Source: Dehalococcoidales bacterium | GTDB lineage: Bacteria; Chloroflexota; Dehalococcoidia; Dehalococcoidales; UBA2162 | Assembly: GCA_030698765.1 (NCBI GenBank) | Contig: JAUYMF010000172.1 | Span: forward strand, 1 to 38,328 | Length of the DNA: 38,328 nucleotides | Direction of reading: 5' to 3' | Shown here: positions 1 to 38,328 of the stretch, piece by piece | How the letters are laid out: each line of letters starts with the position of its first letter | Position numbering within the stretch: the stretch's first letter is position 1 | Notes under the pieces: generated by a model | What the model was told of the DNA's origin: nothing | The model's database searches: none | The model's input: the letters and a program-made list of their open reading frames with translations, nothing else | Made by a program: the position numbers and the translations under genes

Positions 1-1
1 C

Positions 2-79
2 TGTGGGATGGAACCTACTCTTCAACGAACCTCTGAACGGGCGATGATGAGGAGTAGGTTCTCTCCTTTTTACCCCACA
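2..79. repeat. Nested inverted repeat at the window edge
   Basis: A perfect 10-bp inverted repeat (GAACCTACTC at 11-20, its complement at 52-61) lies inside an outer 6-bp pair (2-7 with 74-79). A short T-rich run follows the inner arm at 66-71. A second GAACCT at 27-32 could compete for the same downstream arm. It could be the terminator or 3' structure of a gene lying left of the window, but the 31-nt loop is long for an intrinsic terminator. Confidence 0.4.
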
Positions 80-158
80 TGATATACTAATACGGTCATC
101 TATTTACATCTCACCCCGGTCGTTTAATTAGAGCGGAAACAGCAGGATTAGTGCCTTT

Positions 159-187
159 TTGCCATACTACCCAATGCATGGTATAAT
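159..187 (+). promoter_or_regulatory. Sigma-70-type promoter of the AbrB/PIN pair
   Basis: TTGCCA at 159-164 (5 of 6 consensus bases) and TATAAT at 182-187 (6 of 6) are separated by exactly 17 bp. The -10 box ends 24 bp before the antitoxin start, so the leader is short. No experimental support; recognised by eye. Confidence 0.7.
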
Positions 188-197
188 GAAATAAAAA

Positions 198-246
198 TGG
201 CAGGTTAGTTAATGAAGACAAAAATACGAGAAGGTGGCAGGTTAGT
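198..246 (+). repeat. 12-bp direct repeat around the antitoxin start
   Basis: TGGCAGGTTAGT occurs at 198-209, immediately before the ATG at 212, and again at 235-246 inside the first codons. The period is 37 bp. Position over the ribosome-binding region suggests a possible autoregulatory site for the AbrB-fold protein, but that is inference. Confidence 0.5.
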
Positions 247-451
247 GATTCCAGCCGAATACAGGAAAGCATTGGGACTCAAACCTGGAGATTCGGTGCT
301 CTTATCGCTTGAAGATGGTGAGATAAGAGTCGTTAGCACGCGCCAGGCAGTCGCACGGGCGCAAACTCTGCTCCGGCAATATATCCCTAAAGGTCGCAGC
401 CTGTCTGAGGAACTAATCAAAGAGCGGCGGGACGAGGCGGCTCGTGCCTAA
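212..451 (+). CDS. vapB: AbrB/SpoVT-fold antitoxin, VapB-like
   Basis: A 79-aa protein whose N-terminal half is a typical swapped-hairpin AbrB domain: basic start, then an EGGRLVIPAEYRKALGLKPGD-like segment (about residues 7-27), then LLSLEDGEIRVV (about 30-41). The C-terminal half is charged and helical and probably wraps the toxin. The gene overlaps the downstream PIN-domain gene by 8 bp (TAA at 449-451, next GTG at 444), the usual antitoxin-first arrangement. Members of this family neutralise the cognate PIN ribonuclease and repress their own promoter; the 12-bp direct repeat over its start could be the operator. The ATG at 212 has a modest CAGG Shine-Dalgarno 7 nt upstream. Family call is confident; the partner specificity is inferred from adjacency. 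Confidence 0.88.
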   Translation: MKTKIREGGRLVIPAEYRKALGLKPGDSVLLSLEDGEIRVVSTRQAVARAQTLLRQYIPKGRSLSEELIKERRDEAARA

Positions 452-827
452 AACAGTAATAGATGCCTCAGCATTGCTGGCACTTCTGAACGCTGAACAG
501 GGTGCCGACATCGTGACTGAAACCCTCCTTGGTGGAGTCATCAGCGCAGTCAACCTGTCCGAAGTTATCGCCAAGCTTTGCGATGCAGGCATGCCGGAGA
601 AAGCGGTTCGCCAGGCTATACAACCGCTTGGACTGGACATTGTGCCTTTTGATGAGGAACAGTCCTATCAAGCAGGATTACTCCGTACCTCTACTCAAGA
701 CATGGGTATTTCTTTAGGTGACCGGGCTTGCCTTAGCCTAGCTAAAATGCTAGGAGTAGTCGCACTCACCGCAGACAGGGCTTGGACGGGGCTTTCAGTT
801 GGAGTAACCGTTAAAATAATCCGCTAG
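444..827 (+). CDS. vapC: PIN-domain ribonuclease toxin, VapC-like
   Basis: A 127-aa single PIN domain. The acidic metal-binding residues expected for the family are visible: Asp7 (VIDASALLALL), Glu40 (NLSEVIAKL), Asp93 (LGDRACLSLA) and Asp111 (TADRAW). Family members cleave RNA, often tRNA or rRNA, in a Mg2+-dependent manner and are held inactive by the antitoxin encoded just upstream. The start is GTG, overlapping the antitoxin stop by 8 bp, which implies translational coupling and explains the lack of a separate promoter. All four acidic positions are intact, so nothing suggests inactivation. The RNA target cannot be read from sequence. The gene converges on the small KOW-like gene, with a 54-bp gap. 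Confidence 0.9.
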   Translation: MPKTVIDASALLALLNAEQGADIVTETLLGGVISAVNLSEVIAKLCDAGMPEKAVRQAIQPLGLDIVPFDEEQSYQAGLLRTSTQDMGISLGDRACLSLAKMLGVVALTADRAWTGLSVGVTVKIIR

Positions 828-881
828 GTCTCAAATCTGCGTCCCTGAGGGTTTTACTCATTCTTAGTTGCTATCTTGTAT

Positions 882-1064
882 TCAATCGGTTGTTTTTCTT
901 AATTGTTCTTCATAAAATTTGTATGCGCCGTATGACAATTCGACTTCCCATCCATTTTCTTGAGGTTCTGGTGGATTAGATATTTTGCATCTCCTTCTTA
1001 TAGTTCCCTTTTGACCTTTATGGCTTCCACCTTTGATTTCAACTCTGTCACCAATCTTAAACAT
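882..1064 (-). CDS. Small KOW-like protein
   Basis: A 60-aa protein beginning MFKIGDRVEIKGGSHKGQKG: a KOW-type beta motif (alternating hydrophobics, then GxxKGxxGxI) followed by an acidic/aromatic tail. KOW motifs bind RNA or ribosomal/transcription partners, but the function of this protein is unknown. The reading frame opens 18 bp earlier (ATG at 1082, adding MEEKLS). I prefer the ATG at 1064 because GGAGGAG lies 9 nt upstream of it, whereas the earlier ATG has only a poor AGAG. Its upstream region carries a -10 box and a perfect 18-bp palindrome over the predicted start point, so it is probably repressed by a dimeric regulator. It is a monocistronic gene downstream of the four-gene cassette. 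Confidence 0.6.
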   Translation of the reverse strand: MFKIGDRVEIKGGSHKGQKGTIRRRCKISNPPEPQENGWEVELSYGAYKFYEEQLRKTTD

Positions 1065-1111
1065 ACTCAGTTTCTCCTCCATAATATCTCTGGATACTTT
1101 ATTGATAACCT

Positions 1112-1129
1112 CCTAAACCATGGTTTAGG
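1112..1129. promoter_or_regulatory. Perfect 18-bp palindrome, probable operator
   Basis: CCTAAACCATGGTTTAGG is perfectly self-complementary (two 9-bp half sites, no spacer). It begins 4 bp downstream of a TATAAT box on the minus strand (1138-1133), so it covers the expected transcription start. No T-run follows it, which argues against a terminator. The cognate repressor is unknown; the winged-helix protein encoded just upstream is a candidate. Confidence 0.65.
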
Positions 1130-1132
1130 GGT

Positions 1133-1163
1133 ATTATAGACCCTTCTTGGTGGGTGCTGACAA
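1133..1163 (-). promoter_or_regulatory. Probable promoter of the KOW-like gene
   Basis: On the minus strand TTGTCA (1163-1158, 5 of 6 consensus) precedes TATAAT (1138-1133) with a 19-bp spacer, slightly long for sigma-70. Long spacers are typical of promoters needing an activator that twists the DNA; here the palindrome lies downstream rather than in the spacer. Confidence 0.5.
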
Positions 1164-1192
1164 CTAGAATGAGTTATAACGTCCCTGAGCAC

Positions 1193-1762
1193 CTACCCCC
1201 GGCTATCCCTCTGCACCTTCCGGTGAGGCCAGCCGGTGTTCCGTGATTTGTGGTTTGCCCCGATTTCAGGATACATGGTATAAAGCGGGTTTGACCACTC
1301 ATCATCAGTGGCTTTCCGACCGGCCTCAGTCAACCGGTAGTAAATCCTGTCCGGCGCTTCCGGATAATGGTCTTGCATCGCCGAGTTCTCCGTTTCCGAA
1401 GTTGCTTCGACCCACCCCAGTTTTTTAAGCGTCCCGAAATACTTGAGGAAAGAATGATACCGCATGCGGGTGAACTTGTGGGATATCTTCTTCAACTCCT
1501 GCTGGTATATCTTCTCCGCGAGTTCCTCGGTTACATCCTCTCCAGCGAGCACCAGGTTACTGATTCTCTTTTCAGCCCGGGTTCGGGCCGTAGCCGTGGC
1601 CAGGGAGACCTTGTACTCGTAGTTGATGTCCGACTGGGGAGCGCCACGCTCGGGGTTAATCCTGGTAGAGCCTTCCGGTCCGTTACCCAGGAGATACTCA
1701 CGGATAAACCAGCCGGCGCCGAAGGGACGCGCAAAGCCACCGCGGGTGGGTCGAAGCTCCAT
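1193..1762 (-). CDS. Hypothetical protein with a winged-helix-like C-terminal half
   Basis: A 189-aa protein, last gene of a four-gene minus-strand cassette, starting 6 bp after the preceding stop with a GGAG-type site upstream. Not recognised as a named family. Residues about 60-95 are helical and charged. Residues about 95-155 resemble a winged-helix unit: a recognition-helix-like segment (RMRYHSFLKYFGTLKKLGWV) followed by a beta-wing ending DRIYYRLTEAGRKA, the same ending seen in PadR/MarR-type regulators. The N-terminus (RPTRGGFARPFGAGW) is Gly/Arg-rich and the C-terminus is basic. It may be a DNA-binding protein controlling its own cassette or the neighbouring palindrome-carrying promoter. 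Function unknown. Confidence 0.72.
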   Translation of the reverse strand: MELRPTRGGFARPFGAGWFIREYLLGNGPEGSTRINPERGAPQSDINYEYKVSLATATARTRAEKRISNLVLAGEDVTEELAEKIYQQELKKISHKFTRMRYHSFLKYFGTLKKLGWVEATSETENSAMQDHYPEAPDRIYYRLTEAGRKATDDEWSNPLYTMYPEIGANHKSRNTGWPHRKVQRDSRG

Positions 1763-1768
1763 TTCCGA

Positions 1769-2122
1769 TTACTCTCCTTCCCAGACGAATCTGCGGATTA
1801 TCTCGCGCTCGGCGGCCTCACGGCACATCTTTTCAAACTCGTCGCGCCAGGTCATGAAACCAGCCTTAGCCTCTGTCTCCTGACGGAACGCCTGCCAGTG
1901 CCAGTCTTGGAGCGGGTTTAACCCTCTCTTCTCCAGTTCCGGCCCGACAAGCGCCCGAATCATGCCGTCAACCATTGGCAGTGTAACCAGTAAAAACACA
2001 GCATTCATGTGGTCGGCGAGTTTCCACTGCCACTCATGCTTTTTGAATGTCTCCATCATCATTGAGGTGACGGCGAGCGGCATCAAGGCTTTGAACGTCT
2101 CGATGATGTTGTCCTTGTTCAT
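1769..2122 (-). CDS. Hypothetical 117-aa protein
   Basis: Not recognised. The N-terminal 65 residues contain two moderately hydrophobic helices (around residues 10-24, KALMPLAVTSMMM, and 39-58, MNAVFLLVTLPMVDGMIRAL); the rest is charged, Trp-rich and probably helical (DWHWQAFRQETEAKAGFMTWRD). It could be a peripheral membrane or oligomeric helical protein. The start ATG overlaps the TGA of the upstream gene by 4 bp (ATGA), so translation is coupled within the cassette. It is followed after 6 bp by the winged-helix-like gene. No catalytic motif is visible. Confidence 0.68.
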   Translation of the reverse strand: MNKDNIIETFKALMPLAVTSMMMETFKKHEWQWKLADHMNAVFLLVTLPMVDGMIRALVGPELEKRGLNPLQDWHWQAFRQETEAKAGFMTWRDEFEKMCREAAEREIIRRFVWEGE

Positions 2123-2373
2123 TCCCTACCTCCTTGCTCCTGTGTACTGCGAGAGCTGTTTATCGGTTCGAGGCGCATCATCTGCGCCCCCACGGTCAGA
2201 ACCATGGTCAGGAAATTCATTACCTGGGGAGCGGATGCCTCCGGCTTTACGTTGCGCAGAATAATGCGCGCCCGTAGGTTCTCCGGTTCCACGCTGATGA
2301 GCAGTTGCCCACTCTCGACCAAGTTGGCAGACTGCTCCTGTCCCTGTCTGATCATTTCGTCAAAGTTCATCAT
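2119..2373 (-). CDS. Hypothetical 84-aa protein
   Basis: Not recognised. The frame opens at 2379, but I choose the ATG at 2373: it makes the same 4-bp ATGA overlap with the upstream stop that is seen at its own 3' end, and GGAGG lies 7 nt upstream. The protein has a beta-rich centre ([20 protein letters not shown]) and a C-terminal hydrophobic helix ([18 protein letters not shown]). It has no known motif. Its size, alternating strand/helix pattern and position between two equally small coupled genes suggest a subunit of a multi-protein assembly rather than an enzyme. Confidence 0.62.
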
Positions 2374-3101
2374 TTCCATGCCTCCTCGAATTCATCTTTA
2401 CTTATTTCCCGGCCACCGCCGGGATGTGTTCCGGGCTGTGTGCCCTGCGTAGTAGGTTGTTGACCTGCCACCGGCTGTCCGACTGGCGGCATCATGCCCA
2501 TACCGGGCATGCCAAACCCGCCCATCATCTGCTGCATCGTCTGCTGGAGGATAGGCTCGAATACCCTGGTCATCATCGAAGCGAACGGGTTGGGGGAGCT
2601 GGCATTACTGGTATCCTTGACCGCCGACATGAAGTGAGGCATAGCCCCATTTAGCGCCTGCTGAGCAGCCATCTGGGCAACCTCGACGCCGCTGCCTTGG
2701 ACGGCTCTGGCGGCCTCTGCCTGGCCTCTTTGCCAAGTGGACAACAGGTCGGTCAGCGGCTTGATGGTCTCGCTGAACATCCTGAGTCCCATAAGCGGCA
2801 CACTCATCCCGGCCATGAATATCTTCCGGTCCCTGATATTGCCGTCGAAGATTTCGGCAACATCGGTCTCCAGCCACTCGGGCAGCACCGATTCCTTCTC
2901 CTTGCGGATAGCTAGTGAACCGTCTTTCCCCACTGATGTGGGAAACGATTCCTTGCCCGCTTTCACCCTTTTGCGGATACGTTGTCTGACCAAGGATGGT
3001 GAGTAGCCACGGGCTTCGATTTCTTTCTGGCTGAAACCTTCTTCCAGCAGTTCGTCCACTTCCTGACCCAGGTTTTCTTCGTTCTGGTTTTCGTCTGTCA
3101 T
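2370..3101 (-). CDS. Hypothetical 243-aa protein, HTH-like N-terminus and Met/Gly/Pro-rich C-terminus
   Basis: First large gene of the cassette. Residues about 12-45 read as a short helix-turn-helix ([32 protein letters not shown]), similar in pattern to recombinase or sigma region-4 helices. Residues about 85-165 are amphipathic and helical, with a hydrophobic stretch near [16 protein letters not shown]. Residues about 185-235 are low-complexity, rich in Met, Gly, Pro, Gln and Thr, resembling flexible linkers of phage or surface proteins. Its start overlaps the stop of a 28-codon leader ORF by 4 bp (ATGA) and AAGGAGG lies upstream. No family recognised. It may be part of an integrated element, but no integrase or capsid gene is present here. 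Confidence 0.7.
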
Positions 3102-3184
3102 TGTTCCTCCTTTTTCTGGTTACTTTGGGTGGTTTGCACAGCTAAGCAGGCATGAGACTCATGTTCTGCATAGCTGGCATTCAT
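3098..3184 (-). CDS. Candidate 28-aa leader ORF coupled to the cassette
   Basis: ATG at 3184 opens 28 codons ([14 protein letters not shown] then a Gln/Lys/Glu-rich end) whose TGA overlaps the start of the 243-aa gene as ATGA. The Shine-Dalgarno of the larger gene lies inside this ORF. The same stop-start overlap is used at two more junctions in the cassette, which supports real translation. Product unknown; it may serve only to couple translation. Confidence 0.35.
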
Positions 3185-3501
3185 ATCTATCGCCGTGAGA
3201 CGGTTAGCTATGCGATCATTTCAGCACCTCCTCTATAAGCCCCAGGGGGTGGTGACCCCCTACTCCATTCCGGGGGATACCCGGCAGGGCGGATAGACCG
3301 AGATTTATTAGTTTTCATACCTTTCACTTACGGATACCTCCTTGAACTACGGAAATTTGGGCACAAGTCGGCTATATGCCGAAAATTGGAAAGTTAGCGT
3401 GCTTGTGGTTGCCGGAGGTGCCTTTCTTATCGGGGCACCTCCAGGCTCAGTCTAAGGGTTAGATTGTCCTTAGCAGACTGGTGGCGGCTTGTCCGGAGGC
3501 C
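3102..3501. other. Structured leader between the unknown cassette and glgP
   Basis: This 400-bp stretch has no sizeable gene. It carries the two tiny minus-strand ORFs and several hairpins: 3244-3261 (AGGGGGT, 4-nt loop), about 3268-3282 (CCGGG with CCCGG) and 3414-3442 (GGAGGTGCC with GGCACCTCC, 11-nt loop). A possible minus-strand TATAAT lies at 3526-3521, within the glgP promoter on the other strand, but its -35 (TGAAAA) is weak. I did not recognise a known riboswitch class. Confidence 0.4.
3208..3318 (-). CDS. Candidate 36-aa basic leader peptide
   Basis: ATG at 3318 is preceded by AAAGG and, 16 nt upstream, AGGAGG. It encodes 36 residues beginning MKTNKSRSIRPAGYPPEW, then a Pro/Gly-rich end. 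The DNA folds into two hairpins (3244-3261 and around 3268-3282), so the ORF may instead be an accident within a structured leader. A second strong AGGAGGTG near its end sits 5 nt before an ATG-ATC-GCA-TAG mini-ORF in the same frame. Confidence 0.25.
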   Translation of the reverse strand: MKTNKSRSIRPAGYPPEWSRGSPPPGAYRGGAEMIA

Positions 3502-3530
3502 TTGACAAGAAAAGGCAACGATTATATTGT
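3502..3530 (+). promoter_or_regulatory. Promoter of the glycogen phosphorylase gene
   Basis: Perfect TTGACA at 3502-3507, 17-bp spacer, TATTGT at 3525-3530 (4 of 6). Predicted start near 3537, giving a leader of about 20 nt before the ATG at 3559. Confidence 0.65.
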
Positions 3531-3558
3531 AAGCTTATAGATATTTTCAGGAATTAAG

Positions 3559-5685
3559 ATGACATCTCCGAAGTTGCCCGAGCGCATTAACCGGCTTGAT
3601 GAGCTAGCCAATAATTTATGGTGGAGCTGGCATGAAAATGCCCGCACGTTGTTCCGTGCCCTGGATTACCCGCTCTGGAGAGAGAGCGGTCATAACCCGA
3701 TAAAGGAACTGCGTGAAGTAAGTCAGGATACGCTGCATGCGGCGGCTGTTGACCGTTCCTTTCTGGCTCTCTATGACTCTGTAATGTCAGCTTTTGATGT
3801 GGATATGGCCGCCAAAAATACCTGGGTTGCTAATGATTGTCCCAACCTTCGGGAGTGCCCGGTGGCCTTTTTTTCCATGGAATATGCGATACACAACTCC
3901 CTGCCGATTTATGCCGGCGGGCTGGGTGTCCTGGCCGGTGATATCTGCAAGGAGGCGAGTGACCTCGGTATGTCACTTATTGCCGTTGGCTTTATGTATC
4001 CTCAGGGATACTTCCACCAGCATATCCTGCCCGATGGCACGCAGGAAGAGATATACCACCAGCTTGATTTTGGTGAGGCACCTGTCACCCGGGTCCTTTC
4101 GCCACAGGGCGGTGTCTCGGTGGCGAAAGTGGAACTGGGTGAGGTTGTTCTCGATATCGGGGTCTGGCTGGTTAATGTCGGCGGCACCAGTGTCTATCTG
4201 ATGGATACTAACCTCGAAACTAACCCTGTTCATCATCGTGCTCTCTCGGCGCGACTTTACATCGCCGACCCGGAGCTGCGCCTGCAGCAGGAAATCGTGC
4301 TCGGGATTGGCGGCGTCAGGGTGCTGCGGGCGCTGGGTATTGAGCCCTCAATCTGGCACAGTAATGAGGGGCATACCGCCTTCATGATGCTGGAACGTGT
4401 CCGTGAAGCGGTGATAAGCGGAATGAACTTCGTCGATGCTGTGCGCAGTGTACAGGCGAAGACCGTTTTTACCACCCATACCCCGGCCTTAGCCGGTCAC
4501 GATGTTTTCCCGGCGGCGATGATGGAGAGGTATTTCCGGCACTACTGGGAAGCTCTGGGCATCGACCGGGAAAAGTTCCTTCAACTGGGACAACGGAGCA
4601 GCTACGATGGCCAGTCTTTTAATATGACGGCACTGGCTTTAAGGATGGCTAACCAGCGCTCAGGGGTGAGTCAGTTGCATGAAAAAGTTACCCGCCGGAT
4701 GTGGCGGCGGCTCTGGCCGGAAGCCACCGAAGACCAGGTTCCGATATCTCATGTAACCAACGGAGTTCATGCCCCATCATGGATTGCCCGGGAAATGTGC
4801 GGTCTCTTTGATGAGTACCTCGGTAAAGACTGGATGAGAGACCAGGACGATAGTAAGATGTGGGAAGGGGTACTCAGTATCCCGGATGAGAAGCTCTGGG
4901 CTGTCCGTCAGCGGCTGAAGAACAAATTGGTTGGCGCCGTTCGGGAGCGTATGCGGAGCCGGTGGATAGAAGATGATGTTCCCTGGTCGCAGGTGCTGGC
5001 GATGGGTGCCTTCCTTAACCCGGAGGCGCTGACCATAGCCTTTGTGCGTCGTTTTGCCGAGTACAAGCGTCCAGCCCTTATTTTTCAGGATGTTGAACGC
5101 TTAAAGCGAATCATCAATAACGAATATCATCCGGTCCAGATACTCTTTGCCGGCAAATCTCATCCTGCTGACCTGGCCTCTAAACGCCTGATCCAACAGG
5201 TGTATAATCGGGCTACAGACCATAATTGGCGGGGACGAATCGTCTTCATCGAGGACTACGATATTCATATCGCGCATTACCTGGTTCACGGAGTGGATGT
5301 TTGGCTGAACGTACCACGGCGTCTGCAGGAAGCCAGCGGCACCAGCGGGATGAAGGCGGCACTGAATGGTGTGCTCAACCTCAGTGTCCGTGACGGGTGG
5401 TGGGACGAAGGGTTCAACGGCAGCAACGGCTGGGCGCTCGGGGATGGACCTGAAGCGATTAGTGCTGAGAAAGAAGATGCGGCGGATGCTGAGGCGCTCT
5501 ACCGTATGCTGGAAGAAAAGATTGTGCCCATGTACTACTCGAGAGACCGCAGTGGCGTGCCCGATGCCTGGATGCGCATGGTCAAAGAATCAATACGTTC
5601 CATCGCGCCGGTCTTTTGCACGCGGCGCATGCTCAAAGAATACGCGGAGCGCATGTACCGTACGGCTGTGCAACCACGTGAATAG
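3559..5685 (+). CDS. glgP: Alpha-glucan (glycogen) phosphorylase, GT35
   Basis: Releases glucose-1-phosphate from alpha-1,4-glucan ends using phosphate and pyridoxal phosphate; cytoplasmic. The 708-aa protein has the DUF3417-type N-terminal segment of the short bacterial/archaeal phosphorylases (residues about 3-110, LANNLWWSWHENAR), then the GT35 catalytic core with FSMEYAIHNSLPIYAGGLGVLAGD (about 107-130) and FVRRFAEYKR (about 495-505). The PLP-binding region is EASGTSGMKAALNG, with the predicted Schiff-base lysine at about Lys599. The motif differs from the E. coli-type GTGNMK by Ser-Gly, as usual in this subfamily. It has its own promoter and is convergent with the treY end of the glucan operon, only 6 bp separating the stops. 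It supplies the phosphorolytic exit from the polymer made by GlgE/GlgB. Confidence 0.95.
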   Translation: MTSPKLPERINRLDELANNLWWSWHENARTLFRALDYPLWRESGHNPIKELREVSQDTLHAAAVDRSFLALYDSVMSAFDVDMAAKNTWVANDCPNLRECPVAFFSMEYAIHNSLPIYAGGLGVLAGDICKEASDLGMSLIAVGFMYPQGYFHQHILPDGTQEEIYHQLDFGEAPVTRVLSPQGGVSVAKVELGEVVLDIGVWLVNVGGTSVYLMDTNLETNPVHHRALSARLYIADPELRLQQEIVLGIGGVRVLRALGIEPSIWHSNEGHTAFMMLERVREAVISGMNFVDAVRSVQAKTVFTTHTPALAGHDVFPAAMMERYFRHYWEALGIDREKFLQLGQRSSYDGQSFNMTALALRMANQRSGVSQLHEKVTRRMWRRLWPEATEDQVPISHVTNGVHAPSWIAREMCGLFDEYLGKDWMRDQDDSKMWEGVLSIPDEKLWAVRQRLKNKLVGAVRERMRSRWIEDDVPWSQVLAMGAFLNPEALTIAFVRRFAEYKRPALIFQDVERLKRIINNEYHPVQILFAGKSHPADLASKRLIQQVYNRATDHNWRGRIVFIEDYDIHIAHYLVHGVDVWLNVPRRLQEASGTSGMKAALNGVLNLSVRDGWWDEGFNGSNGWALGDGPEAISAEKEDAADAEALYRMLEEKIVPMYYSRDRSGVPDAWMRMVKESIRSIAPVFCTRRMLKEYAERMYRTAVQPRE

Positions 5686-5691
5686 CACTGG

Positions 5692-8526
5692 CTAGCGGCT
5701 GACCAGGAGGGCCAGGGGAAACTGGCGCAGTATATCAGCCAGAGGCAGATCCTTTTCTCCGGTCGAAGCTCTTAAGGTTTCACCCGTGAAAACGCTTGCC
5801 CACTGTCCGGGCATATCCGGGGGAAAAAGTAGCCGGTCATTCTCCCAGATGGGCTCGCCGAGTGGCAGCACATCAGCCAGGACCAGCCCGCTCAGCAGCC
5901 GGGGGACAACCACCAGAACCCACATATCCTCTTCGCGCCGGGCAAAAGAAAATACGTGTTCCGTATTCTGTCCATTAATCTGGAGCGGGATATATTGCCC
6001 TCGCTGGAAGACTTCTCTGAGGGATTTGCGGGTATTCAGCGCCTTGCAGGTGACATAAAGTTTCACCCGGCCGTCCTGCCAGGAACTCAGCATCTGCCGG
6101 AGCAGCGCTGGCTGCCCGTCAGCTTCTTGCCGGATAAGACTATCCAGCAGTTCCCGGCGCTTTGTGAAGTCGACGGGCCGTCTGTTGTCCGGGTCGACAA
6201 GGCTGAAATCCCATAGTTCCGTCCCCTGATAAAAATCAGGGATTCCGGGCAGGGTAATCTTGAGCAAAACCTGGGCCAGAGAATTTAAGGCCCCGTAAAA
6301 GGCTATTGTTTTCTCAAAGCGCAGGAAGTCCTCCAGGAACGGATTTCTTCCTGAGTCTTCTTCCAGGATAGAATCGATAAACTGGATGAGAGCGTTCTCG
6401 TAGTCCAGGTCAGGGGAGAGCCAGCTGGTGCGGGCTTTAGCCTCCCTGACCGCCTTGACCAGGTAAGCCTTGAGGCGTTCCTTGAACCCTGGTATCTCAT
6501 CCGGGGCAAGAGGCCAGGCGCCCAGCATTGTCTGGTAAAGCAGTATTTCCGTGTTCGGCTCCGGAACCGGCATCTCATTTACGGCAAGTTTTTTAGCCTG
6601 GTTCCACTGCCGCCACCGTTTCAGGCGGCTTTCCCATTCTGCTGGCATCTCGGATAGTACGTTGATTCTGGCCCTGACGTCCTCACTGCGCTTGGTGTCA
6701 TGGGTAGAGGTAGCGTTGAGTGTGTCGGGGTAGTGTTCCAATCGTGCGAGGTTGCGTTGATGGAAGTCACCAGCGGATAGGCCCGGCGATTCTGGCTGGC
6801 TCCCTACCTCGTTAAGGGAAAGCAGGGAGTTATATGAGTAGAGGGCAGTATCTTCGTAGCCTTTGGCCATAACCGCTCCGGTAAGCTGTTGCCAGCGCAG
6901 GACAAAACGCAGCCATTCCGGCTGCTCACGGGCCTTGATTTGAGTGGGGAAGTCCAGGGTAAGGACGCGCTGCAGAAAGTCGATAGCGTCACTCTCCATA
7001 TGCGGGTTCCGCCGCCGGGCTTCAGCCACGGCCTGTTTTATGTATCGCCGGTCGTGGGGGGATACGGGCGGGGTAGGCAGGTAAGTGCGGTAGACGGGCA
7101 GGCAGGCGGTAACCTCGGTGAGCGCCCCGGTTAATTCCTGAAATGAGAAGCGAGAATTCCCGTTATGCTGATGCGCCAGGTGAGCCAACTGCTGTCCCAA
7201 TGAGTTTATTTCACCGGGGAACAGCTCTTTTATCACCTGCTTCTTTTTCCGGTAGACGACGTCAATAAAGGGCACGTTCAAGCCGGTAAAGCGGTGATAA
7301 ATCTCGTCCAGTGCCTGTGCCCTCTTCCAGTCCACAAAGAGAGAGTTGACCAGGCTGGCGAAGTCATAGCCGGTGGTGCCGGAGACGGGCCATTCCTTGG
7401 GCAGGGTTTCGTCACCGCTCAGTATCTTTTCGACGACAACATAAAAGCGGGGGGAGGGTCTAATTTCAGTCCCGTCTCCGGAGATGTATTGCTGTAAACG
7501 GGAGAGGTACTGGAAGGGGTCTTTGAGGCCGTCGATGTGGTCGACTCTCAAGCCGGAGACCTTGCCTTCTCTAACCAGTTTCAGGACAAGGCTGTGGGTG
7601 GTTTCAAATACGGCTGTCTCCTCGACGCGGAGACCAATAAGGTCGTTGATGTCAAAGAAACGGCGGTAGTTGATGCGCTCTCTCTCTGTCCGCCAGAAAG
7701 CCAGCCGGTAGACCTGCTTCTCCAGTAGATTACGCAGTAGCCCGAAGCTTTCCGGCTCTCTCTTCCTGCCATTGAAGAGGCTGATGTTCTCCAGGAGGAA
7801 GGTCTTTATCCGGGGCGAGCTTGTAATCAGGCTTAGCAACGATTTTTTTAATGCCTGCTTTTTCCGGTAGCACTCGCTATCCATGTCAAGAGCGGGCAGT
7901 GACTGTACTTCACTTATGAGACGTTCTAAATGCTGGAAATCGGGGTGCTTGGAGCCGGATGTTGCCTCCAGCGTATCTAGCCGGTGACCGATGACCAGCC
8001 GGCAGGATTCAAGGCATACCGGTAAACGATAATCATGATAATAGACAAAAATACCCGCATCCTCGATGGTTAAGACTAACTCCCGGTTTTCCAGGGCTTC
8101 CCGGAAAGGGCTGTTGAGAATTGGCAGCAATACCCTGCCCTCCCCGGCGCTCCAGTCAATATCGAAGAAGCCGGAGTAAGGAGAGGTTGTGCCATTCTCC
8201 AATACGTCCAGCCACCACGGGTTCTCCGGGCTGGCTGCCATGTGGTTGGGGACAATATCCAGCAGCAGCCCCATCCCCTGGTCGTTGAGCGTATTGCTCA
8301 GTGCCTCGAAATCCGTCTCTGTGCCCAGTTCCGGGTTCAGGTGTGTCGGGTCGGTGACGTCGTAGCCATGCGGGCTCCCCGGGCGGGTTTGGAAGACGGG
8401 GGAGGCGTAGAGGTCTGAGATCCCCAGCCGGAACAGGTAGGGTACCAGTTTGATGGCATCCTTCAAGCGAAACTGGCGATTAAACTGGAGCCGGTAGGTG
8501 GCGGCAGGTAATCTCAGGTCAATCAT
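5692..8526 (-). CDS. treY: Maltooligosyltrehalose synthase (GH13_26)
   Basis: Isomerises the reducing-end alpha-1,4 bond of a maltooligosaccharide to alpha-1,1, making maltooligosyltrehalose, the substrate of TreZ. At 944 aa it is slightly longer than most TreY proteins. Visible motifs: N-terminal ATYRLQFNRQFRLKDA, DIVPNHMA, the nucleophile region GLRVDHIDGLKDP (about residues 330-340), the acid region YVVVEKILSGDETLP (about 370) with GTTGYDF following, and NATSTHDTKRSEDVRARI (about 600), where the third Asp lies. It is the last gene of the operon; its ATG directly follows the TAG of the GH57 gene with no gap, so translation is coupled. The partner TreZ is two genes upstream, an unusual split. 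Confidence 0.95.
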   Translation of the reverse strand: MIDLRLPAATYRLQFNRQFRLKDAIKLVPYLFRLGISDLYASPVFQTRPGSPHGYDVTDPTHLNPELGTETDFEALSNTLNDQGMGLLLDIVPNHMAASPENPWWLDVLENGTTSPYSGFFDIDWSAGEGRVLLPILNSPFREALENRELVLTIEDAGIFVYYHDYRLPVCLESCRLVIGHRLDTLEATSGSKHPDFQHLERLISEVQSLPALDMDSECYRKKQALKKSLLSLITSSPRIKTFLLENISLFNGRKREPESFGLLRNLLEKQVYRLAFWRTERERINYRRFFDINDLIGLRVEETAVFETTHSLVLKLVREGKVSGLRVDHIDGLKDPFQYLSRLQQYISGDGTEIRPSPRFYVVVEKILSGDETLPKEWPVSGTTGYDFASLVNSLFVDWKRAQALDEIYHRFTGLNVPFIDVVYRKKKQVIKELFPGEINSLGQQLAHLAHQHNGNSRFSFQELTGALTEVTACLPVYRTYLPTPPVSPHDRRYIKQAVAEARRRNPHMESDAIDFLQRVLTLDFPTQIKAREQPEWLRFVLRWQQLTGAVMAKGYEDTALYSYNSLLSLNEVGSQPESPGLSAGDFHQRNLARLEHYPDTLNATSTHDTKRSEDVRARINVLSEMPAEWESRLKRWRQWNQAKKLAVNEMPVPEPNTEILLYQTMLGAWPLAPDEIPGFKERLKAYLVKAVREAKARTSWLSPDLDYENALIQFIDSILEEDSGRNPFLEDFLRFEKTIAFYGALNSLAQVLLKITLPGIPDFYQGTELWDFSLVDPDNRRPVDFTKRRELLDSLIRQEADGQPALLRQMLSSWQDGRVKLYVTCKALNTRKSLREVFQRGQYIPLQINGQNTEHVFSFARREEDMWVLVVVPRLLSGLVLADVLPLGEPIWENDRLLFPPDMPGQWASVFTGETLRASTGEKDLPLADILRQFPLALLVSR

Positions 8527-10953
8527 CTAACCGACCCGTATGGAAAGTTGTTGTCCCAGGGAGACGAACCGATCAAGCCATTCCGCAGCCGCTGCATCCC
8601 CCTGCTGTCCATTTTTCTGGAATTCCGGGTATGTGGAATGGAGCATTTTATGGTACAGGTTTTGCACCTTCCAGATGTCTACGGGGAAAGGGAGCGAGCG
8701 CAGCATTTCCGCCGCCGTTAATAGTTTGTTGAATAAGGCGATGTCTTCAGGGTTGGCCACGAGTCCGGCTATCATCCTTTCCAGGGTTTGCTGAAAGAGG
8801 TAGCTCAGCCCTTCATTGTCAAGCTCCACTTTCCAGGTCTGCGTTTCATCCAGAAGATTCTTGATGCGCTCTATATCCAGAGAGTCGGCGCTGAGTGCCC
8901 GGCGCAAGCCATTATTGAGGATAAACTCGGCGGCAGATTGAAAGCTCCTTGGGATCGGGTTGCCCAGCTCGGAGAGGAAGCGCATCGGCGGGTAGTGACG
9001 CTCGTATACCTGCTGGTAGGCCGCTTCAATGTCGGCGAGGGCAGACTGGAGGATGTTGTCCAGTACCCTCCGCTGCTCATCCAGGAAGAGGTTTCTAATT
9101 GAGTAGGTGGAAGCGCCGAAGTGCTTGTCGAGGAGACGGATGACCCCGGTGAAGTCGGCTTCAGAGAAGGTCCGCGTCAATTCCTGTACCATTTCCTGAT
9201 AGGCTTCTTCTCCGCGATGCTCGCGGACGCCGGCATTGACGTTGTGGTCGCCGAGGTGTAATACCCCGAAACTGGTGGTGGTTGATTCCCGGGTTATCGC
9301 TGATGTTACCGTGGTCTGCCCCACCGCCAGCCTCGGTTTACCGGCGGTGAAGCTCTGGTAGTCATCAAGGTTGATCTGGTAGCAGTAAATTTCAGCCTGC
9401 TTGTCATATTCCTCAAATAAGGAGCTTATGGCAAAATGAGCGGTGACCTTGGTCAGGTCAATCATGGCGGGCTTGACGAATTTGTCGTAGATATGCCTGC
9501 CGTCGCGGTGAACCGGGAGGTTGCTCCTGGCCAGTTCGAGACGTTCCAGGAAATGAGCTTCCAGTTTATCACCGAATAGTTCCTGGGCGAGCTGGACAGC
9601 CCGTCCGGCGTACTGGATAACCTGCACCGTCTCAATGCCGGATACCTCGTCGAAGAACCAGCCGCAGCTTGTGTACATCAACATGGCGTGACGCTGAAGC
9701 TCCAGAAACTTGAGGGCGGTTACCGTCTCGGACTCGCTCAGTTCGCGGCCGGCGTGCTCATTGAAGAAACGCTGAATTTTATCCGGGGAGCGGTCAAGGA
9801 TTATTTCGATGTAATCATTGCGGGTTGCCCACGGGTCATTGAAAAACTGGCGTGCCTTTTCCTCATACCGGGGCGCTACCGTATCGCGCAGCCAGTCAAA
9901 TGCCTCACGCAGTGGAGCCCGCCATGCCTGGTTCCATTTCGGGTCTCTACCGGCATTGTCACCGCAGTCGCTCCGCCAGCGCTCAATCCCGTGAGCGCAA
10001 CTCCAGGAGGTGTTCTCGATTATCTCTACTTCATGAGCGGGCGGGTGGTTTTCCAGGAATTCGCCGTAGTTGGTGATTCGCGCCAGGTCGTTGGCTTCAA
10101 TATAGGAGAGTGCGTAGGCCAGCGCCATATCCCCGAAGCGGTGGTGATGTCCGAAAGTTTCCCCGTCAGTGGCGATGTGGACAAGCTGGGGCACGGTCTG
10201 TTTCTCAGAGAAGGCGCCGGTGAGACACCGGGCAAAATCCCCCCCGTTTTTGAGCAGGTCTTCAAAGGCGACACTGCGGGAAATAGGCCCGTCATAAAAA
10301 AAGAGGCCCAGCGTCCGGCCCGAGGGCAGGTTGACACGGTAAGGTCTTGTCGGGTTGATGGTGGCGCCTTCGGTACTATGCCATGTCCTGGTGCCAATCC
10401 TCCTTGCCTGTTTGGCCTGGTTAGGCGCCAGGACGGTAAACTTGATTCCGTGTTCGGCCAGGATATCCAGGGTCTCCAGGTCCACCGCCGTTTCCGGGAG
10501 CCACATCCCTTCCGGCGGGCGCCCGAAGCGGTGCTCAAAGTCCCGGATTCCCCATACCACCTGGGTATATTTGTCACGGCGGTTGGCCAGGGGCATGATC
10601 ATGTGGCTATATGCCTGTGCCATGGCTGAACCGTGTCCGGAAAATTTTTGCTGGCTCTCACGGTCAGCATCCAGGATAAGCTGGTAGGCATCAGGGGCAT
10701 TCACTTCCAGCCAGGAGAGTAATGTTGGCCCGAAATCAAAACTTATCTTGGTATAGTTGTTTACTATCTGCGCAATATATTCTTCACTGTCCAGAATGCG
10801 AGATGCGGTGTTGGGCGCATAGCACTCGGCGGTGATACGTTCATTCCAGTCATGGTAAGGATAGGCGGAATCCTGCATCTCAACGTATTCCAGCCAGGCG
10901 TTCTCCCGTGGCGGCTGGTAAAAGTGGCCATGGATGCAAATGTAACGTTCCAT
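8527..10953 (-). CDS. GH57 glycoside hydrolase with DUF3536-type C-terminus
   Basis: An 808-aa protein of the GH57 alpha-glucan-active family. The N-terminal barrel starts YICIHGHFYQPPRENAW; the predicted nucleophile is the Glu in GMWLPETAVDLETLDIL (about residue 155) and the acid the Asp in HIATDGETFGHHHRFGDM (about residue 260). The long C-terminal part (about 350-800) matches the DUF3536-type architecture and contains FGVLHLGDHNVNAGV. The family includes amylases, 4-alpha-glucanotransferases and branching enzymes; which reaction this subgroup performs is not settled to my knowledge. It sits exactly between treZ and treY with TAG-ATG junctions on both sides, implying stoichiometric expression with the trehalose-forming pair. 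Because no GlgX/TreX debranching enzyme is seen here, a role in trimming or rearranging chains for TreY is plausible but inferred. Confidence 0.9.
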   Translation of the reverse strand: MERYICIHGHFYQPPRENAWLEYVEMQDSAYPYHDWNERITAECYAPNTASRILDSEEYIAQIVNNYTKISFDFGPTLLSWLEVNAPDAYQLILDADRESQQKFSGHGSAMAQAYSHMIMPLANRRDKYTQVVWGIRDFEHRFGRPPEGMWLPETAVDLETLDILAEHGIKFTVLAPNQAKQARRIGTRTWHSTEGATINPTRPYRVNLPSGRTLGLFFYDGPISRSVAFEDLLKNGGDFARCLTGAFSEKQTVPQLVHIATDGETFGHHHRFGDMALAYALSYIEANDLARITNYGEFLENHPPAHEVEIIENTSWSCAHGIERWRSDCGDNAGRDPKWNQAWRAPLREAFDWLRDTVAPRYEEKARQFFNDPWATRNDYIEIILDRSPDKIQRFFNEHAGRELSESETVTALKFLELQRHAMLMYTSCGWFFDEVSGIETVQVIQYAGRAVQLAQELFGDKLEAHFLERLELARSNLPVHRDGRHIYDKFVKPAMIDLTKVTAHFAISSLFEEYDKQAEIYCYQINLDDYQSFTAGKPRLAVGQTTVTSAITRESTTTSFGVLHLGDHNVNAGVREHRGEEAYQEMVQELTRTFSEADFTGVIRLLDKHFGASTYSIRNLFLDEQRRVLDNILQSALADIEAAYQQVYERHYPPMRFLSELGNPIPRSFQSAAEFILNNGLRRALSADSLDIERIKNLLDETQTWKVELDNEGLSYLFQQTLERMIAGLVANPEDIALFNKLLTAAEMLRSLPFPVDIWKVQNLYHKMLHSTYPEFQKNGQQGDAAAAEWLDRFVSLGQQLSIRVG

Positions 10954-12804
10954 CTAAAACTCCTTTTGAAAAAGCACCAGCTCCCAGGGGCTGAAAGTAA
11001 GGGCGCTCTCTCCCTCTGAGTCAAGCCATGCCGGTAAAATACTCCCCTCTCCCAGCCAGCGTTTCTCCGCTGAGTCCATTCTTTTTTGCCAGCGTCCGGC
11101 GGGTACAGGTATCGTGGCTGACATCCGGTCCCGGTTGAAGCTGAAAATCATGACGGCCTCATTGTCTTCATGCCAGCGGCGTACCAGAAGCAGTCCGGTT
11201 TCCTCAAAGCTCTGCACTTCCATGGTATCCTTGCTCGGGTTGGACAGGGCAGGAGACTCACGGCGGAGTCTAAGCAGTTCTTTATAGAATTCGAGCAGGA
11301 CACGGTGTTGGCCTTTCCCGCGCAGGTCATGGTTGAGCCTGGCGAGCCGGAAGGTGGCTTCATCCTGTGGGTCAGGCAACTCGCCCTGCCACTGGAAAGC
11401 GGCAAACTCTTCATGGCGACCTTTCCGTACCGCCGCCACCAGCTCGGGGTCTGAGTGGCTGACGAAGTAGGGGAAAGGGGCTGTCTCCCCGTATTCCTCA
11501 CCCATGAAGAGGAGGGGCAGGAACGGCGAGAGCAGGGTAACACCGGCTGCCAGCTTGAGCGCTTCGAAGGAGACCTGTTTACTCAGTCGTTCGCCTTGCA
11601 CGCGGTTGCCGACCTGGTCGTGGTTCTGTGAGAAGACAACAAAGCGATCGGCAGGGATGTCCGCGGAGGAGACGCCGTGCCGGCGCTGGCGGTACAGTGA
11701 GTATTCGCCGGAGTAAACAAACCCTTCCCGGAACGCCTTGGCCAGGTGCCGGAGCTGCCCGAAGTCCTGATAGTATCCCTGCCGCTCTCCGGTGAGCAGC
11801 ACATGCAAAGCATGGTGGAAGTCATCGTTCCACTGGGCGTCCAGTCCGTAGCCTCCCGTTTCCGGCGAGCGGATAAGGCGGGCATCATTGGCGGTACTCT
11901 CGCCGATGAGATAGGCGTTTCGTTGCCGGGTATTCGCCTCTTTGTGAAATGCCGCGGACAGTTCTTCCAGGAAGGGATAAGCCGAGATGTCCAGTATGGC
12001 GTGGAGCGCATCCAGGCGCAGGGCGTCAATGCGAAATTCGGCGAGCCAGTAGATGGCGTTTTCAATGAAAAAGCGGCGCACCCCGTCACTATAAGGTCCG
12101 TCGAAGTTGAGGGCGGCTCCCCAGGGAGTCCGGTAGCGGTCAGTGAAATAGGGCGCGAAATCAGCCAGGGAGTTCCCCTCCGGGCCAAGGTGATTATAAA
12201 CCACGTCCAGCACTACCGCCATCCCGCTGCGGTGACAGGCATTGACCAGTCGCTTAAGTCCCTCCGGGCCTCCATAAGAGTTCTGCACCGCGAAGGGATA
12301 GATGCCGTCATAACCCCAGTTGCGCTCACCCGGAAACTGGGCGACGGGCATCAGTTCCAGTGCGGTAATGCCCAGGTCTTTAAGCTCGTCCAGACGGGGA
12401 ATGATGGCATCAAAAGTCCCCTCCTCTGTAAAAGTGCCGGTATGGAGTTCGTAGATAACGTACTCTGCCAGGGGCAGCCCGGACCAGTTGCCGTCCTCCC
12501 GGGGGAAATCAGAGCTTGTTACCTGGGAAGGGCCGTGGACACCCTGAGGCTGATAGCGGGATGCCGGGTCGGGGCGTTCCTGCCGGCTGTTAAGCCGGTA
12601 GCGGTACTCGCTGTGCGGTTCCACTCCACGAACAATCGCCTGATGATAGCCCTGAGCGTCTTTAGTTAAAGATAGTAGCCGTTCTTCCGGGGATATTATG
12701 TGTATATCCATCTTTTCAATCAGGGGAGCCCAGACCAGGAAATGGCAGCGGCCTTCCCCCAGATATGTTGCCCCCAGGCGGACGGAGGTATTCATGGTGT
12801 TCAT
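10954..12804 (-). CDS. treZ: Malto-oligosyltrehalose trehalohydrolase (GH13_10)
   Basis: Hydrolyses the alpha-1,4 bond next to the alpha-1,1-linked end of maltooligosyltrehalose and releases trehalose. The 616-aa protein has an N-terminal CBM48-like beta domain ([20 protein letters not shown]), then [16 protein letters not shown] (about residues 117-132), [15 protein letters not shown] (about 195-210), the nucleophile region [14 protein letters not shown] (about 255-270), the acid in LIGEST (about 298) and [11 protein letters not shown] with the third Asp. All catalytic positions are present. Its ATG overlaps the glgB TGA by 4 bp and its stop abuts the GH57 start. Works with TreY, encoded two genes downstream, in making trehalose from glycogen. 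Confidence 0.95.
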
Positions 12805-14771
12805 CCCTGGCTCTTAAAAAAGGTCACGGCCAGCGGCGGCACTGTGATTTCGAGGGAATAGGGACGGCCGTGCGTTGGAATTTCCTGCGCTTCTACCGTT
12901 GCCGGGTTGCCCTGTCCGCTGCCGCCGTATTCCCCGGCGTCGCTGTTCAGGATTTCCGTCCAGGAACCACCGCGTGGCACACCCACCCGGTAGTTAAAAT
13001 GGGTCATCGGGGTGAAGTTGCCGATGACCAGTAGAATATCGCCGGTTGATTTACCTTTGCGGATAAAGCTGATGATGCTCTGCAAGGCGTCACTGGCATC
13101 AACCCATTCGAACCCGGCCGGGTCAAAATCGACCTCGTGCAGCGCCGGTTCGTTACGGTAGACCTGATTCAGTGTCTTCAGCCACTGCTGGACCTGGGCA
13201 TGGGGCTGGTATTCGAGCAAATACCAGTCCAGGCTGCCGTCATGGTTCCACTCGCTCCATTGCCCCAGTTCGGTGCCCATGAAGAGCAGTTTCTTGCCGG
13301 GCTGGGTGTACATATAGCCCAGGAGGAGTCTCAGGTTGGCGAACTTTTGCCAGTTGTCACCGGGCATCTTGCCCAGCAGTGATCCCTTGCCGTGTACCAC
13401 CTCATCATGAGAAAGGGGCAGCACGAAGTTCTCGTGAAAGGCGTAAATCATACGGAAGGTCAAATCATTTTGGTGATATTTACGGTGGATGGGATCGCGT
13501 GATATGTATTGCAGGGTATCGTGCATCCAGCCCATGTCCCACTTCAGGCCAAAACCCAGGCCGCCCAGGTAGGTCGGTCGGGAGACCATAGGCCAGGCGG
13601 TGGATTCTTCAGCTACCGTCTGTACATCCGGGTATTGCTTGTAGACTTCTTCGTTAAACCGGCGTAAGAAAGATATAGCCTCGATATTTTCCCGGCCGCC
13701 GTACTTGTTGGGCATCCACTGGCCAGCTTTCCTTGAGTAGTCCAGGTAGAGCATGGAAGCGACGGCGTCAACGCGCAGCCCGTCGGCGTGGTACTTGTCC
13801 AGCCAGAAGATGGCGCTGCTGATGAGGAAGCTCTGCACCTCGGGACGTCCGTAGTTGAAGATGTAGCTCTTCCAGTCAGGGTGAAATCCCTTTTCCGGGT
13901 AAGAGTGTTCGTAGAGGTGAGTACCATCGAAGAAGGCGAGCCCGTATTCATCGGTGGGGAAGTGTGAGGGTACCCAGTCCAGGATTACCCCGATTCCGTG
14001 CTGGTGGAGGTAATCGACCAGGTACATAAAGTCCTGGGGTGTGCCGAAACGGCTGGTGGGGGCGAAATAGCCGGTAGTCTGATATCCCCAGGAGCCGAAG
14101 AAAGGGTGCTCCATCACCGGCAGCAGTTGTACGTGGGTGAAACCGGTCTGCTGCACGTGCTCGGCGAGCTGGGGCGCCATTTCCCGGTAGGAAAGAGACC
14201 GGTAACCCTCGTCGGGTACGCGTTTCCATGACCCCAGGTGCACCTCGTAGATGGATATGGGGCCATCAAGCCGGTTTCGGGAGTGCCGCTTCTCCATCCA
14301 TTCCCGGTCTCCCCAGTCATAATCGAGGTCCCAGACTATGGAGCTGGTCTTTGGTGCTACTTCATCAAAAACGGCGAAAGGGTCGGCTTTGTCTACCCGG
14401 TAGCCCCGGTAGCGGGAAGCGATGTGGTACTTGTAGAGAGCGCCCTTACCGATTCCCGGAATGAACCCTTCCCAGATTCCTGACTGGCCTCTGGGGCGTA
14501 AGGGGTGGCTTTCCCGGTTCCAGCCATTAAAATCGCCAATGACCGAGACCATCCTGGCGTCAGGCGCCCAGACGGCAAAATAAGTCCCCGGCTGGCCGCC
14601 AACGGTCTCCGGATGAGCGCCCAGTTTCCGGTATAAACGGAAATGAGAGCCTTCATTAAAGAGATAAAGGTCATCATCGCTGATGAGGGTTATCCCTGAG
14701 GATACCCCCTGATCCTGGATTGTTGCCTCCGGGTTCTGGTCGGGTCTATCATGCCTTTCTATTTCAGTCAT
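12801..14771 (-). CDS. glgB: 1,4-alpha-glucan branching enzyme (GH13_9)
   Basis: Transfers alpha-1,4 chains to alpha-1,6 positions, converting the linear product of GlgE into branched glycogen. The 656-aa protein has a CBM48 domain (about residues 30-130), the [10 protein letters not shown] motif (about 165), [18 protein letters not shown] (about 225), [18 protein letters not shown] with the nucleophile Asp near 335, VAEESTAWP with the acid Glu near 388, and [20 protein letters not shown]. This is the standard GlgB signature set, so a trehalose-hydrolase assignment is excluded. The start overlaps malQ by 8 bp and the stop overlaps treZ by 4 bp. A 50-residue acidic N-terminal extension before the CBM48 core is poorly conserved in appearance. 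Confidence 0.96.
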
Positions 14772-16902
14772 TATCTCCGCTCTCTTGTTTGCGCAGTCTG
14801 TTCACTATATTCAGTGTACCAAGTACCTCGGGCATTTGGCAAAGCTCCTCGAACCTGTAACGCGCTTTTCTTTGCCAGTTCGGGTATTCCCTCCGGGTAG
14901 TGGGCACATTCTGGGGCTGTGTCTCCAGCCACAGGTCTTCGAGGTTGACCAGGACGATTCGTGCCTGGCTGTCCGCCAGGAATGATAAGCAAGCCCTGAG
15001 TATGCTGAGGACATCACCTTCGGCATTCGGTTGGAGCCAGCCTCTCTTCTGCAAGAAAGCGGACAGGGCTTTTTTCATGTTCCGGAAGTTTTGCCGTTCT
15101 GCCCGGGCGCTGGCTTTGTCCAGCAGCCCTAGCCTGAGCCTTTCCGGGATATCCGTTTCCTGCCAGAAGGCGGCAAAAGGGGGCATATCGTGGGTATTGA
15201 GACTGGCTACCGAATTGTGTGATGGTGGCGGCGGTACTTTACGCGGATTAGCGGCTAGCTGGTAATGCAGCACGTACATGTGCTGAAGGCCGTGCCGCTT
15301 CATCGCGGGCTTGACGTACGGGGGTACGGTTCCCAGGTCTTCACCAACGATGATAGCCTGATGACGTTGCGACTCCAGAGCCAGAATAGCGTAGAGTTCT
15401 TCAGCCGGGTAGCGCAGGTAGACCCCCTGCCGGGGTTCCATTCCGCCGGGGATACAGAAGAGGCGGTGGAGTCCCATCACATGGTCAATGCGTAGAATAC
15501 GCGCGAAGCGGAGATGATGACGCAGGTAGGCGATTGTATAGCAGTAGCCCTGCTCCCTGGTTTTTTCCGGGTGCAGCGGTGCGAACGCCCAGTCTTGCCC
15601 CCGGGTGAAGACGGGATCCGGGGGCGAACCGACTGAACTATCCGGAACAAAAATATCAAGTTCCCGCCAGGCATCATAACCGTCGGGGTGCACTCCCACG
15701 GGAAGGTCGAGATAAAGGTGGACGCCTCTCTGGTCAGCCCTCTGGGAGACATTTTCCAGTTGCTGATGGGCCAGCCACTGCGCGTACAGGTGATAACGTT
15801 CATCCGCCTCATCGTAATCATTTTCAGTCAGGGTACCATCGCACAGGGGTTGAGGCCAGGACCGCCACGGAAGGCGCTGTTTCTCAAAGGTAGCTTGGAA
15901 GCGGGCGTAGTCGGCAACCGCCGGGTGTGTCTCCGCAAAATGGCGGAGGTCATCAAGGCGCCGGGATGTCCCGCTGAACAGGTAGCGGCACAGTTCCTCC
16001 AGGACACGGCGCTTCAGCGCCATCTGGCGGGGATAGTCAACCAGGGACGAACCCTGCAGTTCCCTAAGCTCTGTCTGAAAGCGGGTAGATTCGAGGATTG
16101 CCCGTGCCGGAGGACATTCTGCCAGTTCGGGCACGCTGTTGATGTCCACGTAGAACTCGTTCCAGAGCCGGCGGCTGACCGGCAGATAGGGACTGTTCTC
16201 AAAGTTATCACCGGGGAAGGTCGCCAGGAAGGGCAGTGTGGCTACGGTTTGCCCTCCCATTTCGGCTACCCACGCTGTTAGAACTTCCAGGTCTGAAAAG
16301 TTACCGCCCCCCCCGCTCTCAGAGGAATGGAGAGCGTATAACGGGAGAAAGACCCCCCAGCTCCTGTCTTCCGGCCCTGACGGGGGAAGATAAGCCTGTA
16401 CGGGGGCTGAAATGATAAGGGTCTCATGCTTTTCCCCGGCTATCTCTACCATCAACCGGTGGTACCCCCGGGGTAACCTGCCGGTCAGCGTGAGTTGACT
16501 GGCTACGTAACGTATCCCCTCTATTTCAGTGGTGTCAACCACGGGCATACCGGTGGCAGGCTGTTGCCATCTCCGCTCTTCACCGGTCTCCAGTTTGAGG
16601 TGACAGTCCAGGGTGGTATCAGACGCAGTTGACGGGAGCCGGACCGGTATCAGCGCCGGGCGGTTATCCCAGTATACCGTTACCGGCTCAAGCGGTTGCC
16701 GCCACAGTGTTTGCCGCTTTTCCCGCCAGGCCAGCGGAATATCGTGGAGGGTCATTAGCGGGGCGCCCAGTGACCGGAGCGCGGCCAGCAGTGATTCTGT
16801 TGCAGCCGGTTGTCTGCGGTGGGATACGTCATAGTAAGCGGTTTGTAACCCGTAGAGGCGGGACAGATGATGGAGAAGACGGGTTCCGGAGGCAGGGTTC
16901 AC
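14764..16902 (-). CDS. malQ: 4-alpha-glucanotransferase (amylomaltase, GH77)
   Basis: Transfers maltooligosyl units between alpha-1,4-glucans, releasing glucose or short chains; in this operon it can lengthen short products left by TreY/TreZ or GlgP. The 712-aa protein has an N-terminal region of about 150 residues in the position of the E. coli-type MalQ N-domain, then the GH77 barrel. Visible: the nucleophile region [34 protein letters not shown] with the acid Glu, and [13 protein letters not shown] with the third Asp. The start is GTG, overlapping the TGA of the TreS-maltokinase gene (GTGA). No frameshift or missing residue seen. Confidence 0.94.
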
Positions 16903-19900
16903 TTCTCGCCCCTCTTCTCTTTTCCCCCGGCTGATTCAGTCGTTTTTCCCGGTTTCTGCCTGACTTCACCGGCAGTCCGGGCCGTTTCTCCTGCGGTCTC
17001 TTTGTCCAGTGGTTTTATGCCTGCTTCCTCCTTTTCCTCTTCCTCGGCGGCCTCCAGCACCTGCAGGATACCCTGGAGTGGTACCGTAACCCAGTCGGGC
17101 CGGTTGTTGAGTTCGTAGTTTATTTCATAGATGGCTTTGTCCAGGAGGTAAGCATCCAGGATAACTTTCATTGATTCTCGACTCTGCGGCAGCACCGGCG
17201 TATTGGCCATTAAATCCAGATAAGACTTAAGGAAGGTAGCTGAGACCCAGAGATACCAGGCCTGCGCCCATTCTCTCAGCATCGGCAAGTCTTCGGTTCG
17301 GAGTACGGTTGACGTCTGACCCTGCAGGGCAACGTGAACGGCGTAGTGGAACGAGCGTATCATACCGGCGACATCACGCAGCGGCGAGCGTTTGATTTTC
17401 CGTTCCCCCAGGTGTCGCGCCGGCTCTCCTTCAAAATCAACGATGACGAAGTCATTGCCGGTATGGAGTATCTGCCCCAGGTGGTAGTCTCCGTGGCAGC
17501 GGGTACGCAGACCGGTAATCTTACGTCTGGAAATCTCCTGGAAACGTCCCATAATAGTGTCCTCCAGATTGAGAACCTTTTGGGCGTCGGGCCTTACTTC
17601 ATCAGGCAGATATCTGATGCGCTGGCGCAATAGCTGCAGCACTTGAATGGCGAAGCCTCTCATGCTATGGAAAAGGGACCGCTGGTAAGTTACCGAGAAA
17701 GGCTCGGGGACAAAGTTAGGGTCGTCTATCGCTGAGGCCAGTGTTAGATGAAGTTCGGCAGTGCGCTGGCCTAGAATCTGGGCGGAAACCAGGTAAGGTC
17801 CGATAGCATCGGCAGCCAGGAGAGGGACCGGGTCGTTACAGATATCAAGCAGGGAGAGCCCGGCGGGCATTGGCGCTATGGTTCCCGGCCTCGCCAGTAC
17901 CTCTTCAAAGTAACGCCCCAGCGAGTCCAGAGTGTATTTCCAGGCATCCTCCTCGTTAGGTACGAAGCCGTGCAGGATGCCCATGGTCAGTGATTCTTGC
18001 CGGCGGGACTTATATTCGATAACTCCGGCTACGGGAGCTACATTCGGAAAAGACTCTTTTTCAGTAAGAAATCTGCCAATCTCAAGCTCGGGGCTTACTC
18101 CTTCTTCCAGGCGGCGGAAGAGTTTTAGCTGGAACTGGTTCCCGTAAACTATCGATGTGTTGGTTTGCTCTCCACCGCGCAGAACGGACGTCACGGCGGA
18201 TTGTTCAACCGGCCCGCGTATCTGGCGGAAGACATTGCGTGTGTGAGAGGCGATAATATCTCCCTGTTCGCCCTTGAAACGGCGGTACCGTCCTATGGCT
18301 TTAAGCAGGGCATCGCGGAAGTTCTTGTCAAATACGGCATCGTAGATAACCCCCTCAGCAATACTGCCTTTGTTTCTCAATTTCAAATGAGCAATAAGGG
18401 CTTGAGGAGACTCGTTGATGACCTGGCTTGACTGTTCTTCTGAAGCAAAGGTAATCGGAACCAGGTAAGTCTCGGGTTCTCCCTCGGAGTACTCGACCCG
18501 TAGCAGGATAAAGTGGGCTACCGAGCTATCAAAGGGTATGGTAACTATATCCTGTATTTCGGTTGACCTTGTTTTACGCGCTTTTCCTCCAAACCAGCGG
18601 CGTTGTTTGATATAGCTTAATAAAGCCGTTTCAAAAAGGCGCCGTGTGCCCCGTCTGTACAGGTCTTTCCACTCTCCGGTCAAAGTCAGTGTCGGCACCG
18701 TAATCTCCGGTGGCGCTTTGCCTAAATCGAACTGTTCCGGTTTTACTGGTTCCATGAAAAACCAGTAAAAGGAATATGGCCCCAGTGTTAGCGGATATGG
18801 CCCTTCTCCGACGACAGGAAACTCTGTCTGTCCGAAGACCTCAACCGGTGTCCTGCCTCTAAACTCGGTGAGATTGAGACTGCAGTGTTGCGCCAGGCGG
18901 GAGAGGTTAGCCACTACCAGGATACACTCATCTTCATAGTGACGGAGGAAAGCCAGCACCTTTCTGTTTTCCGGCTGGAGAAAATTCAGGCTACCCCGGC
19001 CGAAGGCTTTGAAGCGCTTGCGCAGGGCGATGAGGCGCTTCATCCACCAGAGGAGAGAATCCCGGTTGTTCTGTTGAGCTTCCACATTGACGGCTTCATA
19101 ATGATACTCCGGGTCAATGTTAACCGGAAGATAGAGACGCTGAGGATTGCTGCGTGAGAATCCGGCATTGCGGTCAGTGCTCCACTGCATGGGGGTACGG
19201 ACACCGTTACGGTCGCCCAGGTAAATGTTATCTCCCATGCCGATTTCATCACCGTAGTAAATAATGGGCGTTCCCGGCAGAGAGAAGAGAAGGGCATTCA
19301 TCAGCTCAACCTTCCGGCGGTCATTATTGAGTAGCGGCGCCAGACGGCGGCGGATGCCGAGGTTGAGCCGGGCCTGTGTGTCATGAGCGTATACCCGGTA
19401 CATATAGTCGCGCTCTTCATCAGTAACCATCTCCAGGGTGAGTTCATCATGGTTGCGCAGAAAAAGAGTCCACTGACACGTGGGTGGGATGGGTGGTGTT
19501 TGCTGGAGGATATTGGTAATGGGGAAACGGTCCTCCATCCGGAGAGCCATAAACATACGAGGCATGAGAGGAAAATGATAAGCCATGTGGCACTCCCCGC
19601 CGTCGCCGAAATAGGCGACGGCATCCTCAGACCACTGGTTTGCCTCAGCCAGTAACATGCGGTTCTGGAACTTTCCATCTACCTTCCGGCGCAGTTCCTG
19701 AAGGAAAGCGTGGGTCTCCGGCAGATTTTCGCAAACGGTACCTTCCCGTTCGTAAAGGTAAGGTACGGCATCCAGGCGCATCCCGGAGACTCCCATTCCG
19801 AACCAGAAATCAATCACCCGTAGTACTGCCTGATGTACCAGAGAACTATCGTAGTTTAGGTCAGGCTGGTGCGAGTAGAAGCGGTGCCAGAAATAGGCTC

Positions 19901-20408
19901 CGGCCACCGGGTCCCAGGTCCAGTTTGAATTTTCGAAGTCCTTGAAGATAATGCGGGCTTCTTTGTATTTGTTGTGGTTATCGCTCCAGACATAAAAGTC
20001 GCGTCCCGGGCTTCCCGGCGCAGCCCGCCGCGCCCTCTGGAACCACGGGTGCTGGTCTGAGGTGTGGTTGAGGAGTAGCTCGGTAATGACTCGCAGTCCC
20101 CGGTAATTGGCCTCTCTGAGGAAGACCCTGAAATCATGAAGCGTCCCGTAGGAAGGGTGGACACCGGTGTAGTCAGAGACGTCATAGCCGTCATCCTTAA
20201 ACGGGGAGGGGTAGAAGGGAAGGAGCCAGATAGCGGTAACCCCCAGGTCATGAAGATAATCGAGCTTTTCGGTGAGTCCGGGAAAGTCCCCGGTGCCATC
20301 ACTATCGCTATCATAAAAAGCGCGAATAGGAAGCTCATAAATGACCGCATCCTTGTACCATAGGGGGTCGTCGTCACGCCAGAAGTACCTTTTATCACCG
20401 GTCACCAT
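16899..20408 (-). CDS. treS: Trehalose synthase-maltokinase fusion (TreS-Mak/Pep2)
   Basis: A 1169-aa bifunctional protein. Residues about 1-560 are GH13_16 trehalose synthase, interconverting trehalose and maltose: DAVIYELPIRAFYDSDSDGTGDF (about 19-41), GYDVSDYTGVHPSYG, nucleophile region GMRLDAVPYL (near 210), acid in MLLAEANQW (near 250), LRNHDELTLEM. Residues about 590-1110 are a maltokinase, which phosphorylates maltose to maltose-1-phosphate with ATP: catalytic loop HGDYHLGQ (His972, Asp974) and metal-binding DFEGEP (Asp near 990). The fusion channels trehalose into the GlgE pathway. The last 55 or so residues are a Lys/Glu-rich low-complexity tail of unknown role. AGAGG lies 9 nt before the ATG, and 50 bp separate it from glgE. 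Confidence 0.95.
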   Translation of the reverse strand: MVTGDKRYFWRDDDPLWYKDAVIYELPIRAFYDSDSDGTGDFPGLTEKLDYLHDLGVTAIWLLPFYPSPFKDDGYDVSDYTGVHPSYGTLHDFRVFLREANYRGLRVITELLLNHTSDQHPWFQRARRAAPGSPGRDFYVWSDNHNKYKEARIIFKDFENSNWTWDPVAGAYFWHRFYSHQPDLNYDSSLVHQAVLRVIDFWFGMGVSGMRLDAVPYLYEREGTVCENLPETHAFLQELRRKVDGKFQNRMLLAEANQWSEDAVAYFGDGGECHMAYHFPLMPRMFMALRMEDRFPITNILQQTPPIPPTCQWTLFLRNHDELTLEMVTDEERDYMYRVYAHDTQARLNLGIRRRLAPLLNNDRRKVELMNALLFSLPGTPIIYYGDEIGMGDNIYLGDRNGVRTPMQWSTDRNAGFSRSNPQRLYLPVNIDPEYHYEAVNVEAQQNNRDSLLWWMKRLIALRKRFKAFGRGSLNFLQPENRKVLAFLRHYEDECILVVANLSRLAQHCSLNLTEFRGRTPVEVFGQTEFPVVGEGPYPLTLGPYSFYWFFMEPVKPEQFDLGKAPPEITVPTLTLTGEWKDLYRRGTRRLFETALLSYIKQRRWFGGKARKTRSTEIQDIVTIPFDSSVAHFILLRVEYSEGEPETYLVPITFASEEQSSQVINESPQALIAHLKLRNKGSIAEGVIYDAVFDKNFRDALLKAIGRYRRFKGEQGDIIASHTRNVFRQIRGPVEQSAVTSVLRGGEQTNTSIVYGNQFQLKLFRRLEEGVSPELEIGRFLTEKESFPNVAPVAGVIEYKSRRQESLTMGILHGFVPNEEDAWKYTLDSLGRYFEEVLARPGTIAPMPAGLSLLDICNDPVPLLAADAIGPYLVSAQILGQRTAELHLTLASAIDDPNFVPEPFSVTYQRSLFHSMRGFAIQVLQLLRQRIRYLPDEVRPDAQKVLNLEDTIMGRFQEISRRKITGLRTRCHGDYHLGQILHTGNDFVIVDFEGEPARHLGERKIKRSPLRDVAGMIRSFHYAVHVALQGQTSTVLRTEDLPMLREWAQAWYLWVSATFLKSYLDLMANTPVLPQSRESMKVILDAYLLDKAIYEINYELNNRPDWVTVPLQGILQVLEAAEEEEKEEAGIKPLDKETAGETARTAGEVRQKPGKTTESAGGKEKRGEK

Positions 20409-20458
20409 ATCAATAAACCTCTTTTATAGATTATGCTATACCTGAAATTTAATCATGG

Positions 20459-22462
20459 CTAACCCTCTTTTTGCACCTGAAAGATGTGGGCGGGCATCCT
20501 TTGCGGGTTGAGTTCCACATAGTTGCGGGAACCCTGCCACCGGTAGCTGTTACCGGTCAGCAGGTCATGCAGCGCATAAGGTCTGCCGGGGTCTAACCCG
20601 AGTTCCTCAAGGGAAAGGTCAGTCCAGCCCGACTGTTGATGTCGATAGTCCAGGTTCACCATAACCAGTATCACGTTCGAGGCATCTGCCGTGCGTTTGC
20701 TGTAGCCGATGAGCTGGTCATTATCCACGGAATGGAAGTGAAGGCTCAGGTCACCCTGGAGAGCCGGGTTCTCGCGGCGGATGCGGTTCACGCCAGTGAT
20801 GAAGTCCTTCAGGCTTGCGGGGTGATTGATGTCCCAGTGCTTGAGCTCATATTTTTCCGAGTCCAGATATTCCTCGCTGGTGGTATCCTTGCGGCGGTTC
20901 TCACCGAGTTCGAAGGCGGGACCGTAGATCCCGTAGTTAGCCCCAAGGGTAGCCGCCAGTACCAGCCGGGTCATAAAAGCCGGCCTGCCGCCGTCTCTGA
21001 GGTAATCTCCGAGGATGTCCGGGGTATTGGGCCACAGGTTAGGGCGGAAGTACTCCCTCAGCCCGGTCCGGGTCAACTCGGTGAGGTACTGGGTAAGCTC
21101 CCACCTGGTGTTGCGCCAGGAAAAATAAGTATAGGACTGGCTGAACCCCAGTTTGGCCAGCCGGTACATAATCTTGGGACGGGTGAAGGCCTCAGACAGG
21201 AAGAGCACATCCGGGTGCTCTTCTTTGACCTCGCCGATCAGCCATTCCCAGAAATCAAATGGTTTGGTGTGGGGGTTGTCTACCCGGAAGATGCGGACTC
21301 CCTGTTCTATCCAGAAAAGGACCACACTCTTCAGTTCTTCCCAGAGCTCCCGCCAGTGCCCGGTCTCGAACTCCAGGGGATATATGTCCTGGTATTTCTT
21401 GGGCGGGTTTTCGGCGTATTGTATGGTACCATCCGCCCGCCAGCGGAACCACTCCGGGTGTTCTTTCACGTAGGGGTGGTCAGGCGAGCACTGGAAGGCC
21501 ATATCCAGGGCCACTTCAATGCCATATTCCCGCGCCCGGGCGATGAGATTGCGGAAATCATCGAAAGTGCCCAGGGAGGGATGGATTGCCTTGTGTCCCC
21601 CTTCTTCCGCACCGATAGCCCAGGGTGTCCCGGGGTCACCCGGTTCAGCCGTGGGAGAGTTATTCTTTCCCTTCCGGTTGGTGTGGCCGATGGGGTGGAT
21701 GGGGGGAAAGTAGAGCACGTCAAAGCCCATTTCTGCAATGTAGGCCAGACGAACCTCGCAATCCCTAAAGGTACCGTGCTTGCCGGGTTCCGGGGCACAG
21801 GAGCGGGGAAACATCTCGTACCAGGTACTGAACCGGGCCTGCTGCCGGTCAACCGTCACCGCCAGTTCCCGGTGGTAAGTAGTAGCAGACCTCCGGTCAG
21901 GGTACCGGTTCATCAGTGTCGTCACCTTGCTGTTGAGCGCCAGCCTTGTTTTGCTCGATTGTGGTTTCTGACCGGAGCGGAGAAAATCCGTCCATTTCTG
22001 CATGATTTGCCGGTTGTCCTGGCTGGCGCGCCGGCCGGCTTCCTCGATGAGCTTGGCTCCTTCCAGGAGGTCTACGGAAACGTCCTGCCTGGCCTCGACT
22101 TTTTTGACCAGGTCTTGCCGCCAGGTCTGGAACCGGTCAACCCAGGCAGTGAGCGTATAGCGGTACCGTCCCGGTTCAGTAACCGGAAAAGAACCGCGCC
22201 AGCGGTCATTGACCAGAGATTCCATGGGGGTTTCAATCCATAGCGGATTATCCTCACGGCGATATAAAAGAGCGGCGCGGAGAATATCGTGGCCGTCAGC
22301 GAAGATATCAGCCTCTACGGATACCTCGTCGCCAACAATCCGTTTGATGGGAAAATGCCCGTCATCAATCTCAGGGATTACCCCTTCAATGACGACCCGA
22401 TGGTTGCCATTTTCGTGTTGTGCGGTTCTAGCGCTTCTTCTGGCTCCGGTCACCGGTACCAC
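20459..22462 (-). CDS. glgE: Alpha-1,4-glucan:maltose-1-phosphate maltosyltransferase (GH13_3)
   Basis: Adds maltosyl units from maltose-1-phosphate to the non-reducing end of alpha-1,4-glucan; the committed polymerising step of the GlgE route. Family marks: an N-terminal beta domain (about residues 20-130) with a helical insert, YFPPIHPIGHTNRKGKNN (about 250-270), VALDMAFQCSPDHPYVKEHP, nucleophile region FRVDNPHTKPFDFW (Asp395), acid region FLSEAFTRP (Glu424). The frame begins with GTG at 22462, but a second GTG at 22453 has GAGGTG 6 nt upstream and may be the true start, giving 664 aa. First gene of the seven-gene operon, with a TATAAT promoter 33 bp upstream and divergent from the isomerase gene. 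Confidence 0.96.
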   Translation of the reverse strand: MVPVTGARRSARTAQHENGNHRVVIEGVIPEIDDGHFPIKRIVGDEVSVEADIFADGHDILRAALLYRREDNPLWIETPMESLVNDRWRGSFPVTEPGRYRYTLTAWVDRFQTWRQDLVKKVEARQDVSVDLLEGAKLIEEAGRRASQDNRQIMQKWTDFLRSGQKPQSSKTRLALNSKVTTLMNRYPDRRSATTYHRELAVTVDRQQARFSTWYEMFPRSCAPEPGKHGTFRDCEVRLAYIAEMGFDVLYFPPIHPIGHTNRKGKNNSPTAEPGDPGTPWAIGAEEGGHKAIHPSLGTFDDFRNLIARAREYGIEVALDMAFQCSPDHPYVKEHPEWFRWRADGTIQYAENPPKKYQDIYPLEFETGHWRELWEELKSVVLFWIEQGVRIFRVDNPHTKPFDFWEWLIGEVKEEHPDVLFLSEAFTRPKIMYRLAKLGFSQSYTYFSWRNTRWELTQYLTELTRTGLREYFRPNLWPNTPDILGDYLRDGGRPAFMTRLVLAATLGANYGIYGPAFELGENRRKDTTSEEYLDSEKYELKHWDINHPASLKDFITGVNRIRRENPALQGDLSLHFHSVDNDQLIGYSKRTADASNVILVMVNLDYRHQQSGWTDLSLEELGLDPGRPYALHDLLTGNSYRWQGSRNYVELNPQRMPAHIFQVQKEG

Positions 22463-22494
22463 CTCACGCAGCTATATTGTCTATGAATTATTAC

Positions 22495-22523
22495 ATTATA
22501 CCTTAATTGTCATCGGCTGGTAA
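22495..22523 (-). promoter_or_regulatory. Promoter of the glucan/trehalose operon
   Basis: On the minus strand TTACCA (22523-22518, 4 of 6) and TATAAT (22500-22495, 6 of 6) are 17 bp apart. Predicted start near 22488 leaves a leader of about 26-35 nt before glgE. It is back to back with the isomerase promoter. Confidence 0.6.
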
Positions 22524-22558
22524 CTGGTTTATATTCAGTCTTTTCTCCACAACAAGTG

Positions 22559-22587
22559 TTGAGAATTCCCGGCACTGACTATATAAT
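22559..22587 (+). promoter_or_regulatory. Promoter of the isomerase gene
   Basis: TTGAGA (22559-22564, 5 of 6) and TATAAT (22582-22587, 6 of 6) with a 17-bp spacer. The same TTGAGA/17/TATAAT arrangement recurs in front of the corrinoid adenosyltransferase gene. The -10 box is embedded in an inverted repeat. Confidence 0.72.
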
Positions 22588-22597
22588 CATATAGTCA
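22576..22597. promoter_or_regulatory. Inverted repeat over the -10 box, probable operator
   Basis: TGACTATAT (22576-22584) and its exact complement ATATAGTCA (22589-22597) flank a 4-nt spacer. The site covers the -10 hexamer and the expected start point of the isomerase gene, the classic position for a repressor. It lies about 75 bp from the -10 box of the divergent glgE promoter, so it could also influence that one. Confidence 0.65.
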
Positions 22598-22615
22598 TGC
22601 ACTTAATAGCGGGAG

Positions 22616-23686
22616 GTGAGTGAAATAGAAAATTTAGATGATATGAATCTTTTCCAGCGGCTTGATGCGGAAGGCATGCTCGTCCATCTGCGCAAGATGC
22701 CGGAATCATGCCAGCAGGCCTGGCGGACGGCGCTGGAATTCGACCTGCCGTCAGATTATTCACAGATTGAAAAGGTCATCATTCTGGGTATGGGTGGCTC
22801 CGCCATTGGTGGCGATCTGCTGAAGAGCCTGGCAACCGCGGAAGCCAGGGTGCCTCTGCTGGTGCACCGGGACTATGACCTGCCGGCTTTTACTGATGCC
22901 CGGACCCTGGTGATTGCCTCCAGCTATTCAGGAAGGACTGAAGAGACCCTTTCCGCCTTTGATAAAGCCTTGCGTACTCCGGCCAGGAAGCTGGCGATTA
23001 CTACTGGCGGTGACCTTGCAGACATTGCCGGGCAAAACGGCGTGCCGGTTCTTAGTATTGGCTACCAGGCGCCGCCGCGGGCGGCTCTGCCGTTCAGCTT
23101 TCTGCCGGTACTGGCTTTTCTGCAGCGCCTGGGATTTATCGCTGATAAGTCGGCGGATGTGACGGAGATGGTAAGCGTGATGCGCAGCCTGTCAGCCAGA
23201 ATCAAGGAGGACGTGCCCCTGTCTGCCAACCCGGCCAAGCGGCTGGCGACGAGGCTTTACCGTCACCTGCCGGTGGTGTACGGCGGCGGGGTACTGGCTG
23301 AGGTAGCTCACCGCTGGAAGACCCAGTTCAATGAGAATGCCAAAGCCTGGTCATTTTACGAGGTCTTACCCGAACTGAACCATAATGCCGTGGTCGGCTA
23401 CCATTTTCCGCAGGAACTGGCGCCACAGATAGCTGTAGTTCTACTGCGGTCGGCGAGCCTGTTCGATAGAATCAAGCTCCGCTATGATGTAACCTGCCAG
23501 TTGCTTGACCAGGCTAAAGTAGGTTATGAGGTTATTGATGCCGATGGTAACAGTCCGCTAAGTCAGATGATGAGCCTGGTACTTTTTGGCGATTATGTCA
23601 GTTGCTACCTTGCCTTTCTGTATCAGATTGACCCTTCACCGGTGGCGGTTATAGATTACCTGAAGAAGAAGTTAGCGGAGGGATAA
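22616..23686 (+). CDS. Bifunctional phosphoglucose/phosphomannose isomerase (SIS family)
   Basis: Interconverts glucose-6-phosphate or mannose-6-phosphate with fructose-6-phosphate; cytoplasmic. The 356-aa protein carries the SIS-domain signature GMGGSAIGGDLLKSL (about residues 57-71), SSYSGRTEETLSA (about 102-114), and the C-terminal family motif RWKTQFNENAKAWSFYEVLPELNHN with its Glu/His active-site candidates (about 238-262). Length is normal. The start is uncertain: GTG at 22616 overlaps its own GGGAGG, while the in-frame ATG at 22643 lies too far from it. It links glucose phosphates from GlgP (after a mutase not seen here) to glycolysis and sits divergently from the glucan operon. Confidence 0.92.
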   Translation: MSEIENLDDMNLFQRLDAEGMLVHLRKMPESCQQAWRTALEFDLPSDYSQIEKVIILGMGGSAIGGDLLKSLATAEARVPLLVHRDYDLPAFTDARTLVIASSYSGRTEETLSAFDKALRTPARKLAITTGGDLADIAGQNGVPVLSIGYQAPPRAALPFSFLPVLAFLQRLGFIADKSADVTEMVSVMRSLSARIKEDVPLSANPAKRLATRLYRHLPVVYGGGVLAEVAHRWKTQFNENAKAWSFYEVLPELNHNAVVGYHFPQELAPQIAVVLLRSASLFDRIKLRYDVTCQLLDQAKVGYEVIDADGNSPLSQMMSLVLFGDYVSCYLAFLYQIDPSPVAVIDYLKKKLAEG

Positions 23687-23922
23687 AGCCAGCGCGGTGT
23701 CCTTGCCCTGTTTCTATCAGTCCAGCTTTCCGGTAATGAACGGGAACGCTGAGTTCAAATGAGGCTAAATATCAACGCTGAATAATGAATAAAGCCATTA
23801 GAAGGTTGAATCTGCGCCCGTATCTATCCGGGTTACTGCCTCTATTTCTGCTGGCTCACTTCGGGTATTATCAGGCCGTAATAATCATCAAACCGGACAA
23901 AACGGCGGTTGCCGGGCTTAGA

Positions 23923-24915
23923 TTAGATGTCCCGGAAACTCCGCAGCTTCTGGAAATCAATCATACCGCTCTCGGCGATGTTCTCGATTTCAATTCCGGC
24001 CTCGGCGGCGGCTGCTGTAGGGTTAAGCCCGCCGAGTAAGACCATGCCCACTCGATTCAGCCCGACGCTGATCTGGCAGACCGGCTCGCTGGTATTACCC
24101 AGCAAGTAGACACCGTTAATTCCGGCTTCCCTGAGCAGGGTGGTCTTTTCCTCGACGATTGCCCTCGCCGGCGCGGGCAGTTCCCGGAAGTTGGCCAATA
24201 TCCGGCCAGTGCCGGTGCGGGCGGTTTCAGCAACTCTGGTCATCCGGGAGCGGATATACTGCTCCGAGGGGTCGATGGAGGTGCCGGAATAGTTAATAAT
24301 AGCCACGAAACGCCGTGGATGGTGGTCTCTGACCTCAAGGACTCCGCCGAACCTGGAATCGATAGGGACGCCGGCCTTGAGGAGTACCCCGTTGACGACG
24401 ACGCTGCAGACGGTACCGATGCCTACCTTGTTATCCGGGATGACCACCGAGCCGAGCCGTTCTCCTCCCGGGGCGATGGCTATTTTTTCGCTGACGCATA
24501 GTCCTGCCTTGAAGACCTCGCTCATCACCGCCATCGCTTTGTCAAAGTCCTTCTTATTAATGAGCGAGGTATTAATCGGGATCTGGCCGGTACGTGTCCC
24601 GGGGTCAAAGGTGGTGTGGAAAGCCAGTAGCTCCAGCTTTTCAATGATGAAACCTATCTGTTCCGGAGCCAGGGCTATCTTTAGCTCTTCGAGTCCCTGC
24701 GGGGTGAGCATTCTGCCATCACGTCCCAGTGGGTGGGTATAGCCCCGCTCATCGGTGATACGCAGGTGATAACGGATGGCCCTTTCACTGAGGAAGATGC
24801 CGTGGCGCTCCAGCTGGCGGGCAATGGTAATTGAACCCAGTGGTTCCGAGGATTCGCTCAAGACCTTGAGAATGGCGATTATCTTTCTTTCTGTGTCTGA
24901 GCCGGAACTTTGCAC
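23923..24915 (-). CDS. nrpR: NrpR-type nitrogen regulator, single regulatory domain
   Basis: A 330-aa transcription factor. Residues about 5-75 form a winged helix (KIIAILKVLSESSEPLGSITIARQL, then a recognition helix at SERAIRYHLRITDERGY). Residues about 80-325 match the NrpR regulatory domain (DUF128), with INTSLINKKDF, GTVCSVVVNGVLLKAGVP and FVAIINYSGTSIDPSEQYI. In methanogens NrpR represses nitrogen-assimilation genes and is released by 2-oxoglutarate; bacterial relatives are less studied. It has one regulatory domain rather than two. The start is GTG with AGGGG 5 nt upstream. The glutamate synthase operon lies about 3 kb away across the accessory island, so control of ammonia assimilation is a reasonable inference, not shown. 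Confidence 0.88.
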   Translation of the reverse strand: MQSSGSDTERKIIAILKVLSESSEPLGSITIARQLERHGIFLSERAIRYHLRITDERGYTHPLGRDGRMLTPQGLEELKIALAPEQIGFIIEKLELLAFHTTFDPGTRTGQIPINTSLINKKDFDKAMAVMSEVFKAGLCVSEKIAIAPGGERLGSVVIPDNKVGIGTVCSVVVNGVLLKAGVPIDSRFGGVLEVRDHHPRRFVAIINYSGTSIDPSEQYIRSRMTRVAETARTGTGRILANFRELPAPARAIVEEKTTLLREAGINGVYLLGNTSEPVCQISVGLNRVGMVLLGGLNPTAAAAEAGIEIENIAESGMIDFQKLRSFRDI

Positions 24916-24952
24916 TTTCTACCCCTTGTGGACTGCCGGATTGATTGGAGTT

Positions 24953-24961
24953 ATTATACCA
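24953..24961 (-). promoter_or_regulatory. Extended -10 promoter of nrpR
   Basis: TGGTATAAT on the minus strand: perfect TATAAT (24958-24953) preceded by the TGn element. The -35 at the right distance (TTCAGC) is poor, as expected for extended -10 promoters. The predicted start is about 30 nt upstream of the GTG. Confidence 0.6.
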
Positions 24962-25058
24962 TCTCGTCGGCAAAAGCTGAATAGCCGGTGCCAGGGGTTT
25001 TATTTGCGTTTGGTTGGTTATTGTTTTGAATGAGAGATCCTTGTCCTTCATTTCTGTG

Positions 25059-25134
25059 AACCTCACCCCCTGTGTCCCCCTCTCCTTGGTAAGGAGAGGG
25101 GGAGGAAAAGGAAAGAGGGGCGCCAGCCCCTCTT
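25059..25134 (+). repeat. Two-hairpin dispersed repeat, copy 1
   Basis: Begins AACCTCACCCCCTGTGTCC, then a 12-bp stem (25076-25087 with 25091-25102, 3-nt loop GGT), an A/G-rich linker, and a 9-bp stem (25113-25121 with 25126-25134). The same order of elements occurs in reverse at 27828-27901, and the first hairpin alone at 37541-37583. A REP/BIME-like family is the likely explanation. Confidence 0.75.
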
Positions 25135-25190
25135 AGGACTCCCATTCCAGTTCGAATCCAGCGTGCTCTACCAATTGGAATTGAAAGAGG
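25129..25190 (-). pseudogene. tRNA-like relic
   Basis: On the minus strand a D-arm-like string, CCAATTGGTAGAGCACGC (25178-25161), runs straight into TGGATTCGAAC (25160-25150), which resembles a T-arm, with no anticodon arm between. CCTCTT at 25190-25185 can pair with AAGAGG at 25134-25129 like a 6-bp acceptor stem, although that arm also belongs to the adjacent repeat hairpin. The T-stem does not pair properly. Probably a deleted tRNA fragment or a chance likeness; not a functional tRNA. Confidence 0.35.
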
Positions 25191-25304
25191 CATAGTCGGG
25201 ATGCTGTTCTTTTGATTTCAAACCCCTGTGTCAGTTATTGAAGGAAACCTTAAATATTAGGAAAACTAGGGTTTCCGAGTCAGAAGTGAGGGTGATATGT
25301 CAGT

Positions 25305-25355
25305 TGTGTGATTCATAGACATCATTTCAACTAGAATGTTGCTACGAATCACACA
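25305..25355. repeat. Interrupted inverted repeat
   Basis: TGTGTGATTC (25305-25314) and its exact complement GAATCACACA (25346-25355), extended by 3 further paired bases after one mismatch. It lies 43 bp beyond the lipoprotein stop. No T-run follows on either strand, so it is not an obvious terminator. The remaining sequence of 25191-25397 shows nothing else. Confidence 0.5.
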
Positions 25356-25397
25356 TATAACCGGATTCCTTAATGCTAAAAAGTCTTCGTCTTCCAG

Positions 25398-26459
25398 CTA
25401 AGGTAAATGATAAATAGTATACGTAAGATTGTAGTTACTCCAGAATATGCTGGTATTCGTAAAAGTAATTGTGTACCGACCTGCAAACTCAGCCATAAAT
25501 GAAAAGTTTGCTTGCTTAACGGAGCCGAAATCCTTTATTACTTTACCATTCGGGTCCTTTATTACAGTCGAGATGGGCGGATTTACGTCCAGGATGATTT
25601 CTCCCTGAACCCATTCGTACTGTTTAAGCTCAATTGAAATTGAGTCTGTTGGATTCGTTTTGACCTGTCCGGCAGAAAGACTTCCAAAAATATTCTGTGG
25701 TTCGCCTTCAATAGTTGGCTCAAAAATGACGGTGACTGATTTGTCAGTATTCATCGTCACGGTCGTAGGATTAATGTCGGTATCAGCCCCTACCCAGGTC
25801 TTAGGATAATAAGGGAAATTAGGAGTAGCGTTAAGTACTATTTTCGTTCCCTCATCATGTAAACCGGCGACATCGGGAACACCGCCAGCCTCAATAGGTT
25901 CGCCTGCCAAACTTAGCCTATACTGTTTGACAAAACTAGCTATAACGGTTTTGTCGCTATCTATGAGGATATTCGCTTGGTTTGCAGTTCCAGTTATGCT
26001 GCCACCCCAACGGTCAAAGCGGTATCCAGCCGATGGTGTAGCTGTGACTTTAACTTGAGTTCCTGCTTCAAAGGTGCCTGTCTTTGGCTGAACTGTGCCA
26101 CCACCGGAAGGAACCGTTTCCACACTGAGGTTGAATGTTTTCTTTTCAAACTCAGCCACTATTTGTTTATCTGAATTCATTTTCATTGTCAGGGGATTAT
26201 CGTTTCCTGACGCTGCACCTGCCCACCCTTTGAACGTATAATACTTGCTAGGAGTTGCCACAAGGGTTACTGTACCTTTAAACGGGCCACCTGAAGGGCT
26301 GATAGTTCCACCGCCACTGGGAACTACTGAAGTGGATAATCGGTATTCTTTAGCATCACAGCCAGAGAAAAGTAGAACATAAGAAATTACCGATAATACA
26401 ACCAGTATAAGCGCTATCGGTCTATTCATAACTAATTTCCTGCTTGATAATCTAGCCAT
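25398..26459 (-). CDS. Lipoprotein with three InlB-type repeats
   Basis: A 353-aa exported protein. Residues 12-33 are a hydrophobic signal segment ending LLFSGC, with Cys34 as the predicted lipidation site. Three repeats of about 70 residues follow (about 40-108, 109-178, 179-247), each of the form Y/F-x-L-S ... GGT or GG-V ... ATP...Y-F-x-x-W-G ... D-K-x-V-x-A-x-F, the Listeria-Bacteroides/InlB B-repeat pattern found in bacterial surface proteins. The last 95 residues form a beta-rich domain ending in GRYTITFTNTS and YNLTYTIYHLP, reminiscent of a GOLD-like fold. Likely anchored outside the membrane and involved in binding or adhesion; the ligand is unknown. GAGGAG lies 8 nt before the ATG. 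The gene is accessory-island cargo and more AT-rich than the flanking housekeeping genes. Confidence 0.82.
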   Translation of the reverse strand: MARLSSRKLVMNRPIALILVVLSVISYVLLFSGCDAKEYRLSTSVVPSGGGTISPSGGPFKGTVTLVATPSKYYTFKGWAGAASGNDNPLTMKMNSDKQIVAEFEKKTFNLSVETVPSGGGTVQPKTGTFEAGTQVKVTATPSAGYRFDRWGGSITGTANQANILIDSDKTVIASFVKQYRLSLAGEPIEAGGVPDVAGLHDEGTKIVLNATPNFPYYPKTWVGADTDINPTTVTMNTDKSVTVIFEPTIEGEPQNIFGSLSAGQVKTNPTDSISIELKQYEWVQGEIILDVNPPISTVIKDPNGKVIKDFGSVKQANFSFMAEFAGRYTITFTNTSIFWSNYNLTYTIYHLP

Positions 26460-26500
26460 ATTCTATTCTCCTCTGCCATCTCAGTCAATCAATAAAGAGA

Positions 26501-26520
26501 AGAACCTAAACTTTGGTTCT
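26501..26520 (-). terminator. Weak hairpin between the small membrane and lipoprotein genes
   Basis: AGAACC pairs with GGTTCT across 8 nt and, read on the minus strand, is followed by TCTCTTTATT. It lies just after the stop of the 83-aa membrane-protein gene. The 6-bp stem is weak, so partial termination or a processing site at most. Confidence 0.3.
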
Positions 26521-26529
26521 GTTGCATTG

Positions 26530-26781
26530 TTATCTCTTCTTAAATATATGTTTCCGTAATCCCCACAGTAACCCGACTATTACAATAACCAAAACTACAG
26601 TGCCTGTTAAAGTGCTTAATAGGTAACTGTTCCATAACGCGTAAATTACGAAGCCAGCAAATATCAGCCATGCCCCTGGCTTAGCTTTAGCCTCTAGTCT
26701 GTCGGACAGAAGGAGCGAGCCGACTGCAGCCAATCCGGATGATATTACACCTATAAGACGTTCTATAGTCTGAAACTCCAT
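26530..26781 (-). CDS. Small membrane protein
   Basis: An 83-aa protein with three hydrophobic segments: about residues 9-26 (LIGVISSGLAAVGSLLL), 37-52 (AWLIFAGFVIYALWNS) and 55-74 (LLSTLTGTVVLVIVIVGLLWG), and a basic C-terminal end (RKHIFKKR), which predicts a cytoplasmic C-terminus. No family recognised and no motif beyond the membrane helices. GGGAGG lies 6 nt before the ATG, a strong site that supports expression. The lipoprotein gene follows after 70 bp on the same strand, so the two may be co-transcribed and the membrane protein might assist or accompany it. That link is inference. Confidence 0.65.
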   Translation of the reverse strand: MEFQTIERLIGVISSGLAAVGSLLLSDRLEAKAKPGAWLIFAGFVIYALWNSYLLSTLTGTVVLVIVIVGLLWGLRKHIFKKR

Positions 26782-26966
26782 GTCGTGCCTCCCACATACA
26801 GAAATTGCAGAACACTTAGGTTCGAAGTGACCTTATTTGAATAATATTACAGCGATACGTCAAAAATCAATATAGTCAATCAATTCAGAATAGTCATTGA
26901 TTAATTACCAAAAGCTAACATGTAATGCTGCAAATCTGGAATCAACCCCTTCTTCTCAAATACCAG

Positions 26967-26983
26967 TTCGGAATGCTTCCAAT
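26967..26983. repeat. 17-bp direct repeat, left copy
   Basis: TTCGGAATGCTTCCAAT recurs exactly at 27769-27785 and the likeness continues for about 13 more bases (9 of 13 identical). The two copies bracket hicBA and the MITE-like element, 802 bp apart in the same orientation. Confidence 0.6.
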
Positions 26984-27008
26984 CCGCCCTACCAAATATC
27001 GGAATTAG

Positions 27009-27242
27009 TTATGACCTGCTCTCGATAAAGCTCTTTAGAAGCTCTTTTTCATGAGGTTTTGGAACTTGTATTCCTTCTTTTTTCGCTGTCTCTAGCCACA
27101 GGGATATAGCCACTTTAGCTTCCTTTAACGCCTCTTCTTCAGTTTCACCAAAAGCCGAGCACCCCGGTAACTCGGGAACTATGGCAATAAACCCCTTGTC
27201 TTCTTCACTGTAGAATATCTCAATCGCATATTTACCAGGCAT
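27009..27242 (-). CDS. hicB: HicB antitoxin
   Basis: A 77-aa HicB-type protein with the partially degraded RNase H-like fold: YAIEIFYSEEDKGFIAIVPELPGCSAFGET (about residues 5-34) and EEALKEAKVAISLWLETAKKEG (about 36-57). It blocks the HicA RNase encoded just upstream. There is no room for a C-terminal DNA-binding HTH or ribbon-helix-helix domain, so autoregulation, if any, must work differently from long HicB proteins. The start lies 3 bp after the hicA stop. Toxin-first order is normal for this family. The pair is island cargo. Confidence 0.92.
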   Translation of the reverse strand: MPGKYAIEIFYSEEDKGFIAIVPELPGCSAFGETEEEALKEAKVAISLWLETAKKEGIQVPKPHEKELLKSFIESRS

Positions 27243-27245
27243 TTC

Positions 27246-27497
27246 CTAATCCTCCGCAAGGTTGTATTTCTCGATTATCTTAATAAATTGTCGGACTTGA
27301 TATGGTTTTACCATACCTTTAACGTTTTGAAAATTCAGGATTTCTCTGGTTCCTTGTCTAACAAATATCCTATGGCTACCCTGTCCACCCTTGTATATGA
27401 AACCGAAATCAACGGCGTCTTTACATATTTCCTCGAATCTGGTGTTGGCGGGAGCCCGCTTGAGTTTTTCGTATATCTCTCGTTTTGTCATCTCCAC
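27246..27497 (-). CDS. hicA: HicA mRNA interferase toxin
   Basis: An 83-aa HicA protein with a dsRBD-like fold; cleaves mRNA independently of codons. The catalytic His is His42 in GGQGSHRIF, followed by the REILNFQNVKGMVKPYQVRQFIK segment. It is a little longer than typical HicA (about 60-80 aa). The frame opens with GTG at 27497, but ATG at 27491 is equally possible. Neither has a spaced Shine-Dalgarno (GGAG abuts the ATG), and a TATAAT box lies at 27508-27503, so the message may be leaderless. The antitoxin gene follows after 3 bp. Confidence 0.92.
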   Translation of the reverse strand: MEMTKREIYEKLKRAPANTRFEEICKDAVDFGFIYKGGQGSHRIFVRQGTREILNFQNVKGMVKPYQVRQFIKIIEKYNLAED

Positions 27498-27502
27498 ATA
27501 TA

Positions 27503-27508
27503 ATTATA
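27503..27508 (-). promoter_or_regulatory. -10 box directly before hicA
   Basis: Perfect TATAAT on the minus strand, 5 nt upstream of the GTG and 11 nt upstream of the ATG of hicA. No convincing -35 is present at 16-18 bp (CTCATT or GCTCAT). Confidence 0.45.
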
Positions 27509-27599
27509 ACACAGAGAGTAATCACAATGAGCGGTCAGTTTTGAGAGACGAATTCGGCTCACAAAGGTCAAAACTAACCTAAAAGTTGCTCCGAAAATA

Positions 27600-27711
27600 C
27601 CATTCCGGCGAAACCTGTCCCGTACCTGATACGGGAACCGGAATCCAGTCATCTCACTCAACTGGATTCCGTGTCAAGCCTGTCCTGGCGACAGGCCAGG
27701 GCACGGAATGG
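27600..27711. mobile_element. MITE-like 112-bp element
   Basis: Terminal 8-bp inverted repeats CCATTCCG (27600-27607) and CGGAATGG (27704-27711) enclose three further hairpins: CCCGTA with TACGGG, an 11-bp stem (27639-27649 with 27661-27671) and GCCTGTC with GACAGGC. No coding capacity and no clear target-site duplication. The layout is typical of miniature non-autonomous elements or palindromic intergenic repeats. Confidence 0.55.
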
Positions 27712-27768
27712 TTCACTTGGTCGGCGGTATTTTCATTCTTCGTGGTGTCTTTGATAAAACATGTGTGC

Positions 27769-27785
27769 TTCGGAATGCTTCCAAT
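27769..27785. repeat. 17-bp direct repeat, right copy
   Basis: Exact copy of 26967-26983 (TTCGGAATGCTTCCAAT), followed by similar sequence to about 27798. It lies between the MITE-like element and repeat copy 2. Confidence 0.6.
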
Positions 27786-27827
27786 GCGGGCTACTAAAGA
27801 AACGGAAAATCCCCTGTCAGGGCGTTT

Positions 27828-27901
27828 AAGAGGGACGAAGTCCCTCTTTCTTAAAACTCCCCCTTCCCCGGAGGGGAAGGGGGATACAGGGGGATGGGGT
27901 T
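27828..27901 (-). repeat. Two-hairpin dispersed repeat, copy 2 (inverted)
   Basis: Read on the minus strand it has the same order as copy 1: AACCCCATCCCCCTGTATCC, an 11-bp stem (27883-27873 with 27869-27859, loop TCC), an A/G-rich linker, then a 9-bp stem (27848-27840 with 27836-27828). The stems differ in sequence from copy 1 but stay perfectly paired. The rest of 27902-27999 shows nothing recognisable. Confidence 0.75.
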
Positions 27902-27999
27902 CATGAAATCAGCTAAAATCATACTTGGAAATGGGGCATGAATAGCGAATCGGACATTATAAACTTCAATGTTGTCCGCTGGCGCTTTACAGCGGTGAG

Positions 28000-28761
28000 C
28001 TAATAGGCGTATAACCGGCCGTAAGGTCTGAGCCAGCGCGGGTAGAGCTTGATGAAATCATGGTTCAATATTTCAGCCGCGTCGCCGCCGAAATAACCGG
28101 CAAACTCGCCGACGTACTTACTAAGAAGCTGGTAATCATTCTCCTCCACTTCCCCTATCCCCACCTCTTTGCCAAGCTGGTAGTCCTCAACACTTCCCCG
28201 TAGGTAGATAGTCCCGCCATGCATTCCGGTGCCGATGAATTCAGCCTGGTGTTTTTGTCCCGAGGCCAGAGTCAGCCCCAGCAGAACCAGGATGCCTCCG
28301 GCCATGTACTCGCCGAGGAAGTCCTGGGCTGTGCCACCTACCACCAGTACCGGTTTCTGGTCCTGGTACTCCTTCATGTGGATACCCGCGCGGTAGCCGA
28401 TATCATCACGGACGAATATCCTGCCGCCCCGTGCCGAGAGTCCGGCGACATCTCCGGCGTGACCGTGGACAATTATCTCCCCGCTGTTCATGGTATTACC
28501 GCAGCCGTCCTGGGCGTTGCCGTGGACGGTGATCCGGGGACCATCCATGAAGGCTCCCAGGTCATTGCCGGGAGTACCGTAAATATCAATCTCCACCGCT
28601 TTTTTGAGGTTGGTGCCGATGTATCTCTGTCCGTGGACGTTGCGCAGCTCAAACTTCCGCTGACCCTTGCCTACCTCGTCTCTGAGCATGGCATTAAGCT
28701 CCCGGTAGTAGATGCCGGCGGCATCAATACTAACTACGGTGTCTTCTTTAACCACTTTCAT
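28000..28761 (-). CDS. Glutamate synthase GXGXG-domain subunit
   Basis: A 253-aa protein corresponding to the C-terminal right-handed beta-helix of large-subunit glutamate synthase. The Gly-rich coils are clear: GTPGNDLGAFMDGPRITVHGNAQDGCGNTMNSG, HGHAGDVAGLSARGG, GTAQDFLGEYMAGG and GTGMHGGTIYLRG (about residues 80-205). In fused GltB this domain is structural and helps position the active sites. Here it is separate, as in archaeal-type enzymes. The start lies 2 bp after the stop of the FMN subunit gene, whose last codons carry its GGAG, so the two are translationally coupled. Last gene of the five-gene operon. Confidence 0.92.
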   Translation of the reverse strand: MKVVKEDTVVSIDAAGIYYRELNAMLRDEVGKGQRKFELRNVHGQRYIGTNLKKAVEIDIYGTPGNDLGAFMDGPRITVHGNAQDGCGNTMNSGEIIVHGHAGDVAGLSARGGRIFVRDDIGYRAGIHMKEYQDQKPVLVVGGTAQDFLGEYMAGGILVLLGLTLASGQKHQAEFIGTGMHGGTIYLRGSVEDYQLGKEVGIGEVEENDYQLLSKYVGEFAGYFGGDAAEILNHDFIKLYPRWLRPYGRLYAY

Positions 28762-28763
28762 CT

Positions 28764-30269
28764 TCAGTCTCCGGCCATCCTGACGCCCAGTATTTCCAGT
28801 TCTTTTTCGTTAAGACCGATGCCCCTGAGGTGCAGGCGGTTGCCGCGCAGGCTCTCCAGGGCGTTAACCCCCAGCCCCCCCAGAATGTCCTTGAGTTCAA
28901 TGCTCCAGCCACGGAGCAGGTTGACCAGACGGCGGGCGCCAATCTCCGGGTTGATTCTCTTGGTCAGGCGGAGGTCGGTGGTGCAGATGCCCCAGGTACA
29001 CTTGCCGGTATGACACTGCTGGCAAACGTGGCAACCCAGAGCGATGAGCGCCGCCGTGCCGATGTATACGGCATCAGCCCCCAGGGCAATGGCTTTGGCG
29101 AGGTCTCCGCTGTTCCTGATTCCGCCGGAGATGACCAGCGATGCCCGGTTGCGGATGCCCTCCTGCCGCAGGCGGCTGTCTACGGAAGCCAGCGCCAGCT
29201 CGATAGGGATGCCGACGTTATCACGGATAATCTTGGGAGCGGCGCCGGTGGCCCCGCGCAGCCCATCCAGGACGATGATATCGGCTCCTGCCCTGACCAT
29301 GCCGCTGGCGATTGCCGCCGAGTTGTGCACCGCGGCAATCTTGACCGATATCGGCTTGCTGTAGTTGGTGGCCTCTTTAAGGGCGTAGATAAGCTGGGAA
29401 AGGTCTTCGATCGAGTAAATATCGTGCTGCGGCGCCGGAGAAAGAGCGTCCGTTCCCATGGGAATCATGCGTGTCAGCGATACCTCGCTGCTTACCTTTT
29501 CACCGGGTAAGTGCCCGCCGATGCCGGGCTTGGCTCCCTGTCCGATTTTAATCTCGACGACCCGGCCGGCATCCAGGTACTCGGCGTGAACGCCGAAGCG
29601 CCCGGAAGCTACCTGGACAATGGTATTATTGCCGTATTTGTAGAGGGTGCGGTGCAGTCCTCCCTCACCAGTGTTCCAGAGAGTACCCGCTTCCGTGGCG
29701 GCCCTGGCCAGGGACTCGTGGACATTGATGCTCACCGCGCCGTAGGACATGGCGGCGAACATCACCGGGATTTCCAGTTTCACCTGCGGGGCCAGTTCCG
29801 TCTTCAGGCCGAGCGTGTCAAGGTCGATTTCCACACGGTCGGGCTTCCGTCCCAGGTAAGTTCTCAGCTCCATCGGCTCACGCAACGGGTCGATGGAGGG
29901 GTTGGTCACCTGGCTGGCGTTGAGCACCAGGTGGTCCCAGTAGATGCGCTGTCCCTTGTCATTACCCATGCCGGTAAGCAGGACGCCACCGGTCTCCGCC
30001 TGTTTGAAGATATCCTCGATAATTTCCGGGCGCCAGTTATAGTTGTCACGGTAGTCCAGCGGGTTGCGGCTGATGGTCAGTGCCTGTGTCGGGCAGAACG
30101 TGACACAGCGATGGCAGCCCTTGCAGTTTTCCTCGCGACTTCTTAATACATCATCATCTTCATCATAGTAGTGAGTATCGAAGGAGCACTGGTTGACGCA
30201 TACCTGGCACTGAATGCAGCGCTCAGGGTCTCGCTTTACAACGAATTTGGTTGGTAGATATGTCTTCAT
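28764..30269 (-). CDS. gltB: Glutamate synthase central subunit: ferredoxin + FMN domain
   Basis: Makes glutamate from 2-oxoglutarate and ammonia passed from the glutaminase subunit. Residues 18-28 (CIQCQVCVNQC) and 49-59 (CKGCHRCVTFC) bind two 4Fe-4S clusters. The rest is the FMN-binding barrel, with MSYGAVSINVHESLARAA, GQGAKPGIGGHLPGEKV, SVKIAAVHN and ADIIVLDGLRGATGAAP; the Cys-rich GCHVCQQCHTGKCTWG supplies the 3Fe-4S-type site. The open frame extends to 30359, but I start at the ATG at 30269 with GGGAG 8 nt upstream; this removes 30 unlikely residues and an overlap with the glutaminase gene. The length of 501 aa fits the archaeal-type enzyme, which carries its own ferredoxin domain. Confidence 0.94.
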   Translation of the reverse strand: MKTYLPTKFVVKRDPERCIQCQVCVNQCSFDTHYYDEDDDVLRSREENCKGCHRCVTFCPTQALTISRNPLDYRDNYNWRPEIIEDIFKQAETGGVLLTGMGNDKGQRIYWDHLVLNASQVTNPSIDPLREPMELRTYLGRKPDRVEIDLDTLGLKTELAPQVKLEIPVMFAAMSYGAVSINVHESLARAATEAGTLWNTGEGGLHRTLYKYGNNTIVQVASGRFGVHAEYLDAGRVVEIKIGQGAKPGIGGHLPGEKVSSEVSLTRMIPMGTDALSPAPQHDIYSIEDLSQLIYALKEATNYSKPISVKIAAVHNSAAIASGMVRAGADIIVLDGLRGATGAAPKIIRDNVGIPIELALASVDSRLRQEGIRNRASLVISGGIRNSGDLAKAIALGADAVYIGTAALIALGCHVCQQCHTGKCTWGICTTDLRLTKRINPEIGARRLVNLLRGWSIELKDILGGLGVNALESLRGNRLHLRGIGLNEKELEILGVRMAGD

Positions 30270-30318
30270 GGTTCTTTCTCCCGCGAATGGACTGGGGCTT
30301 TCCTTTAGCAGCGGGTAT

Positions 30319-31476
30319 CTATGATACTGTTTCCTCTGCGGTCCTTCTTCTGGAGGCAACCGGTACCGGGACTTTTTCCCGTTCCTTCAGTCGGCTGATG
30401 ACCGGCTCACCGCCTTTGGGTATCCACGCCTTCTCCAGGTCGGGGCATATCAGGCGGATGGCGGACTCCTCCGATGACAGGTAGCGCATATCGCCCTTTT
30501 CGCCGACGATGAGTGGCCGCAGGCGGATGCGGTCGGTTAGCCCTATCATCTCGCCATCATGGGCAATAATGATGGTGAACGGCCCGTTCAAGAGTAAGCT
30601 GGCGTACACCTGGCGCAGCGCCCGGAGCAGGTCTTGCTCTACTGCCGGCCGCCGCTCGATATCCTCCCACAGGGGTGGCGCCAGCACTTTGGCGGCTATT
30701 TCCACGGGCAGGTTATGCTTGCGTATCAATAAATCAACGGCATAAGCTACCACCTCGGTGTCGGTCTGCATGGTGCAGTGGTAGCCGAACTGTTCCAAAT
30801 ACCGCTTGTTAATCCCGTAAGAAGAAATCTCACCATTATGCACCACCGTCCAGTCCAGAATACAGAACGGGTGGGCTCCCCCCCACCAGCCCGGGGTATT
30901 GGTCGGGAATCGTCCGTGGGTTGTCCAGAGGTAACCCTCATATTGCTCCAGGCAGAAGAAGTCGGCGATCTCCTCGGGGTAGCCCACGCCCTTGAAAACA
31001 CCCATATCCTTGCCGCTGGAGAAGACAAAGCTATCATTCAGCCTGGTGTTGATGGTCATTACCCTGCCCATCACGTAATCATCGTCGGACTGCCCCTCAG
31101 GCTTATCCCCGTTCACGTTGAGAAAGTAGCGCCAGACCAGCGGCGGGTTGTGAATCGCCGGTGTCGGCCGGGTGGGTATCTCCTCCTGGTGAACAATGTC
31201 GAAATTCCTTTCCAGGCATAGCTCGGTCTCCTCTTTGCCCTGGGGACTGAGGAACATAATATGGAGTGCGTAAAGGTCAGCATATTCGGGGTATATTCCA
31301 TAGACCGCAAAACCCCCGCCCAGCCCGTTACCGCGGTCATGCATGTTGGCGATGGCGCGGATGACGCCCTCACCGGAGAACCTCCGTCCCGATGTGTCCA
31401 TGGCGCCGAATATGGAGCAGGCGTCAATTACCTTGTCGTCGTTATTGGGATTGTTAACCTGTCTTAAGTCCTTCAT
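30319..31476 (-). CDS. Glutamate synthase glutaminase subunit (class II amidotransferase)
   Basis: A 385-aa class II (Ntn-type) glutamine amidotransferase domain that hydrolyses glutamine and delivers ammonia to the FMN subunit. The presumed nucleophile is Cys20 in DACSIFGAM, so the first 19 residues would have to be removed, as with the propeptide of fused GltB. Glutamine-binding motifs are present: THGRFPTNTPGWWGGAHPF (about residues 190-208), VVHNGEISSYG (about 213-223), MQTDTEVVAY and YLSSEESAIR near the C-terminus. The catalytic Cys is preceded by Ala rather than the more usual Gly context. The preceding oxidoreductase gene ends 21 bp upstream and the FMN subunit starts 49 bp downstream. 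Confidence 0.92.
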   Translation of the reverse strand: MKDLRQVNNPNNDDKVIDACSIFGAMDTSGRRFSGEGVIRAIANMHDRGNGLGGGFAVYGIYPEYADLYALHIMFLSPQGKEETELCLERNFDIVHQEEIPTRPTPAIHNPPLVWRYFLNVNGDKPEGQSDDDYVMGRVMTINTRLNDSFVFSSGKDMGVFKGVGYPEEIADFFCLEQYEGYLWTTHGRFPTNTPGWWGGAHPFCILDWTVVHNGEISSYGINKRYLEQFGYHCTMQTDTEVVAYAVDLLIRKHNLPVEIAAKVLAPPLWEDIERRPAVEQDLLRALRQVYASLLLNGPFTIIIAHDGEMIGLTDRIRLRPLIVGEKGDMRYLSSEESAIRLICPDLEKAWIPKGGEPVISRLKEREKVPVPVASRRRTAEETVS

Positions 31477-31497
31477 GGCTTTCTCCTTGGGAAAGAG

Positions 31498-32850
31498 TTA
31501 TTCCCCGACCAGAGCCTCTTCCGGCTCTTCGGCGGGAGTTCCCGGAGCGGATGTTTCTGAGGAAGGCAGAGACAGCTGTGGCTTCCAGAGTTCTTCAGGG
31601 AGGGAAACCAGGCCGAAATCGGCAGCGACGAGTTCCTGCTTAAAAGCCTCCACGTTTATCCGGTCCTTCATCAGGCGGTAGACGATGCCTGACTTTTCAA
31701 TATCACTGCTGTAGACCATGCCGGTAATAAGTCCGTCTTTTAGTATCACCTTCTTGTAAGTATGGGCGGTTTTGCTGCTGATTACCTCGTAGCTGTCGTC
31801 AGTCGGGGCGACCATGCCTGCCGAGTGGATGTTTACCCCGAAATATTTCATTGAATTCATCGCCGTGCCACCCCGGTATTCGGTAGGAACCCCGGCCATG
31901 TTGAAACCGGCGATTCTTCCCCCAAGGTAGGCGTTGGGCCAGACGGGACTCAGACGGTTCTCCCCGTGAACAAAATCATAACCCTCGGCGACATCGCCGC
32001 AGGCGTAGACATCGGGGTTGGATGTGGTCATCCGGCGGTCAATGATTATACCCCGGTTTGTTTTGATTCCGGTATCGGAGACAAGCTCGGTTCGCGGCCG
32101 GACGCCGATGGCGACAATCACCATCTCGCAGGCCAGGGGCCGGCTATTGTCCAGTGTGACGCCGGTAACCTCGCCGGGTACGTAGCTGGTTATGCGGCTG
32201 ACGGTGTGCCCGGTGATAATCTCAACCCTCGCCTTCCTCAGAGCGTCTTCCTCCAGGGACGAGGCTTCTTCATCGAGGATGGCATTGAGCACCCGGTCCT
32301 TCATCTCGATAATGGTGACTTCAACTCCCCTCTTTAGCAGCGCCTCGGTGGCGCTGATGCCGATGAGACCGCCGCCGATGACCACGGCCCTGATTTCTCT
32401 TTTCGGGTGCTGCCGCAAGAAATGGTCAACAGCTCTGGCGTCATCAAGCGTGGTAAAGGTGAATATTCCCTTCAATCCCAGCCCTTCCATGGGGGGAACG
32501 ATAGGCAGACCGCCGGTTGCCAGCAGCAATTTCTCCCAGGTTATGAGGCGTCCGTCATCGAGCTCAATGCTGTGTTCCTCAGGTTTAACCCCGACTACCT
32601 TCTGACCGAGTATGGTCTGGATATGATTATTGTCGTAGAAACCGGGCGGCCGGAAGAGTATCCTCTCCAGGGGGCGTCCGTCGGCGAGGTGCTCCGAAAT
32701 CAATGGGCGCGAGTAGGCCGGGTAGGGTTCATCGGAGACTATGGTTATCGTCCCGGCTTTATCTACTTCACGGATGGCTTCCGCGGCGCCGATGCCTCCC
32801 GCGGAGTTGCCGATAATCAGGTATTTTATCGTTTCATTCTTCTTGGTCAT
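31498..32850 (-). CDS. FAD/NAD(P)-dependent oxidoreductase
   Basis: A 450-aa pyridine nucleotide-disulfide-reductase-family flavoprotein. FAD Rossmann motif IIGNSAGGIGAAEAI (about residues 12-26), NAD(P) Rossmann motif VVIGGGLIGISATEALL (about 155-171) and the second FAD motif DVYACGDVAEG (about 282-292). No CxxC redox pair is visible, so it is not a thioredoxin-type reductase; it resembles NADH oxidase/ferredoxin-NAD(P) reductase-like members. The Pro/Glu-rich C-terminus is low-complexity. A GTG opens the frame at 32859, but ATG at 32850 has AGGTG 6 nt before it. In this operon it probably feeds electrons from NAD(P)H to the glutamate synthase, taking the place of GltD; that role is inferred from position. 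Confidence 0.85.
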   Translation of the reverse strand: MTKKNETIKYLIIGNSAGGIGAAEAIREVDKAGTITIVSDEPYPAYSRPLISEHLADGRPLERILFRPPGFYDNNHIQTILGQKVVGVKPEEHSIELDDGRLITWEKLLLATGGLPIVPPMEGLGLKGIFTFTTLDDARAVDHFLRQHPKREIRAVVIGGGLIGISATEALLKRGVEVTIIEMKDRVLNAILDEEASSLEEDALRKARVEIITGHTVSRITSYVPGEVTGVTLDNSRPLACEMVIVAIGVRPRTELVSDTGIKTNRGIIIDRRMTTSNPDVYACGDVAEGYDFVHGENRLSPVWPNAYLGGRIAGFNMAGVPTEYRGGTAMNSMKYFGVNIHSAGMVAPTDDSYEVISSKTAHTYKKVILKDGLITGMVYSSDIEKSGIVYRLMKDRINVEAFKQELVAADFGLVSLPEELWKPQLSLPSSETSAPGTPAEEPEEALVGE

Positions 32851-32895
32851 TTTCGTCACCTATACTGTTTACAGGTTGCCGCTGGATAAGTGCTT

Positions 32896-33357
32896 TTAAT
32901 CCTTGCTCAATACCGTTTCAGGTAGTTCTGTATATACCAGCGCTTCATTGGGGCAGTAGTCCACGCAGGCGGGTGTCTCTCGCCCTTCACAGAGGTCGCA
33001 CTTGACCATCTTTTTGCGTCTGATATCCTGCCTGATAACGCCGTAAGGACAGGCCAGGATGCACGTCCAGCAGCCGATGCAGCGTTCCTCATCTACCCTG
33101 ACCATCCCGGTGACCGGGTCCCGGCTGAGAGCGCCGGTGAGGCAGGCATAGACGCAGGCAGGCTCCTCGCAGTGCTGGCAGCGCACCGAGAGGGCGAGTT
33201 CTCCCCTTTCCTCCAGTCTTACCCTGGGCAGGGGTGGGGGTAGCTCCCGCTTGAATGCCTTGAGAGGGTCTTTAGTGTCGGCGTGCGCAAGCTGGCAGTG
33301 CACCTCACAGAGGTGGCAGCCCATACATACCTCTTTCTTGATATAGACTCTCTTCAT
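32896..33357 (-). CDS. Polyferredoxin-type 4Fe-4S electron-transfer protein
   Basis: A 153-aa HycB/DmsB-like iron-sulfur protein. Cys motifs in order: CMGCHLCEVHCQ (about residues 12-23), CQHCEEPACVYAC (about 60-72), CIGCWTCILACPYG (about 91-104), and a CDLCEG...CVDYCP set (about 116-135), enough for up to four cubane clusters. It would relay electrons between the flavoprotein and the ferredoxin domain of the synthase. The frame opens at 33408, but that start overlaps the -10 box of the operon promoter; I use the ATG at 33357 with GAGGG 5 nt upstream. First gene of the glutamate synthase operon. Confidence 0.88.
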   Translation of the reverse strand: MKRVYIKKEVCMGCHLCEVHCQLAHADTKDPLKAFKRELPPPLPRVRLEERGELALSVRCQHCEEPACVYACLTGALSRDPVTGMVRVDEERCIGCWTCILACPYGVIRQDIRRKKMVKCDLCEGRETPACVDYCPNEALVYTELPETVLSKD

Positions 33358-33408
33358 GTAAGCCCTCTTAATATAAATGGCAAGCGGTAGTTGGTTGCCG
33401 TATACCAT

Positions 33409-33438
33409 ATTTTATGCCATCACGTTTTATTTTGTCAA
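33409..33438 (-). promoter_or_regulatory. Promoter of the glutamate synthase operon
   Basis: On the minus strand perfect TTGACA (33438-33433), 18-bp spacer, TAAAAT (33414-33409, 5 of 6). Predicted start near 33402, giving a leader of about 45 nt before the corrected ferredoxin start. I looked for the methanogen NrpR operator (GGAA, 6 nt, TTCC) and did not see it here. Confidence 0.72.
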
Positions 33439-33568
33439 TACCTATTTTTTGGAACCATGTGAGTGTACAACCAGGGATGAATCGGGTATTATCGAAAATC
33501 CGTTGTAAATAGATTGTTGCTTAAGCGGAAATTAAAGACACTAAATTGCCGTGTGTTGTGGTTGACTA

Positions 33569-35110
33569 TCAAGATGACATAGCGGAGTTTTTGCCATTTC
33601 CGGTTCTTCCCAGCAGCTTGTGGAGGACTTTCCCCAGGTTATTGGCGAGGCTTATCTGTTTATCCGGAGCGGCGGTATCACCGTAGCGGACGTTAATATA
33701 CAGGTCAGTGAGTTCATTCATTGGCTCATTCCCATCGGTCACAGCTCTGCCGAACCGGCGGGCGTATTCGTAAGGTGTTTCGTGGTAGTGCCGGGCTATC
33801 CCGGAGTGGGCGGCTTCCCACAGCAGGCGCTGGTATATCTCGCGGATGCTCAGCCCGTCATCAAAATCCTCTCTCCCGTACCAGGCAGGTATGGCGCCGG
33901 CAGTTATCTTCTGCCTCCTTCTTTGTTTGATACGCTGCCGGAGCCTGCTGAGCAATAAGCGTAAGTCTGATTTCAGACCTTCCCAACCTCCCAGCGATTC
34001 ATGGCTTTCCTCCACCTCTTCCCCAGCCTGTGAAGGGCGGTAACGGAAGATTGCTCGGATAAAAAAGAAGATTATGACGCCGCTGATGATGGCAAAGACT
34101 ACCCATTTCATTATCAGCAGCACCTCCGAGGAAAATCCCCCGGGGGTGATATTTTCCGGTAATCCCTGTATTGCCGTTAAGTTCTCGCCGGCGGATGGTT
34201 GCGGAGTCTCTCCCCGGCGGAACCAGCTCATCACTAACTGCGCTACGAATAATAGACCCTCCACCACGTAACCGATGGCGATAAACAGATAGTCCAGCGC
34301 CCGGAGCACCAGGTGGTAAGCCATGTTCAGGAGCCGTTGTAGCAGGGCGACAAACTCGGTGGAAAAGAGACTGGTGATGCCGATGCCGACCAGGAAAATT
34401 CCCCCCACCACTCCCAGCATGGTGTAGAGCCAGCGCCTGCCCAGCATACGCGCTACCTCTTCCTTTTCCGGTATCTTGCGGCGTATCGATTGAAGGTGAC
34501 TGAGGGCCAGCGCCATCAATCCGAAGAAGAAGAAACCGGCGATGTTGAGGGTAAACGTGGATGTCAAACCCTGAAAGGAATCAGTCCCCAGACTGGCTCC
34601 CCAGATGATGGTCAGCAGTACCAGGGAAAAGAGGCCAGCCGCAAAGGAGCGGTAAATATGATTAACATGGAGTGGAGAGCGTCCCAGGCTTGCCCCCCGC
34701 CACCAGAGGTAAACCGCCACCATAAGCGCCATCACTACCTGGTGAAGGCGGGAAAAGCTACTGAGAAAAATCCCGCCCGTGTAAGTGAACCACTGCCCAT
34801 CGGTGAGAGCGAAGCCAGCGCTGTATTCAGAGCGGATTACGATAAAAATAACCGTTACTCCGCCGGCGACGATACTGAACCTTACCCGGCGCAGCGGCCA
34901 TTGCCGGTTGAGCAGGAACCTGGTGGCGAAGAAGGCAACAGTAAGGAGCAGGATGACTGCTAGCAGGCTCAAAATCGGATGGTGCCGGGTAAACATTGCC
35001 CATTCCCCGGCCCAGGCGAGCCAGGGATAAAGCCAGAACGCTTCCATCAGGATGACCGTCAGTGGCAGTGAAATGGCGCCTATCCAGTCCGAACTTAATA
35101 GTTTGCGCAT
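33569..35110 (-). CDS. Membrane protein with C-terminal DUF4129
   Basis: A 513-aa integral membrane protein. Hydrophobic segments occur near residues 12-33, 44-68, 77-95, 108-135, 155-180, 183-205, 228-255, 270-300 and 333-355; after these a soluble tail (about 375-513) contains the DUF4129 pattern LSIREIYQRLLWEAAHSG...TPYEYARRFG. In TgpA/YebA-type proteins this tail follows a transglutaminase core, which is absent here: no Cys-His-Asp triad motif is seen. Third gene of the MoxR-DUF58-DUF4129 set, 12 bp after the DUF58 stop. A role in the cell envelope or in assembling surface or secreted proteins is typical of such operons but unproven. Confidence 0.83.
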   Translation of the reverse strand: MRKLLSSDWIGAISLPLTVILMEAFWLYPWLAWAGEWAMFTRHHPILSLLAVILLLTVAFFATRFLLNRQWPLRRVRFSIVAGGVTVIFIVIRSEYSAGFALTDGQWFTYTGGIFLSSFSRLHQVVMALMVAVYLWWRGASLGRSPLHVNHIYRSFAAGLFSLVLLTIIWGASLGTDSFQGLTSTFTLNIAGFFFFGLMALALSHLQSIRRKIPEKEEVARMLGRRWLYTMLGVVGGIFLVGIGITSLFSTEFVALLQRLLNMAYHLVLRALDYLFIAIGYVVEGLLFVAQLVMSWFRRGETPQPSAGENLTAIQGLPENITPGGFSSEVLLIMKWVVFAIISGVIIFFFIRAIFRYRPSQAGEEVEESHESLGGWEGLKSDLRLLLSRLRQRIKQRRRQKITAGAIPAWYGREDFDDGLSIREIYQRLLWEAAHSGIARHYHETPYEYARRFGRAVTDGNEPMNELTDLYINVRYGDTAAPDKQISLANNLGKVLHKLLGRTGNGKNSAMSS

Positions 35111-35122
35111 GATATTCCGTGT

Positions 35123-36358
35123 CTATTGGTGGTTATTCCCGCGTAGCGGCAGCTCTTCAAGGTCACGCCATCTGACATCATCCGGCACGTGATAAACGTT
35201 CAGGCCGTTATTGCCCGCCGCCGGTTCCTTGCCTCCCACCAGTATCAAAGATACCCGGCGCCCGACCCTTTTCATCTTGAGCAGTGTTGATGTCAGGGTA
35301 TCCGTTGGCGCGGCGCTTATCACTACCAGAGTGCTGCCCCAGTGAAGGTTCCTCCCTTCGTAAAGAACCAGTCTGTCTATCGGTGTCGTTTCTGATGGAT
35401 GAAGCTGTGCCAGGGCTTCCAGGATGTGCATTAGCTGGTCGGTATGCTGGCTGGGTGGTATGCGGATGGGTTCATTGCTGAGCCGCTGGTTCTGGTTGAC
35501 ATAGAGGCCCGCACGGTATCCATGGCCCAGGGCAAAGCTGGCGATGGAGGCGGCGGCAACGATCTCCAGCTCCAGGAGTTCGGGATTGCTGCCCCGCAGG
35601 GGTGGCCTGGTGGTGCGAACATCCAGAAAGATGCCGAAATCGACGGTGGTTGTCGGCTCGAAGACCTTGGTCTGCAGACGTCCGAGCCGGGCTGTCGTCT
35701 TCCAGTGAATGTTCTTCAGGCTGTCACCGAAGTGGTAGTCTCTAACCCCGGCAGTAAGCACCGGGTCTTGAAACAGGTGTCTCCTCAGTTTAATATCGCC
35801 GTGAACCTGTTTTGAGGCGATGCCCAGTTTTTCCAGGGGCACTATCCTGGGATAGACCATGAGGTAATCTAACTGTGGGATTGCCATCTCCCGCTGGAAG
35901 AGACCGAACAGGTCGCCTGACCGGATTCGTGCCGGGCCAAAAGTAAAAAAACCTCTCTGCAGGCAGCGAATGGGGTAGCGCCGTCTCACCCGGTGGTACC
36001 AGCTCAGCGAAAAGAAGTTGCCGAGGAGCTTGCGGTCCGTCAGGTGTGAACTCGATAGCCCGCCTTTTAAGAACGTTACCTCTACCGGCACCTCATCATC
36101 GATTTGCAGCCAGGGTAAGGGCAGGAGTTTTCTGTTGCTTATCTCTACATCGAGGTGTAATTCTTCCCCGAAGAAGACGCGCCTGGCGCTAAGCTCGCGC
36201 CGGTAATCGACGCGGTCAAGGCAATAGCGTCTCCACAGCTTACCCGTGCCATCGGCGAGAAGTACCAGCAGTGAGACCAGAAGCAGGGGTGTTTGATGCC
36301 AGAGCAGGCCGATAATGAAGAGCACGACGGCGGTGAAGAGCCAGTGATTGCCGCGCAT
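35123..36358 (-). CDS. DUF58 protein
   Basis: A 411-aa protein with two N-terminal hydrophobic segments (about residues 5-20 and 23-38), a beta-rich extracytoplasmic-looking section (about 50-190), then the DUF58 signature GVRDYHFGDSLKNIHWKTTARLGRLQTKVFEP (about 200-232) and a von Willebrand factor A-like C-terminal part (VDFGIFLDVRTT, with the later DTLTSTLLKM). DUF58 proteins act with MoxR ATPases, probably as their substrate or metal-binding adaptor. The start lies 3 bp after the moxR TGA, implying coupling. The FLDVRT stretch lacks the full DxSxS MIDAS motif, so metal binding is uncertain. Confidence 0.9.
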   Translation of the reverse strand: MRGNHWLFTAVVLFIIGLLWHQTPLLLVSLLVLLADGTGKLWRRYCLDRVDYRRELSARRVFFGEELHLDVEISNRKLLPLPWLQIDDEVPVEVTFLKGGLSSSHLTDRKLLGNFFSLSWYHRVRRRYPIRCLQRGFFTFGPARIRSGDLFGLFQREMAIPQLDYLMVYPRIVPLEKLGIASKQVHGDIKLRRHLFQDPVLTAGVRDYHFGDSLKNIHWKTTARLGRLQTKVFEPTTTVDFGIFLDVRTTRPPLRGSNPELLELEIVAAASIASFALGHGYRAGLYVNQNQRLSNEPIRIPPSQHTDQLMHILEALAQLHPSETTPIDRLVLYEGRNLHWGSTLVVISAAPTDTLTSTLLKMKRVGRRVSLILVGGKEPAAGNNGLNVYHVPDDVRWRDLEELPLRGNNHQ

Positions 36359-36361
36359 ACT

Positions 36362-37351
36362 TCATCCCTCCGCGGTCCCGGCTTTCTCCTCAACAGGTAC
36401 CGGTACGGATTCCACTATTTCTCCAAGGATGCGCTCGGCGGTGTGACCGCGCAGGTGGCTTTCCGCTCTGGTGATGATACGGTGAATCAGGACAAAGTTG
36501 GCCAGGTATTTAACGTCGTCGGGGATGACGAAGGCTCTACCTCGCAGCGCGGCCAGCGCCTGTGAGGCACGGTACAGGCTCAGCATCGCCCGGGGGCTGG
36601 CCCCCAATTGTAATGCTTGATGTTCCCGGGTGGCGTGGATGAGATTGATGATATAGTCCTCGATATCGACGGCAACGTGTATTTTCCGGCACTCCGTTTG
36701 CAGTTCCAGAAGCTCGCCGGATGAAACCACGGGCGTTAGCTCTTCCAGGGGGTCGGTCTGCCGGAAGCGACTCAGGATGATGTGGTCGTCGGCGGTGGTG
36801 GGGTAGCCCATTTTGATATTGAGCAGAAAGCGGTCGAGCTGGGCTTCGGGCAGGGGGAAAGTACCCTCCAACTCAATGGGGTTCTGGGTAGCCAGCACCA
36901 GGAAGGGGCGGGAAAGCAGCTTGGTCTCACCCTCGGTCGTGACCTGGTGTTCCTGCATTGCCTCAAGCAGGGCGGACTGGGTCCGCGGCGTGGCGCGGTT
37001 GATTTCATCAGCCAGTACCACCTGGGCCATAATTGGCCCCGGTCTGAACTCGAAGTCCCCCGTTTTCTGATTGTAAATATAAGTGCCGGTGATGTCTGAG
37101 GGCAGCAGGTCCGGGGTGCACTGGATGCGGCGAAAGGTGCAACCCAGTGACATGGCGATTGACTTGGCGAGCATGGTCTTACCGATGCCGGGGACATCCT
37201 CGATGAGAACGTGCCCCTCGCAGAGCAGGGCGACTACGGCCAGTTCGACCACCTCGTCCTTGCCGACTATGACCCGCTCCACGTTTTCCTTTAGTTTGTT
37301 CCCCGCCTCCCTGATCCGGTTGATAGCGCTATCTTCGATATAAGACACCAT
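36362..37351 (-). CDS. MoxR-family AAA+ ATPase
   Basis: A 329-aa chaperone-like ATPase. Walker A GIGKT at residues 55-59 (EDVPGIGKTMLAKS), Walker B VVLADEINRATPRTQSALLEAM (about 112-133), the sensor-1 region LATQNPIELEGTFPLPEAQLDRF (about 158-180), and an AAA lid domain (about 230-329) with LGASPRAML. Such proteins help mature or assemble partner complexes together with DUF58/VWA proteins. The frame opens at 37402, but the ATG at 37351 has AAGGAG 7 nt upstream and the extended -10 promoter lies between the two, so the shorter protein is right. First gene of its three-gene operon. Confidence 0.94.
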   Translation of the reverse strand: MVSYIEDSAINRIREAGNKLKENVERVIVGKDEVVELAVVALLCEGHVLIEDVPGIGKTMLAKSIAMSLGCTFRRIQCTPDLLPSDITGTYIYNQKTGDFEFRPGPIMAQVVLADEINRATPRTQSALLEAMQEHQVTTEGETKLLSRPFLVLATQNPIELEGTFPLPEAQLDRFLLNIKMGYPTTADDHIILSRFRQTDPLEELTPVVSSGELLELQTECRKIHVAVDIEDYIINLIHATREHQALQLGASPRAMLSLYRASQALAALRGRAFVIPDDVKYLANFVLIHRIITRAESHLRGHTAERILGEIVESVPVPVEEKAGTAEG

Positions 37352-37372
37352 TCCTTTTCTCCTTAGCGCACT

Positions 37373-37381
37373 ATTATAGCA
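37373..37381 (-). promoter_or_regulatory. Extended -10 promoter of the MoxR operon
   Basis: TGCTATAAT on the minus strand: perfect TATAAT (37378-37373) with the TGn extension. The -35 region (TGGTGA at 17 bp) is weak. Predicted start near 37366 leaves about 15 nt before the ATG. Confidence 0.6.
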
Positions 37382-37540
37382 GTTTAACCGGTTTATCACC
37401 ACAAGTTTTAAGACTCGTAATCTAGTGTAGCGTCAGGTAAATAAAGATACTGGTAACGTTGAGTTGAAAGTAGCCGAAGCGATATCTATAAATGAATCTT
37501 CGGCATCACTATAAACAGACTACATAGTGGAGACCCATTC

Positions 37541-37583
37541 CCTGTCCCCCTTCCCACCGGGAAGGGGGACAGGAGGTGAGGTT
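37541..37583 (-). repeat. Dispersed repeat, copy 3 (first hairpin only)
   Basis: A perfect 15-bp stem (37541-37555 with 37559-37573, loop ACC). Read on the minus strand it begins AACCTCACCTCCTGTCC, matching the start of copies 1 and 2; the second hairpin is missing. Elsewhere in 37382-37666 only a 7-bp hairpin (37473-37479 with 37498-37504) is visible. Confidence 0.7.
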
Positions 37584-37666
37584 ATTCGCCTGGCTATTAG
37601 TCTGACAGGACACTGGCATGGGTTACGAATCGATGTATGTTTGATAGCTAACCGGTGAGGGGTTGT

Positions 37667-37695
37667 TTGAGATAATAGTCCCTTTTGCCTATAAT
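37667..37695 (+). promoter_or_regulatory. Promoter of the corrinoid adenosyltransferase gene
   Basis: TTGAGA (37667-37672), 17-bp spacer, perfect TATAAT (37690-37695). Predicted start near 37702, leaving a leader of about 68 nt. The arrangement is the same as at the isomerase promoter (22559-22587). Confidence 0.72.
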
Positions 37696-37710
37696 GTGAA
37701 CGTTAAGGGC

Positions 37711-37745
37711 GTTAGCTGGATGCTAACACTCCGCGGTTACCGGAG
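37711..37745 (+). promoter_or_regulatory. Two small hairpins in the cobO leader
   Basis: GTTAGC (37711-37716) pairs with GCTAAC (37722-37727) over a 5-nt loop; then CTCCG (37729-37733) pairs with CGGAG (37741-37745). The leader is far too short for a cobalamin riboswitch and lacks a B12-box-like motif. Function unknown. Confidence 0.35.
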
Positions 37746-37769
37746 AACATATGGTCTGGAGGCTTCAGC

Positions 37770-38288
37770 ATGAACCAGGGTAAGGGACTGGTCATCGTCA
37801 ATACCGGAAAGGGAAAGGGTAAAACTACGGCGGCGCTGGGCATGGTGCTCAGGGCATGGGGACACGGGATGAAGGTGGTGGTGCTCCAGTTCGTCAAGCA
37901 TTCCACGGTTGGTGAACACCTTGCGGCACAGCGGATGGGACTGGAGATAGTGGCTGGCGGCGCCGGTTTTACGTCTAGAAAAAGTAACGCTGAGAAGAAT
38001 GAGCGGATGGCCGGAGAACTGTGGCAAGTAGCCGTGGAGAAAATGAATTCAGGCACCTATAATATGCTCGTACTGGACGAGCTGACTTACGCGCTTCAGT
38101 ACGGTTGGCTTGAGCTTGATGAAGTACTGGATGTGCTCAGACACCGCCCGGACAAAGTCCATGTGATAATCACCGGTCGTAATGCTCCGCAGGCTTTGAT
38201 TGACTTCGCTGATACGGCGGTAGAGATAGTGGACATAAAGCATCACCACAGTCAGGGGATCAAGGCACAGGCGGGAATTGAATTTTAG
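37770..38288 (+). CDS. cobO: Cob(I)yrinic acid a,c-diamide adenosyltransferase
   Basis: Adds the 5'-deoxyadenosyl group of ATP to Co(I) corrinoids, completing or salvaging adenosylcobalamin; cytoplasmic. The 172-aa protein is a full-length BtuR/CobO/CobP type: P-loop NTGKGKGKTTAALG (Lys18, Thr19), LVLDELTYALQYG (about residues 107-119), VHVIITGRNAPQALIDFAD (about 131-149) and the C-terminal ending HHHSQGIKAQAGIEF. GGAGG lies 7 nt before the ATG. It has its own promoter and does not belong to a visible cobalamin operon; no other corrinoid gene is in the window. The 40 bases after the stop show nothing. Confidence 0.95.
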   Translation: MNQGKGLVIVNTGKGKGKTTAALGMVLRAWGHGMKVVVLQFVKHSTVGEHLAAQRMGLEIVAGGAGFTSRKSNAEKNERMAGELWQVAVEKMNSGTYNMLVLDELTYALQYGWLELDEVLDVLRHRPDKVHVIITGRNAPQALIDFADTAVEIVDIKHHHSQGIKAQAGIEF

Positions 38289-38328
38289 ATCGGAGCATAA
38301 TACTGGAATGACGAATGCCAAGGTGCTC

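What the first reader, a model, noticed from the sequence alone, without database searches (positions are those of the whole stretch)
1193..3318. Four-gene unknown cassette with repeated ATGA overlaps and tiny leader ORFs
Four proteins of 189, 117, 84 and 243 aa match no family I know. Three junctions use the same 4-bp ATGA overlap, including one with a 28-codon leader ORF. The first large protein has an HTH-like N-terminus and a Met/Gly/Pro-rich tail; the last looks like a winged helix; the middle one has hydrophobic helices. Tight coupling of small unknown proteins next to a toxin-antitoxin pair suggests a compact accessory system, possibly from a mobile element or virus.
Basis: partly seen in the sequence, partly recalled or inferred. 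Interest (0 to 1): 0.6.

Follow-up and report, generated by a model that had tools for sequence, protein, structure and literature searches.

The report
Mobile-element control cassette in Dehalococcoidia
The four unknown genes are real and belong to a family of integrated mobile elements (possibly viruses) found so far only in Dehalococcoidia, the bacterial class that includes pollutant-dechlorinating species; they look like DNA-binding control parts of the element rather than a stand-alone defence or toxin system.

Summary
In detail: four minus-strand genes (A 243, B 84, C 117, D 189 aa) lie at 3101-1193, with ATGA overlaps leader/A, A/B and B/C and a 6-nt C/D gap. None reaches a curated cut-off in Pfam or NCBIfam; PHROGs and PADLOC give nothing convincing. 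The leader ORF is not conserved. What is conserved there is non-coding DNA: 47 of 49 bases identical in a second genus, and a GC-rich GGTNACC palindrome usually 137-174 nt upstream of A (15 of 22 A-upstream regions against 2 of 101 other intergenic stretches). Relatives lie in integrated elements of Dehalococcoidia of about 24 kb or more, with recombinases, primase, DnaJ-like, AAA+, Met-rich membrane, tail-fibre-like and subtilase genes, and in small A-B-recombinase-D cassettes. A has interchangeable N-terminal DNA-binding domains (HTH or C2H2 finger). D is winged-helix-like, abuts a zinc-ribbon tyrosine recombinase in 17 of 40 loci, and was found only within the class. Best reading: a mobile-element control module, with A as cis-site binder and D as recombinase partner. 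Element membership is well supported; the mechanism is inferred. Virus status is unresolved: no terminase, portal or capsid gene was found among proteins scanned. The adjacent toxin-antitoxin pair is probably cargo.

The parts
2370..3101 (-). gene A, 243 aa: N-terminal three-helix HTH, conserved central helical region ([39 protein letters not shown]), disordered Met/Gly/Pro/Gln-rich tail and short acidic C-terminal helix; proposed cis-site-binding protein
2119..2373 (-). gene B, 84 aa (start 2373; 86 aa if start 2379), small protein, function unknown; 39% identical to the B of L010
1769..2122 (-). gene C, 117 aa, with a hydrophobic segment that may be membrane-spanning; 29% identical to the C of L010
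1193..1762 (-). gene D, 189 aa, winged-helix-like, multicopy family found only in Dehalococcoidia; proposed accessory factor of the element's tyrosine recombinase
3245..3260 (.). GC-rich inverted repeat GGGGGTGGTGACCCCC (GGTNACC class), 156 nt upstream of A; the same class of site lies upstream of A in most other elements
3098..3184 (-). 28-codon leader ORF; probably not a gene (no Shine-Dalgarno sequence, not conserved)
212..451 (+). MazE/AbrB-type antitoxin, probable cargo
444..827 (+). PIN-domain toxin, probable cargo
882..1082 (-). 66-aa KOW-motif protein (just below the Pfam cut-off), probable cargo

Best explanation
The cassette is a fragment or reduced form of an integrated mobile element (possibly a provirus) restricted to Dehalococcoidia. 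A-B-C forms an operon behind a structured non-coding control region. A probably binds sites in that region through its exchangeable N-terminal DNA-binding domain, and acts as a replication or segregation initiator and autoregulator of the element. B and C are its small partners, C possibly at the membrane. D is a winged-helix protein that works with the element's zinc-ribbon tyrosine recombinase, for example as a directionality or accessory factor. In the window the recombinase, primase and AAA+ genes are absent and the assembly contig ends beyond the toxin-antitoxin pair, so the module is probably a remnant or minimal derivative kept beside cargo. Shown here: the genes, their homologues, their neighbours and the conserved upstream sequence. 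Inferred: every molecular function.
For: Relatives of A and D sit with serine recombinase, tyrosine recombinase, RecT, DnaJ-domain, AAA+ ATPase, DUF3854 primase, ArdC and subtilase genes. Elements adjoin tRNA genes in L094 and L127. Small A-B-recombinase-D cassettes lie beside host-type genes in L016/L013 and L021. D directly abuts the zinc-ribbon tyrosine recombinase in 17 of 40 non-redundant loci, 14 just upstream and 3 just downstream, often overlapping. D was found in 52 of 393 class genomes, up to 6 copies each, with no hit outside the class in the phylum sample. A has an HTH in the window type, a C2H2 finger plus HTH in L017/L018 and a C2H2-like finger in L014/L128. A GGTNACC palindrome lies upstream of A in 15 of 22 cases against 2 of 101 other intergenic stretches, 13 of the 15 at 137-174 nt. 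The window's upstream core is 47/49 identical in another genus and recurs, diverged, in G000:C68.
Against: No binding or mobility was observed. The AlphaFold model of A is poor apart from the N-terminus (mean pLDDT 58, pTM 0.23), and the D model has no significant PDB match (best E 0.33). Repeats upstream of A are not significantly denser than in other windows by a simple count. In G000:C68 the conserved core precedes a different, RHH-like gene rather than A, so it could be an element-end site instead of A's operator. Flanking direct repeats were not found in the copies tested. The palindrome was noticed on the same sequences it was then counted on, and those sequences are related.
Confidence: 0.5

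Rival explanations
1. The cassette is just a decayed piece of a larger integrated element: separate deletions brought the AAA-adjacent A-B-C end and the recombinase/D end together, and it now has no function of its own.
For: In the ~24-kb elements A-B-C and D lie at opposite ends of the late region; truncated A and D copies exist, e.g. L066; the window lacks the recombinase and all replication genes.
Against: All four ORFs are intact, A and D show low dN/dS, and A-B-C-D order with the same upstream core is shared with another genus, so the arrangement is old and kept.
Confidence: 0.3
2. A-B-C are structural or virion-assembly genes of a tailless or unusual virus (A scaffold-like with long helices and a C-terminal peptide, C a membrane protein), and D is a late regulator.
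For: Larger elements encode Met-rich small membrane proteins, tail-fibre-like proteins and a subtilase soon after A-B-C; A is predicted as long helices with a disordered tail; a sphaerolipovirus-like provirus with a serine integrase has been described in Dehalococcoides CBDB1 (PMC4158269).
Against: A carries an HTH or zinc finger at its N-terminus and sits with primase, DnaJ and AAA+ genes; a profile of one virion-gene candidate had no PDB match; no FtsK-like packaging ATPase or capsid match was seen among the proteins scanned.
Confidence: 0.15
3. A compact defence or anti-phage system built on the four small proteins.
For: Adjacent toxin-antitoxin pair; other elements carry TIR or AAA_13 cargo on the cargo side of D.
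Against: PADLOC gives only marginal scores for A and C (E 0.02-0.04); homologues sit at fixed places in element backbones, not among variable cargo.
Confidence: 0.04

Closest known systems
Putative sphaerolipovirus-like provirus of Dehalococcoides CBDB1 (PMC4158269, Extremophiles 2014)
   Same: integrated element of the same bacterial class with a serine integrase
   Different: that provirus has an FtsK-like packaging ATPase and a VP16-like capsid protein; neither was found among the proteins scanned here (the AAA+ scored as AAA/MCM/RuvB; a beta-rich virion candidate gave no PDB match). CBDB1 itself was not compared
ssrA-specific genomic islands of Dehalococcoides (PMC3146451)
   Same: Dehalococcoidia integrated elements with serine recombinases and cargo
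   Different: those insert at ssrA and often carry reductive dehalogenases; the elements here were seen next to tRNA genes or protein-coding host genes and carry virus-like gene blocks
Iteron-type replication initiators and plasmid centromere-binding proteins
   Same: small DNA-binding protein encoded directly downstream of a repeat/palindrome region; primase, DnaJ and AAA+ genes nearby in the larger elements
   Different: no Rep or ParB family match at a curated cut-off; the central region of A matches no known family
PadR-type winged-helix regulators
   Same: predicted winged helix in D, weak PadR score
   Different: below the Pfam cut-off, only 1 of 25 family members scores, and a distinct conserved N-terminus (RGGFxRPFGxGWFIREYLxGxGPxGS)

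Membership tests
Dehalococcoidia integrated mobile element | homologues lie with integrase/recombinase and element genes | tested here: met
Dehalococcoidia integrated mobile element | patchy, multicopy, class-restricted distribution | tested here: met
Dehalococcoidia integrated mobile element | direct repeats (att) at both ends of the copy in the window | not testable with these tools
   contig ends at position 1; repeats also not found in the complete-genome copies examined
Tailed prophage (Caudoviricetes) | terminase, portal and major capsid genes | tested here: inconclusive
   none among about 20 element proteins scanned against PHROGs, only tail-fibre-like matches; not every ORF was scanned
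Sphaerolipovirus-like provirus of CBDB1 | serine integrase | tested here: met
   met in the larger elements: L094 7552-9210 matches Resolvase, Recombinase and Zn_ribbon_recom; the window itself has none
Sphaerolipovirus-like provirus of CBDB1 | FtsK-like packaging ATPase and VP16-like capsid protein | tested here: inconclusive
   AAA+ gene matches AAA/MCM/RuvB, not FtsK; profile of a candidate virion protein had no PDB match
PadR family (for D) | Pfam PF03551 above the gathering score | tested here: not met
   20 bits against 27; 1 of 25 members
Iteron Rep initiator (for A) | Rep-type winged-helix family match | tested here: not met
   no Pfam or NCBIfam match for the window's A; no Rep match in the family
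Iteron Rep initiator (for A) | direct repeats upstream of its own gene | tested here: inconclusive
   clear repeats in some elements (L018 type, L108, L020, L014, L128) but not enriched overall
Recombination directionality factor (for D) | encoded next to a recombinase | tested here: met
   17 of 40 loci; not in the window
Recombination directionality factor (for D) | biases the direction of recombination | not testable with these tools
   needs an in vitro or in vivo recombination assay
Known anti-phage defence system | match to a PADLOC model | tested here: not met
   only E 0.02-0.04 matches

The most novel reading that the evidence does not exclude
The short A-B-(C)-(recombinase)-D cassettes are a new kind of miniature satellite element that keeps only the cis-site, its binding protein and the recombination partner, and depends on the complete ~24-kb elements of the same class for movement.
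Probability: 0.12. Interest if true: 0.7.

Novelty: new variant of a known kind. Interest (0 to 1): 0.42.

Why it matters
Mobile elements move reductive dehalogenase genes among Dehalococcoidia, yet most genes of the class's virus-like elements are unnamed. Here four orphan genes are tied to one element family by position, homology and a conserved non-coding site, which gives markers (A, D, the zinc-ribbon tyrosine recombinase and the GGTNACC site) to find such elements and a testable idea of how they are controlled.

Tried and rejected
Viral contig collection with A, D and a Met-rich membrane protein: no relatives. Phage and plasmid records with D: none; phage records with the element primase gave only partial matches to primases of tailed phages and Virus Rctr41k; a tail-fibre-like and a candidate virion protein gave none. 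Rfam over the region: nothing; folding of the leader region is not significant (z -1.7). Host synteny around the glycogen-phosphorylase gene to find an empty site: upstream regions differ in every relative, uninformative. Attachment repeats: not found. Repeat enrichment upstream of A by a simple count: not significant. A first count of recombinase-D distances was confounded by overlapping reading frames and redone. Literature on Dehalococcoides and Dehalogenimonas elements was searched; the 2012 prophage paper (Waller et al.) is not held.

Full report
What is in the window. The order of transcription on the minus strand is A (3101-2370), B (2373-2119), C (2122-1769), D (1762-1193). A convincing ribosome-binding site favours the 84-aa start of B. 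The leader ORF has none. Host-type genes begin right of the cassette at 3559 with a 708-aa protein that reads like a glycogen/alpha-glucan phosphorylase (by eye); left of D lie a KOW-motif protein and a MazE/PIN toxin-antitoxin pair, and the assembly contig ends. The window is one whole contig of a draft genome.

Family searches. Pfam, PHROGs, NCBIfam and PADLOC name none of the four. D scores weakly as PadR, below cut-off and in only 1 of 25 family members. AlphaFold gives D a helix-rich fold with a winged-helix-like part (pLDDT 70.6, pTM 0.64, three-sequence alignment); the nearest solved folds are Sso10a-2, AspA and MarR proteins, none significant. A has a fairly confident three-helix N-terminus (pLDDT about 88) and otherwise low-confidence long helices and a disordered tail. 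A profile of the A family meets HTH proteins in the PDB at its N-terminus, weakly.

Who else has it. Close relatives of A lie in a few Dehalococcoidia genomes, plus one fragment in a MAG labelled Planctomycetota, at a contig end and possibly misbinned. L010, another genus, has A-B-C-D in the same order (identities about 66, 39, 29 and 93%, the last over 55 residues before its contig ends). L013/L016 and L021 have A-B-tyrosine recombinase-D; L012 has A, B-like, C-like, an HTH-like protein and a tyrosine recombinase. In one draft genome A and D without a recombinase lie at a contig end (L015). D alone is far commoner: 30 of 101 relatives, 52 of 393 class genomes, none outside the class in a phylum sample.

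The larger elements. In complete genomes (G019, G055, G083; G019 and G055 look by size like Dehalococcoides mccartyi strains, an inference from memory) diverged A relatives lie in integrated elements. Copy 1 in G083 spans about 623.8-648.2 kb: serine recombinase, HTH and ImmA-like proteins, DUF3854 primase, small zinc-binding-like and membrane proteins, AAA+ ATPase, A, C-like, a HATPase protein, two Met-rich 64-67-aa membrane proteins, virion-like and tail-fibre-like proteins, subtilase, an ArdC-type protein and D at the far end, next to host genes. The G019 element starts at a tRNA cluster and also has a DnaJ-domain protein, a B-like protein and, in its late region, a zinc-ribbon tyrosine recombinase. 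Cargo next to D differs from element to element: TIR protein, metal ATPase, antitoxin-like and others. No terminase, portal or capsid gene was recognised among the proteins scanned, and a candidate virion protein has no PDB relative, so virus status is open. A sphaerolipovirus-like provirus with a serine integrase is on record for Dehalococcoides CBDB1 (PMC4158269); whether these elements are of that kind could not be decided.

The non-coding part. A diverged copy precedes a different gene at the edge of contig C68 of the same genome. A GC-rich palindrome around GGTNACC lies upstream of A in 15 of 22 non-redundant cases, 13 of them at 137-174 nt, against 2 of 101 other intergenic stretches of the elements (Fisher p 3e-12). 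The figure overstates the certainty because the motif was noticed in the same data and the sequences are related; by groups of related elements about 8 of 13 have it. Element-specific repeats also appear there (for instance three GGGTATNYACA in the L018 type), but a simple repeat count does not separate these regions from controls.

Mechanism. The N-terminus of A changes between HTH and C2H2-finger types while features of the middle and the acidic C-terminal end are kept, and the region upstream of A carries a conserved palindrome together with element-specific sequence. This suggests that A binds its own upstream region. With primase, DnaJ and AAA+ genes directly upstream in the larger elements, initiation of replication or segregation, with autoregulation, is the most economical role; a purely transcriptional role is possible. 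D follows or precedes the zinc-ribbon tyrosine recombinase immediately in 17 of 40 loci, often with overlapping ends, which suggests a partner of that enzyme. In the window the recombinase is missing. Low dN/dS of A and D argues that the module was maintained at least until recently.

Confidence. Mobile-element origin: about 0.85. A as binder of the upstream site: about 0.5; replication/segregation role: about 0.35. D as recombinase partner: about 0.45. The combined statement is scored 0.5.

Noticed in passing
L062:1696-2871 and L063:3391-4533 (contigs C159 and C138 of the window's genome), L040: D occurs as a tandem fusion of two D domains in one 380-391-aa protein.
   Followed up: no
L094:17763-18155, L057:7868-8224, L018:8255-8581, L020:2115-2360 and 2655-2867, L017:363-668 and 2239-2769, L052:13829-14137: Several otherwise different small element proteins share a motif like W..NxxxAMF[GE], mostly near the C-terminus; it could be a sorting or partner-binding signal.
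   Followed up: partly
L132:6826-6889 and L113:1226-1289: A 64-nt sequence, 84% identical in two genera, lies between a host gene and an element start; a possible element end or attachment region.
   Followed up: partly
L132:7250-7300: Three TGGTATACA repeats overlap the start region of an RHH-like ORF at the end of contig C68 of the window's genome.
   Followed up: no
L056:10091-13405, L095:9596-11704: TIR-domain and AAA_13 proteins, likely defence cargo, sit on the cargo side of D in the larger elements.
   Followed up: no
L010:3784-4452: The L010 element carries a short DNA polymerase III beta (sliding clamp) gene upstream of A.
   Followed up: no
L011:2-622: A-family fragment in a contig labelled Planctomycetota, at the contig end; possibly misbinned.
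   Followed up: no
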